DNA of 64,000 nucleotides from Parelaphostrongylus tenuis (lineage: Eukaryota; Nematoda; Chromadorea; Rhabditida; Metastrongylidae). Both the position numbers and the translations under genes were made by a program. Below, in pieces: positions 1 to 64,000 of the stretch. Location of the stretch: NCBI GenBank assembly GCA_019055375.1, contig JAHQIW010004625.1, forward strand, positions 248,001 through 312,000. Direction: 5' to 3'. The notes beneath the pieces are model-generated. The model worked only from the letters and a program-made list of their open reading frames with translations, searched no databases and was not told where the DNA came from. Positions within the stretch are counted from its first letter, which is position 1; every line of letters begins with the position of its first letter.

Positions 1-424
1 AGCAGTGACGGCCAACGGTAGCACTTCCGTCATCCAATACACTGCCATTACACAAACGCAGAACGCACATCGCCATTCCTGAAATGAAAATGAAATGAAT
101 AAACTTAAAACTGATTAGAGACCAGGTTTGGGCTTGGTTCCTCGCAAACAGGAACGGGTTTATCTCATAATTTGATGACCGAAGTTTATAAATTCCAAAC
201 GGACGGTCCGTAGCATAAAATCCGCATTTGACATATAAGATGTTTATGTATTAGATATTCATTGAGCGAGTTTCACGAGGCTGCTATCAAAAACTCTCGC
301 AAGCCAACGATTGATCGACTTCCACAGGATAAATTGTCCAATGAGAAACATATATCGTCATTAGAGAGTCACTATCATTAGCATCCGTCTTGTACAAAAG
401 ATACTTTACCGGGTGAGGCTCTCA

Positions 425-600
425 TTTGTTGCCTCCAGAGAAGATCGGACTCAAACAACGACAAACACCACAACGAGGACGATCGACTGTAGAGTATCGA
501 CTCGGATCAATCGCCTCTGATAAGGACGAAACATGTCGAAACCTTAGCCGAGTAAATTGGCTCTATAACGACTTCGTGAAACTCGCTCAATCAACAAAGA
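425..600 (+). repeat. Repeat arm shared with the 41.8-42.2 kb foldback
   Basis: The stretch from about 460 to 585 matches 42107-42245 with many substitutions; both share a core reading GACGAAACATGTCGAAAC or close to it, followed by a TAGCC motif. A 60-codon open frame lies across it, but homology to a non-coding foldback argues that it is not a gene. The core resembles a damaged hammerhead (CTGATAA in place of CTGATGA). Nothing coding was seen in 1-424 or 610-1660. Confidence 0.5.
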
Positions 601-1669
601 AGGCATGAATTATTAGTAGGTTCGAAGTTGAAGGCAACTCGGTTATTGAGTAAATATGAACCACTTTTTGAACTTTGTCTTTTCGGAAACTATGATAGAT
701 CTTTTAAACGTCGTTATCGCGACTTAGACAGTAATTACCCACTAAACTGCCATTCTAACAATAAACTCCACAACTGCAGTGGCCCGCCTTCAAAGGCCCC
801 ATCACCTCAGAACATCATCGCCGGTTGAGCCTATGTCAACCTCCGATGATGACATTATATTCAGTTGCCCTTCCTGAGCACACACGTGCTTTGACATCTC
901 AGGAGAAAGCACGCGTAGGAGCGAAAGCAAAAAATGATCAAGCAGTAGTTTGTAACAACTTTGGTCAGTCTTTCGAATTTCGGCAACAGATGAATTTTAG
1001 GGAAAGACTCAATGGAAAAAGGACCGTTATACTGCAATAAAAACAATAAAAATATGATTCATGCTTAGCTTTTGAGTTATACTCTCAGGACTATGTTCAA
1101 AAAGTGTAGATACAGAAAAATAAACACAAACTTATTCAAGCTTAACTAAGAAAGTGATCTTCCTGGAGACTCGTGATGCTACCTACATTGTTTTTTTGAT
1201 GAGAGAAAAATTATTTTTCATGACCTATAAACAATAAAATCACTGCAGAAAGGTAATTTTGCGCAGACATGATGCATCTTTTTTCTTATAAAAAGAAGTG
1301 GTGAAGTGCGCAGTGATTAGTGGTGCAGTGTATCAGAAAAAGAGGTGATAAGCAAGTCACTGGTCGATCCCGTCACATCGCTCTCTTGCAGTCAATGAGC
1401 TGGGAGTTCAGTTACCTCCAAGATTGAGAAGAAAATTGTCTTAATCAGCATCCTATATTTGAAGAGGGCGAAATGTTTGAGGATTTGTGGATGACGTATG
1501 CGAGGAATGACTCGGATGCAAAAAGTTCCGGATTACAAATTAGATCCGCAAAGGAAAATTATGGTGAAGTGTCGCGTAAAAAGATTGCTCAGCATAGAAT
1601 TTAGTCTAGAAATACTAGGATTTCTCATAATTTTTGTCACTAGAACAAAAAACACTAGATCTACCTAAC

Positions 1670-2143
1670 CGGGGGTGATTAAAATTGCTTGGCAACACTT
1701 TTCAAAGCATGCGTCATCAGCCTGAACACATTTCTGCCAAATCTCATGCAATAAATTAATACCGCGCTCATGTGCTCGTATAGAACTCGTTATCTTCAAA
1801 ATCAAAGAATTTTTTTGATCCTCGACGCAAATGATAGATGTCGCACAATTTCTTCGCGCTCAGAAAGTGTTCCAGCGATTGAGAATAGGTGACAGTCAGA
1901 CGGCGGCAAGTCAGGGCTGCACGATGGATTATCCAGCAACTCGCAGCCCAGTTTTGTCAAATTCCTCTTCGTGAGCAACATGCAGACGTGCGTTGTCTTG
2001 AAGCGGATGAGATTGCGGCGACGTCGACGCGACAGGGCCTGATTGCGGCGGTCCAGGTGCTTCCAGATTTGTTGCTTGAGAGATGACGGAAATGTTTTCA
2101 GGCCGATGGCACACTCTTTGAATAGTATTGTTAAACAAGTCAA
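1670..2143 (-). pseudogene. mariner transposase relic, C-terminal half
   Basis: Read on the minus strand, two overlapping frames give the catalytic-domain signatures of mariner transposases: LQDNARLHVA in one frame, then LDNPSCSPDLPPSDCHLF in another, and near the end a WQKCVQAD segment typical of the extreme C-terminus. The family's DDD region lies around the first two motifs. A frame change is needed between the motifs and the N-terminal half is missing, so this is a dead 5'-truncated copy. In the family the enzyme moves the element by cut-and-paste at TA dinucleotides; this copy cannot. Confidence 0.85.
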
Positions 2144-2678
2144 ATTATTTCTGGTTGATCTATGATCAGTTCCTAGTCCTAGTGCCAGAACTAATGTGAA
2201 GACCTAATAAAAACTTTACAATAGAAAAGGAAACTGTGATGAATGAACTGAAATAGGTTACAAGACCAAAAGCCGTAATGTCTCCAGTGGAAATGCTACT
2301 CAAGTTCTTCAGTTTCACATGGGAGGAACCAACAAAAAACTACGAGAATTCTGCCTGTCTAAATTGCTGTTAATATGACTTTAACATATTCATGAGTAAA
2401 ATATAGTTTTGACATAATAGCTGGAAACTTAAAAAGCTTTAATAGAAGTTCAAGGTTCATAATCATTTCTGTAAACACACTATAAAGATTTGCCTTCTTC
2501 CAAAAACTCATGAACGACGATTTCATGAAACATATCTACTCACCTTTGGATCCTAGAGAACCTATTAAATTGGTACTCGAAACACAAAAAAATCTTCCTT
2601 TATTACGCATTTGAAACAAAATTCTTGATGGAACGCGAAGAGGATTACTTTGTCGATCGAGAAATAAAAACACTTAAG

Positions 2679-2821
2679 CAAATCCAGAAAAATGTGTTGT
2701 ATACCTTTCTGTTAGAAATCAGCAGTGGGAGGAAGGCAATTGGTGGGATCAGCAGCACAAGAGTCGTTCTGCACCGCTGCAACAGATTCAATCCCAGTTG
2801 GAGTTTTGTCACCTGCAGTGA
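2679..2821 (+). CDS. Putative terminal exon, unknown protein rich in Trp and Gln
   Basis: After a possible 3' splice site (cacttaag), a frame of 46 codons runs to TGA. It contains KCVVYLSVRN and then QQWEEGNWWDQQHKSRSAPL, a Gln/Trp-rich tail unlike a random translation. Just upstream another frame (2625-2680) reads EREEDYFVDREIKTLKQ, which could be a preceding exon or show a frameshift. I do not recognise the family. Incoming phase would be 1. It could also be a pseudogene fragment; no transposon motif is visible. Confidence 0.35.
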
Positions 2822-3184
2822 TCATTACACATTCTTAAAATTCAAACTCTATTTACGATAGCTTCAAATCTCAAAAAAACGTTTCATTCTGAAACCATTC
2901 TGTGAGAGCGGTCGCATATTCAGAGTTACAACGATTCAACTTGAGGGCCCTCAATGCTATAATTATCTTTGTAGGAGTTTTGAAAGGCTCACCAGGCCAT
3001 TTCATATGGAATACTAAACCATGAAAATATTTACCAAGTTTCATAGGCTAAGATAATAAGCGATCAGTCCAATCGATAAGTCAACAATGTTACTCGGAAC
3101 GTTTTACAATCAGCCAAAAATATTCTTGACATCTTTATGGAAACATTCACTTTCAACTCATTATGCTGATATTGTTCCATCAGT

Positions 3185-3935
3185 CTTCAGCCAAATCTAA
3201 CTAAAACAATGCTCATGAGAAAAGGATGGGTTTTGAATGCCCCATTCACGCTCAAAGGAACGAAGATCTCCGAATGCTCCAGTTACGTCTACCTAGGTGG
3301 TGAAATCAACATGGTGAACGACCTAGCTCCAGAGCTGAGCAGGAGGGAACGAACGGCTTGGGAAACGTTTAAGAGAATCGAAGATGTAGTGAAGAGGACA
3401 AAAAACATCCCGATTTCGTGCCGACCTTTTCGGTTCTCGACGATTATCCTTGCCCTAACGTATGCAGCAGAAACGTGGTCGCTACGTAAGCAGGACGAAA
3501 GATCACTTGGGTTAACGAACGCGCAGTGGAAAGGTCGATGCTAGGAGTATCCCGTATCTCGCAAATGAGAGAAAAGATTAAAAGTTCCAACCTACGTCAA
3601 AGATCGAAGATCAAAGACGCCGTTCTACACACCAGGATATCGAAAATAAGGCCGGACACGTGATGCGCTTCAACGACAACCGATGGACGAGAGCCGTTAC
3701 CGACTGGATTTCGCGGAGCATCAAGCGCTTTACAGAAAGACCACCGCCCGATGGCCGATTTCTTCACGAAAGGCATAGGTAAAAGATATATTCTCAGCGA
3801 ATCCCTAGAGCGAGGAGGACCCACTGGGCTACTCTTGCACGCGATAGAGAAAATTGGAAGTGTTGCTGATACCCCCTCGAGTCCCTCGACGATCAACGGG
3901 ACGACAGGTGATACAGGTGACTGTTGGATCAATCT
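3185..3935 (+). pseudogene. RTE-type LINE, C-terminal part of the ORF, frameshifted
   Basis: The first frame (3209-3543) reads SSYVYLGGEINMVNDL and ALTYAAETWSLRKQ, the conserved stretch after the reverse-transcriptase core of nematode RTE-like elements. It continues in a second frame with MLGVSRISQMRE and LRQRSKIKDA, a third with GHVMRFNDNRWTRAV, and ends in a region like the usual TLARDR...PLDDQR tail. At least three frame changes and internal stops show that the copy is dead. The endonuclease and reverse-transcriptase core are absent, as expected for a 5'-truncated LINE insertion. Such elements can supply the machinery that mobilises SINEs. Confidence 0.85.
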
Positions 3936-4124
3936 GTCACGTGGAGAAGCGGCGGTCCCTAAAGAGAGTCTTAGCTAATGCTGCTCTTAACGAGGTTTTA
4001 TTTTGTGTTTTCAGAAGACTCAACACGCCGGGGACGGCATGCTATGTCTGTGTAGGAGCCTTTTCCATCGACAGAGCCTTTCATCAGATTTTCAATATTC
4101 ACTCGATACACTAAAAATGGCGAT

Positions 4125-4395
4125 TTCAATACTGCGTTTGGTTCCCGGGGCTCGTGATGCTCGGCCCCGAACACTATCCAGCGGTTAACAACGAACGCCC
4201 TAAGGAATATGGAACGCCACAGTCAGGCTATTTCGAGGTTTCAAGGAGGCAAGCTCTATTAAGTATTCTACGACGTCCAAGAAGAAGTCGAAAAATCAGT
4301 TGAATGCTTTAAGTACTGGAACCCGCACATTGAAAAAAAAACATTGTAAAGACGGATAATGATGTGCCAAAGTGTCAAAGTGTCTTGGAGATACT
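4125..4395 (+). repeat. tRNA-derived SINE (type 2), diverged copy
   Basis: This copy aligns with those at 22905 and 26146: a degenerate tRNA-like head, then ATGGAACGCCACAG, then a TATTCTACGA block and a GATTGAATGC-like stretch, ending in an A-run and AAAGTGTC. The 61-codon minus-strand frame across it is chance. Confidence 0.65.
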
Positions 4396-4618
4396 CAAGT
4401 TTGGTCCCTAAAAAAGCCTTGTCATTGTCTTGTAGAAGCAAAGATATGATCACGACTCAAACGCAACTTGCGTTGTTTCCTCGGCTAGAGTGTAAAAATA
4501 GCTTTTCGCTAGAAATTTTTTATTGTTGTTAATGACGTGGTTAGGCAGTTTTAATCACTTCTAATTGATAAATTTGATGTTGACTGATCTAACGCCTAAA
4601 TTTATGAGACCTAATATA

Positions 4619-4662
4619 AATAAATATATATATATATATATACATATATGTATATGTGCATG
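4619..4662. repeat. TA/TG microsatellite
   Basis: A run of alternating TA units passes into ACATATATGTATATG. It lies upstream of a tRNA-like foldback. Confidence 0.8.
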
Positions 4663-4753
4663 TATAGCATGGTTTTTCTCAAGTATGAAAAAATCCTTTT
4701 CTGGATGACTCGACTAGGAAGCATGGATGAAACACTGGAAACTTCTAGTTTTT

Positions 4754-4964
4754 ACCGCATTTTTCGCAGTTTTATGGTGTTTGATATATACCTAAGAGAA
4801 CTGAGTGGCGAACAAAGGTACGATCTCAGGCGGGAGTCGAACCCGCGTTTCACCCATGGGAGGGGGGGGGGGGGTGCGTGCTACCGCTACTCCACAGAGG
4901 TACATTCGAACCATCACCCATTCTTTTATTCTTGCTCACCATTCAGTTCTCCTAGGTATATATG
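4754..4964 (-). repeat. tRNA-like foldback element, family 1 (contains G12 tract)
   Basis: Terminal inverted repeats TATATACCTAAGAGAACTGAG (left) and the matching CAGTTCTCCTAGGTATATA (right) flank a minus-strand tRNA-like core whose B box reads GGTTCGACTCC and whose A box reads GTAGCGGTAG. A tract of twelve Gs sits in the anticodon-arm region, a local expansion not seen in the other copies. The element is non-coding; the open frame through it has no meaning. Confidence 0.75.
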
Positions 4965-5090
4965 GGTGAAATGCTTGAGATGTATATCGATAAATAAACA
5001 TACTTAAGTGGTCAAATTGATGGAGCTTAAATAAATTCTGGGGAAATCTAAATGGAAGACTTGGCAGAAATTCAACCAACTCTTTGACAG

Positions 5091-5306
5091 GAATATGTGG
5101 CTGGAAAATTGGCACTGGACAGGCTCTGCAACATTCGCTGGCGTGATTCCGAATTTTCCGGCCATGCGGAGAGAAGCAGTGGCATTCTACAATATAAAAA
5201 ATGGCGGATCACATTATTTGATGGAAAATTTTTGCGAAAAGTGGAAAAATATGAGAGATGGAAAAAGGAGATTGGAACCGATAATCATTTTGAGGAAGAA
5301 AATTGA
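5091..5306 (+). CDS. Putative terminal exon of an unknown protein
   Basis: The 3' splice site ctctttgacag is followed in phase 0 by 71 codons ending in TGA. The peptide is charged and aromatic, for example CNIRWRDSEFSG, YKKWRITLFDGKFL and ERWKKEIGTDNHFEEEN at the C-terminus, and the codons look non-random. No domain is recognised and no upstream exon was identified between the foldback and this exon. A second overlapping frame (5095-5319) is also open but reads less like protein. Confidence 0.4.
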   Translation, partial: EYVAGKLALDRLCNIRWRDSEFSGHAERSSGILQYKKWRITLFDGKFLRKVEKYERWKKEIGTDNHFEEEN

Positions 5307-5754
5307 TCTACTAAGATAAAAACCCCCTAAAAGTTCGCAATTGTTACGAAAAAAAGTTAAAAAAAATTTGACCGCACTCAGGCAGAAATCAGAAATGAAC
5401 GGAGTTTCTCTTCATGATCTCTTCAGTCGATTTGATCTTCATCACGAATAAAAAATGATGCGAATATATTATCTGCTACTGGAATGAACAAAGAGCAAAT
5501 GATGTTCACAAATCGCCAAATAGACATTTCGCTTTTATAAAGAAGAAACTTTTTCAACACGAATAATATTCGGAGATGTTTTATTGTAATTTATTCTTTC
5601 AAAATATTTATTCATAGCTTCTACCCCATTTTTCATTGCGTTTTCGAGTTGTCGATGAACTAACTTAAGACTTAATGTCAGCATAGGAATTGGATTCTCT
5701 TCATATTAGAAGAATCAGTCCGATAAGGCAGCAAACTTCTCTCCATTCCACGGG

Positions 5755-5870
5755 AGGAGTGCATAGGAAAGTGGTTAGAGGTGCCCTGCAATGGACTCGA
5801 GCGTTTTCATGTCCGTTTCCACTCCTAAAGGCCCACCATTCCTTTCATCAGTCCAAATCTGAAACATAGG
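5755..5870 (+). repeat. tRNA-SINE (type 1) head fragment
   Basis: The segment GTGGTTAGAGGTGCCCTGC matches the pol III A-box end of the SINE copies at 16790 and 49745, followed by a block about ACTCCTAAAGGCCCACCA. Only the first hundred or so bases are preserved. The minus-strand open frame over it is a shadow. From 5880 to 6800 I see no supported gene. Confidence 0.6.
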
Positions 5871-6810
5871 GATCAGACATGTTTGACTGAATACAAGCAC
5901 CGACTTGGTAGAATGGTAGGCCATCAAAATCACTGTGTGGACGATAATCGCCTCTACGATCTTCGATGCCGAATACATGACGCATCTCCAGAAAATGATC
6001 TTGCAGATCACTTTTTTTTTGTCCTTAGAGACACAAAAAACCCAGAGCTGTCTGTTACCCTATCCTGGTTACCTTAAACGATAAGCACTCAATATGTTAG
6101 AACGCGAAGGTAGCAGACTCTCAATTAGGTTTTGAATTCCAGCCCGGAACCAATCATCTCCTTGCATGATGGTTGGATACAGCAAAACAGACGACTCGTA
6201 GGATTCGCCTGGCATTTAAGGATAGGTAATATGGTTATCTAAGCAATTGTTCGACAAAATTCTTTGGAGCACTTGAATACTGGAATATTAATATGATTCA
6301 TTAGGCTCCGATTAGGAATTCGCATGCTTCTCCTCACAAAAAGGGCAGAATTTCTTGGAAAATCTTGAAGCCGTGCTCAGACATTCGGCAGATTCTTAGC
6401 CGAGGCTATGGCCAGCCTTTGTGGATCGGATAATTACCGCCTTATAACCAAAGGTCTAGCTGAAATTCAACAATTTCTGCTACAATCGTGACTGACACGG
6501 GTTTAATATTTGCTGATCGATCGAGACTTTAGCAAACGGTTAAAAATACAGCTTTGTAGATTGAAACAAACATTTAAAAGTTTTTTAGTGCGTTTAACAA
6601 GTGAAATAAACTGAAAGACAATTGGCCGACATTCGAGAGTTTATTCACACAAAAACGAATAAAATTGCCATAATCCACCGCCGATGACGATAGAGAAGTT
6701 TTGTAGGAAAACACTTGCTGTGTTCATTCGGCCGCCAAAGGGAATTTCTTACTAAGCGTTTTCTGGTTGCGGCTTCTCAAGAATCGATCCGAGCTCGACA
6801 CGAAGTTTTT

Positions 6811-6987
6811 ATGAATTTACATATCATAAGCGCTTTAGCCTTCTCGGCATTTTCTTATTTAACTGGTCAGTGTCACAAATGTACAAGAAGACTACAGGAG
6901 CTCTCTCCTAACTCAAACGAAGAATCAAGTAGATGTAGAAAAAAAAAAGGTTTTTTCAGTGTGATAGTGCGAAAAGCGCTTATATGA
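6811..6987 (+). CDS. Putative small secreted peptide or first exon with a signal peptide
   Basis: ATG at 6811 starts MNLHIISALAFSAFSYLTG, a classic signal-peptide pattern, followed by QCHKCTRRLQ and a basic tail, 58 residues in all. A possible 5' splice site (ACTG/GTCAGT) lies right after the signal peptide and would leave phase 1, as in the secreted-protein gene at 10894. Either the ORF is complete or only the first 53 nt or so are coding. No family is recognised. Secretion is inferred from the hydrophobic N-terminus only. Confidence 0.35.
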   Translation: MNLHIISALAFSAFSYLTGQCHKCTRRLQELSPNSNEESSRCRKKKGFFSVIVRKALI

Positions 6988-6999
6988 CCCTTTTTTATC

Positions 7000-8200
7000 A
7001 GACAATCTGGCAAAAGTGTAGTAACCTCAGCTACAAATTTCGATTACTATTACTGACTTCATTTTTACTTTACTGAATGGCTGGAAGAAAGGATTGAGGA
7101 GAAGAAGGACAGCCGTCCTGGCGCAAAATAAAGGCCATCTCATAAAAAGTGCACTTGGCACAATGAGATTAAGACAATTTAGCTAAGTGCGCCCGATAAT
7201 TTCTTGCTTTACGAGGGACCTACCATATCATAATGGTTATGAAGGGTGTTTAGCACCATCATGATTGCTTCGAATGGCCCTACGTTCTTCTGATGCTTGG
7301 AACAGTGCTTAATTAAACTCATCTATGCGTCACCTAACTCAGAAATTATCAAACGTAACATCTTTTGAGGACCAAAAGTTAGAAAACGACTAGTGAATGT
7401 GATAAAATCAGTATTAATTCGAGATTAGCCGCGTGGTCATCATCTCTGCAAATGTCACTTGGATGTGCAGGTTAGATCGGAAATCTCAAACGTTGGAATA
7501 CAATGAAAAACTCCCATCGGACACAAATAATACTGCTCTAAAACGAGCGAGAGGCGGTAAAATGTAAGGTTTCCAATGGCAAATGTCATCAATTACATTT
7601 CTAGGAAATCTGGTACGACAGTCGTATGGCAATGATGGCTTATATGCAAGTGAAACGAATGCTCAGCATGGCTCAAATCAGAGGGTGTGGCCTTGTGGCA
7701 GGCCTTCGGTTAGCAAGAGATAGCACGTTGTCGCTTTGAGAACGGAGAAACGTAGAGAATCTCGGTCAATGTTGGCCGAGGGGTTCCGGGAAGAACGGAC
7801 GAGGAACGTATGACGTAATTGCTTCAAAAGTAGAGTTCTATTTTTGAAAAAAAGTCACTTATTGGAAAAATCGCATTCGAAGCCCAAGGCTAGTCTTTCA
7901 GCAGGAAGATCTATCTATAGCGTTGTCGTTTTCGTGTCTCAATGCTAAGAAACTTGTGATGTGGAAGGCATTTTTACACCTATAAAACTCTATGCTGTTT
8001 TTTTCCTAGTGCAGAAAAGGATCCATTCATTTTTACTCTTGAATTTTTCACAAATGCTGCTCCAAATGTGTAAAAGGATTTTCAATTGCGATTTTTTGGG
8101 CACTTTTTACAAAAGCAATACACATAGTTGTTTCAACGAAATTGCTCTCGTGTTATTTTTGCTCTCAATAACTATCTTGCTCGAAACAACGCTGGTACCT
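7000..8200. other. No supported gene
   Basis: The region has short frames only. I saw no transposon or tRNA-like signature beyond low-complexity A and T tracts. Confidence 0.4.
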
Positions 8201-8212
8201 CTCAATACACAG

Positions 8213-8356
8213 AGAGTTGCTGGTTATATCATGCGTTCCAGAGAATTGAAGCGCTCCTTAGTTCGAGTCACAAAATCGGTTCCAAATTTGGCTGAAAACA
8301 AAAATAATTTGCTTGTCCATCATTCAGTAACATTCGAGCGCATGAAATATTCATAA
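8213..8356 (+). CDS. Putative terminal exon, basic unknown protein
   Basis: After the splice-acceptor-like ctcaatacacag, 47 codons run in phase 0 to TAA and read RSRELKRSLVRVTKSVPNL followed by a VTFERMKYS end. The same frame is open upstream to 7961, but that part is hydrophobic and AT-driven and is less convincing. The start of the gene is not visible. It could be the C-terminus of an intron-containing gene or a chance frame. Confidence 0.3.
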   Translation, partial: RVAGYIMRSRELKRSLVRVTKSVPNLAENKNNLLVHHSVTFERMKYS

Positions 8357-8518
8357 CGCATCGAAAACTAGAGTCCTTAGACCTTTTGTGGACAGCGAAT
8401 ACGATATGACATACTGAATGGAAGAAGCAGTTGAGATCTATACATTTTTTGTAGTTGGGTGAAGAAGATAGGAGAATAATAGGTGGATTTCCATGGTAAG
8501 AAATTCTAAGCCAAGCCT

Positions 8519-8960
8519 TTCACTTTGTTGAGTAGATTATCTTCCTCATGTCTACGAAGTGGTAACAAATATATTGCTGAGACGCCGCAATGGCAAGGCT
8601 TTTTTCGGTCCACCGATAATTCGCTTTGGAAAGCGAAAATAATATAAGGCTCCCCAACTGGCTGTGCATGGCTCACTGACATCAAGCCACCACGGCCCTT
8701 GGAGCTTTGGAGCAAGCCAGAGCTGTGTTCTTGGCTCAGATTAGGTAAATATTCAACGGACCAACCAGAGCTTGAACCATGACAGCTTCGCCGCTTTTAT
8801 CGATGGAAAGATTTTGGCGCTTGTAGTCAACAGAACCAATGAAGAAAAAGTGTAGATATTACATCGCCTTAATTCAAATGTGGGCTTCTCTGATGGCGAA
8901 GAAAGCGAGAACATTGGAATACACGAAGACGAAGTGAGAAACATTACTCCCTACTTTTAA
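8519..8960 (+). pseudogene. Decayed coding sequence with a SAM-domain-like pattern
   Basis: One frame reads SGNKYIAETPQWQGFF, meets TAA at about 8657, and continues in the same frame to LELWSKPELCSWLRLGKYST and a stop. After a one-base shift another frame gives DSFAAFIDGKILALVVNRTN, an in-frame TAG, then GFSDGEESENIGIHEDEV and TAA. The order W...WL...Y...F..xIDGxxLLxL is the outline of a sterile-alpha-motif domain; this is a pattern match by eye, not a search. Two in-frame stops and a frameshift suggest a pseudogene, though unrecognised introns are possible. The minus-strand frames 8506-8715 and 8753-8944 are its shadows. Confidence 0.35.
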
Positions 8961-9276
8961 TGGATTGATATTTACATGTTGATCATTCTCGATATTTTTA
9001 TCGCGCCGAAAAAAAAACAGACATCATAGATGCTTGAAAAGTAAACAAATGTTCTCTCATATTCAAAAGTTAGTACGACATTGTTTAGACTTTGCTGCGT
9101 TTAACATCTTGGCGCTTCCACTTCCTCAAAGCCATAATGATTTCATAAAAGAAACAGTGACAAAAGGTAGTCTTTTTATTCTATCTATTGAATGGCCTGA
9201 CGTCACAGGAATCAAAATTTGCAGATTCAGGCACATATTTCATTCAATTTTCGTTTTCCTCATCCTCCGCGGAAGT

Positions 9277-9366
9277 TTATTTTTTCACCGTTTCGCTTCG
9301 GCTGCCGTGCGACGATTTTTCGCCTTTCCCACGATTGTTGTTAAATGCTGGTGTAGTCAGCTCTTC
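9277..9366 (-). CDS. Putative terminal exon, low-complexity basic tail
   Basis: On the minus strand ggttccag precedes a phase-0 frame of 29 codons ending in TAA: EELTTPAFNNN then GKGEKSSHGSRSETVKK. The Ser/Lys/Gly-rich tail is typical of disordered C-termini and unlike the AT-rich background. The longer plus-strand frames here (9034-9405 and 9188-9382) are antisense and read as hydrophobic shadows. No upstream exon was assigned. Confidence 0.3.
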   Translation of the reverse strand, partial: EELTTPAFNNNRGKGEKSSHGSRSETVKK

Positions 9367-10273
9367 CTGGAACCTGGATTAACCAAGTTAAGAAGATTGA
9401 AGTGAATTGTCTTCTAGAGACGTCTAGTAGCACTATATTACCTTGGATAAATGAAAGCTTTGGGAGTCTGGAATGGGATCAATAAAACGCATCGACAGAT
9501 TGGTCCTTGCAAAGTATCTCAGCACTGATCCTTCTCAAATGACGATCTCTCTGCAAAAAACTTATTTTTCTATTTTCTCCATTTAATCATGCAACAAGAC
9601 GAAGAGCTGGTGTACTCTTCCGTTAGGTTGTTAATCTTTCTTTACTCGGTTTCCCCAATGAGATGTTAGAAGCTTTTTATTTTTCATAATTTCTACAAAT
9701 TTTCTCACTCAGTACGAATTTTCATATTGCCTTGAAGACAATAGCTTTGAAGTGCTTCACTGTTAAAGCTTCTTGAAATTAAGGCGCGAAAAATGGCACT
9801 GATATATATATTAAATTATGAGAAGTATATTAATTAGAATTTACTTCATCTGCGTAAACAGTTGAGTTGTAGACTAAATATTTATTCATAATTTGAGGAA
9901 ATGTCAGTTAACAAATAAAGTCGCAGACACCTTTCTCACTAGTCATCAAGCTAGTCGTCGGAAATCGTGAGAGATCATCCGATAAATTTCCACTCGTCTC
10001 CGTTCCGAACCAAAGTAGCACAGCTCACGTGGTTTGATATGAGTCATATATTAATGACTCTGGAGAAATTTCCAGCACCGATAATCTATTGAAGTAGTTA
10101 ACGAACGATTCATTCAGTATAATGTAAAGAGCTGCAGTGGCTGACGTATGCAAGTTTGGCCTTTTTCAAAGAAATATAATTCTTTTTTAAGCATTCATTC
10201 ACTCACTGAAGGCAAGCCGCTTAGAGTTTACGCAGTTAAAATGTTTGTTCAAGCGATTGTGGGCATCGTGGTA

Positions 10274-10471
10274 TTAGTCGCAGCTCTCCGGACGCATGGA
10301 TTGATTCAACAACTTCTGGATATCTGACTCCTTCTCGACTTCAGTCGCTGGCTCTCTCGAAGATGAATCACTTAATGCACAATTTAGTACCGGTTTAAGC
10401 GTCTTAACCATCGTAGCAAAGTAAACCAGTGCAGGAAAACATACAATGTTCTTCTGTAAACAACATCCCAT
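10274..10471 (-). CDS. Putative 65-residue protein
   Basis: The frame starts with ATG (MGCCLQKNIVCFPALVYF), has a hydrophobic N-terminal third and a hydrophilic end reading SSSREPATEVEKESDIQKLL. It faces away from the secreted-protein gene starting at 10894, so the 420 bp between them could be a shared upstream region. A competing reading on the plus strand (ATG near 10241, MFVQAIVGIVVLVAALRTHG, 28 codons) also looks like a signal peptide, so which strand is coding is unsettled. No family is recognised. Confidence 0.3.
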   Translation of the reverse strand: MGCCLQKNIVCFPALVYFATMVKTLKPVLNCALSDSSSREPATEVEKESDIQKLLNQSMRPESCD

Positions 10472-10893
10472 GTTGAGGCTTACTAATTTAAAAAACCGAA
10501 AAGATTCCTGTACAAGTCCAACATATCTTATTTCACTTCACTTTACTAAGGTGATGTTTTATTTCGTAATAAAATAAGTTCAGCAAACGTTCATCCCTTT
10601 CCGTGATTTTTGAAAACGAATGATTTCAGTGACAAATTTGTGGAAGACAATTAATGGACACCAATACGACTCTAATGGGTTACTATCTGATCTGGCGGGA
10701 ACGTGCATCGCATTTAGCTACACCAGTTTTCGCTCACATTTCTTTTAACGGGAGAAGTGGGCCACTCGATCCCCACGCCTCCCATTAACCGCCTCACCAA
10801 GACTTCTTCTCCCTTTCATTGTAACATCCAGGGGATTTCCATCGTCCTTCCACATAAGAATCAGTATAGCCTAATACGACTCTCTTTCAATAA

Positions 10894-12598
10894 ATGGAAG
10901 CGATGAGACCATTTACTATCATCACTCTTATTCTGCTCGGAGCAATGCATGGTCACACCAATAGAACGACAACAGGTAACAGTCCAAGCAGATTTTCCTT
11001 ATTGGAAAAATTTATCTTTCCGATACCTCTGCTTATAAAATTGAATAGTCAATATCATCACTCCCACGGCTTTCACCGAAAAGCTCAATTTAGAGCCACA
11101 TTTCAAATTACTGCCTAAAAAGCCCTGATTATGCACTTTAAGGAAAAAGCTTTATGCGTGTACTGCTTTAGTTCGAGTATTTGAACAGTGAGTACTAACT
11201 AATTGTTGAATATCGATTGAATATTGAACGTCGGTGATGAGATACTGAAGTAAAGTAGGCATAGTTACGAATTTTTATTTGATAACAAACCGGTAAAGTA
11301 AACCAATTTCTAACGATGAAAACAAAGAGTTTCTATGCAGTTCATTGAATTATGCCACTTTATTCATTCACTTTCGCGCGAAGCTATACATAACATAATA
11401 GTTGCAAAATTTGATCTTCTCCCTTGTCTATGGCTCACTTCTCCTTTAGCTCTTTAGCAACGTGTCAAAAGGCGTTACCATTTATTGTCTTCGTTGAGCG
11501 AACAGTATTGATGTTTACAAGAAACTTATGTGGATTAGTCAAAATCTTTAGGCACACGCATAATGAACCACAAAATAATTCATAGTCAAAAATGAGGTTT
11601 CTAAATAAATACAGTTCTCCGCTTCTAATATCATTCCAGGCTTTACGACCACTTCTAAGCGTTCAATAATCCGAATTATGCGTTCTCTTAATAATATTAG
11701 ATTTGGCTTGTTTATTGTAAACACCACCCAGCCCAAGATTTGCTCTCTAGTGGTCCACATTTTTTCCTGAAAACAAATGCATCAGTAGTATCCAACTTGC
11801 CTGTAGATGACAATATGCACATTCGATTGGCTTTTAATTTCACCTTAGTGTCCCAACCTGGAGCCATTGCATTGCATGCATTTTGCATTTTTACTGTCGA
11901 AGTATGAGTGTATATGGAAATTAGACTAAATATGCTGTAAATGAAATTGACTGCATGCTCCTTTCCTCCAGCTATGCTCATATCTGCTCACTATGAAACA
12001 GATAATCGATTCAGATGAATTCTGAAACCGGTATCAATTCCAGAATTCGTATTTTGATATAAATTCGTATCAATCGATGAAGACCTGAATATTAGCAAGA
12101 AAGAGTGGCTTTCAAGAAGATTTACGTGCTAAGAGATAGTTCATATGATTCCATCCTACAGAGGCTCTAGAACTTGGGGATGAAGATTTTGCCGATGATT
12201 CGCCCCTGGAGAAATGTCACGTATTCGACTTCATTAAGCATCATTATAGGTATTGAACAAATGTCTAGTTTTTCATAATGACTTGTGGTGGCTTACCAAT
12301 AAATTTTGATTGAAACAGTGTGAGATAAAACCAAAGATTCTGCATATATGTGTGGCACCTATTAGCCACCTCGCGGCAAGCGTACTCAAACTGTTCTAAT
12401 TTTGTGAGAGTTTAGAAGAAACAAGTGCATTCATACGGATATCTCTTCAGGAAGATTAATTAGTTGGCCGACTTCAACGTCAGTACGACATTTTTTTCAG
12501 AACTCCGTAGTTACACTTGTCGTATGAATGATTGTCGACTGGAGTTTGAAGGAAACCGCAATGAATGGATCGCAATCAACGACAATGGTTGTTATCAG
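10894..12598 (+). CDS. Putative secreted cysteine-containing protein, exons 10894-10975 and 12501-12598
   Basis: Exon 1 starts MEAMRPFTIITLILLGAMHG, a signal peptide, and ends ACAACAG before GTAACA, leaving phase 1. Exon 2 follows an excellent acceptor (catttttttcag), completes the split codon to Glu and reads SYTCRMNDCRLEFEGNRNEW then x7-C, ending CAG before GTACGC in phase 0. The phases agree, which supports the join; the intron is 1525 nt and holds an antisense gene. Later exons were not found, so the 3' end is open. The motif RN[ED]W-x7-C recurs in the exon at 21086, suggesting a family of small secreted proteins; no named family is recognised. Confidence 0.5.
11548..11981 (-). CDS. Putative two-exon gene, 118 residues, nested in an intron on the opposite strand
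   Basis: Exon 1 (11844-11981) starts with ATG and ends CTAAG before GTGAAA in phase 0. A 77-nt intron ends in tgttttcag, and exon 2 (11548-11766) starts EKMWTTREQILGWVVFTINK, continues LLRERIIRIIERLEVV and ends at TAA. Both exons keep one frame across the splice. An alternative 5' splice site (GTC/GTAAAG) lies inside exon 2. The protein has a hydrophobic stretch near residues 12-28 and an amphipathic basic helix; no family is recognised. Confidence 0.45.
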
Positions 12599-12892
12599 GT
12601 ACGCGAGAACCTTAAAAAAAGTTCACCAAAAGTTTTACAAAAAGATGACATTTTGGGTTCATTAATTTTCGACATAGAAAATGGATAGAATCGGTTTAGT
12701 CGTCTTCTTACTAGCGATTTAAGTGATAAGATAGATAGCGTAGAAAACTTCATTGTCCCCAGTGTTCAAAAATAGAAGAGATTTCAAAGTCCCTGTGGTG
12801 CGAAAATGCTTGGAAAACCCTAAAAAGAAATAAGGAAAAGGAAGGAATGATCGCTAACTCTTAGAAAAAACAGCTTTCTAGACAGTATTTCA

Positions 12893-13162
12893 TTGTTTCT
12901 ATTACGAAGAACAAATCTGAAGTTTCCATCTGTATCTACTAATCATGGCACAACATTGAGGAAGATTAATAGTGTAAGAAAAAATTTGACATCGTTAGAA
13001 AGATATATCATCGTCAAATTTAAAAAAACAAGGAAGAATTGTTTTTTTGCAAATAAGATATTAGCAAGAAAGCTTATTTGCACTTTTTCTCGGATTTTTC
13101 TACTAGAGAGAGCTTTCCATTTGAAAGAAAACCTAACACTTTGTAGCGAAACAAAACTATAA
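12893..13162 (+). other. Open frame without supporting signals
   Basis: An 89-codon Lys/Phe/Leu-rich frame is open here but has no convincing start, splice site or domain and matches the AT bias of the surroundings. I see no gene in 12600-13730. Confidence 0.15.
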
Positions 13163-13782
13163 GATTGACAATGAGTACAAAAATATAGTAATTATCTCAA
13201 GTGCATTATGGTATTCAAACCAAGTTTCTTACAGTTTCATAAGAGGATCACAAATAAATTCTATGCCTATTTGACTGTTTTTTGATCACGACTAGAAATT
13301 TCTCAGTAGGGTATTCGTATCTAATGGCTTCACTTGTGGTTGATTCGAGTTCCTCGCATGAGTTACGGTGATAAAGGATCTTCTCTTCCTCAAAGAAAAT
13401 TGACAGAGAGAATCGCTTCTTCATGGCGATGATCTACTTGCAACATAGCCCTATCAAATCGTCAATTTCATAAACTTTCAGCTATTGTGGCTGGTTAAAG
13501 GTTTTTGATATCAATCAATGCAATACGGAAACTTTAAGCATTTGTCTACATAATGCTTTTCGTAGACATGCGCTACATCATTCATTGGTTTAGTTTACAT
13601 AGATAAGTTCAAGTCTAATGTTTTAGTTTCACGTTGAAGAAGACCTTGAGAGAAACCTAAATTTGGGAGAGCGTGTTGTCACTGATGGCAACCCTGATAA
13701 GGATAACTGAAGCGAAATCTTGCTTAATATTCCAAAATGTTTTCTATATACCTAAGAGAATTGAGTGGTGAGCACAAACGCG

Positions 13783-13854
13783 GCCTCAGGCGGGAATCGA
13801 ACCCGCGTTTCGTCCTATCCGGGGACGCGTGCTCTACCACTGCGCCTTCGAGGC
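13783..13854 (-). tRNA. tRNA-like cloverleaf, anticodon-position GGA, in the left foldback arm
   Basis: The 72 nt fold as a tRNA: acceptor GCCTCGA with CTGAGGC (five Watson-Crick pairs, one wobble, one mismatch), D-arm around AGTGGTAGA, a perfect anticodon stem CGTCC/GGACG with loop CCGGATA, and a perfect T-arm GCGGG/CCCGC with loop TTCGATT. Position 33 is C instead of the near-universal U, and a class I fold does not suit serine, so it is probably a tRNA-derived promoter and not a translating tRNA. Confidence 0.5.
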
Positions 13855-14006
13855 ACGCCTGCCCGACCACTCATTCTTCGAACATCTCAATGTCAGCTAT
13901 CAGCCACCAACCTTTGACAGGTTTGGTCGGATAGGCGATTTCGCTTTATAGGATGAAACGGCAGAAGATAAATGAGATGTTGAAAAATGAGTGGTCGGGC
14001 AAACGC

Positions 14007-14078
14007 GCCTCGGCGGTGTAGTGGTAGAGCACGCGTCCCCGGATAGGATGAAACGAGGGTTTGATTCCCGCTTGAAGC
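14007..14078 (+). tRNA. tRNA-like cloverleaf in the right foldback arm
   Basis: This is the partner of the copy at 13783, reading the other way. The anticodon arm CGTCC-CCGGATA-GGATG and the B box GGTTTGATTCC are kept, but the T-stem and acceptor stem carry more mismatches. It is a pseudo-tRNA. Confidence 0.45.
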
Positions 14079-14408
14079 TGCGTTTTTGCTTACCACTCAA
14101 TTCTCATAGGTATATAGAAAACATCATAACAATGCGAAATGCATTAAAGAACTATTAACTTCAAAATGTGCCAAATTTCGAGTTATGAATATAATAGGAC
14201 CGTTTTTTCCAGGACCTGTTATTTAGAAACTTAGATATTGATCACATAATTCAGTGCTTGTTCGATGAGCAAACCCAAAACTGTTAGCAAGAATATCTTT
14301 AGTTGCGAGTGTTTTCTTAAGACCTCAGCTCAAATTTCAATATGCCAAGTATTCATTTTTGAGCCATGCATGTCATGTGGTCTGTTAGAAAATGGCTGAC
14401 TAATAGAG

Positions 14409-14449
14409 CCCGATACACGTGTTTCGACCTTGCTGTCTCGTCAGTCGGG
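14409..14449 (-). ncRNA. Hammerhead ribozyme, intact core
   Basis: On the minus strand: stem I CCCGA, core CTGACGA, stem II GAC/GTC closed by AGCAAG, core GAA, a palindromic stem III ACACGTGT, cleavage nucleotide A in a GUA triplet, then TCGGG completing stem I. All conserved core nucleotides of the family (CUGANGA, GAA, UH) are present. The predicted cut is between 14414 and 14413. The very short palindromic stem III suggests that activity may be best as a dimer, as known for Penelope-type hammerheads. Confidence 0.85.
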
Positions 14450-14809
14450 AGTGTTACCCTTTCTCGTCTTTTGCCAATCCTGTGTGGCTTCTTCGGTCCC
14501 CACACTAAGAGTTAGCGACAACAAACGTTTCACACTCTATGTGCGGCAGAAATTATCACCGATTAATTACGTGCGGCTCAAAAATAATTTTTGGGCACAT
14601 TGAAATTTGTGCTGTGGTCTCAAGAAAACACCCAAAACGAAAGGTATGATATATTAAATATACTAGCCAAGAGCAATCGAGTGTACAAACACTCTGTGTT
14701 CGGTGATAATTTCACTGGACATAGAGTGTAAAACGTTCATCGTCGCTAATTCTTAGTGTGAGGACTGTAGCACCCACACAGGATTGGCAAAAAACGAGAA
14801 AGGGTAGCT

Positions 14810-14852
14810 GCCCGACTGAGGAGACTGCGAGGTTGAGACACGTGTATCGGGC
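14810..14852 (+). ncRNA. Hammerhead ribozyme with one core change (A14 to G)
   Basis: GCCCGA and TCGGGC form a perfect six-pair stem I, the core is CTGAGGA, stem II is a weak GAC/GTT, and stem III is ACACGTGT. The second core motif reads GAGA in place of GAAA, which should abolish or greatly reduce cleavage. It is the arm partner of the ribozyme at 14409. Confidence 0.75.
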
Positions 14853-15026
14853 TTTATAAGTAGCCCTTTTTTAACAGACCATATGACATACGTGACTCAA
14901 AAATGATTATTTAGCATTTCAGCAGATATGTTTATTGATTAAATTGATTAAAATGAGTAAAAATCCCTACTAAATGAATTCTTTACCTTTACTGATTTCT
15001 AGCAGTGGTATGATGTTATAAATATG

Positions 15027-15190
15027 CATCTAAAAGTATTGAATGGTATGCGAAGCACTCGACATTAGGCGGGAGTAGAATACCACGTTTCACCCATATC
15101 AGGAGCTCGTGATACCACTAGACCACTGATGTTACCGTCTTCCTGCGCATCTATGAGTACTGAGTGATATGCAAAATATTCGACATCATG
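15027..15190 (-). repeat. tRNA-like fragment bounded by a 43-bp direct repeat
   Basis: The blocks starting at 15027 and about 15147 (GCATCTA...GTACTGA/GTATTGA...TCGACAT) repeat in the same orientation and bracket a minus-strand tRNA-like core with B-box and A-box remnants (CGGGAGTAGAATACC; CACTAGACCACTG). This copy differs from families 1 and 2 in having direct flanks instead of inverted ones. Confidence 0.5.
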
Positions 15191-15591
15191 AGATGCATAT
15201 ATAGATGCATGTGCAATTAATAAGCCTTCCTTTTAGTAACCTCGAACCCGCTAATCAAAGGAAAAAAGAAGCCAATTTTTGTTCTTTGAAGAACAGAGCG
15301 GCAACATGCGCAGGATGCCTTCACTTAATTGCAGAGTCACAAAAATAGATTCGGAATACGGACCTTGCTATGTGAAAAAAATGCTAAAGCGACCGACTAT
15401 GTAAATGTGTGTTTCAGTACTCTTTTATGCCGTGAAAATAGTCTGTGCTTTTATTGATTTGTACGAATCATTACTGACAGCCTACTTTGACAACCTATCT
15501 ACTAATGACGATTAATTTATGGGAGTCGACGCGGTTGATAGCTTGCAGCAATAAAATTTCACAGAAGAAATCATATACTCTAAATCTTCAG

Positions 15592-15945
15592 TGTTTTCAC
15601 TGCCTTTTCGCGGTGTTATGATGTTTCATAAATACCTAAGAAAATTGAGTGGTGAGCAAAAGTACGACTTCAGACGGGAGTTGAAGCAGCGTTTCATCCG
15701 TACCGAGGGCGTGTGTTACCACTACACCACCGAAGTACATTTGCACCACGACTTATCAATATCTCTATGACAACTGTCGGCCACCAACCTTTAGCAGGTT
15801 TGGTCAGATATGCGATTTCGCTTCGCAAACCCAGCTTAGCTGGTAGCCATGGATGTCCTTCCCCGGTATGCATGAAACACGGGTTGGGCTACCGTTCTGA
15901 GGTCGCACTTTTGCTCACCACTCAATTCTGCTAGAAAGTATGTAC
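15592..15945. mobile_element. tRNA-like foldback element, family 1
   Basis: The left end AAATACCTAAGAAAATTGAG and the right end CTCAATTCTGCTAGAAAGTAT are inverted; both arms keep tRNA-box remnants (CACTACACCACCG on the left, AACACGGGTTGGGC on the right). More diverged than the 13733 copy. The 73-codon frame inside is not a gene. Confidence 0.7.
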
Positions 15946-16789
15946 ATGAACTTCTTTAGGAGTGACGAAAACGTCATACTCATATTTATTCAAAGATCTT
16001 ATTTCACATGTTCAGATAGTAGTCTTTCTTCTTTGATATTGAAAGCTATTCGTCTTTCCCTGTTTTTTTTTTGGATCCTTGGATGTGATCGGTTTGACGA
16101 ATTCGTTCTGTCGATGAATGTCGTTTAACGCTGGTCGAAGTGCTCGTCACTGAAACCCACAAATATCTATATTAGAGCGCTTCTAGGCATTTATCAAAAG
16201 CTTTGTCGAAATTTCTCGAGAAAAAGGAGTGTTTCTTAGGCAAGTATGATGTCAAAACGCCACTCATGGAAAAATGTTGGACTTGATTGTGCGGTAGGGC
16301 GCAACAAACAATCACATAGGCAAAGCCATTATGCAGGGCGCAAAATTTTTAAAGACTTGGTAAAATGAATGCGAGTAAACGATTTGAATGCAAGAGCTCC
16401 TGGAATTTACACAACATATGTGATGGCGAAGCATTTGTAAACTTATTTTGTGTTTCAACATTATAATTTTTTCAAGTATTTCGCACCTAACTTTGGCAGT
16501 TCACTAGTGGTATTTCTCGGCGTTATCATAAATGTAGTCGAGTGATGGCTGAGATGGTTGGCCCTGAAACTTGAAGTAGCCGTGTTTTGAAGAGAGGTGT
16601 GGCTTGTACTACAGAGCCACATGCCATAAATTTTTCGAGCATGAAAGAATCGGAGCCTTTGTGGGCCGCACCGAAATCGAGAGAACGCTTCAAAAGGTTG
16701 AGCTTTTAAAATAACTCATTCTCTGAAAACTACTCTTTTTCAAATTCTGTCCAAGGAATCACGTTTTCCTACTTTTTATTCTCAATTAT

Positions 16790-17085
16790 GAAGTTGCGTG
16801 TGGTTCAGTGGTTAGAGGTGCTCTGCGACACACATGGTTATCAATAGATAGTCAATGGTTTGAGCTCACTCAAGGCTCACCAAGACTTCCATTCCTCTAC
16901 AGCTGGCAAATCAAATCCAGACTTGTCTGAGAGGATGGCAACATTAGCTTGATACATCGATAGCTACTGCGAACTATTGTATAGATCAGATATGTATTCA
17001 ATCACCTTAAGCGAGGCCAAAAACTTAATTCTAATGCATGGCACGAGGATTGATCAACGCCGAGAACTTTATCCTTTTATCCTTA
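16790..17085 (+). repeat. tRNA-derived SINE, type 1, near full length
   Basis: The head GTGGTTCAGTGGTTAGAGG carries an A box, GGTTTGAGCTC resembles a B box, and the body includes CTCACCAAG, GAGAGGATGGCAACATTAGC, a TATTCAATCACCTTAAGCGA block and a tail with GATTGATCAACGCCGAGA and TTTATCC repeats. Copies at 46690 (minus) and 49745 (plus) share the order. In such SINEs transcription is by RNA polymerase III and mobility depends on a LINE. Confidence 0.75.
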
Positions 17086-17569
17086 CTTATGTAGCAAAAA
17101 AGACTGATCTCTTCTTCCTTAGATTGTTAAGTTGAAGCCTTACCACTCAACGTTTTAACAGAAATCCATAGAAGGTTTTTTCATTATTAGCAAGTTTGAC
17201 TAATCTTGTATCTCAGTGAAATCTTTCTATATGTTTTGGTTGCAGAGTTGGCTTAAAGCGTTCTCCTGTCAAAGCTTTTTGGGAAAAACAAAAGCAGTGC
17301 AGTAATCCCACTCTTAAGTATCAAATCATAACAATGCATCGATTAAGATATTGAAAGTTACTTCAACCGTTCAAGGAGTAAATTATGGACTATATTTCAA
17401 TCTATATCATGTGAAAATACCGGTAGGTAGATAAAGACGTAAAACTGTTTATCACTAGTACCACGTTAATTGTCGAAAAGCTCAAGTGCGCATCTAAAAA
17501 GTTTCTAATTGTAAAATGAGGGGAGGAGGCTTAGGTCACTTAACCTGATGACGAACCCACACGCGAAGT

Positions 17570-17640
17570 ATTCAAGGACCCACGCGATGATGGATGAGAG
17601 GAAGCGAGTTGAATGCAATAAGTGTTAATATTCGTCTTTT
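17570..17640 (+). repeat. SINE 3'-body fragment
   Basis: GATGAGAGGAAGCGAGTTG then AATGCAATAAGTG matches the body seen at 45900, 23430 and 63895, so this is a truncated dispersed repeat. Confidence 0.55.
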
Positions 17641-17651
17641 GACACTGTTTT

Positions 17652-17741
17652 TCACTTCAGAAGTAAAAGCCCGAAAGAATAACATTGTTATCGAAGAACA
17701 TCGAATGTCCAAACGCACTATAATCATTACTCACTTCTCAT
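17652..17741 (+). CDS. Putative exon, basic peptide
   Basis: After the strong acceptor gtttttcacttcag a phase-1 frame reads VKARKNNIVIEEHRMSKRTI and ends at TGA after 26 codons. It may be the last exon of an otherwise unseen gene; the fit to the next exons (17786 onward) is not in phase. No family is recognised. Confidence 0.25.
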
Positions 17742-17785
17742 GAGTTTTTCCTCTTTCTTTTTTGAATTCGCTCTTGATTTATCAG

Positions 17786-18158
17786 CACTCGACATCGAAT
17801 TCCTTTGCAATATTTGGCAATCTTTTCACTGCACAATGTCATGGATTACTTTTTGATGAAGAAGAATGATAAATTGACAGAAAGCATTTCTTACTGGCGA
17901 ATCTGGATGTTTTCGATTTTTTAGTAGCCTTTCACCATCTTGCTCTTGTGAAGAAGTATTTAAGTGGGTGCGTGCAGCGCAGTATTCAAAAATCTTGTTG
18001 TTTGGATGAGGCTGCGCAAACCACGTCTTCTATACCTCTACAGTTGCATTTTCAGTAGTTTCGTGTATAAGATAGAAACATTAACTGATACTCCTGTCAG
18101 CTTCTTAAAATCCTTGCGTGAATCAGATATGGATTTAATTATCTCCACAATGCTATAA
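17786..18158 (+). CDS. Putative three-exon gene end: 17786-17837, 17925-17955, 18056-18158
   Basis: Exon a follows gatttatcag and ends CAAT before GTCATG (phase 1); exon b follows cgattttttag and ends GAAGAA before GTATTT (phase 2); exon c follows gcattttcag and ends in TAA. All phases agree, giving 61 residues with FAIFGNLFTAQ, LAFHHLALVKN and TDTPVSFLKSLRESDMDLI. The first 5' splice site is weak. The protein is unrecognised and its start lies upstream or is missing. Confidence 0.35.
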
Positions 18159-18353
18159 ATGGTGACGAATATAGTGGCACATGTTAGAGAGATAGTTCGA
18201 AATCGAACATGTTCCACTTTTTCATAAAAATGGCAACTAAACTAGATGCTTGCTAAGGTACTCAGTAGAATCGACTTTATTATTTTGGGAAATCGAATAA
18301 TAACTTTCAATCATTGAACATTATTGAGGACCTATGGGCAAGTGACTAATAAA

Positions 18354-18615
18354 GCTCGGCTCGGCTCGGCTCAAGGCAATGTTGATCTCCCATCCTCCTC
18401 CAAAACTCCTCTGCAGTCAAAAACCAATGCTTTTCAGAACACTTCAGCCTGGACATCTTTAAGATTGCAAGATGTGCTATCATTGTCCTAAGACGCTTAC
18501 AAAGAAGACAAATTTTCATTCAAGTGATGAGCGCTCGGCGACGAGCAAAATGTTAGAAGTACGAGGATCCGCAAAGTAAAAACCAGTGACACGGATCAAA
18601 TGAAGTGATAAAATT
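18354..18615 (+). repeat. CTCGG microsatellite and a SINE 3' fragment
   Basis: Three CTCGG-type units (18355-18373) precede GC-richer sequence; at 18535-18615, GTTAGAAGTACGAGGATCCGC and a GACACGGATCAAAT tail match the 3' end of the type 2 SINE at 26146. From 18620 to 19400 I see no supported gene. Confidence 0.5.
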
Positions 18616-19406
18616 ATAGCCTATTAGACGCAATCTTCCACCACATGAAGAAGACAGAGCTGAAGGACGAACAAAGAAAAGGAATAGTAAAAAACGTTTT
18701 CTCAACAGTTTTCTCCAGTTATTTCAGTTCTGTGCCACAATAACTATGGCAAATTTTTGATGACTCTCACACGTACTTAGAACCTTCTATATGAATTCTA
18801 CATAGAAATTTTATGGAGGGAGGGATATTGAACAAAAATTTAACATAGTGTTGAATGGCTTTTAGAAAATGTCTGAAATATTTCTGTGCATGACTGGACA
18901 ACAAATATTGTGTTGACAGCAGCATAACCTTCATTTTGTTCGCCTTCTCAAATTAGTTGTCCACAAAGACTCTTGAAATTGCACATAAATTCTGCTCAAG
19001 ATTGGCACTTGCTTAGTTTATGGAGATGATGTCGGTTATTACTTGTTAAGTGTACTTTCTATGGAATAAGTGTTCGTCATAGAAAGTCATCCACCTTTTC
19101 GGAGATCAAGAGCTTCTCCCAGAAAATTCGATTAAAATTTTTATATCAAGCAGGATTGAGCCTTGTCCATATAAAATATTGTGGAACTCTAACCTTATGC
19201 AGAAATAGTAAGCAGAATCTCCAGTATCCAAAATTTCTTTCATAAAATTTTCATTCTCCCACAGGGCATGAAATGCTAGCTAAGAAAGGTTTTCAAAGAA
19301 TTCATGAAATTTTATGATGGCTTTGAATTAACAGAGTAGTTTGAGTGGGTTTATGCAAGATTTGCAAAGGCAAAATATTATAGTTGAAATTTCCAATGTT
19401 TTGACT

Positions 19407-19650
19407 GCATTTTTTCGCAGTGGTACGATGTTGCCCATACACTTAAGAGAATTGGGTGGTGAGCAATAAACATGGGAATCGAAGTGGCGTTTCATTCTAT
19501 CCGTGGGCGAGTGCTATACCACTACACCACCGAGCCACATTTGCTTAACTACTCATTCCCGCTTGAGGCCATGTTTTTGCTCGCCACTCAAATCTCTTAG
19601 GTGTGTATGAATTATTATGTTACACAAATAATTTTATATAAACAGTGTGT
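19407..19650 (-). repeat. tRNA-like foldback element, family 1, shortened
   Basis: The termini ACACTTAAGAGAATTGGGTG and CACTCAAATCTCTTAGGTGT are inverted. Only the left tRNA-like core is retained (CACTACACCACCGAGCC on the plus strand); the right arm is reduced to its tip. Confidence 0.65.
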
Positions 19651-20184
19651 TCTCAATCATTTTTCACGGTATTGCTTGAAAATAAATTGTTGGCTTCATG
19701 GTGATTGCTTCCAAAATTTGTTCCAAATAGGTGATTGTGTAGGTAACGCGTATCAACCCATCTATATTTTGCTTTAGAAGCTTACTTATGTAATAAGGAA
19801 TTCAAGTGAGTTTCCAGGAATACGAAGCCGAGGTGGAAGAAAACTCTTGAGTTCTGCCCCCTTCAATGTAGTGGAGCCATTGATGCCATGATTATCAATC
19901 AGGTTAGAGTTATAAAAGTCTTGAAGAATTGATAAATAATTGAATGCTGTACACGCAATGCTCGCAAGCTACAAGTTTTGAGCTGACGGATAATTTCTCT
20001 TGAACTGCGACACTAAGTCAATTGTTACTTATTTCGAGAATTCAATGAGCCAACTATGACCACTATTACAACCAATGATATGCAACCATTGCTGGGCAAG
20101 ATTGGATGCCTTCATCCCAGAAGGACTGATGCTGGCGCAAAATAGTCAGTATGGTCACTTTGAAGTGGTTGTAGTCATATTCCC

Positions 20185-20700
20185 TCAGATGCTGCTCAGG
20201 TTGCAATAGAGATCATAGTTCGATGAAGCAATATCAGGGCTATATAGTGGGTATGGTACTGTGGTCAAGTCCAGTTTCTTCAAATGTTGCGATTCGCAAT
20301 GTGCGGGAGTCGAGCGATATCCTAGTGAATGGCGACACTGAGCCGTTTTAGACCTTTCTCTCGGACTGCTACAGCCATCTTGCGGAGTTGTTTCCCTTAG
20401 ACAACGGTGTCTATTTGTTGTCGAGCAGTTCCCAAAATAGCATATCCTTCCAAACAACAAAACCGAGAGCATAATCTTTCTAACATAGAACTTGAACCTG
20501 GGTTGAGCTGGACGGGTCTTTGCCGCGAAGCAGTAGGCGTGGCGGTGTTGTCCTCGTATGAGATGCATAACTCATCTGAACTGGTGACCGAATTAAGAAA
20601 CTTCTCCTGTGCAGTCGTCACGGAACACTTTCGCACATGGTTACGTGTGCAGCGCCATTATGGTCAATTAAAGAGTGAGGTGATCAGCAACGCGTCACTC
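20185..20700 (-). pseudogene. mariner transposase relic, central and C-terminal part
   Basis: Minus-strand frames give, in order, a WVP remnant of the WVPHEL linker (about 20700), EKFLNSVTSSDELCISYED matching the first catalytic Asp region, VLLFGRICYFGNCSTTNRH matching the WWD..G...YELL segment, and VPYPLYSPDIASSNYDLYCN matching the final catalytic region. Stops and frame changes separate them, so the copy is dead. Its motif wording differs from the relic at 1670, so the two probably belong to different mariner lineages. Confidence 0.85.
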
Positions 20701-21085
20701 TACGGTACCCATTCGCATTTAGATAGCGTGCAATGATGCTACGGTCGTATACGAGTGTCTGGCTAAAGCTATTAGAGCATTCTCCAATATATCTCAGCCT
20801 TTTGGCAGTAACTCGATTTGAAATAGGCCGATTAAAAACTATAGTAAGATAGAAATCATGGAATAACCCAGTGATTAATCCATATTGGAGTCTTTCAAGG
20901 CTTATTGTTATGTTAGCAGAAGGTTTTCCTTATAATAAACTGAGTAAACCGTCACGAAGTTCAATTTCTATGTTTCTCCATAATTTTTTCAATTGTTACG
21001 AGTTGCTATTTAGACGACGAAATAAAAAAAATAATTGCTCATCGCAGTTATTTGCTTATTGTTCTTTAATTTTCGCTTTTATCAG

Positions 21086-21222
21086 AGCAAACCTCATGAT
21101 AATTGCGTGATCGGAATCAGTGTGAATGTCGTTCAACGACGAAACGATTGGTTCCTGTGGAGAGGGGAGGACTGTCAGAAGGAAGCAAGTGTTTTCAACA
21201 TAAAATGCACATACAATGACAG
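21086..21222 (+). CDS. Putative internal exon of a secreted cysteine-containing protein
   Basis: A good acceptor (cgcttttatcag) and donor (GACAG/GTAAAT) enclose 45 codons plus two bases, incoming phase 0 and outgoing phase 2. The peptide has three Cys: [18 protein letters not shown], seven residues to a second Cys, and [10 protein letters not shown]. The RNDW-x7-C motif matches RNEW-x7-C in the exon at 12501. Flanking exons were not found. Extracellular location is inferred from the Cys spacing and the similarity to a signal-peptide-bearing gene. Confidence 0.45.
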
Positions 21223-21835
21223 GTAAATTTTTAGCAGTTGTCAGATTTGTGACTTCGCCATGGGGCCCGTGAGACAAATACATCGGTTCCTAAGTTTGCT
21301 CGTATTTTAACACTCTTGTGGCTATATTTCTCATTGTACCTTGCCGCTAAACATGAATTTAGCCAAAATGAAAAACAAAATTGTGATCTTAACCACGGCT
21401 CAAGCTTGATTGGGGCTCAATGCCGATTCAAACTCGCTGCGAGCGATTGCTGACAGTCACCCCAACGGTTTAAGCACAGCTGAAAGTAAGGCAGAGCGAG
21501 AGCTCCATGGTATAGTGGAAAGCTAAGGGATCACCGGAAAGGATGATCAAACGTTCAAAGCCTCTTGGCCTTTAAATTTTGCTCGTATCTCAGAGATCTT
21601 GCCGTTATATCTCACATCATACTCGACCGTGGGAGGTGAATTGGATGCACGTAGGAGATATGTAAGGATGCATCAACAATAAATTATTTCAAGAACTGCA
21701 GCATTTATGACGCTAAATGAACGATCCTGAAATCAAAGAAAAGATATCTCTGCAATTACTGACGAGCGTAAAGTAAAAAGATGTTTTCAAATGTATCGCA
21801 GGCAAAATACAGATAACCACCTACGACTCAAATTT

Positions 21836-22290
21836 TTTTTTGTTTAACCGCTTCTGGCAGTAGTATGATGTTTCAAATATAACCATTGATATAGAGTGAT
21901 GTGCGGAACTATCGCGTCAGGCGGAACTAGAAACGTCACTCTTTGAGCGAGCACGTGCTCTATCCGTTACACTACTAACACCCATCTTGCACACCAGTCT
22001 CCCTACGCTATGGCTCATCTATCTGTCAGCCGCCAGCCATCAACGGCTTGGCCCGGGTAGTCGGTCTCGACATTGAACCCAGTCACGCTGACAAATACTG
22101 GGCGTTAAAGAACTACCCGGGCCAGGTTGTTGATGGGCGGCTGACAGATAGATGAGCCAAGCGTAGAAAGACTGGTGTGCAAAATGGACGTCAGTAGTGT
22201 AGCGGATAGAACGCGCTCCCGGAAAGAGTGAGGTGCTGGTTCTAAACCCGCCTGACGCAATAGTTTTGCACATCACTCTACATCAACCAC
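21836..22290. mobile_element. tRNA-like foldback element, family 2, full palindrome
   Basis: Both arms end in an inverted repeat related to ATGATGTTTCAAATAT and GATATAGAGTGATGTGC. A long nearly perfect inner palindrome (CTCATCTATCTGTCAGCCGC around 22017 and its complement around 22138) surrounds the centre. The right arm holds a plus-strand tRNA-like core (about 22194-22262) with A box GTGTAGCGGATAG, anticodon arm CGCTC-CCGGAAA-GAGTG and B box GGTTCTAAACC; the left arm holds the mirror copy. No ORF of its own. Confidence 0.75.
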
Positions 22291-22394
22291 GCACAACCTT
22301 TACCAACGCTTTTTCTCCCTTCAGGCTTCGATTTTTGTGTTCTTTGAAGAGCACAGAGATTTGAAGCTGCTAATTTTCTACCTGGCCTGTCATC

Positions 22395-22530
22395 ACCTTT
22401 TTTATTTAGCGGATCTTAGTACTACTTACATTCGCTTCGCTTCCTCTCACCTACCCTCCACAAACGTCTTCAAACATTTCATGTGCTGCTTCGCTTCAGC
22501 TTGAGGATTCCGTCTTCTTCATGAATGCCG
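22395..22530 (-). repeat. SINE body fragment, reverse orientation
   Basis: The complement reads GGTGAGAGGAAGCGAAGCGA and GTACTAAGATCCGC, matching the type 2 SINE body at 26300-26360. Truncated at the head. Confidence 0.5.
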
Positions 22531-22904
22531 TAGAGTACTGGTCAAGACGATTTCCTTCGTCATTTTGGAGGCAGACTAGCCGAGGCATTTCCCAATTGTT
22601 TAGCTGATTGATTACAAGAGACTATGAAAGATCGATTCTCATTAAACCTTGTTGAAAAAATCAGTAATTTTCACATGATGGAACTTACCCGACGTTGGTG
22701 TAGAAACAGTTATTTGGCCAATAAATCGACATCTTCGTTCTCTCCAAAGCCGATAATTCTAGTCAGTTCTTCACCGATGTTCGTTTATCAACACCGCGCT
22801 ACTCCGTCCTCAAAGATGCCAGTAGTGTAGAAAAGTTGTTCCAGATTTCGCCAAAATATTAGCTTTTCTCATTTTATTTCATATTAGTCTCACACCATGG
22901 GCGC

Positions 22905-23165
22905 TATAGCCGAGTGGTAGTGATGGTCGTCGCAGCACGCGCGGAGCTGAATCCCACCCGCCAACTTTCTGTCGTCAGCAACGAACGCACCGTGGAACGC
23001 CACAGCTAGGGTATCCTCGAAATTCATAGGAGACGTGCTCAGCAAGTATTCTACGATGTTCAGGAAGAAAACCGAAAAACGAAATGATTGCTAGAGGCAC
23101 TGGGATCCGCACAGAAAAAAAAACACTGAGGACGGGCCAATAAAGTGTCAAAAGACATTTCAAGC
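22905..23165 (+). repeat. tRNA-derived SINE, type 2
   Basis: The head GCTATAGCCGAGTGGTAGTG is a Leu/Ser-like tRNA A-box region; GTGGAACGCCACAGC, TATTCTACGATGTTCAGG, ACTGGGATCCGCACAG, an A-run and CAATAAAGTG follow in the same order as at 26146. The 62-codon minus-strand frame is a shadow. Confidence 0.75.
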
Positions 23166-23179
23166 TGTTGCTTATACAT

Positions 23180-23510
23180 ATAGGGCTAGGTTAGTGCAGT
23201 GGCTAGTGATTTAGTGTGCCATAAAGCGAGGTGAGAAGCATAACGCTAATCTGAACACTCACTCCAACACTCTTTTGTAATCGCAACTGAGCGTCTAACG
23301 TTCTAACACGATTACCCACGAGTTGAAACAAAAATCGTCACGACCACGTTCCTACGCCATTCATGAAGAAGGCAAAATTCTCAATCAGTGCCCAAATCAA
23401 CACGAAAATCCTTTTAAGAAATTTGTGGGAGACGAATAAGAGGAAGCGAATCGAATGTTGAAAGTGCTGGGATTCCGCACAGTAAATTCGTCGACTCATG
23501 TAAAATAAAA
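23180..23510 (+). repeat. SINE-related repeat with a tRNA-like head
   Basis: GGTTAGTGCAGTGGCTAGTG looks like an A box at 23189; further on, CATTCATGAAGAAGGC and GAGGAAGCGAATCGAATG with GTGCTGGGATTCCGCACAG match the type 2 SINE body. The copy is diverged but nearly full length, directly following another SINE. Confidence 0.55.
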
Positions 23511-23768
23511 TGGTTATTCATCACAAGCTCCAAGTTCCAGTGTCATGACAATCCCAGTGCTCCTCTTAATTTATTCGCTTTCTTGGCTTCCTTTCTTCAT
23601 CGATGTCGCTGATAGTCGCTCGAGTAGTCGCCTTGGAATCGTCAAATCGCTCTACTAATACGTTCCTATGCATTTGAGACAACGCTCTACTGACCTTTTG
23701 AAATTGGTTGTAACTTTCTGCAAGCAAGTCTGGAACCCAAATGCAGACCTAACAATAAGTGATTTCAG

Positions 23769-24686
23769 TAACCAGGATAATTTGAGCGAATCAACGCCCA
23801 TAAGTATTGCAAGTGTACCACTAACCACTAAACTACACGTACTTTTGATTAACTTATACTTGAGCTTTCCACAAAAACGTGGTGAGAGTGCTTGCGACAA
23901 TCAGACTACGTTATGCGAATCAATTTCAAAGATTAGCTGAAGGAATGCTTTCTAACTTGAGCTCATGCAACAAGGGGAACCCATGCATACAGTGCGCCTT
24001 GTTGAGCTTTATGTGAGTAAATCTTGCACGCATTAGGGACGCGTGAAGGCATTCAGTGTTACCCACTCTGGTCGCAGAGTGATTGATGATACAACTGAAG
24101 CTTATCAAATAAGCCTTTTATTCACTGGTCGTTTATCGATGGATGCCGGCTTTCATGTTATAAAAACTCAAAAGCTTTAAAACAATGCTAAAACGTCCCC
24201 TTACATCATAATTGCTGTATTCATGCGCTCAAGGAAACGTGTATGAATAAGTCGACCACTTGCTGTTATTATTGATTATTCAGTTCTTTATTCAATGGCA
24301 AAAATCCCTTCTCTCAAATGTCTCCCTCATCTGTGGTTGCTTCATAATATTCTTGCTAACTGTTAACATCCTAGCTTTTCTGAAAATTTTTCTAGTAATT
24401 TATATCTATAAATTTTAGTACACTTTTTTAAGCTAGATTTGCGACAATTTACAGAGGCGTTGCAAGAGAGGGAAACGAGTTAGAAGAGTTTTCGGCTCAA
24501 GTGGAGACTACGAAATCGGATGTTCAAATGAATGACAACAAGTCTAAATACGGTTCCATGGACACTCTCAAAAAGAAGAATGAAAAGAAAATTGGCAAAG
24601 TCGCAAAGAAAGTTGACGATGATAATATTCTTCCCAGAGAAATTGATCTTTTATTGAAGGCTATGTTCCCATCGTACAGAAATTAG
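23769..24686 (+). CDS. Putative gene end, three exons: 23769-23803, 23865-24012, 24455-24686
   Basis: Exon a follows tgatttcag and reads NQDNLSESTPI; a 61-nt intron leads to exon b (HKNVVRVLATIRLRYANQF, LSSCNKGNPCIQCALLSF), which ends TTTAT before GTGAGT; after 442 nt and caatttacag, exon c reads GVAREGNELEEFSAQVETTK, a Lys/Asp-rich middle and LPREIDLLLKAMFPSYRN then TAG. Phases agree at both joins. The 24284-24394 stretch also looks like an exon (a hydrophobic FIIFLLTVNILAFL segment) but does not fit the phase. The C-terminal part is charged and probably disordered. No domain is recognised; upstream exons are missing. Confidence 0.5.
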
Positions 24687-24942
24687 CTATTCTATAGATG
24701 CAAAGCATTTATTCTGTTACGTTTGCAGATGTATGGTAAAAATGATTATCTGATAAAGATTACGATAACGTAGAAAGCATACATAGACGGAAATAATTCA
24801 CGGAAGGTGCAATACACTGGCGCAGTACTGAAAATGTGGAATTCTTGACTCTTTTCAATCGACGCTCTCAGAAATTACTATTCGTCAGAGCCCCACTGGC
24901 TCAGCCAGCAGCTTAAGAATCAAGAAAACAAGACATTTTAGG

Positions 24943-25100
24943 TTTGTGCTGCCTTTTTCGTAGTTTTATGGGGTTTCATATATACCTAAGAGAATTGAGT
25001 GGTGGGCAAAAATACGAGCTCAACGGGAGTCGAATCCGCGTTTCATCCATACCGAGGGCGCGTGCTACCACTGCACCACCGAGGTACATTCGCACACTTT
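24943..25100 (-). repeat. tRNA-like foldback element, family 1, left half only
   Basis: It has the left terminus TATATACCTAAGAGAATTGAG and the minus-strand tRNA core (B box GGATTCGACTCC, A box GCAGTGGTAG), but no right arm. It is a truncated solo arm. Confidence 0.7.
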
Positions 25101-25294
25101 AGTTAAAAGTCTATTCCTTTTAAGTATTCTATGTTCATAGATAAGAAATATTGAACACAGCGATGGAATTTGATGAGATTTACTGATTTGGAGCAGTTCT
25201 TTCCTGCGTAATAATCTATTTCGAATAAACCTAAAGACTATCGTTGTATTTCAGTGAAACTTTCGTTGTAAAAAAATTTGAACTCAGGCGGTTA

Positions 25295-25561
25295 TCATTT
25301 ACGAAAAAAATAATCTTGTAAATACCTTGCTAAAGTGGTCAGCTGGAAGGCTAAAGTTTTTTTTTGGTGATTTGGATTACGGAACAACTGTAATACTGAC
25401 TGAGGCAACTTGTGTGGAACGTGATTATACTTTGAGGTATTTCTTTCCTTAATGACTTTCACAATCGCCGATATGAAAGCAATGGGTTGGACGTTCATTG
25501 CAGTAAAAGACATGAGAAGTTTCCTCGCGCAAACCAAAGCTGTCTGTGTGTAATATTCCAT
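25295..25561 (-). CDS. Putative 88-residue protein
   Basis: The ATG-started frame reads MEYYTQTALVCARKLLMSF, continues VQPIAFISAIVKVIKERN and NHVPHKLPQSVLQLFRNPN, and ends YLQDYFFRK then TAA. It is one of the longer ATG-started frames of the window and reads like a real helical protein. An optional 43-nt intron could be removed near CAAA/GTATAA. No family or neighbour gives a function. Confidence 0.35.
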   Translation of the reverse strand: MEYYTQTALVCARKLLMSFTAMNVQPIAFISAIVKVIKERNTSKYNHVPHKLPQSVLQLFRNPNHQKKTLAFQLTTLARYLQDYFFRK

Positions 25562-25599
25562 CCCAACGCGCAGCTTAAAAGCACAATTTTAATGCAGAC

Positions 25600-26130
25600 G
25601 AAGAGTAGTTGAATCTGCTAATTTTTCTCATAAACATATAATCCTTGAAAGAACATTATGAATGCTCTTGCTTGAACAATTGGTGTTTTTCCTCTGAGTG
25701 ATCTGATCCCATTTAGGTGCTCAGTGGCTGACTTGAACATAAATGGTGGTATTTTCTTGAACATTGATACCATCCTTTACTATGATTTGAAAACATTCAA
25801 TATCAAAAAATAAAAAGGATCATTCATCGGTTAACATTGATTTCTCAATTTTGAATGCATTAATCATCTCGAAACAATTATATCATTCATAAACAATCTA
25901 TGTAGAAAAGTAATAAAGGGAAAGAGCTGTCTCAAACTGTGAATTTACTCTAAGCTATCTTATGAGCTGTCTCTTTTATTTGGAAATCAGCGTGAGGTTG
26001 GTACACCTTCAAAACTGACGGTTAGAGTGTTTTGGGCATTTTACCTTTCTTAGAGCTGTTACGCCACTTATATAAGTATGGTCAGCGCTGTGCTCTCACA
26101 CACAAAAAAAATAATATAGAGATCATAATT
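25600..26130. other. No supported gene
   Basis: AT-rich sequence with short frames only; no repeat signature was recognised. Confidence 0.4.
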
Positions 26131-26145
26131 ACTTTACACTATGAG

Positions 26146-26415
26146 GAAGCGCCATGGTCGAGTGGATGTGATGCTCGTCGCGGCGCGCGTGGAGCCGAGC
26201 ACCACCCCCACCTCTCTCCGGCAGTCAACAGCAACGTCGTATGGAACGCCACAGCAAGAGTATCCTCGAGATTGCAAGGAGATTCACTCAACCAATATTC
26301 TACGGTGTTCAAGAAGAAGACGAAAACTGAATTGAATGCTAGAAGTACTGAGATCGCACAGTGAAAAAAAAAACACGGATGTGACGACGGATCAAATAAA
26401 GTGCTAAAGTTTACA
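26146..26415 (+). repeat. tRNA-derived SINE, type 2, reference copy
   Basis: The head GCGCCATGGTCGAGTGGATG resembles a tRNA A box, GGAGCCGAGCACC stands where the B box should be, then TGGAACGCCACAGCAAG, TATTCTACGGTGTTCAAG, GAATTGAATGCTAGAAGTAC, an A-run and a GATCAAATAAAGTG tail. The tail carries an AATAAA-like motif. Open frames on both strands here are shadows. Confidence 0.75.
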
Positions 26416-26769
26416 ATGAATTGATGAATATAAACTTCAAACATTCATGGGCAGCAACACACAGGTGATCTTTCCCATACAAGTGTTCATAATGCTCTGA
26501 AAGAGGCGAAGTGGCCGAAACGTCATTAGTCGATTTCGTAAGAAACAAAATAAGTTAAGTGAAGTGTAAAACTATCGCGTATGCAAGGAGTGAGTGACAA
26601 TTCCGGTGACCGGTGCGATGTGACCGAAATTCTCCAACTAGTGATATTATTTCGCCTCCAGCGATTCAGATTTCTGAGTCATGCCAGCGATGCTACTTCC
26701 TCGAGTATTTACTGCTCTTCCTTGACATTCATTGACATATAGTCGAAGACCGTGGCTAAAAACATAATA

Positions 26770-27021
26770 TTATATTGAAATTGATGAATAAACTCTTATG
26801 GAAAAACAAGAAAAAATCGTTATTGTACACTGCAGTCTGCTTCTCAAAATTGAAACATCAGCTGAGTTTTCTTGAAAAAAAAGTTTTTCCTTTCTAACGG
26901 AGGGTGTACAAACTTTACTGTAATCATACAGTCTCTGCATATGTAAACTGAATTTTGCACAAGATAGCACTACTCTATGGGACGGCAACCGGCTAAAGAT
27001 TTTTCTACCATTTAGAGCCAT
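26770..27021 (-). CDS. Putative 83-residue basic protein
   Basis: The ATG-started frame reads MALNGRKIFSRLPSHRVVLS, KFSLHMQRLYDYSKV and TPSVRKEKLFFQENSADVS before an AT-driven C-terminus and TAA. The first 55 codons look more coding than the rest, so the true gene may splice out after them. The N-terminus is basic and Ser/Leu-rich, compatible with a mitochondrial presequence, but this is only an impression. Confidence 0.25.
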   Translation of the reverse strand: MALNGRKIFSRLPSHRVVLSCAKFSLHMQRLYDYSKVCTPSVRKEKLFFQENSADVSILRSRLQCTITIFSCFSIRVYSSISI

Positions 27022-27369
27022 ATCAGTATCAATTCATATAGCTTTGACACTGGAAATGGAAAGAAAGGAAATGGTGATGCCGGCTTGATGAGTAAATGCC
27101 TTGAATCGCATGAGCCTCCAATTAGCTCTTTTCTGACATCTAAACACAACTGATCTCATCTCAGAAGAGACAAATGAAATCAACACAATCGCATGAAGAC
27201 CCGTCTGAGCCACGGAAGCTCTCAGCCATAAAGAATGCCAGAATGTGGGCTCAAGAAATGATCACTAAACTAGAAACTACAGCTGTGCGACTCATATACC
27301 ATAGTAAGAATTTGTAAAGGAAGAGCGGAGAACTCGAAATGACAAGCCAAAATAGCGACAATGAACGGA

Positions 27370-27573
27370 TTATTCTATGAGCCCACATAAACAAACCGAA
27401 CTATGCTGATGCAACTCGACTACCGGCATGTCTGCCGCATTTGATGATGGCGTTGAATCATCAACTTGACGTGAATTGAAAGCGGCTGGACACCTAGATG
27501 TGAACAATTTCAGAACGATTTCCCTAGGAGTATGTTCAAATCCATTATAGAGGCCAATATAAGACAAATATTC
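27370..27573 (-). CDS. Putative terminal exon, LisH-like start, unknown protein
   Basis: After tatatttgattaag the frame EYLSYIGLYNGFEHTPREIV continues with LKLFTSRCPAAFNSRQVDD and ends HQHSSVCLCGLIE then TAA, 67 residues. The opening x-YL...GL..-F...  outline is reminiscent of LisH dimerisation motifs, without enough detail to claim it. Four Cys occur in the C-terminal 40 residues. No upstream exon was assigned. Confidence 0.35.
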   Translation of the reverse strand, partial: EYLSYIGLYNGFEHTPREIVLKLFTSRCPAAFNSRQVDDSTPSSNAADMPVVELHQHSSVCLCGLIE

Positions 27574-28054
27574 CTTAATCAAATATAACAGGTCATTTTA
27601 TAGAATTCTAATTTTGACTTCTTTTCTTTGATTTTCCAGGTAAATCGGCTTTTCTATCGAAATAGACCAGTTGGGGGTTCTGTGGGCGAGCTTTGTTATT
27701 CTACTGAGCAGTCTGTTTTGCTAATTCGGCTTTATTTCCAATGTTATTCGATACTTTTCCCATATCCGCACCCATTTCCAACATTCGGGAACAACTCGTT
27801 TTCTTCTTAGGCTTAGGGTTTAGTGACTATTCGATGGCTCATACCCTAGAAATTCTATCTGAACTTCATTATTGAAAAGGCTATTTTTAGTATTTTACAG
27901 AAGCAAAAAATAAATGATGTTTTACATTGGGCGATTATTGGCTGCTGTTTGTGCGACTTATTCGAAATTGTTTTCTGTGGAGATCGCTAAGTTTTTTGTA
28001 TCCTAAGTGTCGAACAAGCTTTGCTCTATCGTTGTATAACTTTATGGCTTTTAT

Positions 28055-28160
28055 TATGATTATATATTATATATTGTATGTTATTGCATATTATTATATA
28101 TTATTATATATATTACTTATTATGATTAAATGTTATTATATATTATTACATATTGATTAA
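28055..28160. repeat. AT-rich satellite-like tract (TATTATA units)
   Basis: Degenerate units of TATTATATATTA and TATTATGATTA repeat for about 100 bp. The open frame through it is an artefact of the repeat. The stretch 28160-29150 has no supported gene. Confidence 0.7.
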
Positions 28161-29159
28161 TAAATTCGCTGCTAAGCTTGAGCCTAAGCAGCCTAAAACC
28201 TATGCACAACCAGGTACATATTCGCATAAAGGAAATCTCGAATTATCAGAATCACATGCTCAATATAGAGTTTTTCTTCAAAGATTTTTTCTTCAAGAGA
28301 AAATATGTTCGACTTAATGATAAAGTTGCGCGCCACATGTGAATCACCCTGGGTGGTCAGTCAACCCCTCGGTCGATACACATCCACTCACACTTCCTAA
28401 CCGAGTAGAAAAAATGTGCGCCAAATGCGAAACCCAATTTTCCTCAGGCTGCTACAATATATTTAAAAATTCCTTTTCAGCAACAAATACACGATCAAAA
28501 TGTTCGAGAATCAGTCTGTCGAATGATTACTAAAAGTTAGGCGGGATCTCTGTCCAGCGAAAAACGCTCCAAATATGAGACACAATTTTGTTTTTCACTG
28601 CCGCAGTGCTGGAAAGTCTTCTAAAAGAACACAGTGCTAAAGGTGCAAAGATTTAACATATCGAATGCTTGCTAAAGCTCTAGGTTTAAGCAGAAAATTT
28701 ATCCTTCTCAAAAAGGTTGGAAATGAGTGCGGATAACGGAAAGTAACCATTGATTTCCCAATAATTCTTTCACAGTTTTTTTACCTCAACATTTGCTCGT
28801 GTATAAAAGTACACCTATGTTGATTGCTTAACACGACTCTTCATACTATTTTTATCCAAAGCTGTCAAATAAAAAGCGAAGACAGAGCAGGAATAAATAA
28901 AAATAAACAAAAACTACAGAGAATAAATTCACTCATAATTTTGATGATTTCAATTAGCAACATATTATAAAGTATCCATACTCATATTGGAATTGCTCTT
29001 TATCCTGGAAAATACAAAAATTCCAATAAACCATTTGAATAGCCGAGCCTTGTCAAATTCTTCTACTACATTTACAGCACAAAGTCAGTGAATTAGTTCT
29101 AACTCTCGTGTGATAATTTTCTTCTAGGCAGAATTCAAATAGTAACGTTTTCGACTTAC

Positions 29160-29354
29160 CAAAATTCGCGGGTCATGTAGGCGATAGAGAGCATCCACAA
29201 AAACAAAAGCGCCCAGCCAAGATATCGTATCTGTTCGTCAAAAGTAAATGATGCTCGGGCAGCAAGCAGGCTCTCCATGTAATCCATTGATCTATCCGTA
29301 ACCATATTCATATTGTAGTTGTACTTATGTAGATTCGAAGAACACAAAAAACGA
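29160..29354 (-). CDS. Putative exon with a transmembrane helix and a consensus 5' splice site
   Basis: On the minus strand ttctattgcgcag precedes the exon and TTTTG/GTAAGT ends it, a perfect donor. If translation starts at the ATG at 29311 it reads MNMVTDRSMDYMESLLAARA, then FDEQIRYLGWALLFLWMLSI, a clear membrane helix, and AYMTREF before the splice (phase 2). The upstream 43 nt would be a 5' UTR, or coding if this is an internal exon (frame open). A membrane protein is inferred; partners and further exons below 29160 were not found. Confidence 0.5.
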
Positions 29355-30172
29355 CTGCGCAATAGAAATGACCATAAAGAACAGGTGCAAAATGAAAATG
29401 CGACGATGACAAAAAGTGCAGAAGATTGGAAATGCCCTTTTTTTGTATTGCACTAAATATCAATAGTGCCCTTATGCGGCAAAATTAAACAAATGGCGTT
29501 GATCACTCTTCTACGAAAATCCCTTATATGCAAACCTATTCGTGGCATCGTAGATAAGTATATGCATGCCATTTAGTGTTTTTATTCTTTTATGACATGA
29601 CGGTTTTCCTTTGAATATACTAATCAGGTAGTGACGGTCAATAAAGGAAAGTTAACAGATATTGTTACCAAAATAAGTAAATGACTATATGTTGCTTTCA
29701 TATTTCACACTGTCAAAATCAGTTACAACTACATTATTGGGTCCGTATACTAAACAGGGAAGAATTGAGAAAACCTGAGAGGTTCTATAAAGCAAAATTA
29801 ATTTTTTATCCTCCGTATTACGAACTTACGAAGTCATTATTATTGGCATTTTTTGAAATATGATGCCGAAAGTCAGTTTTTCTCAAAATATAAAGCCATT
29901 ATACATTTCCTTCGTCTCCCCACTCTACCCCTGTCTCAGATTTCAATTACCGATGTTTGATTCGATTTTACAGTTCTATAGAAGGGAATATATAGAACTG
30001 TTCTCATGACTGCAGTTACCACTCTGATTTCTCTTAATTGAAATGCTATTCCATGGAGAATATTGTCTTTGTAAGGTCCTCCATAGGCAGACAAGTACAT
30101 TCTATTTTCATCAGTAAGGGATGTCTAGATTGTGTACAGTAGTTTGAGGGAAGTTTTGCCACTTCATCGTCA

Positions 30173-30273
30173 CTATGGATCAACTTCAAGCTCAGCGGAT
30201 CTTATCAGGAAAGTACTTTTAGCCGAGCCCCCGAAAAGATTATTAGACATCTCTCCAACTGGGTAGACAACAC
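30173..30273 (-). CDS. Putative terminal exon of an unknown protein
   Basis: A strong acceptor (gagttttttcctcag) leads in phase 1 to VVYPVGEMSNNLFGGSAKST and FLIRSAELEVDP, then TAG: 32 codons. The peptide is balanced and does not look like translated AT-rich noise. It could close the gene whose exon lies at 31082-31249, but an intermediate exon is needed because that exon leaves phase 0. Confidence 0.4.
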
Positions 30274-31081
30274 CTGAGGAAAAAACTCATTTTTGATGTC
30301 ATAGTGGTGCAGAATTAGTCATGATTTCAAGGGTTTAATAATTTGTAAAAGTACCTTCACTTACAGCAGTTGTGAGCATTGATATCTCTGATACTCACAT
30401 GCGTGACTTAGGGGAAATCGCTTTACTATTCCTGCAAAACTGAAGCGTATATACTTTTTCTTTTAGTTACTAACGTTATTAATACTTAGTCAACTGCATA
30501 AAAGTATGTATACTGATAGAAATCAAGTCTATACCATTTCACTTTGTATATCAGTTGGAATTATACAGAAAAGATCTTGTCATAAGTCTTCTGTACTTTC
30601 AAACCTTCTGTCCTTTGAGAAGATCTCAAAGCTACCTAATAGATCCATAAGTGGTATTACGAACGGATTAAAAGCAATCATTTTGAAAGTTGCCCTAGAA
30701 AGATGATGGAATTAGAAGAAAGATGGCTGCCTGACACAGCTAAGTTATATTATTTTCTATACATCTTATCTTCGAGTAGAAACTCTTCAAAAGCCTATTA
30801 GATGACATATGGAAATTATTAGACTAAAATTTGAGTGTAATGCAAGCAAAATTATTATGAAGAGTCAATATAAATCGCATCAGCTGCTTGGTTTGTCTCG
30901 AACTTTTTCGTCGCATAATCGACCAATACAACTACTAAAAAAATTTGTTATTTAAATGCTATTGTCTTATACTTACCCAAATCTAGAAACCTCCCTCGTT
31001 CTGGTGCTTATAATCGTTCTATTTCTTCATTCTCAGACAAAAAATTTCTAAAATGAGGCAATTTAGCAGCACATAACTTAC

Positions 31082-31249
31082 CGCACAAGCACTGCAGAGC
31101 CCGTGTATGCTAAACCATAGCCGTTCAAAGTTTTGTTTGTAACCCCTCAAGTCTATTTGGAACCCATCTTTGAGCCAAACAACAGAGCGATAAACCAAGT
31201 TTAAATGAAAATGCTTATGAATTACCCATTCACAAATTTTAACACGATG
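31082..31249 (-). CDS. Putative internal exon of an unknown protein
   Basis: An exon of 56 codons lies between gtccaatcag and GTGCG/GTAAGT. It reads HRVKICEWVIHKHFHLNLVY, SVVWLKDGFQIDLRGYKQNF and ERLWFSIHGLCSACA, rich in Trp, His and hydrophobics, phase 0 in and out. The consensus donor and the long open frame make it one of the better exons here. I do not recognise the family. The terminal exon at 30173 may belong to the same gene. Confidence 0.45.
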
Positions 31250-31259
31250 CTGATTGGAC

Positions 31260-33510
31260 GAACGTCAGGTGTTGAAATGATAACGAAGAATCAACAATGA
31301 AATCGAACATTAAGTATAAGCGACATATTGAGCCATCTATTCGAGGAAAAATGAAGATAATTGCCATTTAGTGGATGTTCATTAAGTGCTGTTTCTATTA
31401 CATGAGGAGATAACTGTTAAACATCATTTTGCGGCACTGATTTTCAATTCGTAAAACAGATATTAAAGCAGCGCTTCTCTATCACGAAACGAAGAAGAGA
31501 ATCCGTCTGCTCGCCCATAACTCGACAACGACTCACTGATATACAGTAACGAACTTAGTGAACAAAAAGTATTGCCCTATGTTTCAACTGCTTTTAGAAA
31601 ACTCTTATTTCGAATTTCCATATAAAAATTTAGCCGTTTTTTCCCTTATACCAGGAACTAATGTGCGTTTCGGCAATCGCGCTGACCTCGTTAGAGCCTT
31701 GCGCTCTACTAATCACTAGTTTTGAAGGCCACTGTCTATACCACTAATAACAGCCATGTGTCATACTGTAAAAATATATCCGCAGAAGTTTGCATCTTGT
31801 ATGCTTTTATTATTCTGCCCCTCTCTTTTTCTCCTATCTAAGGTGGCTAGTGGGAAGCGTGGCTCTCCCGAGACGAGCAAGGTTGCCCAAAACGTAATTA
31901 AGGCACTGATGTACAAAATCTGGAAGACGGCCAAATTAGCCTTTCTGAATATAAAAGGAAAGCATTCTGATGTTGATTACTTGCATAAGGATGCGTCACA
32001 CATCCGGCTTTGTTGAGTATTGAAGAGGTGATTGGACGCATATTTGGTCTATTCAATGATTTGTGAAAGTTCACTAATGTATCAAGTAAGTGTTTTTTTA
32101 CACTAACTGACCAGTCTGGTTGACTCACTTCCAACGGAGCTTCGAAGAGTTCCCTTTTCTTGCAAACCGAGACAAATGACCGTATTTGTCGGATGACATC
32201 TACACCATAGTTATGCAGATACCATCCAGATGAAGCATAGGATTAACAGTACAGCTGATAGAAGTCACTGAAGCCACAACGCGCGTCCACTGGCGAGGAA
32301 AGTGGTGTCAGAGATTGATCAAAGCACTGATTCAAAAAGTTGCCCATAAGCGAAAGTGAATTTAGAGGATACAGAGCTTTCCTGTCTACTCAATCAGATT
32401 ACCTTTAATCCGCCTTATGAATGCGTGCGTAGGCACGCTTGATTAAACATAGCATTGTATACTATACTACATGCTCACTGAGTCAAAGGCATGGAATTCA
32501 TTCAATGGGAAGTCCACAGAAAGCACTTCAATGCTAATAAATAATCATTAGGTCTGCGACAGCTCAAGCAGTCGCCCGTGAGTACTACCAAAGCTTAGTG
32601 ATATCCCATAGGTACAATATGTGCAGAAACTCTGAAATTAGATATCATTGTGCAAAAACAGCTATGATTCTACTCGCATTTTTATTGAGTTCTGGGAGAC
32701 TGAACATGGCAGCGACAAACGAAGATCTGATCTCAACTAAATAAATATAATGCTGGAAATAAAGATGAAATTGTAAACGAAATGAAATTGAAACTAATTC
32801 TTGATCGTCAAGGTTACATAGTGAATTGAATCAAAGTCTACGATAGTATGAAACGATCTATGATTCTATGAAACGAAATCCCTAACAATACGTTTCCAGC
32901 CCCGAAAGTCATTATAATAAATGACATTCGCTACCTAACATAAATTAATATGTATTCGTGGGAAAAGCATTAACAAGGAAGAACTCTCATTTCGTCGTTT
33001 TCAATCTAATATCGTGACTCTATCAGAGAAATAGTGGTGTAGAAATGTGGGACTCATTGCGCAGGTGATTATCCCGCTTTAGCTAATAGGTTGGGGAAAA
33101 AGTTCTGAGAAAATGCTTATGAAACATTTGTTTATGTGTCTATTACACCCACACAAAGACAAAACTAATACATATTATAAAAGAGTATATGTAACTAATA
33201 TATAATATAATGCAAACTAGTAAAAACTGATATAAAATGTAGCGTAACAAATCTCGCAAAGATGGCTGGGAATATTCTCGAAGACTTCTTTTCACTGACT
33301 TTGTTTTTCGCTGCCGTCATCCATTGAGCTCTTTATATTTGAGAGCAGATTAGGACGTCATCTAAGAATCCCTCCATCTCTCAAATTTCGTTAAACGCTG
33401 GGTGGACTGAATTTCTTTGAAGAATCTAGGTAGTCGATTACGATATTCTCAACTTTCTACCGCAGAGAAGGCCGTAAGCATTTGTTGGATCCAAGGTAGC
33501 TCTTCTTGAA
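31260..33510. other. No supported gene
   Basis: There are short frames on both strands (for example 31756-32016, hydrophobic N-terminus) but no splice-supported exon. I saw no transposon, tRNA-like or foldback signature. It could hold introns or promoters of the minus-strand exons below 31250. Confidence 0.35.
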
Positions 33511-33515
33511 CAGTT

Positions 33516-33746
33516 CTAGGACCAAAGTGACAACCGCGTTTGGATAGCAGGCTTGCTTTGTCCTGAGTAAGGTCGAACCAAAAACCACATAGGCACAATA
33601 TTGTACAGCATTGCTAACGTTTGCTGTTCCGCACCCCTGTTGGAAATTAAATGCTTTGCATCACATGATGAGAGAAGGAGGACTTTAGAATTGAAACCAA
33701 CACAACGCAGCTCAAATTGTCCTTTGTTGGTTAAAATAGAAAACAT
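33516..33746 (-). CDS. Putative 76-residue protein
   Basis: The ATG-started frame reads MFSILTNKGQFELRCVGFNS, VLLLSSCDAKHLISNRGAEQ and MLYNIVPMWFLVRPYSGQSK and ends at TAG. Composition is protein-like, with no splice evidence and no known domain. Confidence 0.3.
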   Translation of the reverse strand: MFSILTNKGQFELRCVGFNSKVLLLSSCDAKHLISNRGAEQQTLAMLYNIVPMWFLVRPYSGQSKPAIQTRLSLWS

Positions 33747-34442
33747 TAGTTCTAAAGATTTTTGCTAATAACTACAATGCCACCTTATCCATAGGGAATT
33801 AATGCTTCAGTGGAACTGAAAATTATACCCTTGCCACTTTTCTCAGTCAAATCTCTTTTTTTTTAAAGGGGAAGCATTTCATGAAGCGTATCGTTCTTTT
33901 GATGTCTTCACTATTCGCAGATTCAATAGAGAACATAATAGTGTGAAATTTGATTTCATATTCTGGGAATTTTGAAGAAAATGATTTATTCAAACAACAA
34001 ATTTTTAGAAATCATATCTACCTCTAAACGTATAGAAAACAATCACTTATATAACTTTTTAAGTAATCTAGTGAGTGAAAAATTGTCATTGGTTCCCTAA
34101 AACGACTACCGACGGAAAAGTTTGAGTTTTACTATCACTAAGTACACTAACAAGCGACACCTAACGTCATCCGTAACAAGATTAACGAGCAGGTAGATAA
34201 AGTTGTCTGTGAGCACATAGTGAGACACGACAAAAACCTACTGTAATAACTCGCCTCAATAACTCACCTCTTTTTGACAATTGTTCCTCAACCATTTGAT
34301 CTATCGTCGAGTAAGGTAAGTTCAATCAAGGACCAGACTATCACGCAAAATTTTCATCCCATCAGACTAATTAGATATGACGTAATATATAGCAAGTCAT
34401 CGGCTTTGTTTGATATCGAAAAAGTACACTGAGCTATCCTAA

Positions 34443-34457
34443 TAATTACATATTATT
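34443..34457. repeat. Target-site duplication, left (15 bp)
   Basis: TAATTACATATTATT recurs exactly at 35169-35183 and brackets the ribozyme element. A duplication of this length is typical of target-primed reverse transcription. Confidence 0.8.
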
Positions 34458-34505
34458 CCAAAAAAAAGAATGATTTAAGCTCAAAAAAGGGGGTTGGTAA
34501 GCCCA

Positions 34506-34553
34506 GGGTCATACACCGGTGTTTCGGAGGTTCGTCCTCCTCATCAGTGACCC
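34506..34553 (-). ncRNA. Hammerhead ribozyme, family A, intact
   Basis: On the minus strand: stem I GGGTCA, core CTGATGA, stem II GGAGG/CCTCC with loop ACGAA, core GAA, palindromic stem III ACACCGGTGT, GUA cleavage triplet, then TGACCC completing stem I. Every core base is present. The predicted cut is between 34512 and 34511. Confidence 0.9.
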
Positions 34554-34598
34554 CCGCCCCACATTCAGCCCTGCATTGAAGCAAGGAGGGTGGCGTAT

Positions 34599-34640
34599 GT
34601 GGTGATGGCACAGTGTACTATGACACTGTACCATCACCAC
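34599..34640. repeat. Strong internal hairpin of the family A monomer
   Basis: GTGGTGATGG-CACAGTGT pairs with ACACTGT-ACCATCACCAC around a short loop, with one mismatch. The same hairpin occurs in the right block (about 34940-34981) and at 62737-62778, so it is a conserved part of the RNA, not a chance palindrome. Confidence 0.75.
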
Positions 34641-35023
34641 CTCTCAGTCGATAGATTTTTGCTGTTAGATCAAAACTATATCAAAAGATCGACTGTTTTT
34701 GAAACCCCCAAAAACATTCAATATAATTCCAAAAAAAGAATGATTTAAGCTCAAAAAAGGGGGTTGGTAAGGACGAACCTCCGAAACACCGGTGTATGAC
34801 CCTGGGCTTACCAACCCCCTTTTTTGAGCTTAAATCATTCTTTTTTTGGAATTATATTGAATGTTTTTGGGGGTTTCAAAAACAGTCGATCTTTTGATAT
34901 AGTTTTGATCTAACAGCAAAAATCTATCGACTGAGAGGTGGTGATGGTACAGTGTCATAGTACACTGTGCCATCACCACATACGCCACCCTCCTTGCTTC
35001 AATGCAGGGCTCAATGTGGGGCG

Positions 35024-35071
35024 GGGTCACTGATGAGGAGGACGAACCTCCGAAACACCGGTGTATGACCC
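35024..35071 (+). ncRNA. Hammerhead ribozyme, family A, intact
   Basis: Stem I GGGTCA (35024-35029), CTGATGA (35030-35036), stem II GGAGG/CCTCC (35037-35051), GAA (35052-35054), ACACCGGTGT (35055-35064), A at 35065 as the cleavage nucleotide and TGACCC (35066-35071). The order and pairing fit the hammerhead fold with the shortest possible stem III. A 5'-truncated ribozyme with the same 3' half lies at 34771-34802. Confidence 0.9.
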
Positions 35072-35249
35072 TGGGCTTACCAACCCCCTTTTTTGAGCTT
35101 AAATCATTCTTTTTTTGGAATTATATTGAATGTTTTTGGGGGTTTCAAAAACAGTCGATCTTTTGATATAATTACATATTATTTGAACTCAAACATGGCT
35201 CTTGAGTCAGTCTGTGAAAACTTATGAGAGATAAGTGTGAAGTGCTTCA

Positions 35250-35665
35250 AAATTATCTGTTTCAAGTGTTTTCTTGAGACCACGCTCAAATTTCATTAAC
35301 CTGGAAGTCATTTTTTTAAGCAATGTATGTGATCTTTTATAGGGCAACTTATAGAGCCCGCTGCATGTATTGCGGCTACAGCCTCGGCAATGGAGTAGTA
35401 CCCTTCGTCTTCCTTTTAGCCAATCCTCTCGGGAAACCCAACTCCTTGTATAGAGTTGGCGCAAGAGCACTTTTTACACGTTCCATTGAATAAAAATATC
35501 ACTGAATATCTATATCGCCAACTCTATATGAGGGCTTGGGTTTCCCCGAAAGGATTAGCCAAAGTAGAGACGAAGGGTACTGCCCGACTGACGAGGCTCT
35601 TAAGGCTGGAACCCGTCTATCGGGCTGTGCAAGTTGTCCTGTGAAAGACCACATGCATGCTTCAA
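35250..35665. mobile_element. Hammerhead-ribozyme foldback, family B, copy 2
   Basis: The left end TTCAAGTGTTTTCTTGAGACC and the outer arm GTCATTTTTTTAAGCAATG parallel copy 1; the right arm ends GACCACATGCATGCTTCAAA. The right-arm ribozyme (35582-35625) keeps stem I GCCCGA/TCGGGC and CTGACGA but has GGAA for GAAA and a damaged stem III; the left-arm one (about 35357-35400) is more degenerate. A central palindrome around ACTCCTTGTATAGAGTTGGCG and CCAACTCTATATGAGGG closes the foldback. Confidence 0.7.
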
Positions 35666-35842
35666 AACTCTTTTCCTGGAAATCTTCCTTTCTTTAATAC
35701 TCCCTACACTCATATTCCAACTACTCCCTCTCAACTCAAGCACTTCGTCAAATTTTCTGAATCACCTGCACACCAGACCTTTGCCAACTGTGCCTTATCC
35801 TCAAGCCACATTGATGTGTTCACTTGCCGTCGTTGTATTTGA
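35657..35842 (+). other. Open frames of doubtful meaning
   Basis: Two frames are open together after the foldback; one reads PSQLKHFVKFSESPAHQTF and ends DVFTCRRCI. There is no start or splice support. Confidence 0.15.
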
Positions 35843-36369
35843 ACCCAACAGCCATTCGTGCATCATCATCAACCTGATTTGCTCGCTTCTTGACTCCATC
35901 TTGAAATACGTAGATAAATTATTTATTAACCAGCGCGGGAGAAGACGGGCTTTCAAATGAGCCCAAAAACGCAAAAAATGGTCCTTACCCGAAAAGTAAC
36001 AAGCATTTCCTCAGAACTTTATCCCCAACCTATTAATAGTCTCTTTTCACACACCTGATTACTCGGTTGCTTTGCCGAAAAGAGTCTTGATAAAGTGAGT
36101 TTCTGTGTTATTATGGACTACGCATATCAGCCAAGATTAGAGCCTCTTTAGGAAGCTTATAGTATATGCTATATAGTGTATAAAATGTACGCAGGAAGCA
36201 ATATTAATTGACTATTAAGCATATACGACCAGCAGCAGGTGGTTTTAGCACCTCGCCGATTATGCCTATGACCTTTACCTGTGAAATAATTAGCTTAGTT
36301 ATTCACTTAAAATGAGAACTAATAAGAAAAAGAGTGACGTGAAGTAATCAAAGCTAGCGAAAGTTTTCG

Positions 36370-37950
36370 GACCAGGAAAAAATTGTGGGTGCGCAAAAAC
36401 GTTTGCGTCTGGCGGGATTCCAACCCATATTTCACTCTTTCCAGGAGCGCGTGCTAAACCGTTGCACTACCGAAGCCCGTTTTGACACCACTCCTCCTGC
36501 GCCACAACACGTTATCTGTCAACAGCCAACCGTCAACGCTGTGGCGTGGGCAGCCGCTATCGACGTTGAACACACGGTACACATCCTCTAGCCAAGCGCC
36601 ACTTCGACCCCTGGATAAAGGCTTATTTTGCGCTTGTTTTTACAGTTGAGTAGTCGTTCGATAGACTAAATCAAAGCAATTTGAATGATTTATTTCGTCT
36701 TCAGGAATGAATCTTAGTTCGCTGAGAAAGCAAAAATAAAGTTTTGTTCCTCATTGATAGAATTCTAACTGATCAAAGCTTTTCCTCCAGAGTTTTGGTA
36801 ATTAGTCGATAGATCAAATCTTAAGGATTTCATTGACTTACTTGTTCTCAAAAAGGACCACGCATAACGGTGTAACAACCAAAAGAAGGTTGGGTTTCGG
36901 AAAACTGAATCATTTTTTTATCCGTTCCTCACTTTGATGCCTTGGAAAAAACGTAGTTTTTGGTCGCTTTTGATGTTCAAGTAACCATTCGATAGTTCAG
37001 TTCATAAGAATTTTAGTGATGTTTTTCTTCTCCAAAAAGACCTTGTTATTTTGCTGAGAAAGCAAAAAAATATTTTGTTCCTCATTAAAAGATTTCCTAC
37101 TAATCAAAGTTTCTCCCTCTGAAGTTTCAATTTCCGAAGAATTAATCGATAGATAAATTTTGAAAATTTCAACGATCTATTTAGTTTCGAGTATCTACCT
37201 CATATCACGCTGTAACAGACAAAAGAAGAATGGGCTTCGCAAAACTGAAAAAGCATTGAAAGCGAAACGAAACTTTTTTTAATTGTTATGAAGCACTATG
37301 AAGTCGATTAAAGAAAGCAAAAACATAACTGGAATCCATGAGATTTGATCTATCGTTTGACATTTTGAAACTATATGAGAGGAGTCCTGATTAGCGAGAA
37401 ATATTTGATTGAGAAATAAATCATTATTTTTGCTCTTTCACTGCAACACAATAAGATGACACCATTCTTTTATTCTATCTAAGCTATCGATTGATCATTT
37501 AAACACTAGAAACGATCAAGAAATACGCTTTTCCCAATGGATCGAAGTGAAAAGAGGTTAGTTTAAATGATCCCTTTTTTGCAAAACCCAATCTTCTTTT
37601 GGCTGTTACAGTGTAATACCAAATCCATCATAAAAATTAAATAAATCCTTGAAATTTTTGAGATTTGATCTATCGATTGGTTAATCCGAAGGAAAAGCTT
37701 TGGTCAGCGAGAAATCTTTCAATGAGAAACAAAATTTTATTTCTGCTCTCTCAGAGAAAAGGAAGCTTTTTTGAAAATGAGATAGACCATTCAAATTGTT
37801 TCGATTTGTGCTATCGAACGATTATTTGAGCATTAAAAAACTAAGAAAAACGTCTTTCACAAGGGGTCGAAGTGACGCTCGGCTAAAGGAAATGATCCGA
37901 ACCCACTTATGCTGACAGATATTGGGTAATGATAATCAATCAGAATTTGT
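36370..37950. repeat. Palindrome of about 1.6 kb built from tandem units
   Basis: The left half contains two direct units (TTTTGTTCCTCATT at about 36745 and 37075; ATCAAAGCTTTTCCTCC and ATCAAAGTTTCTCCCTC), and the right half contains the same units inverted (AGAAATCTTTCAATGAGAAAC, GAAATATTTGATTGAGAAAT). Outer marks also mirror each other: CCACTTCGACCCCTGG at 36600 against AAGGGGTCGAAGTGAC at 37863. A family 2 tRNA-like arm sits at the left end (36385-36480). Any transcript would fold into a long double-stranded RNA. The plus-strand frame at 36385-36591 is part of the repeat. Confidence 0.65.
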
Positions 37951-38178
37951 TTTTATTTGATCGCCTCTTGCGGTGGTATCATGTTTCAATGTACCCAATG
38001 ATGTAGAGTGGTGTGCAAAAACGTTTACGCTTATTGGATTCGAACCCACAGCTTGCGCTTCCGGGAAGAGTGAAAAGTGGGTTCGAATCCCAACTGACGC
38101 GAACGTTTTTGCACACCACTCTACGTCACTGGGTATATTGAAACATCATACCACCGCAAGAGGTAGTCAAATAAAAAT
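37950..38178. repeat. tRNA-like foldback element, family 2, compact hairpin
   Basis: An almost perfect palindrome of about 200 bp: CGCCTCTTGCGGTGGTATCAT on the left against its complement on the right, then GAGTGGTGTGCAAAAACGTTT and ACGTTTTTGCACACCACTC. The core is a single tRNA-like stretch with B box GGTTCGAATCC on the plus strand and GGATTCGAACCC on the left. Confidence 0.8.
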
Positions 38179-38329
38179 GAATTCAAGAAAAACTTGTCCT
38201 TTTATTTTGAAATGTGAAAATTCTATTAGTTAGGTGTCTATTTATGGCATAGTTGTTCATACAAACTTATTTACCTACCTCACAGAAGGAATGATTGTAG
38301 ACCGAGCGCCTCAGTGGTGCGTTGCTTGA

Positions 38330-38600
38330 AATGGGCTTCGGGTTAAAAAAAGCGGATCCAGCTTCCAACTGACGTTGTGCACTTTGCATATGACTCAAAA
38401 TTCTTGAATAAGCACTCAACATTCTTGAATGAGCATAGTGGAATGAACATTCTCGAATGATTCCTTTGAAAGTAAGGTGTGTCCACTGCAAGGGATCGGC
38501 TGAGCCGAAAGGCACCGTGCTACTGATGAGCTTGTAAGGGCGAAACAGCAACTGTCTAGTACTGCATAAGTGCTGCACCAGACCTCATAAAAGGCTTAAA
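38330..38600 (+). mobile_element. Hammerhead-ribozyme element, family B, copy 4 (right arm)
   Basis: GGGATCGGCTGAGCCGAAAGG and the downstream ACCAGACCTCATAAAAGGC parallel the right arms of the copies at 14300 and 35250. Near 38400, TTCTTGAATAAGCACTCAAC and TTCTTGAATGAGCATAG form a short direct repeat. The left arm is barely recognisable. Confidence 0.6.
38517..38562 (+). ncRNA. Hammerhead ribozyme, family B variant, intact, GUC cleavage triplet
   Basis: Stem I GTGCTA/TAGTAC (six pairs, one G-U), core CTGATGA (38523-38529), stem II GCTT/GGGC with loop GTAA (two G-U pairs), GAA (38542-38544), stem III ACAG/CTGT with loop CAA, then C at 38556 as the cleavage nucleotide. Stem I and stem III differ in sequence from the 14409 and 14810 copies yet still pair, which is strong evidence for a selected or recently functional RNA fold. 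The predicted cut is between 38556 and 38557. Confidence 0.88.
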
Positions 38601-38689
38601 ACATGTCTTCATGCTATCATATTATCAGAATGTTTGAGAATGGTGATAAATACGCAAAACTTCGTGCTAGCCACTGCACTGTCGGAACT

Positions 38690-39010
38690 CCTGGTCTGCT
38701 ATAACTCTTTCTGCGATACAAGATGCCGATTCTATCAGCAGCCAACTGTCATCGGTTTGGTCTTGAGCGCAAATCGGCACTGAACACAGTCAAACTAGCA
38801 CTTAGTGGATATATGTAATCGATCAGAAATCCTTATTTGACCGTTTTTAGCACTGGATGATGTTATAATTACATATCTTACAAAGTCGAATGACATGTAC
38901 GTCGAAAGTCGGGCGATTAATAGAGCCGCTAATGTAGCGGTTAGCACGCTTTGACCCGGAAAGACTGAGACACAAGTTAAACTTTTGCCTGAAGTTCAAA
39001 TTTTCCTTAT
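38690..39010. repeat. Degraded tRNA-like foldback, family 2
   Basis: ATTCTATCAGCAGCCAACTGTC, CGGCACTGAACACAGTCAAAC and the later CGCTAATGTAGCGGTTAGCACG with ACCCGGAAAGACTGAG are diverged versions of family 2 inner and tRNA-like blocks. Confidence 0.5.
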
Positions 39011-39179
39011 AACTCAACATCTGGACATGCAGTTATAACAGTTCTACTGGATTGGTAGAATAAAAAAAATGCGTGTGCACTACATCTAGATGATTGTCAT
39101 CTGAATCTACCTAATTGAAGATCTTGAGGTTTAAGTTTTTGAATGGTTTACATTTAATGCAATTCTTGACGAAAAAGAG

Positions 39180-39345
39180 CTGATACGTAGGCCTGGGCCT
39201 ATTCTGTGTGGGGTGTTGGGGATTACCCACAGGAGATTGGCTAAGGCGAAAGGAACAGTGCAATTGACAAGGCTGTCAAGGCCGAATCACGCATATTGCG
39301 CTGTAAAGTGCCCATAATAGACCATATGTATGGCTCAAAAATTAT
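39180..39345 (+). repeat. Hammerhead-ribozyme element, family B, copy 5 (relic arm)
   Basis: GGAGATTGGCTAAGGCGAAAGG is followed by a damaged ribozyme: stem I GCAAT/ATTGC still pairs although it differs from GCCCGA/TCGGGC, the core has become TTGACAA, stem II is GGC/GCC and GAATC replaces GAAAC. The arm ends CATATGTATGGCTCAAAAATT as in copy 1. The 75-codon frame starting at 39330 runs out of the repeat and is not supported. Confidence 0.6.
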
Positions 39346-39719
39346 TATCAGGCTTATCGAAACTTGGATGTAGTCATAAGAGAACACTCAAAACGAGCGG
39401 TATAAAAAAAGGACTACGGATGTTTTTCAAGTCAGCTATACGATTTTTGCTCAAATCATTTAGTAGCATCACCCTAGAGGCATCAGTACGGCAGTTTGAT
39501 ATTTTTGATCTTTCACTTGCTGGTGAGAGATCAACAGTACTTTATTTCTATGCTTAAATTGACGTTCTTCTAGGATTAAAAAGTTTAATCGAGGCAGATT
39601 CATGCTATTATTTCTAATAATCGGAATCTCAATGACATTAATGAAGATTTGAAAGTACACGATATGTAAGTTCTTGCGCTGATGAATTAATATAACACTC
39701 ATCACAAGTGCACGCATAT

Positions 39720-40820
39720 TAACTTTGTAAATGCGGCTATTTGTAAAATATTGCGGCGTATATTGAGAATAAAGAAATCCCTTCGAATGCTGTGTTGTGT
39801 TTTACAATAGAGGGCTCATTTTGCCATGATGGTCACCCAAGCGATGAAGTGAGATGGAGATTTTCAGTTTGGAACACCGCTACACGTTAATGTAAGCAGT
39901 AACAGAGCTCAGAGATCCTTATGGACCTTCTGCGGAATAAGCATTTTCTTCGAACACGTGATTCTAGGTTCTGTAGAGGCCATTCATACTAGACACAGAA
40001 TTTTTGTTAGACTTTTGAGAAACACTCGCGAGCTTGATTCTCGATGATTTTAACTCCGCAATCACTCCCTTAGAAGGTCTTGTTAACGCGCGTAAAGCGT
40101 ATAGCGAACCAGAGAATTACTCAGTTTCACAGTCAGCTTTGATTATGTGCACGATTAGCATCTTTATTTGGCTTCTCACTAGGTCTTAAATCTCCACAAT
40201 TCCAATATCTAACTTAGATTCTGGAAAGGCTTTCCAAGTGCGCTGTAAGAGTGAAAAGAAGATTACGTCTGTCAGTCAAAGTAGTTACTAATGCCTAATC
40301 TTTACAGCGGGTTTATTTAGTGAGACAAAATGGATATAAAAAACTTCTTCCTATGAAACGATAGATCGGAGACTTTTCTACACTTGCAATAGGTGAAATT
40401 AAAAAATTTCTCCAAAGCGAGGAAAAAAGCTATAATTAAGAAAAGAAAATCGCGGTCGACTCTAATCACTTTGCGCACAGCTATTTTAATCACCGTGTCA
40501 TAAGAGCACGTTTTTTGTTACCCATTCAGGAATTCTTTTTCGTTTCAAAAGAAAATGATAGAGTTTATTCCATTACAAATTCCCTCTATACACTCTTGTG
40601 CTTTTCGTTCACAAATCGTCATAGAAGGAAACAGTGATTTTTTCTTCTTATTACAGCGGACAATGAAGTCCTTCTCTTGAAACAAAGCACAGCTTTGGAA
40701 TAAGGAGATCTATTATGTCAAATAACTATCAAAAGTCTGCGAAAAGTCACGAGCAAATGCTAGCGCGCAAATAATGCGCGGAGAGGGTGAAATAGAATTT
40801 TCTCGTAGCTTCTATAGCGC
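39720..40820. other. No supported gene
   Basis: Only short frames. A possible exon after ttcttcttattacag at 40660 (DNEVLLLKQSTALE then stop) is too short to support. Confidence 0.3.
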
Positions 40821-40824
40821 ATGA

Positions 40825-41178
40825 AAAGCCTTTTTGGATATCATTCATTATGTTGAAATCGCCAAGATTCAAGCGATATGGCTCTTGAAAATCAGAAAGA
40901 AAAGTGAAAAAAGCTTGGTCCCGAGAAGTTCATCATTATTGCAGGTCGAGAGCAACTGGAAAAAATTTCATAACTCGGAACTAGTAAGAATTGATCAAGT
41001 TTGTGACAATATTATTAAAATGGTTCAGGCCTGTCTAAGAGAAAGCACGGTGGAATTGAATAATATTCTCAAAAGTATTGAAGTAGTTGAGCCTTCCCGG
41101 AGAAGTAGTCAACAAGAATTGTCATTCATTTATTTAATCATATTTGATGAGGATCCGCGTGGTATGCATTTAGAATGA
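40825..41178 (+). CDS. Putative exon or ORF, about 117 codons, unknown protein
   Basis: The frame is open from 40825 to TGA at 41176-41178. It reads VEIAKIQAIWLLKIRKKSEK, VESNWKKFHNSELVRIDQVC, NIIKMVQACLRESTVELNNI and SFIYLIIFDEDPRGMHLE. No ATG opens it, but cattattgcag at about 40943 could be a splice acceptor giving a 77-codon terminal exon. The sequence has the helical, charged look of a real protein. Family unknown. Confidence 0.45.
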   Translation, partial: KAFLDIIHYVEIAKIQAIWLLKIRKKSEKSLVPRSSSLLQVESNWKKFHNSELVRIDQVCDNIIKMVQACLRESTVELNNILKSIEVVEPSRRSSQQELSFIYLIIFDEDPRGMHLE

Positions 41179-41219
41179 AAAAAAAACAACAGAAAATTAA
41201 CAGAATCGAAAAGTTTTAA

Positions 41220-41368
41220 ATAGTGCGCCATAACCACGTCTCTATAAACAAAAAGAATTCCATTGAGAGTTGAGTGGTGAGCAAAAGCACGATCTCAGTT
41301 TTTGTTCACCACTCAATTCTCTTAGGTATATATGAAACGTCATAACACTGCGAAAAATGTAGTGAAAA
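41220..41368. repeat. Mini foldback, family 1 termini without the tRNA core
   Basis: The inverted ends GAGTTGAGTGGTGAGCAAAA and TTTTGTTCACCACTCAATTCTC lie only a few bases apart; the tRNA-like core is deleted. The right flank GAAACGTCATAACACTGCGAA continues the family 1 inverted repeat. It shows that the ends alone define the family. Confidence 0.7.
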
Positions 41369-41779
41369 CACCAGAAATTCCGAGAATTCCATTATTATTT
41401 TCTAAATTCCACTATGCATATAAATCCAGTCGCAGAATGACAGAGGTGACTGAATGCATATTTAACCCTCAAATGTATTATGGTAACCGATGGAGCAAGT
41501 CAGAGTTTTGCTACTTTATACAGGTCAGTTGACTGCTGTTATTGAGGAGAAACAGCTCAACGAATCAGGGCCTTAGGACTGAAACAAGGACCGTACACAC
41601 GTGCTAACCACTGCACTTCATAAGAAAACTACTTCTAATAAATTCAAAACAGGCTCTCCTTGACTTTAGCATGACTAGTTGATTAAATTCTTTGTTGATT
41701 GAACTGTAGACCGAGTGTAAGATACAAATTTACTTGACTAACTTTTGACCGGCTTCGGCTTCTTTAGAGTCATTGATTC

Positions 41780-42250
41780 GAGTTGTTTGTCACAGTGAGT
41801 TCGTCGTAGTTATGGTCCCCGTCTTCGTTGTCGATCAAGTCAATTCTTCTTCGGGTAGCGCCGATCAAATAAAGACCTCACTCGACAATGCCATTATAAA
41901 TAGGATGGCTGTTGATGAAAGTGATTGCCCAATGTTAACATCTACTTTTATCGGGAAGGCTATACTACAGCGGTCGAGATAATTATTGGCTCGCATAGAG
42001 CGTGATAATAATTTCAACATCGACTTTCCTTCAGCTTCGGCATTGCTAATAATCATAATGGCATCGTCGAGTGAGATTCTTTGTTTGGTCGGTCACAGCC
42101 GAAGAAAATTTGACTTGATTGACAACGAAGGTTAAGAACACAATGAGGACGAATTAGTGTGGGCAGTCGGCTAGAATCAACGAATTTGAAGGAGACGAAA
42201 CGTGCCGAAATGCTAGCCAAATAAATTTGTTTTCAACAACTACTGAGCAC
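41780..42250. repeat. Foldback repeat with a GACGAAACG-type core
   Basis: GTCGATCAAGTCAATTCTTC at 41831 is inverted as GAAAATTTGACTTGATTGAC near 42103. The right arm (AGACGAAACGTGCCGAAATG then CTAGCC) is homologous to 460-585. The two open frames here (41773-41982 plus, 41865-42056 minus) lie inside the repeat. Confidence 0.55.
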
Positions 42251-42514
42251 TTATTAGAAGCCGAAAACGTTCTGATCGGTTTAAATCGCTCAAAGCAAAA
42301 CGATTAAAGAAAGTGGACTTAGATTTGTCAATTACACTTCATCTCTCGAGAAAAATTGCTCATTGTAAAGGTGAGCTTATGAAGGGTCAGAAGCATGTGG
42401 AAGAGACCGTTCTTCTAAACTTCTATGGAGTTCAAATGAAAAGTTTTTGGCGTTTTATAAAACTGGCTTGAAGACTAGGGGCTCACTACTATTTCTTTTA
42501 TTATGTTATTTTAT

Positions 42515-42745
42515 ACTACTCATCATCCCACTTTACTCTACGGATTCCAGCACTTCTTGCATTCGACTATTTTCCTCTCATTCATCCTCCACAAAGGTCT
42601 TCGAATAGTTGAAGTGCTGCTTCAACTGCTGCTTGACAATTACGTCTTTGTCATGTTAGTCGTAGAATGCTTCGAGATGACTCTGCTTGCAATCTTTGAA
42701 ATAGCCGGACTTGGGAGTTCTCTAAAAACTCGCTCATTCATTGCA
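42515..42745 (-). repeat. SINE body, reverse orientation
   Basis: The complement contains GAGGATGAATGAGAGGAAAAT, GAATGCAAGAAGTGCTGGAAT and GAGTTTTTAGAG, matching the type 2 SINE body. The 85-codon plus-strand frame through it is a shadow. Confidence 0.5.
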
Positions 42746-43689
42746 AAAGAGGGTTGGTAGAGGAAATCAAATCGCTACATTGACTATCACTATCATATTA
42801 CTTTTTGATGCACTTCATTACTAATCACTGTGCTACGCCATCTCCTACTGCCTTTTTGTGATTGGTAAAATGTCGGAATGTAGTAGAATTTTCTACTCAA
42901 TTTTGAAATCGTTCTCCTCAAGAGTGGCAGGAATACTTTAATACATCATCTAATTAATGAATGATAGATAAGCTTAATTTGCCCTTTAGCGCATAAAGGA
43001 GGCTTTAGAGGGTGGTAGTTTTATGCTCGGAACTACTCTAAAACTGTCTAATAACAATGAAGCAATCGCTTAATAAAATATAGTACTCAAACAATTTACT
43101 TTCGATATGAATAAAATTGCTGCAACCTTTTGAGAATGAATGTGTGACATCGATCTCTTCCCTCCCAATCCTTTTGTACTCATGAGTTTCGCTTTTGCTG
43201 AATTTGCAAAAAAAGGGTCATGAAAAATGACAATGTGACAAAATAAACGGCATGCATTCACATTAAAAGTGCCCAATGAGTGAAATTTAGTGGAATTATC
43301 AGCGTATGAAATGTTTTTAACACTTACCTGTAACCTATCTACGATAAGAAATATTCTTCACATGTTACTGAAGAAATATCTCGAAGAAAATTTTCCCGTA
43401 CATAAATGCCCATTACTGGGCCATATTCTGCTACATTTACAGAGAAAAAAAGTTCTTGTGCAGGAGCCGTGACCACAAACAGACTCGCATACATTTGTGA
43501 ACAGTGGATATCAGAGAGAACGAACAGGCCAGAGGTGCTGAGATCGACGAAATACATGGACTAGAATCCCGTAAATAAGAAGATGAATCAAGTCTGAGGT
43601 GATAACACATCAATGCGAAGCAACGAAAAAATCTGACGTAATTAATTGATGATGAGACGAACGGATGGTGGTGGACACAAAGTGCAATA

Positions 43690-43800
43690 AAGCCTGAAGA
43701 CGATGTGAAGGATGCAGCTTTACCGAGAAGGTGGGCATTCGCCGATAATGTCGCTTTCATCGGCATCAATCCAAAATCAAGCTCTTCACTTCCGAGGAAA
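43690..43800 (+). pseudogene. Possible reverse-transcriptase palm fragment
   Basis: One frame reads PEDDVKDAALPRRWAFADNV then AFIGIN, in which FADN-V stands where non-LTR reverse transcriptases have the catalytic FADD. The match is short and the long minus-strand frame (43437-43769) overlaps it. Low confidence. Confidence 0.25.
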
Positions 43801-43975
43801 TTCTACTTGTAAGCATTTTAGTCGATTTGCGATAGTTTCTCTCGGAAATAAAATGTGATTGAGATGGCAATGAAAAGACATTAGTAACACTTTTTCTCGG
43901 TGAGAATAACGTAACGCAGTGCTTAAAGGTATCTAGCAATGCATATCGGGTCAGTCTCTTCCTCGATCTCACACC
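43766..43975 (-). CDS. Putative terminal exon, basic unknown protein
   Basis: After tttatgatatcag a phase-0 frame of 69 codons reads GVRSRKRLTRYALLDTFKHC, VTLFSPRKSVTNVFSLPSQS and NYRKSTKMLTSRISSEVKSL and ends at TGA. Basic and Ser-rich. It may belong with the exon at 44307-44564 on the same strand; a phase-compatible but weak donor (CCAAT/GTGGAT) exists there. Confidence 0.4.
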   Translation of the reverse strand, partial: GVRSRKRLTRYALLDTFKHCVTLFSPRKSVTNVFSLPSQSHFISERNYRKSTKMLTSRISSEVKSLILD

Positions 43976-44306
43976 CTGATATCATAAAGCCGTTGTCATT
44001 TTGGTAGTTGCAAAGACAGATCAATTGATAGACCATCGATAGTCATTCTACAGCCAAATATGCATCCAGCGATCTCTGGTATAGTCGACGAAGCTAAATT
44101 CATGGCGTGCTCTCCATGGATCCGTCCATGTCTCTTCGTTAATACGAGCGCTTCGCCTGCTCCATTCTTAATGTGGGTGAGAAAGAAAAGTTCTGATGAG
44201 GGCTAATGATCATGAGGAAGTTCGCGTTACAACCGATGCAGAGAGCTTCCGTGTTAAAGCTACGCCTACAATTTCTCGTGGCAGATAGTAAGGATGGAAC
44301 GTGGGT

Positions 44307-44564
44307 TCAACTACCGCGTGAGGTTGAGAATTTTGCAATAACACTCAGCATCCTCTGATATTTGGTTATAAAATCATACAGCGCATGATAGAAGTAAAAC
44401 AAAAAAAAATCCACATTGGAGTATCGCCACGGATTTCTTAGTGGCTGAGGAAAGGCAATGGATTTTGATAACGACATGACAGAGAGTACAACATTACTTC
44501 TTATTGCTTCTATGGAAAAGTTGTCCGCATAGATAAAAACGCTTTGAACATCATGCAAACCAGG
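44307..44564 (-). CDS. Putative exon of an unknown protein
   Basis: The acceptor ggttttttagtttcag is one of the strongest in the window. The frame then reads PGLHDVQSVFIYADNFSIEA, NVVLSVMSLSKSIAFPQPL and NPWRYSNVDFFLFYFYHALY and is open to TGA 86 codons later; the exon probably ends at an internal donor. No domain is recognised. Confidence 0.4.
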   Translation of the reverse strand, partial: PGLHDVQSVFIYADNFSIEAIRSNVVLSVMSLSKSIAFPQPLRNPWRYSNVDFFLFYFYHALYDFITKYQRMLSVIAKFSTSRGS

Positions 44565-44569
44565 CTGAA

Positions 44570-45830
44570 ACTAAAAAAACCTTTAGTAAGACAATGTTGC
44601 GCGGGCTCTATCACGAGACAGCTGAAAGACTTCAAAGACGATAAGTTGTTTTTGAAAAATTTCAAAAGCTAGCTGACTTCTTCTCATTTATTCGATCAAA
44701 TTGGCAGTAAGTCAAGTGAGGCAATAATATTTCCAATTGAATGCATAAGAAAGAGGCTTAAAACTATATTCAGGAATGTACAGTAGTACTCTTAGCTTAT
44801 TTATATGACAATATAGCAGAAGCGAAAGGAAATCAACTAGGAGAAAGAACGAAACCAAGAATAGCTCAAAATGAATAGTTGAAAGCAATATCTGCTGATT
44901 ATCTTAATATAAAGAGTGTACTATGCGATCTGAATCCTCAACGATCACACGTTTCACTCTACCACTTACCAGAATGTGTGATTAGTATGAAAGATCTAAA
45001 TCAAACTTTTTACTCTGTCCACAAATCCCGTCCAAAACAACAATAAATCACTCAAAAATTTCCTTTTTTCAGTGTGGAAATGAAAATTTGAAAAATGATA
45101 AGACTTCGACAATGATCTTAACCTTTATTTACTAAACACTCTTCATTCACGTGAGATACGGTTTGAAATAAAATCGCAAGATTCTTGAGATACAAGTGAG
45201 TCATAGATCTGTAGGTGATTCGCGACCGTGATTTCTCTCCCTGGATCACATATGGTATTCGCTGCACCATTGAAGCGTCACTCTATGTTCCTCTGTCTTG
45301 TTTCAACCTTTTGCACATCATACTTTGATAAAATTCGAGGAACTCCTGACGATAAATTATGTTAGGAGCCAAGCATGACTCATGCAAAGACATGGTGGAG
45401 AGCAAGAACTTTCACAACTAACAATTGTTCGTGAAAAGATGTTTCGCAGCAGTTGATCATATCTGATATCGAATGCAAAGAGAAATACGATTGAGAGATG
45501 GGAAATCAAATCATCAGATCTCGACCATCTTTGCGGCAATCATTTTGTGAAACAAGGAACGTCTACACTTTAACCTTATAATCAACTCTTCGTCGATATT
45601 ACATCTATTTTTGAAGCATTCTAAGCCATTTCGATCCTCGTTCTAATTTTTTGCTTGGTACTTTGTGATATTGAAATGATGATCACGGGAATAACACATG
45701 AGATAGTGATACACGTTGCCAGAAAATAAGGTTTGAACCGCTCCTTAACGCTTTATTGTAAGACTACATGGAGAAGCCCTTGCTTAGCTAATACCAAAAC
45801 CGCATGAAAAACTGTCGCAGCCAGTATTTC
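44570..45830. other. No strongly supported gene
   Basis: A short frame after ccttttttcag at 45071 (CGNENLKNDKTSTMILTFIY then stop) could be a terminal exon but is only 20 codons long. Nothing else was seen. Confidence 0.3.
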
Positions 45831-45859
45831 ACTTTTTTGGAGAAGGCGAAATCCTCAAG

Positions 45860-45990
45860 CGGCAGTCGAAGCAAGCGTGAGGTGCTCGAGGATGTTCACA
45901 AAGAATAAATGAGAGGAAACGAATTGAATGCAATTGTTGGGATCCGTTCAGGACATGTGATGATGGGTCATGTGAAACAAATAAATAAAG
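45860..45990 (+). repeat. SINE body fragment
   Basis: GAAATCCTCAAGCGGCAGTCG, AATGAGAGGAAACGAATTG and GTTGGGATCCG with an AAATAAATAAAG tail match the type 2 SINE 3' body. Confidence 0.55.
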
Positions 45991-46214
45991 AAATAGCACT
46001 AACAATTATGCAGCAGTTAGGTAGAATGGTCTATTGGGAGAGGGTAGTTCAATGAACGAATGAGTAGGAGGTTAAGTAGAGAGACACAGGATTTGAGTCG
46101 TCTGATACGTCTATATCAACAGTTTCACAATTTTTGCATGGATTTGACTTTCTTAATATATCTTACAAAGGCATGAGAGACTTAGTATTGCGATTTGCGA
46201 CTTTTTCGTAGTTG

Positions 46215-46324
46215 GTTTGAACAAGATATCACCCTTCGTTCTCATTATAAATATTGCTAAAGTTTTCGACAATGTACTTGTTAATGAAGTACTCAGAGGA
46301 AATGGATTATCTGGATGATATGGA
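46215..46324 (+). pseudogene. Possible non-LTR reverse-transcriptase fragment
   Basis: One frame reads ISPFVLIINIAKVFDNVLVN then EVLRGNGLSG and a stop, resembling the (D/N)xAKAFDNVxHxxLxxxLxxxG stretch of the palm domain. A different frame (46254-46505) then stays open for 83 codons, reading RLGHSDWKGMKKALQPGY, so a frameshifted relic is likely. It could also be a separate exon. Confidence 0.35.
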
Positions 46325-46689
46325 TGATCTTTATGGAATTGAGTGCATCAACATTTATTTTACACGTCTCGTATTTCTAAACCGTCTCGGACACAGTGAC
46401 TGGAAAGGAATGAAAAAAGCTTTACAGCCTGGCTATACAAATTTTTCTGGATTGCAGCAAGACCAGCGAATAATCGAGCGAGCGATCAAGGCCGATCGGC
46501 AGTGATGTCGCACCCAAAATCTTCCGGGAAAATACTGTTCTCCTTAAAAAACCACTATACCATTTTACGTTTTGTTAGCCAATAACTGCTGGAAAAAACG
46601 TTTACATTAACCAGAATTACGCAACTGCACAAATTTTTCACAAAACTCAACGACACCGTAATATTAGCAACAGCCATTATTGTATTAAA

Positions 46690-47000
46690 AGCATAAAGAA
46701 TAGAGCTCTTGGCGTTGATCAATCTCTGTGGAATGCGCCATGCATTCGCCGCCAATTTTTAACTTCGTTTGAGGTGATTGAATGCATATCTGGCCTTCAC
46801 AATGACTCATGGTGACCTCCCGCTGCACCGAGTCAGTGTTGCTTAACCTCCCAGACAAGTCTGACACCAGTCTGGTACCAATTTAGCGACCCCCGAGGGA
46901 TGGATGGCTTGGTGAGTCATGAGCGCGAGCTCAAACCTTCGACCTCGCGTGCGACGCAGGCACCTCAAATCACTGCGCCACGTGCACCCCACATTATTAT
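46690..47000 (-). repeat. tRNA-derived SINE, type 1, reverse orientation
   Basis: The complement starts with GTGGCGCAGTGATTTGAGGTG (A box), has GGTTTGAGCTCGCGCTCATGA (B box), then CACCAAGCCATCCATCC, a CTGGGAGGTTAAGCAACAC block and an ATTCAATCACCTCAAACGA block and ends near GATTGATCAACGCCAAGAGC. It is the best-preserved type 1 copy. Open frames here are shadows. Confidence 0.75.
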
Positions 47001-47126
47001 TAAATTTTCTCCAAAATGAAGAGACTCTGATGAGTTGGTATAAGAGTAATTGCTGCTTATGCATTGTTCAAAAGCGTCCCCCTTGCGAAACTCTTCGAAC
47101 CACCATTGTCAGTTCGTTAACAATTT

Positions 47127-47348
47127 CTAGCCCACATGGTTGTTAATGGCGCGACTTGTCTCTGTTGCTTTGTGACCCATTTGGAACAGACGGTCTGAAG
47201 CTGTAATTGCTCTTGCACCAACCAACGCCGTTTCCACACTTTCAGATAAATATAAAGTAAGCAGCAAGATATACGTCACTTGAAACAAAACATAAAGCGA
47301 GATATAGTCACAATTTATAAACAACATGACCAAATCTTTTGTGGACAT
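47127..47348 (-). CDS. Putative 73-residue membrane or secreted protein
   Basis: ATG at 47348 starts MSTKDLVMLFINCDYISLYV, a hydrophobic stretch LFQVTYILLLTLYLSESVET follows, and the end reads RAITASDRLFQMGHKATETS then TAG. A single membrane helix or signal anchor near residues 17-35 is likely. No splice evidence; family unknown. Confidence 0.35.
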   Translation of the reverse strand: MSTKDLVMLFINCDYISLYVLFQVTYILLLTLYLSESVETALVGARAITASDRLFQMGHKATETSRAINNHVG

Positions 47349-47537
47349 ATTCCACTACCAAATGGGCATTTCAACAACATGTGAATCGTAGTTACCTTTT
47401 CTTCAGCCTAATACATGATTCGTTATGCTAAGTAGTCACTAATAGAGATTTGTTTCAGCGGGAATTCTATCTGATTTTGCCGATATTGTTATCAGGTTGC
47501 ACTCACGAGTGATAGTGCACTCATTCAAACGGTAACG

Positions 47538-47762
47538 ATGAACCTAAACGTAAAGGCGACCGACTATAAAAAACCGACTCAAATTTTCTACTTCAAACAA
47601 GAAGAAGAGGTATTTTTCGATTACAAGCAAACAAATGAATATTCGATTTCATTTGCTGTACAAATATTTTTCATAGAAGTGCCAGCAATCATTCGAAAGC
47701 TTGAATCTCTGGCCAGAGCGTACGTAGCCGGTCTTATAAAACATCCCTTCAAATCGCTGTAA
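47538..47762 (+). CDS. Putative 74-residue protein
   Basis: ATG starts MNLNVKATDYKKPTQIFYFK; the chain continues QEEEVFFDYKQTNEYSISFA and ends RKLESLARAYVAGLIKHPF with TAA. It has mixed hydrophilic and aromatic composition. There is no domain and no neighbour context. It could be an exon, because a possible acceptor (tttgtttcag) lies at 47459. Confidence 0.3.
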   Translation: MNLNVKATDYKKPTQIFYFKQEEEVFFDYKQTNEYSISFAVQIFFIEVPAIIRKLESLARAYVAGLIKHPFKSL

Positions 47763-47984
47763 AATCCAAAACAAAATCATGTTTAACATAAACACACGCC
47801 TTTTTTTCTTATCTCGCTTATATTTTGCTAGACAATCCTTCCTTAGAGTGCCAGTACGTTTTCGATATCACAAGTCTGAAAAACAATAATGTGCTTGCTT
47901 CTCGCAAAAGCTCTTTTGATAGTGCTGTAGGCGGAAGTGATCATTTGTGTTTTACACTTCACCAAACACTTCACAGCACTCTCT

Positions 47985-48260
47985 TTAGATATTAGATTTA
48001 ATTTTCACATATTCGGCGGCTTCTTTACTGGCTAACCTTCGGGCGGGGTCGAGCGATCGAATGATCGATAACGTGCGGGTTAGATATGTGGACTGCATCT
48101 TATTATTCAACTGAGAATTTCTTCTCCGCCTTGAGACGAATTTCATATAAAATAAACGACTTAGATACTGCGAGATTTTCACTACACATTCATATGCTTT
48201 TCGCGCTTCTAGCGAATATACGCGGAAAAAAAATGAAGACCCGCGACCGATGCAAAACAT
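47985..48260 (-). CDS. Putative 91-residue ORF or terminal exon with a kinase-tail-like end
   Basis: The ATG-started frame reads MFCIGRGSSFFFRVYSLEAR and FVSRRRRNSQLNNKMQSTYL, then TRTLSIIRSLDPARRLASKE and AAEYVKIKSNI with TAA. The IRSLDPARRLASKEAAEYV part resembles the last helix of protein kinase domains (LxxDPxxRxxxxEAL). A splice acceptor (gaaattctcag) lies just before LNNKMQ, so the kinase-like end may be a terminal exon. The resemblance is short and unproven. Confidence 0.4.
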   Translation of the reverse strand: MFCIGRGSSFFFRVYSLEARKAYECVVKISQYLSRLFYMKFVSRRRRNSQLNNKMQSTYLTRTLSIIRSLDPARRLASKEAAEYVKIKSNI

Positions 48261-48918
48261 AAATTTATCCTAGATTTTGAAGCGCTATAAAACGGCCTTC
48301 GAAAATGGCCACATATGGCTCTCGTCAGAGATTCAAGCTTTTGAATGATTACTAACTCTCTTCACAAAAATTTCTGTACAGCGAATGAGATCGTATATTC
48401 ATTTGTTGCCTCATAATAAAAAGTCCCGAAAAACACTTCAAAGCAGTCAAAAAAGTGTCTTTATCAGTCACGTTGTATTAGCTTGATAATCATGGAAAAT
48501 GCTCTGGTACTTAGTTACTCCACAAACGTCAGCAAAAGAAGGCTAAAAGATATACACGTAATTATATGTATTTAAAGAGCGGGCAAGCCTACTTACCAGC
48601 GATCTAACTTAGTTTATACTACTCTGCATTCTGAGCTCAGCAGCGTCTCATCCCTCAACATCAGCTAAGTAGATCTGTAGTCTATAACATTGAAGGTGCT
48701 AATGTAATGCAGTGGTAGGTAATCAAATGTTATTCTCCGTGATAGTGTTACATTCACATTGATGAGGACGAATGCGTGACTCGCCTACCAAGGAGATTAA
48801 CCGCCACCGAACACCTATTCCATCAGTTTTACACTTACTTGGACACTTTGATAATCGATTTCATATTTTGTACTAACCCCATTGCTGGCTCCATTTGTCT
48901 CTTAAATTGCAGCATGTA

Positions 48919-49149
48919 TCATGTATGAGGTCCGCCTGTTGATACAAATGCATTTTGAAAATCACTCCTCAGTGATATTTTGAATGGCGATCGAGTGCAA
49001 TATTTCGTGAAATTTTTGTGGGATCTCAGGATAGCAAAGCAAGGGTAATCCGACGCCTCCACTACAGGCGGCCAGTTGTTATAGATCGAAAACATTATTT
49101 GCTGGTATGAGAGTAGGATTCTCGTACAACGTCGCAAATTAGTCAACAT
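48919..49149 (-). CDS. Putative 76-residue protein
   Basis: The ATG-started frame reads MLTNLRRCTRILLSYQQIMF, NNWPPVVEASDYPCFAILRS and NFTKYCTRSPFKISLRSDFQ and ends with TGA. The composition is even and protein-like. No splice or domain evidence. Confidence 0.3.
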   Translation of the reverse strand: MLTNLRRCTRILLSYQQIMFSIYNNWPPVVEASDYPCFAILRSHKNFTKYCTRSPFKISLRSDFQNAFVSTGGPHT

Positions 49150-49744
49150 ACTGACATCAGGGCGACGTCAAAAATCGAGTTGAAAATAATACACCGTGTG
49201 CGCAAATATCACTTAGTTACAGAAATCTGATATACGAGCGACACTTAAAATCTGATGTTTTCTTGTCATGGACTCGACCAGCCTCCGAAACAGCGATCGT
49301 TACGACACCACTGATGCTTTCGCTTTGCTTTCCACTCAGCTGTGTCAAATTGTGCTACCTAGATCAATCGCGCAGACGAGACAGCCACCGAAGGATAAAT
49401 CACGGTAGAGAGAAAATATAAGCCACATCTAGAGGTGGCAGAAAGGACCCAATCAAATAATCGGGTTCCTATGAATTCCTATGAAGAAAGCGTAGTCTGA
49501 GAACAAGACAGTATCACGCAAATATTCTAAGTAGGGCGAGAGTATCGAACTATTCCTTTCATCCTTTCTGATCTAATCAACGCATTCAGTGTCACAAATC
49601 ATAAATTTGCAAAGTTGTGAATTCCTATGTGAAATGCACCATTTGATGATTTGAGCTCTTTCTTTCAAATTATAAGCGAACAATTATATCAAAATTTCAC
49701 AAAACGCTCAAGTTTAACATTTTCTGATGACAAAATCCTATAAA

Positions 49745-50010
49745 CGCATGCGGCGTGGCGCAGTAGTGATAGATGCTCTGCTTACAAGGCTGTGGTTTGT
49801 TCTCGCGCTCATGGCTCGCCAAGTCATCCATCGCTGTGGGATCGGTAAATTAGTCTAGAATTATCTGGGAGGACAAGCAGCATTGACTCGATCAAGGGCC
49901 GGAAAGCATTCAATTACCTCAAACATAGCAATAAATAAGAGATGAATGAATGGCGCATCCCTAGGGATTGATCATCGCGAGAGCTTTATCCTTCGTTATC
50001 CTTTTTTCAG
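49745..50010 (+). repeat. tRNA-derived SINE, type 1
   Basis: The head GGCGTGGCGCAGTAGTGATAG, CATGGCTCGCCAAGTCATCCA, TATCTGGGAGGACAAGCAGC, GCATTCAATTACCTCAAAC and tail GATTGATCATCGCGAGAGC with TTATCC repeats follow the order of the 16790 copy. Confidence 0.7.
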
Positions 50011-50149
50011 CAAAATTTTATTCGGATCAAATTCAGTGTTTAACAACTCACGAACGGTAGAGATCAAAGTAGCAATGGGTTTGACTAAGATAAACTTACT
50101 CAGATCCACAATCTCCTGCCGTGAGGACGTGGCAGAGCTCTGGTAAAGC

Positions 50150-51110
50150 TAGGGAATTGAACTCTAACTACATTCCACTGAAAATAGTATAATCAGCCAT
50201 TCACTCATAAAGAAAAATGTCACAATCGTAGTTTCAAAACGGCAAGAGAGAAATGAAGCAAACAATGGAAGAAAAAGTTCTAAAAAAGCCTCGAAATTAG
50301 AACCATAATAGGAATATGGGCAGAAAGCTTTCAAACACTCTAGAAATAAATGCTGTAGGTGGAGTGTGTATCTGCAAAGTGCTCAAAGATTCATGAAAGT
50401 GAAAGTGATAACATTAATGTCTGAGATACAACAGCAGGAACTTTAGGGTGCGCGAATCGCGGACCTCAGTGGGCTACTAATCCGCGGCAATCATTCCCGA
50501 AGATTCATGTTACCTACTCTACTACAACAGCTAAGTCCTTGCTTCGTTATCCTATCAGCCATCTCTTGACCCCGTCGATCTATCAGTAATCATTCGCTTA
50601 AAATATATCCACTGCGAACACAAATCGAATGCGAACCATGGATGATTGCTGTTAACGCAGGTGAAGTTGAAATATAAATGAGAGAAAGGATAAGGGAAGA
50701 CTCTGGTGATTTACTGATAACACATCAGTTCAGCAGGATGATCGCTTGCTCGGAAGCCATTTGATGCTTTGAGTTTTGCTCTTGTATCAGCATTTCTGTG
50801 TTGAAATTTGATATCGTAGTCTGCCGTGACACCAATCATTCTCCGGGAGTGATATCAGCAAACCGTATGTTGGATTCTTGGTGACGAAAGAACCCCAATA
50901 CGGCGGCAGCAGGGCAAGGATCATTCTATGAGAAAAATCGGTCTTGTAGCAGATTACGATGTGAATAAGCTCAAAAATACTGGGATTCTAACAAAAACTC
51001 AGGAGATTAGTTAGATTCCGAACTTTTGATTGCCTTCTGAGAAACTTGTGTGTTTTTCAAAAAATCGCCGAGGCTGCGTTACCTTCTTTCCATCCATATT
51101 TCAACTTTAT
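50150..51110. other. No supported gene
   Basis: SINE-like bits around 50450-50580 (GCGCGAATCGCGGACC; TCTCTTGACCCC) are too diverged to place. Nothing coding was seen. Confidence 0.3.
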
Positions 51111-51115
51111 CTACG

Positions 51116-51538
51116 TCATTTGCAGTCACCGACAGTTGAAATCGAATTGCGCTTTCTAGGTGATACACTTTGACGAGTGATTGCGGATACACAAATAGGG
51201 TTTAAAGATGGCTTAGAGGATGACAAAGCTAGACCTGCGATGGTATAGCTGAGTTTATAACATGAATCCTCAAAAACGGCTGTCGCCTCGCACCTCAGTG
51301 GTTGCATTCCAGATATGGCAGTTATTAGTTCCACTTTCACTAGATCTTCAACCATTTCGCATGCATACATTCCAGCACCTGCACTTATGTTTAAAGTGCT
51401 CCACAGTTTGCGTCTTTGTTCTTGTTTCGCGCTCTTTCTCCCGGACTTTCTGAAACTTCTCCCGCAACTGTTATCTTTGTTCTTGTTAAGCGGACCTTTT
51501 CTAGACGGTTTGTTACCCTTGCATTGTTGTTTTTCCAT
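51116..51538 (-). CDS. Coding region with two competing frames (140-codon ORF or coiled-coil exon)
   Basis: The ATG-started frame (MEKQQCKGNKPSRKGPLNKN..., later YACEMVEDLVKVELITAISG) is the longest in the window, 140 codons and very basic at its start. However, at 51379-51467 a shifted frame reads LREKFQKVREKERETRTKTQ then TVEHFKHKC, a convincing charged helix or coiled coil, framed by agataacag and TGCAG/GTGCTG. The long ORF's Arg/Lys/Ser stretch may therefore be only a shadow of that exon. Which is translated cannot be decided here. Function unknown. Confidence 0.35.
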   Translation of the reverse strand: MEKQQCKGNKPSRKGPLNKNKDNSCGRSFRKSGRKSAKQEQRRKLWSTLNISAGAGMYACEMVEDLVKVELITAISGMQPLRCEATAVFEDSCYKLSYTIAGLALSSSKPSLNPICVSAITRQSVSPRKRNSISTVGDCK

Positions 51539-51559
51539 TTCTCTGTTGTAATTTCAAGA

Positions 51560-54340
51560 ATAGGACTGTGTTAAGTTTCCACGATTGAATGAACAAGTAA
51601 AATTGCCGCGCCTATGGCTGCAACAATCATAGTTAATCTGCTATTGCTCCGATATAGAAAAGCAGACTTATTTCATTAGATGGGTTATTTTACTCTAAAC
51701 AACGTTGCGATAGATGTCGAACGTTCAGTTGCGGCCAACGCGATTTCACAGAGTCGGTCGTGCTAAAAAATTTGAAGTTTGGTGAAACCTCATAACCCAT
51801 AGCTCCAAGTCATGAGCTTGAATCTCAATAATGAACGGGAATGAATTGACACATGGCTAGGGTTATTTGATCTAAATTTTTCTTCGGTAAGCAACCTTGA
51901 ATGGCGGTGGACTCTTCATCATGTCATCATTATAGTACAGAACACGTACGAAAGTTCTAAATTAGCAAGCGAAATCTGAGTGATGCTTTTCTGATGGGTA
52001 CAAATAAATCAGATGAAATAAGCGTCTTAAGTTCGTGCACTATCTTCTTCAACTTGCAGTCAAGCCTACACCAGGCAAGTTGCCGTTTCGTAACCGTCGT
52101 CCTCTTCAGAACCTACATGACTCACGTTGATCGTCGTTTAGTCACGTAATATGACTCATCTTGATCACTTTAGGTCGAATCTTGTGGAAAATGCTACCGC
52201 TCAAACCAGAAATAGAAAAAAAAGTTGGCTTGATGGATAAGAAATTGCTTTTTTCGAAAATATATAAGTTGAGCGATTGAAAAGCTGATTCATGTGATAA
52301 CATAATGTCAGAATTCAAAGCAATGAAAGGTGATCAAGATCTACTACAGCATCTATTGCATTTCCTTGTTGTCCGAAAAGCAACAGCCTAAATATATCGT
52401 TCGAAAAGAAATAAAGGAAGGGAAGGAAAAACCATGGTCATAAAGCCTTACTTGGTATGTTGCTAGATGCATATCATAGTTAAGATGACTTTGATATACA
52501 TGATAGATGGTGAACTTCCGTTAATTTAGAAATCCACTGAGGCAAAGAAAGGCGTCCATAGTCAAACAGGAGTGAAAATGAGATTATATTTGTTGTGCTA
52601 GGATGTGCGTTGTAACCAAAACTTTTCCATTAAATCTCTAAGGGAATCAAGTGAACATCCAGCGATAATGACATCACCTGCCCTTATTTCTTTGAACCTA
52701 CCTCATTTCTTTTTTGAATGGAAGGCTTGTTACAAAGTAAGCTATGTTTTGCTACCACAGAAAACTGAGGAACCACGATGAGCAACTTCAGAGAGCGCGC
52801 TGAAGTCGATTGTTCTGTGCTTCGTAGCACTGAATGTTAATATTTCATTCTGTTTGAATGCGAGATAACGAAATGCTTCAATACGAGCGGTGCATGAATC
52901 CATACTACAGAAAACACAGACTAAGGTCTGTTTAGCTTAGAAGCAAATGCTACGAAAAATTTACTCAATGAATAATTTGACGTCATCGTGTTCTTGGACT
53001 CTTAGGACTTACCAATCATCACCTGGAGAGTCTCACTCGAGCGATGCTTCAATCCATGGCAAACGTTTTGGCTCCATATAACTGGGAGGAACCACAATGC
53101 GCGGATGAATGATTGCATTCAGTGAACGCGAACCAATCAGGTTCACAAGGAAAAGAAAACGTTGAGATATTACTCGATTATATAACAACCAAATACGAAC
53201 TTAACAATCTGGAAAGTATTCATCTCGTTTCACTCCAAAAATACAATAAATACTGCTTGAGTTAAGTCAAGTCTCTTTTATATGTGCTACTCGCCATTTA
53301 AAATCTTATATTTAGCCGCTATTTCCGCCAATTAGTGGTAAACACAACAAAGCGATAAAAGGAAAGTGAAAAAGCAACATTCAAACTTCCTTGTGATTGT
53401 CATAACGCTGTATAATAGCTGTGGCGAAGTTTTTAAAGCACTAAAAGGACATCATTGCTTGGCTTAGAAAGGAATATGAAAAAGTAGCCTGAAGTTAGGC
53501 AAAGGTTGGGATAACGAGGTGGGTCGCGGTGTAGTTCGCCAAGAAGTAAGCCCTAATTTGACTCCCTTCCCAGCGTTCCCTGTAATCCATCTTAGAAGGT
53601 CGTAGATCGGCTATTTTCAAAGTTAAGAGGAGACTCAATTTCATCATCACTCTACAACTTCATGAGGAAGACGAAATCTTCAACCAGCAGCTGACTGCTT
53701 TCATAGATTCGCTCAAAACATTATATAATCTAACGGCATATCTTGAGTTGACAGGTTTTTGGAACGAAAACCTTGGATTCTGTCTCATAGTTGATATATT
53801 GATGAATTTCTAGATAAATTTATCATTGATATCTCTTTGGTCTTACGAAAGAAAAATTACCAATGGCAGTCGGTGTTAGAGAAGTTACCTCGATATCGGC
53901 ATCGAAAGTTACAATTAAACGAAAGCAGAACATTTGAAAAAGTAGCGGAATGATTTTTCTGGTACAGTAGTGAGTGCATGCAATTTAGATAGACATATCA
54001 GCGATCTGATTGGCATTCGACTTGATTCGCATCGTGAAACTAAGAATCTTCTTCTCAAAGCTCTCGTGTAGCTGAGAATTTATGTTGTTCTCCGCCAAAT
54101 TTTAATAGGATTTTTCTGATATTCAAGACTACGATGTTCTCAATACAATAGCGTTCTGTGAAAACTTATTAAATATATATGTTGTGGGAACGATAAGATT
54201 TGAAATAATGCGATGGTCTCGGAAATAACTCGTGGCACACTTGCAAAAACAAAACTGATTGTGGCCTTATAAATCAAAAACGTCGTCAGATAATAAATTA
54301 GAAGCGATTTCTCGTTTCAGAAAGCTTGGCTTATCAGTTA
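51560..54340. other. Gene-poor stretch
   Basis: No frame above 60 codons and no splice-supported exon was found. Weak SINE-like blocks occur near 53520-53720 (AGACGAAATCTTCAACC). It could be intron or intergenic DNA. Confidence 0.4.
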
Positions 54341-55129
54341 TTATCTGGCAGAATGTTTTAAGCCTTTCAGAGGTCTGGTAAAGGCATCTCTAGTGGTATG
54401 ATTACGTTTCGGCATATTCTCGCGCTACTCATCAGTATCACATGCTTTTCGGTTCACGACTACGACTAATTGCAGCGCGCCGACGAAGTATCACTCCTCG
54501 TCAAGTGAAAAGACCACTTGACATGATGTCAATTAAACACTGTCATTACATGAGAATTCTGATTGTTGATAAATTTATATGAACGGCAATTTTGTAGACT
54601 TCAGTATCAATCGCTGACATCCTTGTGCAAAGTGCTTAGTATATTATTATATGTGATATTGATATTATTGTGTGGTGACAATGCAGAGATGATTGCTCAT
54701 TTATCTATAGGAAAGAATTATTAAGGCAAGTGTGGATATTAAAGTGAGTGGATATCATTATTTCCAACTGATATTACATTTCATTTAACCCTCATTTGAT
54801 AACAAACACTATAGCTAAACGGCATTTCTAACATTCTGCATGGGATTTCCACAGTTGTGTTCAGCGTATTTTGGGATTGTGTTGAAAATTTTTTGAGCAG
54901 CTGTAGCGAATATACTATTGCAAATATGATAATATAATAAGTAGTCCAAAATCTTGTTTGTTGAATTGGTTGGCGAAAGCGAGCTGTGCAATTATATGAA
55001 TATTCTCGCACTGCTTTCTAACGAGCACTTTGCTGCAATGCAGTAGCAAGTAATGATGGTGGATCAACTCAAAAGTCCGACTCTCTCTAAACCTCGGCAT
55101 GAGTAAGAAATGTTAAATCTCTTAAAAAC

Positions 55130-55397
55130 TGCCCTTTTCTTCAATTAAAACTACACGAGGTGGTACATCTCCCTTCTCATAATTTTATGGTCAACGTTTC
55201 GGCTATCCCTCCTTCGTCAGGGCCTTCTTTCTACTTATACGGGAAAGGTGACCGGTCTATAAGACACATTATGAAATAATCTCGCGTACAAGCATAAAGA
55301 GGGCCCCGACAAAGGCGGATACGCCGAAATGTTAGTCATCAAATTTTGAGAAAGGGGAAATTATAACCTCGTGCAAGTTTCAATTGAAGAAAACGAT
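55130..55397. repeat. Foldback repeat with hammerhead-like cores in both arms
   Basis: The left end TTCAATTAAAACTACACGAGG and the right end CCTCGTGCAAGTTTCAATTGAA are inverted, and the arms carry CAACGTTTCGGCTATC...TTCGTCAGGGCC (left) and GGGCCCCGACAAAGGCGG...GCCGAAATG (right). The left arm, read on the minus strand, has CTGACGA and GCCGAAACG like a hammerhead, but an extra base follows the core and stem I does not pair. Confidence 0.65.
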
Positions 55398-55409
55398 GAT
55401 GATCGATCA

Positions 55410-55835
55410 TATCGTTCGTTTTGAGTGTTTTCTTGAGACGACGCTAAAATTTTCAACAAATCTCAAGATAATTGTTTGAGCCAACATGTCAAGTGGTCTG
55501 TGAATGAGCTCTTGTACAGCCCTATACCTTGTGCAGCCTCGTCAGTCGGCAGAACCCCTCGCCTTTAGCCAATCCTTTCGAGGTGCTCTAGTCTCCCACA
55601 TTTTGAAATTTGAGTGTTCTCAAGAGAACACTCGAAGCAAACGATATAATATATCATAAATACCAGCCAAGAACATTCGAGTGCCCAGCACTGCCAACCT
55701 AGTGATATGTTTCACTTGAGGGCAGTGTAAATCGTTTGTTGTCGCCTACTGTTAGTGGGGGTGCATCGGGCTGTATTTGAGTTCACTAATAGACTATATG
55801 ACATGTTGGCTCAAATAATAATTATGAGGGATACC
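55410..55835. mobile_element. Hammerhead-ribozyme foldback, family B, copy 3
   Basis: TTTTGAGTGTTTTCTTGAGAC at the left and CATGTTGGCTCAAATAAT at the right match the other copies, and GAGTGTTCTCAAGAGAACACTC in the middle is the inner junction of two inverted monomers. The left-arm ribozyme keeps GCCGA-CTGACGA-GGCT on the minus strand but has lost GAAAC; the right arm keeps only GCATCGGGCTG. Dead copy. Confidence 0.65.
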
Positions 55836-56222
55836 CAGTGATGTATAGTGATGTGCAAAACTTTTGCGTCAGGCAGGACTCGAATAAATATCTCACTCTA
55901 ACCAGGAGCGCGTGCTCTAACCCGTTCCACTACTAACGTCCATTTTGCACACCACTCTTTCTACGCTTAGCTTGAATGAGTTCAATGTCGATACCGTCTA
56001 CTCGGGCCTGGCCGTTGACGGTCATATAGATGTGTTGTAGCTTAGAAAGGCGCGTGCGAAATCGGCGATAGTAGTGCAGCGGCGTAAAGCAAGCGCTCGC
56101 GGATAGTAGATGTGGGTTCGAATCCCGCCTGGTGCGAAGGTTTTGCACTTCACTCTCCATCAATGGGTATATCTGAAACATCATACCACAGCTAGAAGCG
56201 TTCAGACAAGAAGAATTCAATT
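55828..56222. mobile_element. tRNA-like foldback element, family 2
   Basis: The left end CCCAGTGATGTATAGTGATGT and the right CACTCTCCATCAATGGGTATA with ATCATACC are inverted. The right arm has a plus-strand tRNA-like core with B box GGTTCGAATCC (about 56115); the left arm has the mirrored core with GGACTCGAATAAA. The 95-codon minus-strand frame is a shadow. Confidence 0.75.
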
Positions 56223-56284
56223 ATGAGAGATGTTTGGTTATTATAGAATAGACTTAGACAGACATAGACAGACGAACGTAACAA

Positions 56285-56486
56285 AACTGCTTTGTGCACA
56301 AGACCAATAGTAGGCTGGGTAAAAACAACTGCGAAGCAACTGGTATTTTTCCAACAAGTTCCAACTTCCAACGATTTCTATAAAACTTTGATAAGAAAAA
56401 AGTTTGTTACTTCCTGCAAGGTGTCGAAGGCAATGTCAATTGCCTTTGATTTGCATCGCGTAACAGATATCATCTCCAAAGAATAA
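56285..56486 (+). CDS. Putative 64-codon ORF or exon
   Basis: The frame reads RPIVGWVKTTAKQLVFFQQV, TSNDFYKTLIRKKFVTSCKV and AMSIAFDLHRVTDIISKE before TAA. No ATG lies at the start, so an upstream exon would be needed. The peptide is protein-like; no domain. Confidence 0.3.
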
Positions 56487-57203
56487 GTACCAGACTCTGA
56501 AGTGGCTCTATAACTGGCTCAATACGCACTTAACTATCTGTTATGCGCTTTTTCCTTTTCCATTGTAACAGGAGATTTCACATTTTGGTAATTAAACCGT
56601 TTATATACAACAATATGGATACAATTACAACGATATGGTAATATGAAGAGCATTAGTTAGGAAATATAAAAAATAAAGAGATTAGTAAGTAAGGTTGATA
56701 GGGAGGGCAACAAGGAACGTTGGTAATCCCAGAAAATATTTTGCAACAGCATTTAAATGAAATACAACTATAGAAATGCAGAGATACGAGCAAAACTTGG
56801 AATTCTGTACAATGTTTTAGAGATTTAAGGAGAATTCAGATGGGCGTAAAGTATACCCTAAAATTTTTTCACCAAAAAGAGACGTTACAAAGATTTTCAG
56901 AGTGGAGTAAAGGAGACGGTAGGAATTCTTAGACAGAAATAAGCTCTATAGGTGATGTCACAGTTAGTTGGTTGCAAAAATTATTGTCGACGCCCAATAC
57001 TAGTTCCACCAGTAAGTGATACAGTGTAAAGAATATCACAATATTGACTGAAAGTGTTAAATAGGTAACTTTATGATCCACAGAATCCTTCTTCGCTCAA
57101 ATTCATATGAAAAAAGGTGGAGTCATTATGTGCCCAAAAGTAAGCTCTACAGATAACGGGCTAGAACCGAATTAGCATCAACTCAAGCACTCTCTTGACA
57201 CCT

Positions 57204-60200
57204 TCAAAATGGCTGAGTAAGGCCTTCGAACCTGTGGATTTCAGGGCTACTGGCGCTGGCATAATGTAGTATAACAGCAGCTTCCAGCATTTCTGAGGAG
57301 AAAAGAGCCTGGAAAGACAAATTAGGACAACTTGTTTCACTATTCGTTAACTCCTCCAACAGAGACAGAATAGATGCAAGTCGTTTAGATAATTTTTGTC
57401 CAAGTGCTGGAAGAGGAAAAGGGTTAAGGAAAATTTACAGTGTTATGTGAGGCTAAAACTTTTAATGAAGGGAGCTCAGCTGGGAAAAGGTGAACCCCAG
57501 CTCGGATTTCAAGAAGAAGGAACAAATAACTTTAGCTATGAAATTATGTTACTTTCTGGCACTGAATTCTCCAAAATACCACACCACACAAAGTCTCTTA
57601 AGGTGGGTTGAATTCTGATGTTCTGAGACCCCAATGAGCTGTTTTCACCTACAGGGTACGGTGATCACATAATGTTCAAATTAGCCTATGGACAATTATA
57701 AATACTCTTCCCCTCATCAATCGTACAATATTATTTCTTCACGAAACAACCTCAACTCCATCTTAGCACTTATTACATTTTTTCAAAAATTTTCAATTTT
57801 CAAAAACGAAAGCAAATGAATAAGCAGGGATACGTCCAGTTCAACACGATCGTGTTTCCTAATGTCCCTTATGCCTTCCATACAGCAGCATCTGTTCTAC
57901 TGGGAACTTTAAAAACAGAAAAGTTGCTGCTTTTTGCAAATTTCAATTGTGAACATATTTAAAACTGAACAATTTCAATGAAACTAATCCTTGCAAGTGT
58001 GCAAGAAATCTGCCTATCTCGTAAATGTGGAGAATCTTGTTTACTCAGGTTCTAGAATTCAATAAAGCACCATATAACGTAGGCAGCACTAATCACTGCG
58101 CTACACAAGCCATTTGATACTAATACTATTTATCACCAATATATTTGTTTGATAGATCGATGAACTTTTGATTCATTAAACAATCGAGTCAATGAAAAAA
58201 GAATTTCTGGTGGAATCGCCATACCATGAGACTGGAATAAAATTGACCTGAGAAGAGGTGCTGCTAGTTCTGGATTACACACACTTCAAAGTAGTGTCTG
58301 CAAATTCAGTGGAACTAGATTATCGAAATGGGCGCAATTCAAGAACGGAATTCTAGAGAAAAAAGGACAGATTTTCATTAGAACATTGAATAAATCTTGA
58401 CTAAATGAAAAACTTCCAAATGAGTCATATAACACTACATTTACATCTTGAAGAAAGCCAGAAATCATTATAAATTCCTATAAATATTCAACGTAATCAA
58501 AATAAACGCACCAGTGGTGGCGTTTGATAGAAAGTCGGTGGATCGACCTCCCAAAATTGTAGTCCTTTTCAGGGCTGCGCCTGATCTGCAGTCTTAAGAG
58601 TACTACCATAGTCAAAAGAAAATAAATGATGTAATATATGATTTAAAAAGCAACAAAAGGGATAGATGGCATGGAAGGCCAACGTCCGGGCGACCAATGC
58701 CTACCCTGGGAAGTGTCATTGGTGGTGATGCCACTGTTGGTGCTGTTGCTGTGGTTGCAGTTGTGATCCTCATTGCTGCATCATTGTGTAAAGATGTGGG
58801 TTATCATACACATTTTGTTTACCGGTCATTTGTTGATTCTCCATTCCCAGTTCTGCTCCAAGCATCATATCGACAGCATCTGAAGTCACACTTCACCTGT
58901 ATTACATTTCATGTAGCTCAGTGACGTCACTGGCAACTAGGATAAGAATAAGCAAGTGCAAAAGGCGCACTCTATTGTTTAATTGATGTGGGAGCTTCGC
59001 CGGAAAAAACTGGTACCCCCTGGTATTTTCCGAGAAAACAGAAGACAGATCCCTTCCAATCCTAATCGCCATTGTGTTACGCGCATAGCGAATAAATTAA
59101 TCCTTCCGATACCGTCCAATCGCGCATTCTGCATCTCTGCGTGGCAAATCCGCACGGTCTATTCCACCTCCTCCGCACCTCTGATACCCAGGCGTGCTGC
59201 GTCTAACAGTGGCAGCTGAGGGTTAGAGATACAGAGAATGTGGATAGACCGTTCAGAGTCGCCACTTAGAGGTGCAGTGGCCGTGGTCCACGGTCGTGTA
59301 AGGGTTAACCAAACAAAAGTGACTTAATGTTGAAATGTCACACACCTCCAGGCTGTTGAATCAACCCTGTGGATGTTGCTGAAACGTTTCAGCAATCTGC
59401 TGCCTCATCATCATTGGTTGGCTTAGCATTATTTCTTGAAAGAAGCTGTTTCTATTATATTATCATACGGTCACACTGTGAACATATTTGAAAATGAAAA
59501 GAAAGTACATGAGGCCGCAGATGCGATTAGTGTGGCGAAGTGTAGTCTCTTTGTTATATCACCGAGGCTATATGCTTTCGAAATACTCTATCGATCAAGA
59601 TATTGTCATGATTGTAAAAAACCGGCATGGTGGTTATAGGAGAAATCTTTCTAATATAGAAGTATGTGGAAACGACGACATTAAACGATGCTATTGTGTT
59701 AATACTCTGCTCAAATATGCAGCATCATTTGTAGCAATGTTCGAGGGCAGAACTCTTACGACCAATAATTAAACTCTCATTAACACTGGCGTATCGGCAC
59801 GTAATTTTTCACCGCGCTCGTTGTGAAACCCGTAAAGATCAGATTAGCCTCATATCACTTCCTTACTAACTTGACCTTACTACTATGATTGTAGGTCAAC
59901 ATTTGCTCTTCAAGTTCAGCTACGCTCTAATTATCTCTAACTTCATGTGAATTGTTTACATGTACTGCCATTCAACTGCGTTTACCCCCACTGTTATAGT
60001 GGTTTACAAGCATATCGATAAGAGTAAAAAAAAAATTCAACTCGAGTCCATCTAAAGTCACATCCCGTTGAGGTCCCGAGCTTTCCATATCACCATCATT
60101 CTCGAATCATCACTAATAATAGTAATAGTAATAAGGATAACATAATAATAATGATAACAGCAAAGGCGAAAAACAATATCGTACCGAAGAGAATAAGCCG

Positions 60201-61060
60201 AAGAAGTGTTTGAACCACACTTTTGCCTTTTGTTTCCAGGTATGGAATAGGGTAAAACACGGCTTAGCGAAAGGATAGCGAGAGCCTCGATGGTACAGTG
60301 ACTATTTGGTGAACCTCGAAAGGATAATGATCATAATGATAGACCCAAAGCCACCTGAGGTTCCATCTTTTTCTCGTGTTCAGCTTTGTTGTGATTATAT
60401 TCCACATCATGCCTATAGTTGAAAATGAACTGGTCAGAAAATAAGGCTTCAAAACTGAAAATATCGACAGCCTCCGCACATTGCTTTTCTAAGTACATCT
60501 CGAAAGCAGTTGATTGCCTCAAAATCACAGTTGGTGTGATATAATTTAATTTTAAGTGAGACTTATCTAAAAACAAATATTTGAAAAAAACTGACCATGT
60601 TTCTCAGGAAATATTGTGACTCGCATCTCACCAGCTTCAGATGTAGGAGTGCAAATGAGGTTGACCTGGTAATGGAGAGAGTGATTCTGGTCTATTTCAC
60701 ATTTTGAAACTGCGTAGTACTTGTCGATCATCCCATTATGCAGCTCTAGCAATCCGAATTTCTACAGATTTCGGAATTGTATCACTACTAGTAAAATTCC
60801 GTTTTATATCTATATCATTATTATGTGTTATCCAAGTCACAAAGTTACACTGCAATGTTACAGGTCTTACTTAACCCACAACTCTCACAATTCTGGAGTG
60901 ATTGATATGATTGCAATTGGATCATATGAAAACTACTATGGTTTCATCGTTTTTCACTTTATACCAACAATTTTACACCTGTTGAAAGGTTCAAAATATC
61001 TTGGTACGAGGGTCCACTTAATGCGAAAAACAGTGGCAGTAATTTTTTTATCCCAATTCC
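57204..61060 (-). CDS. Best gene model: 3' part of a multi-exon gene, unknown protein, 264 residues visible
   Basis: Seven exons on the minus strand agree in phase: 60979-61060, 60632-60745, 60345-60566, 60185-60262, 59881-59919, 58823-58879 and 57204-57406. Sample peptides in order: LSGPSYQDILNLST; YAVSKCEIDQNHSLHYQ; LKLNYITPTVILRQ and YLEKQCAEAVDIFSFEALF; VFYPIPYLETKGKSVVQTL; ELEEQMLTYNHS; MLGAELGMENQQMT; LGQKLSKRLASILSLLEEL and FSSEMLEAAVILHYASASS. The total length is a multiple of three and ends at TGA. Donors include GTGAGA, GTAAGG and GTAAAC; the one at 60345 (GTCTAT) is weak. The last exon could alternatively splice on at 57232 (CACAG/GTTCGA). The region is helix-rich with no membrane segment. 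The family is not recognised; the 5' end lies upstream. SINE and foldback insertions sit in its introns. Confidence 0.6.
58283..58468 (-). CDS. Putative 60-residue ORF within an intron of the 57-61 kb gene
   Basis: The ATG-started frame MISGFLQDVNVVLYDSFGSF runs through a good acceptor (gtccttttttctctag) in the same frame and ends NCAHFDNLVPLNLQTLL with TGA. It could be an alternative terminal exon (from 58360 or so) of the host gene or noise. Confidence 0.3.
58695..58775 (-). repeat. Gln/Ala-coding trinucleotide-like tract
   Basis: On the minus strand CAACTGCAACCACAGCAACAG then CACCAACAGTGGCATCACC forms a degenerate CAG/CAC tract just after an in-frame TGA of the exon that starts at 58879. 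Without the TGA the reading frame would continue as a Gln-rich tail. Confidence 0.5.
59095..59300. repeat. Short GC-rich inverted repeat
   Basis: GTGGCAAATCCGCACGGTCTA at 59140 is partly inverted as TGGATAGACCGTTCAGAGTCG at about 59240. It is GC-richer than its surroundings and lies in the 1-kb intron of the host gene. Confidence 0.4.
59427..59639 (+). CDS. Putative exon on the strand opposite to the host gene
   Basis: After ggttggcttag a phase-0 frame of 70 codons reads HYFLKEAVSIILSYGHTVNI, NEKKVHEAADAISVAKCSLF and VISPRLYAFEILYRSRYCHD then ends KKPAWWL with TAG. The outline x-I...A...SLFVISPxx resembles the middle of TIR-type folds, but no catalytic or BB-loop residues can be assigned. 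A second frame (59488-59772) overlaps. Lying antisense in an intron, it may be a pseudogene. Confidence 0.3.
   Translation, partial: HYFLKEAVSIILSYGHTVNIFENEKKVHEAADAISVAKCSLFVISPRLYAFEILYRSRYCHDCKKPAWWL
60085..60160. repeat. ATA/ATT microsatellite
   Basis: Repeated TAATA and ATAATA units. On the minus strand they encode a run of Ile/Leu that mimics a membrane helix after the exon at 60185; this is most likely an artefact of the repeat. Confidence 0.65.
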
Positions 61061-61084
61061 CTAAGTCATTCAAAAAAGTAGAGT

Positions 61085-61170
61085 GGTAAAAAGACATCCG
61101 AGTTATAAGGGAGTTGAACCCGAGTTTCAACCATACCAGGGGCACCTGATAGCATTACACCATGAAAGCT
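61085..61170 (-). repeat. tRNA-like fragment
   Basis: Minus-strand GGTTGAAACTCGGGTTCAACTCC with TGTAATGCTATCAGG keeps a B box and part of an A box of the family 1/2 tRNA-like core. No foldback partner is visible. Confidence 0.45.
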
Positions 61171-61337
61171 GACGCATTGCTACCACTCTTTCTTCGATAA
61201 GCCGCCATTAAATAACGATAGAGCTTATAATTTCGTCTCGCACTTTCCGCAAACGTTAAGCGTCTCTCAATTTTAGTTCGATTTAATCGGCGAGGTTTAC
61301 TAGTTATTTGATAGTATGCTGTTAAGCAGCAGAGCAG

Positions 61338-61640
61338 CTAGCATACCCAATGATGCAGAGTTATGTGCAAAAACGTTTGCGTCAGTCGAGATTTGAACCC
61401 AGATCTTACTCTTTCCGTTTTTCTCGAGAGATATTGGGTTTCGATAATCAATCGGAAATCATCTTATTTGGCCGCCGATTGCGGTAGTGCAACGGTTCAG
61501 CACATGCTCCCAGAAAGAGTAAGATCTGGGTTGCAATCCCGGCCGCTGCAAACGTTTTTGCACACCACTCTAGATCACTGGGTTTATTTAAACATTATAA
61601 CACCGCAATCGGCGGCCAAATAAGATGATTTCCGATTGGG
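61338..61640. mobile_element. tRNA-like foldback element, family 2, with rearranged arms
   Basis: CCCAATGATGCAGAGTTATGT and its inverse ACCACTCTAGATCACTGGGTT enclose tRNA-like cores (GATTTGAACCC on the left, GGTTGCAATCC on the right). A second inverted pair, CAATCGGAAATCATCTTATTT and AAATAAGATGATTTCCGATTG, lies around the right half, so one foldback seems nested in another. Confidence 0.7.
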
Positions 61641-61839
61641 TGAGCATACCCTTTTATTTAAGGCGATATTTTGATACAGTTACTCAAAAACTCCAAGTTA
61701 TTAGACTAAAACTTTTGTTTTATCATTTAAAGCTTTGCTTACGTTCATTACATAACGACAGAAAATTCTGAAGCATCTGTATAGTAACATATGTCATCGA
61801 CCACTATCCAGTCTAGGAAGATTAGTATTTTAAACGAAC

Positions 61840-61990
61840 CTGTTCCATTTACACGCCGTTATGGTTCGAAATTGACTGCGACAACTACTGAAATCACAGC
61901 GGATACGAGGTAGAGATGATAGGTGTCCTTTTCCATGGAGTGCTGATCTCACGTAAACAGCACCGTTCACCACAGATCCACGATGTGAAA
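61840..61990 (-). CDS. Putative internal exon, Cys-containing, perhaps upstream part of the 57-61 kb gene
   Basis: The acceptor catttgcttcag and donor GGAACAG/GTTCGT bound an exon whose only open frame reads SHRGSVVNGAVYVRSALHGK, LPRIRCDFSSCRSQF and TITACKWN, phase 1 in and 2 out. The next exon downstream (61060) needs phase 0, so an intermediate exon is missing or this belongs to another gene. Three Cys; no domain recognised. Confidence 0.45.
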
Positions 61991-61999
61991 CTGAAGCAA

Positions 62000-62530
62000 A
62001 TGAGAAATGAACTAACACTCTTTAGAGGATTATAAATGCTATCAACTTAAACTGATAATACTCAAACAAAGCAACTTTCTTTGAGACAGGAGCATTTTTG
62101 CACGTTTTAGACATGAAATCCTCGCGATTCGCACGATGATACGAGAAATCAAGAGCTAAGACGATGAGGTCAGCTGACTATTAAGTGATAATAGATCTGT
62201 ATTTTAGTAACATACAAGTCACGTGGAACACTGCACTCTTATAAAATGGCCTACATTACGTTAAGAACAAGTGGCAATAGTTTGCTTGCAAATAAATGGA
62301 AGGCGTAGAATTCGGAACAATATAGAAACTTTGTACAAACGTTGAAATTCGTGCAAAAAATAGCACAATGTGAGCGCCATTGAAATAATACGAACATTTA
62401 TAAATGAGGATGAAGCGTTCGACGCCGTTTCCTTGAGAGAAACGGCCTACATTCCTCTCCACAATGTCCAGTGAAAGAGAGGGGGCCCCCTGCATAAAAG
62501 ATCATGCCATGAAATAAGAACATCTATCGA
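62000..62530. other. Ambiguous frames, no supported gene
   Basis: Between 62256 and 62495 two minus-strand frames are open; one reads ETASNASSSFINVRIISMAL after ctctcaag. Neither has a second supporting splice site. Confidence 0.2.
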
Positions 62531-62536
62531 TGTATC

Positions 62537-62549
62537 AAGTAAGTATATT
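62537..62549. repeat. Target-site duplication, left (13 bp)
   Basis: AAGTAAGTATATT recurs exactly at 62948-62960 on the other side of the ribozyme element. Confidence 0.8.
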
Positions 62550-62947
62550 CAAAAGATCGACTGTTTTTGAAACCCCCAAAAAACATTCAATATAATTCCA
62601 AAAAAAGAATGATTTAAGCTCAAAAAGGGGTTGGTACGCCAGGGTCATACACCGGTGTTTCGGAGGTTCGTCCTCCTCATCAGTGACCCCCGCCCCACAT
62701 TCAGCCCTGCATTGAAGCAAGGAGGGAGGCGTATGTGGTGATGGCACAGTGTACTATGACACTGTACCATCACCACCTCTCAGTCGATAGATTTTTGCTG
62801 TTAGATCAAAACTAATTCAAAAGATCAAACTGTTTTTGAAACCCCCAAAAAACATTCAATATAATTCCAAAAAAGAATGATTTACATACACCGGTGTATG
62901 ACCCTGGCCTACCAACCCCTTTTTGAGCTTAAATCATTCTTTTTTGG
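62550..62947 (-). mobile_element. Hammerhead-ribozyme retroelement, family A, copy 2
   Basis: Read on the minus strand it ends 3' with CAGTCGATCTTTTG, the same terminus as copy 1, and begins 5' with the inverted end CCAAAAAAGAATGATTTAAG. The inverted segment (62885-62947) joins the direct part at the palindromic stem III (TACACCGGTGTA, 62887-62898). One full ribozyme is present. Perfect 13-bp direct repeats flank the element. Having the same two termini at an unrelated site shows that this is a discrete mobile unit. Confidence 0.85.
62642..62689 (-). ncRNA. Hammerhead ribozyme, family A, intact
   Basis: Sequence and pairing are the same as in the copies at 34506 and 35024: GGGTCA, CTGATGA, GGAGG-ACGAA-CCTCC, GAA, ACACCGGTGT, A, TGACCC. 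The predicted cut is between 62648 and 62647. Confidence 0.9.
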
Positions 62948-63029
62948 AAGTAAGTATATTGTTCTCCAAAATACGCTCGGTATATAATACCCGCTCGTAA
63001 TAAATGGAAGACCTGCTAGCATAGGATTC

Positions 63030-63110
63030 GGAATCAAGTCCGCATTTGTGTTTAGCAGAGCATCTTTAACCATTGCGCCACACGCACTTCTCTAACGATG
63101 CCATAGCGAA
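63030..63110 (-). repeat. tRNA-SINE (type 1) head fragment
   Basis: The complement GTGTGGCGCAATGGTTAAAG with GATGCTCTGCTAAACACA is the A-box end of the type 1 SINE; the body is missing. Confidence 0.55.
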
Positions 63111-63430
63111 AACCGTTCACAATCATCACTATAGTATCCTCAGTGATTACGTCTCTCTTCAGTTGACAATGTTCTATTAAATGATTGCAATAGACGACTA
63201 TTATGAAAGTGGTGCATTGATCGAAAGAAGCCAAAATCGAATAGAGCTCGTGCGGTTCTCGACGAGGCTTCTTGTGGACAAGTCAATTTTGATGCAACTT
63301 GTTGAGGACTGCCATCTGCGAAACACCAAGCTCTTCAGTCAAATAACGGCGTGCTCGATGAGGGCTCAGCAGCCAAAGTGGCTTGCAAGTCACTTTCATC
63401 CAAAAACAGATGGCCAGTCAGAAAGAGGTA
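63110..63430 (-). pseudogene. mariner transposase relic, N-terminal part
   Basis: On the minus strand DESDLQATLAAEPSSST, then in another frame YLTEELGVSQMAVLNKLHQN, a stop, and KPRREPHEL correspond to the helix-turn-helix DNA-binding region and the WVPHEL linker of mariner transposases. The catalytic half is not present. The 127-codon plus-strand frame at 63181-63564 is antisense to it and not a gene. Confidence 0.75.
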
Positions 63431-63879
63431 TGTTTCCGAGGTCAAAATTGCCATCTTTGAATCACTTAAATCATCTACCCAAAGTCGATATTGTCACCCT
63501 GCAAGTCCCCTCACTTTTGATATCATCGGCGGCTTCAAGAATCCTCAGAACTTTTCTCCTATAATGGTGATCAACATATGCAAATCACACTGTTCAATAA
63601 GCATCTCGAACTGAAATTAATGAAACTGATTAATATTTGTGAAACTACAGTAAAAATGACACAAAGATGTCAAAAAATGAAACTAGAAAACCCAGAAGTT
63701 TTTTGCTCAACTTAATAACACGAATGAATGCTCTCATGTGAAGTGACTTTACGTTAGACAGATACGTCCAAACTTTGAGGAAAGTGAAGTAATCGGAAGG
63801 TAAACTATAGATTTTGAAAAAGGCATGTCGATATGAGAAACGAGAATTCTCCAAGTAGAGCTGCACCCACATGGATGTG

Positions 63880-64000
63880 GGAAGAACTTTGTGGATGATT
63901 GATGAGAGGAAATGAATTGAATGTGATAAATGCAGGGATTCTCACAATAAGCATGGAAAAGTATCTGCCAAAATGAAATAAAAACTGGGAAAATATATTT
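63880..64000 (+). repeat. SINE body fragment at the window edge
   Basis: GATGAGAGGAAATGAATTG, GATAAATGCAGGGATTCTCAC and an A-rich end match the type 2 SINE body; the window ends shortly after. Confidence 0.5.

Follow-up and report, generated by a model that had tools for sequence, protein, structure and literature searches.

What kind of system carries two complete hammerhead ribozymes in opposite orientations within one short mobile element, and how does such an inverted pair arise? The question is raised by an element, called E1 here, at positions 34458-35168 of a 64,000-nucleotide stretch of Parelaphostrongylus tenuis DNA, which we refer to as the window. A sequence-only reading of the window had put the element forward as an undescribed system built on inverted ribozyme units. 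We find instead that the inverted pair is the footprint of an insertion: what had been taken for a designed pair is the place where two cDNA arms meet. The newness lies in the geometry of this insertion and in its match to Penelope-like elements (PLEs), not in the class of the element. In our judgement E1 is quite probably the insertion of a non-autonomous retrozyme of the metazoan type, for which the protein of a PLE would have copied a circular RNA from both ends of the target.

The 15-bp repeats said to bound the element are exact. Direct reading and a repeat search place TAATTACATATTATT at 34443-34457 and, identically, at 35169-35183, as the left and right target-site duplications of E1 (16 nt if the preceding A is counted). 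The repeat search also showed that E1 repeats every 269 nt and that its inverted arms are long, most of the element being a nearly perfect 220-nt inverted repeat. The left arm (34458-34771, 314 nt) is minus-sense and the right arm (34772-35168, 397 nt) is plus-sense. One complete 269-nt retrozyme unit lies on the plus strand at 34797-35065, and we number it from the first base past the predicted cleavage site (u1, position 34797). The outer end of the left arm falls at u53, within a unit site that we call A, and that of the right arm at u102, within a site that we call B. In the intact unit, A (u50-67) occupies 34846-34863 and B (u97-116) occupies 34893-34912, both on the plus strand; in most insertions A is the terminus of one arm and B the terminus of the other. 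The segment from A to B, about 46 nt between their medians, is referred to as the tail. At the junction of the arms, which overlap there by 2 nt, stands the 3' part of a ribozyme (34772-34796, plus strand) without CUGAUGA.

A strict structural scan for type I hammerheads, defined by the core CUGANGA/GAA/UH together with paired stems I, II and III, found one intact ribozyme on each strand of E1. The minus-strand core lies at 34512-34547, with cleavage predicted at 34512|34511, and the plus-strand core at 35030-35065, with cleavage predicted at 35065|35066 (GUA|UGACCC). Both fall inside the 48-nt segments (34506-34553, minus; 35024-35071, plus) that had been described as complete hammerheads, and that description stands. 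In 200 first-order Markov sequences of window length the same scan gave a mean of 0.01 hits, with one hit in 2/200. Read from the sequence, the ribozyme of the unit has GGGUCA/UGACCC as stem I, GGAGG/CCUCC as stem II and a short palindrome, ACACCGGUGU, as stem III; the cut is predicted after GUA and the open helix is stem I, hence type I. Folding of the 269-nt stretch spanning the unit gave z = -5.5 relative to shuffles. The Rfam models, suggested earlier as a check, did not call the ribozymes: at gathering score the whole window returned four tRNA matches only and no hammerhead, and in a permissive scan RF00008 reached 15.2 and 14.4 bits against a cut-off of 48.5. The Rfam hammerhead models score so far below their cut-offs that annotation by those cut-offs would miss the ribozymes of this window.

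Since each strand of E1 carries only one complete ribozyme, two cleavages should not be able to free a whole 269-nt unit from either strand; the other unit cleavage site in E1 (34796|34797) is without its CUGAUGA half. For these reasons E1 was ruled out as a paired-ribozyme device. The description of E1 as a protein-less mobile element is borne out: no ORF of at least 100 aa overlaps E1. Ten of the 17 ORFs of this length in the window, and five frames of 150 aa or more close to the copies that were fetched, gave 0 Pfam families.

The window contains five strict hammerhead cores in total. Besides the two in E1, one (62648-62683, minus strand) is the intact core of a second copy, E2, which the earlier reading did not include. 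E2 occupies 62550-62947 between 13-nt target-site duplications, AAGTAAGTATATT, at 62537-62549 (left) and 62948-62960 (right). It consists of a long minus arm with its outer end at B followed by a short plus arm with its outer end at A, so that the order, minus then plus, is that of E1. The remaining cores, at 14414-14444 (minus) and 38523-38556 (plus), have helices unlike those of E1 and the same core pattern. The former belongs to a second hammerhead family at 14293-14917, an 84% inverted repeat arranged head-to-head, with the intact core in one arm and a decayed partner (CTGAGGA...GAGA) on the opposite strand in the other; weaker relatives of this family lie at 35248-35427, 39227-39403 and 55409-55600. 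The latter, a third hammerhead, has GUGCUA/UAGUAC as stem I and a cut predicted after GUC, and its sole other match in the window is weak (39230-39354).

We searched the assembly (481.5 Mb, 5105 contigs) with the 269-nt unit, and it proved to belong to a large family: 1375 candidates were obtained, of which 40 were scored and gave 280 matches, part of them listed. All 39 clusters outside the window among the matches listed were fetched. Adding E1, E2 and a further element of L050 gives 42 elements, 40 of them distinct, since L032 and L061 duplicate L031 and L049. On each of the contig pairs L031/L032 and L049/L061 the same insertion is seen with the same duplication; these are perhaps haplotigs or segmental duplicates. 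Among the matches listed and in the window, a target-site duplication of at least 9 nt flanks 36 of the 42 elements (34 distinct); its length is 9-19 nt, being at least 11 nt in 30/34 distinct elements and 9-10 nt in 4/34. The duplications are 77% A+T, as against 61% for the window. Six elements are without a duplication of at least 9 nt: L038 (contig start), L042 (8 nt only), L046, L055, L065 and L066. The L065 row was excluded because its longest repeat lay within the element, and elements whose best duplication fell below 9 nt were excluded as well.

Full units are 266-274 nt long. Over the last 48 nt, which hold the whole ribozyme but for the 3' strand of stem I, 96 of the 109 full units from the matches listed and the window agree exactly. 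Further copies with a conserved core, on which half of the earlier refuting condition turned, thus exist; the other half, compensatory stem changes, calls for copies less alike than these. The other 13 units represent 10 variants over these 48 nt, and in at least one variant a core base has been lost. Mean substitution difference, computed on the 109 full units present in 34 of 36 duplication-bearing rows, is 0.29% for units of the same arm, 0.78% for the two arms of one element and 0.85% for different elements (medians 0, 0 and 0.37%). The copies sampled from the matches listed are young; they are the best-matching and probably the youngest copies of the family. L038, whose arms hold about 14 and about 17 tandem units, is an example of the multi-unit arrays that make better candidates for source loci than E1. 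A scan of viral contigs with the ribozyme pattern gave no match.

The 269-nt family fits the metazoan retrozymes, a known class. Metazoan non-LTR retrozymes are small non-coding repeats of about 170-400 nt, arranged in tandem, with type I hammerheads and duplications longer than 4 bp (PMC7229834; this and the other papers cited by PMC number are drawn on from portions of their text). The family of E1 has all of these: the type I core, tandem units within 170-400 nt, the lack (in E1) of any ORF of at least 100 aa and the duplications over 4 bp. As this class is published, the system cannot be called undescribed. The present family differs from the published metazoan retrozymes in being made up mostly of head-to-head inverted arrays, in having two defined 3' ends, and in sharing its genome with a PLE of similar layout; in the consulted portion of its main text, PMC7229834 describes tandem repeats and contains neither 'inverted' nor 'nematode'. 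Our partial survey of the literature on retrozymes and PLEs, likewise from portions of the papers, gave no report of head-to-head or nematode retrozymes. The plant LTR retrozymes are also non-autonomous hammerhead retroelements with circular RNA (PMC4918200). However, they have type III hammerheads, LTRs and 4-bp duplications (PMC7229834, PMC7761336), whereas the present family has type I hammerheads and duplications of 9-19 nt, and we do not place it among them. Hammerhead satellites and W-elements of schistosomes resemble it as repetitive hammerhead elements of worms, with a duplication in one case (PMC8490949), but these are flatworm elements and the head-to-head A/B pattern was not seen in the portion of PMC8490949 that we used.

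The footprint of insertion is best seen in the family as a whole. Among the matches listed and in the window, 32 of the 40 distinct elements are two-armed, all of them head-to-head with the plus-sense 3' ends outward. The order minus-left/plus-right holds in 28/28 distinct two-armed elements with a duplication and also in L038, L042, L046 and L066, which are without one; 42-nt opposite-strand pieces inside the arms represent an internal palindrome and were excluded from this orientation count. The other eight of the 40 are one-armed (L041, L045, L048, L050b, L053, L055, L057 and L065). The outer ends, counted among the matches listed and in the window and including those of six one-armed elements with a duplication, fall in A 30 times, in B 29 times and elsewhere three times, with medians, taken by hand, of u56 for A and u102 for B. 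In the 28 two-armed elements with a duplication these ends are paired as 25 A/B, two B/other and one A/other, the other ends in these 3/28 elements being u11, u31 and u36; there is no A/A and no B/B element. When the ends were shuffled, the mean was 12.8 A/B pairs and 0/20,000 trials reached 25. Micro-homology between end and target averages 2.6 nt for A and 2.1 nt for B, as against 0.75 and 0.77 nt for shuffled targets (0/5000).

Could a LINE-type machinery have produced the inverted copies by twin priming? Twin priming gives inverted insertions with duplications, both of which are found here, and a frame in L052, which has no Pfam hit, looks like that of an RTE-type element; given this frame, an enzyme other than that of a PLE is possible. 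However, in twin priming one 3' end is defined while the second site varies, whereas both ends are defined and different in 25 of our 28 elements, and inversion is the rule (32/40 distinct elements) rather than a minority outcome. We consider twin priming improbable as the source of these insertions.

The junctions between the arms bear on hairpin self-priming, in which a single target-primed cDNA folds back and primes its own second strand to leave an inverted repeat. Self-priming was put forward for the inverted repeats of PLEs on the strength of palindromes at their junctions (PMC3846280), and the nearly perfect inverted repeat of E1, like the arm junction of E2, which sits at palindromic stem III, is of the kind it would leave. 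It predicts matched junction coordinates, but those observed are unrelated: their mean circular distance is 71, against 67 for a uniform distribution, and only 1/28 lie within 20 nt. Nor does it give a cause for a second outer end at a site that the first does not use. The junctions examined, which do not include those of L039, L062 and E2, are mostly overlaps of 0-3 nt or fillers of at most 29 nt, the exceptions being a 26-nt overlap in L037 and a 63-nt gap in L036. They fit two independent cDNAs united by end joining better than a fold-back, and the chance that self-priming made these elements seems to us slight. A fold-back or MITE-like DNA transposon with ribozymes present by chance would account for inverted arms, near-constant ends and duplications, but is very unlikely in view of arms that range from 31 to 2790 nt in the A/B elements and contain tandem units, junction coordinates that vary by element, ends that shift with target micro-homology, and duplications that vary from 9 to 19 nt. 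Inverted chimeras are a known artefact of assembly or amplification, but duplications at different flanks on many contigs, together with constant head-to-head order and A/B ends, are so unlike random palindromic chimeras that we give this explanation almost no weight.

With two cDNA arms as the preferred reading, the arms also inform on the template. The longest arm of the 25 A/B elements is 1777 nt at A and 2790 nt at B, and 36/50 arms exceed the length of one unit. Such arms must read through the cleavage site, so that the template was circular or multimeric. The 5' arm ends lie within 5 nt of the cleavage site in 8/56 cases, as against 2.1 expected, an excess which suggests that some templates may have been linear, opened at this site. 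In eight minus arms (L040, L042, L053, L057, L062, L063, L065 and E2) the inner end is at u35-37, which may be a pause of the reverse transcriptase or a transcript start. Same-length pairs of units make up 0.475 of pairs within elements and 0.26 after shuffling (0/2000). We considered whether equal unit lengths prove that each insertion came from one circle and gave the argument up: the length of the T-run varies within arms and only 13/36 cross-arm unit pairs are equal, which leaves a single circle per insertion unproven.

Which enzyme could act in this way? PLEs have been named a strong candidate for mobilising animal retrozymes, with circles proposed as the templates (Cervera and de la Pena 2020, PMC7229834), and a 2022 guide states that animal retrozymes may depend on PLEs (PMC8969392). 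PLEs are described as inverted pLTRs, mostly head-to-head, with an optional tail on one of them (PMC3846280). Work with a purified PLE protein shows that AT-rich DNA is cut and extended on both strands, and that reverse transcription starts at two internal positions of the RNA, which bound the genomic tail (PMC11167929). The retrozyme family has this PLE-type insertion pattern, with a head-to-head inverted arrangement, the tail on one arm and a duplication, and it further resembles PLEs in its AT-rich targets and in a hammerhead upstream of the start sites of reverse transcription (PMC3846280, PMC11167929). E1 has no ORF of at least 100 aa, and hence no ORF for a reverse transcriptase with GIY-YIG, and so is not itself a PLE. 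Two further differences are that A/B ends occur in 25/28 elements while the tail of PLEs is described as optional, and that PLE hammerheads are minimal, without helix III or loop contacts (PMC7761336), whereas the retrozyme hammerhead has helix III.

Candidates for the helper are present in the same genome. The GIY-YIG domain (PF01541) forms a very large family there and gave 1723 candidates, of which 150 were scored, all 150 being over the cut-off, with frames of up to 902 aa. Among these 150 listed, a hand count found 20 opposite-strand pairs within 5 kb, and 20/20 are minus-left/plus-right. We read both edges of one putative PLE locus, C406, and found a duplication of 12 nt, a C-terminus of GIY-YIG type (E 1.1e-8) and a minimal hammerhead without helix III. 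The arms of C406 end 60 and 110 nt past its hammerhead cleavage site, where the retrozyme medians are 56 and 102, and its tail is 50 nt, or 47 nt if three ambiguous bases are assigned to the arm. Immediately before B the retrozyme has ACAGTCGATCTT (offset 86; 34882-34893 in E1, plus strand), and C406 has ACAGTCGGTCTT at nearly the same offset (89), identical at 11 of 12 positions; the similarity common to the two can be written ACAGTCGRTCTT, and 5/2000 shuffles equal the match. Judged from sequence features, namely the GIY-YIG domain, frame length, hammerhead, tail and geometry, the GIY-YIG family would be that of a PLE.

We propose the following scheme for the retrozymes. Multimeric copies would be transcribed, the type I hammerheads in the transcript would cut the RNA to 269-nt units, and the units would be circularised. 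An autonomous PLE would supply the protein, with reverse transcriptase and GIY-YIG endonuclease, that takes these circles as template and cleaves AT-rich DNA with a stagger. Reverse transcription on plus RNA would then be primed by both 3' overhangs, starting at A for one and, some 46 nt further downstream, at B for the other, and both cDNAs would extend inward, often for more than one round of the template. Finally, end joining or micro-homology would unite the two cDNAs, leaving a head-to-head inverted array between duplications of 9-19 nt. Cleavage in vivo, the circles, the PLE as the enzyme and the order of events are what we infer. Against the PLE scheme stand the 3/28 elements with another end, the 8/40 one-armed elements and the 4/34 duplications of only 9-10 nt, and the single PLE copy compared, C406, is a small sample. 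In the PLE reaction in vitro, moreover, the start sites are alike on both strands, the main substrate is unprocessed RNA and ribozyme cleavage is unnecessary (PMC11167929, in the portion consulted), and these results do not fit simply with the scheme.

A more specific model is that in this genome retrozymes and PLEs alike use a two-ended form of target-primed reverse transcription, in which the strands of an A:B stem in a single RNA each capture one of the complementary target overhangs. A and B can form 16 uninterrupted base pairs, G-U included, a length reached by 7/1000 shuffles. If true, the model would account for the lack of A/A and B/B insertions and for a duplication length near that of the stem. 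In the fold of the full circular unit, however, the expected number of A:B pairs was 0.0 and the stem was not predicted, and in the fold of the one PLE tail, that of C406, A was not paired with B. We have dropped the stem as a firm result, given the lack of support in the full-circle fold, and regard the model as a tentative and rather doubtful one.

Two observations concern other repeats. In the window, tRNA-Ser-like repeats occur as inverted pairs at 13782-14078, 21914-22259, 55865-56129 and 61378-61550, and 4/4 opposite-strand pairs within 300 nt are minus-left/plus-right; no clear duplications were found at these pairs. Perhaps tRNA-derived SINEs were inserted by the same two-ended machinery. 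Elsewhere in the genome (G000:C3131:160-24504) a tandem array with a period of about 568 bp holds 36 full-length SL1-RNA-like matches at 44-47 bits, against an Rfam cut-off of 75, and by sequence likeness this array would indirectly support a nematode host with divergent SL RNA.

The A/B asymmetry and the unmatched junctions favour two independent primer extensions, one for each target strand, over the self-priming suggested for PLEs (PMC3846280), and this agrees with the PLE protein that cuts and extends both strands (PMC11167929). Which enzyme mobilises animal retrozymes becomes directly testable with this young, high-copy family, whose insertions share their geometry with the PLEs of its own genome and resemble one PLE copy in end spacing and in the 12-mer.
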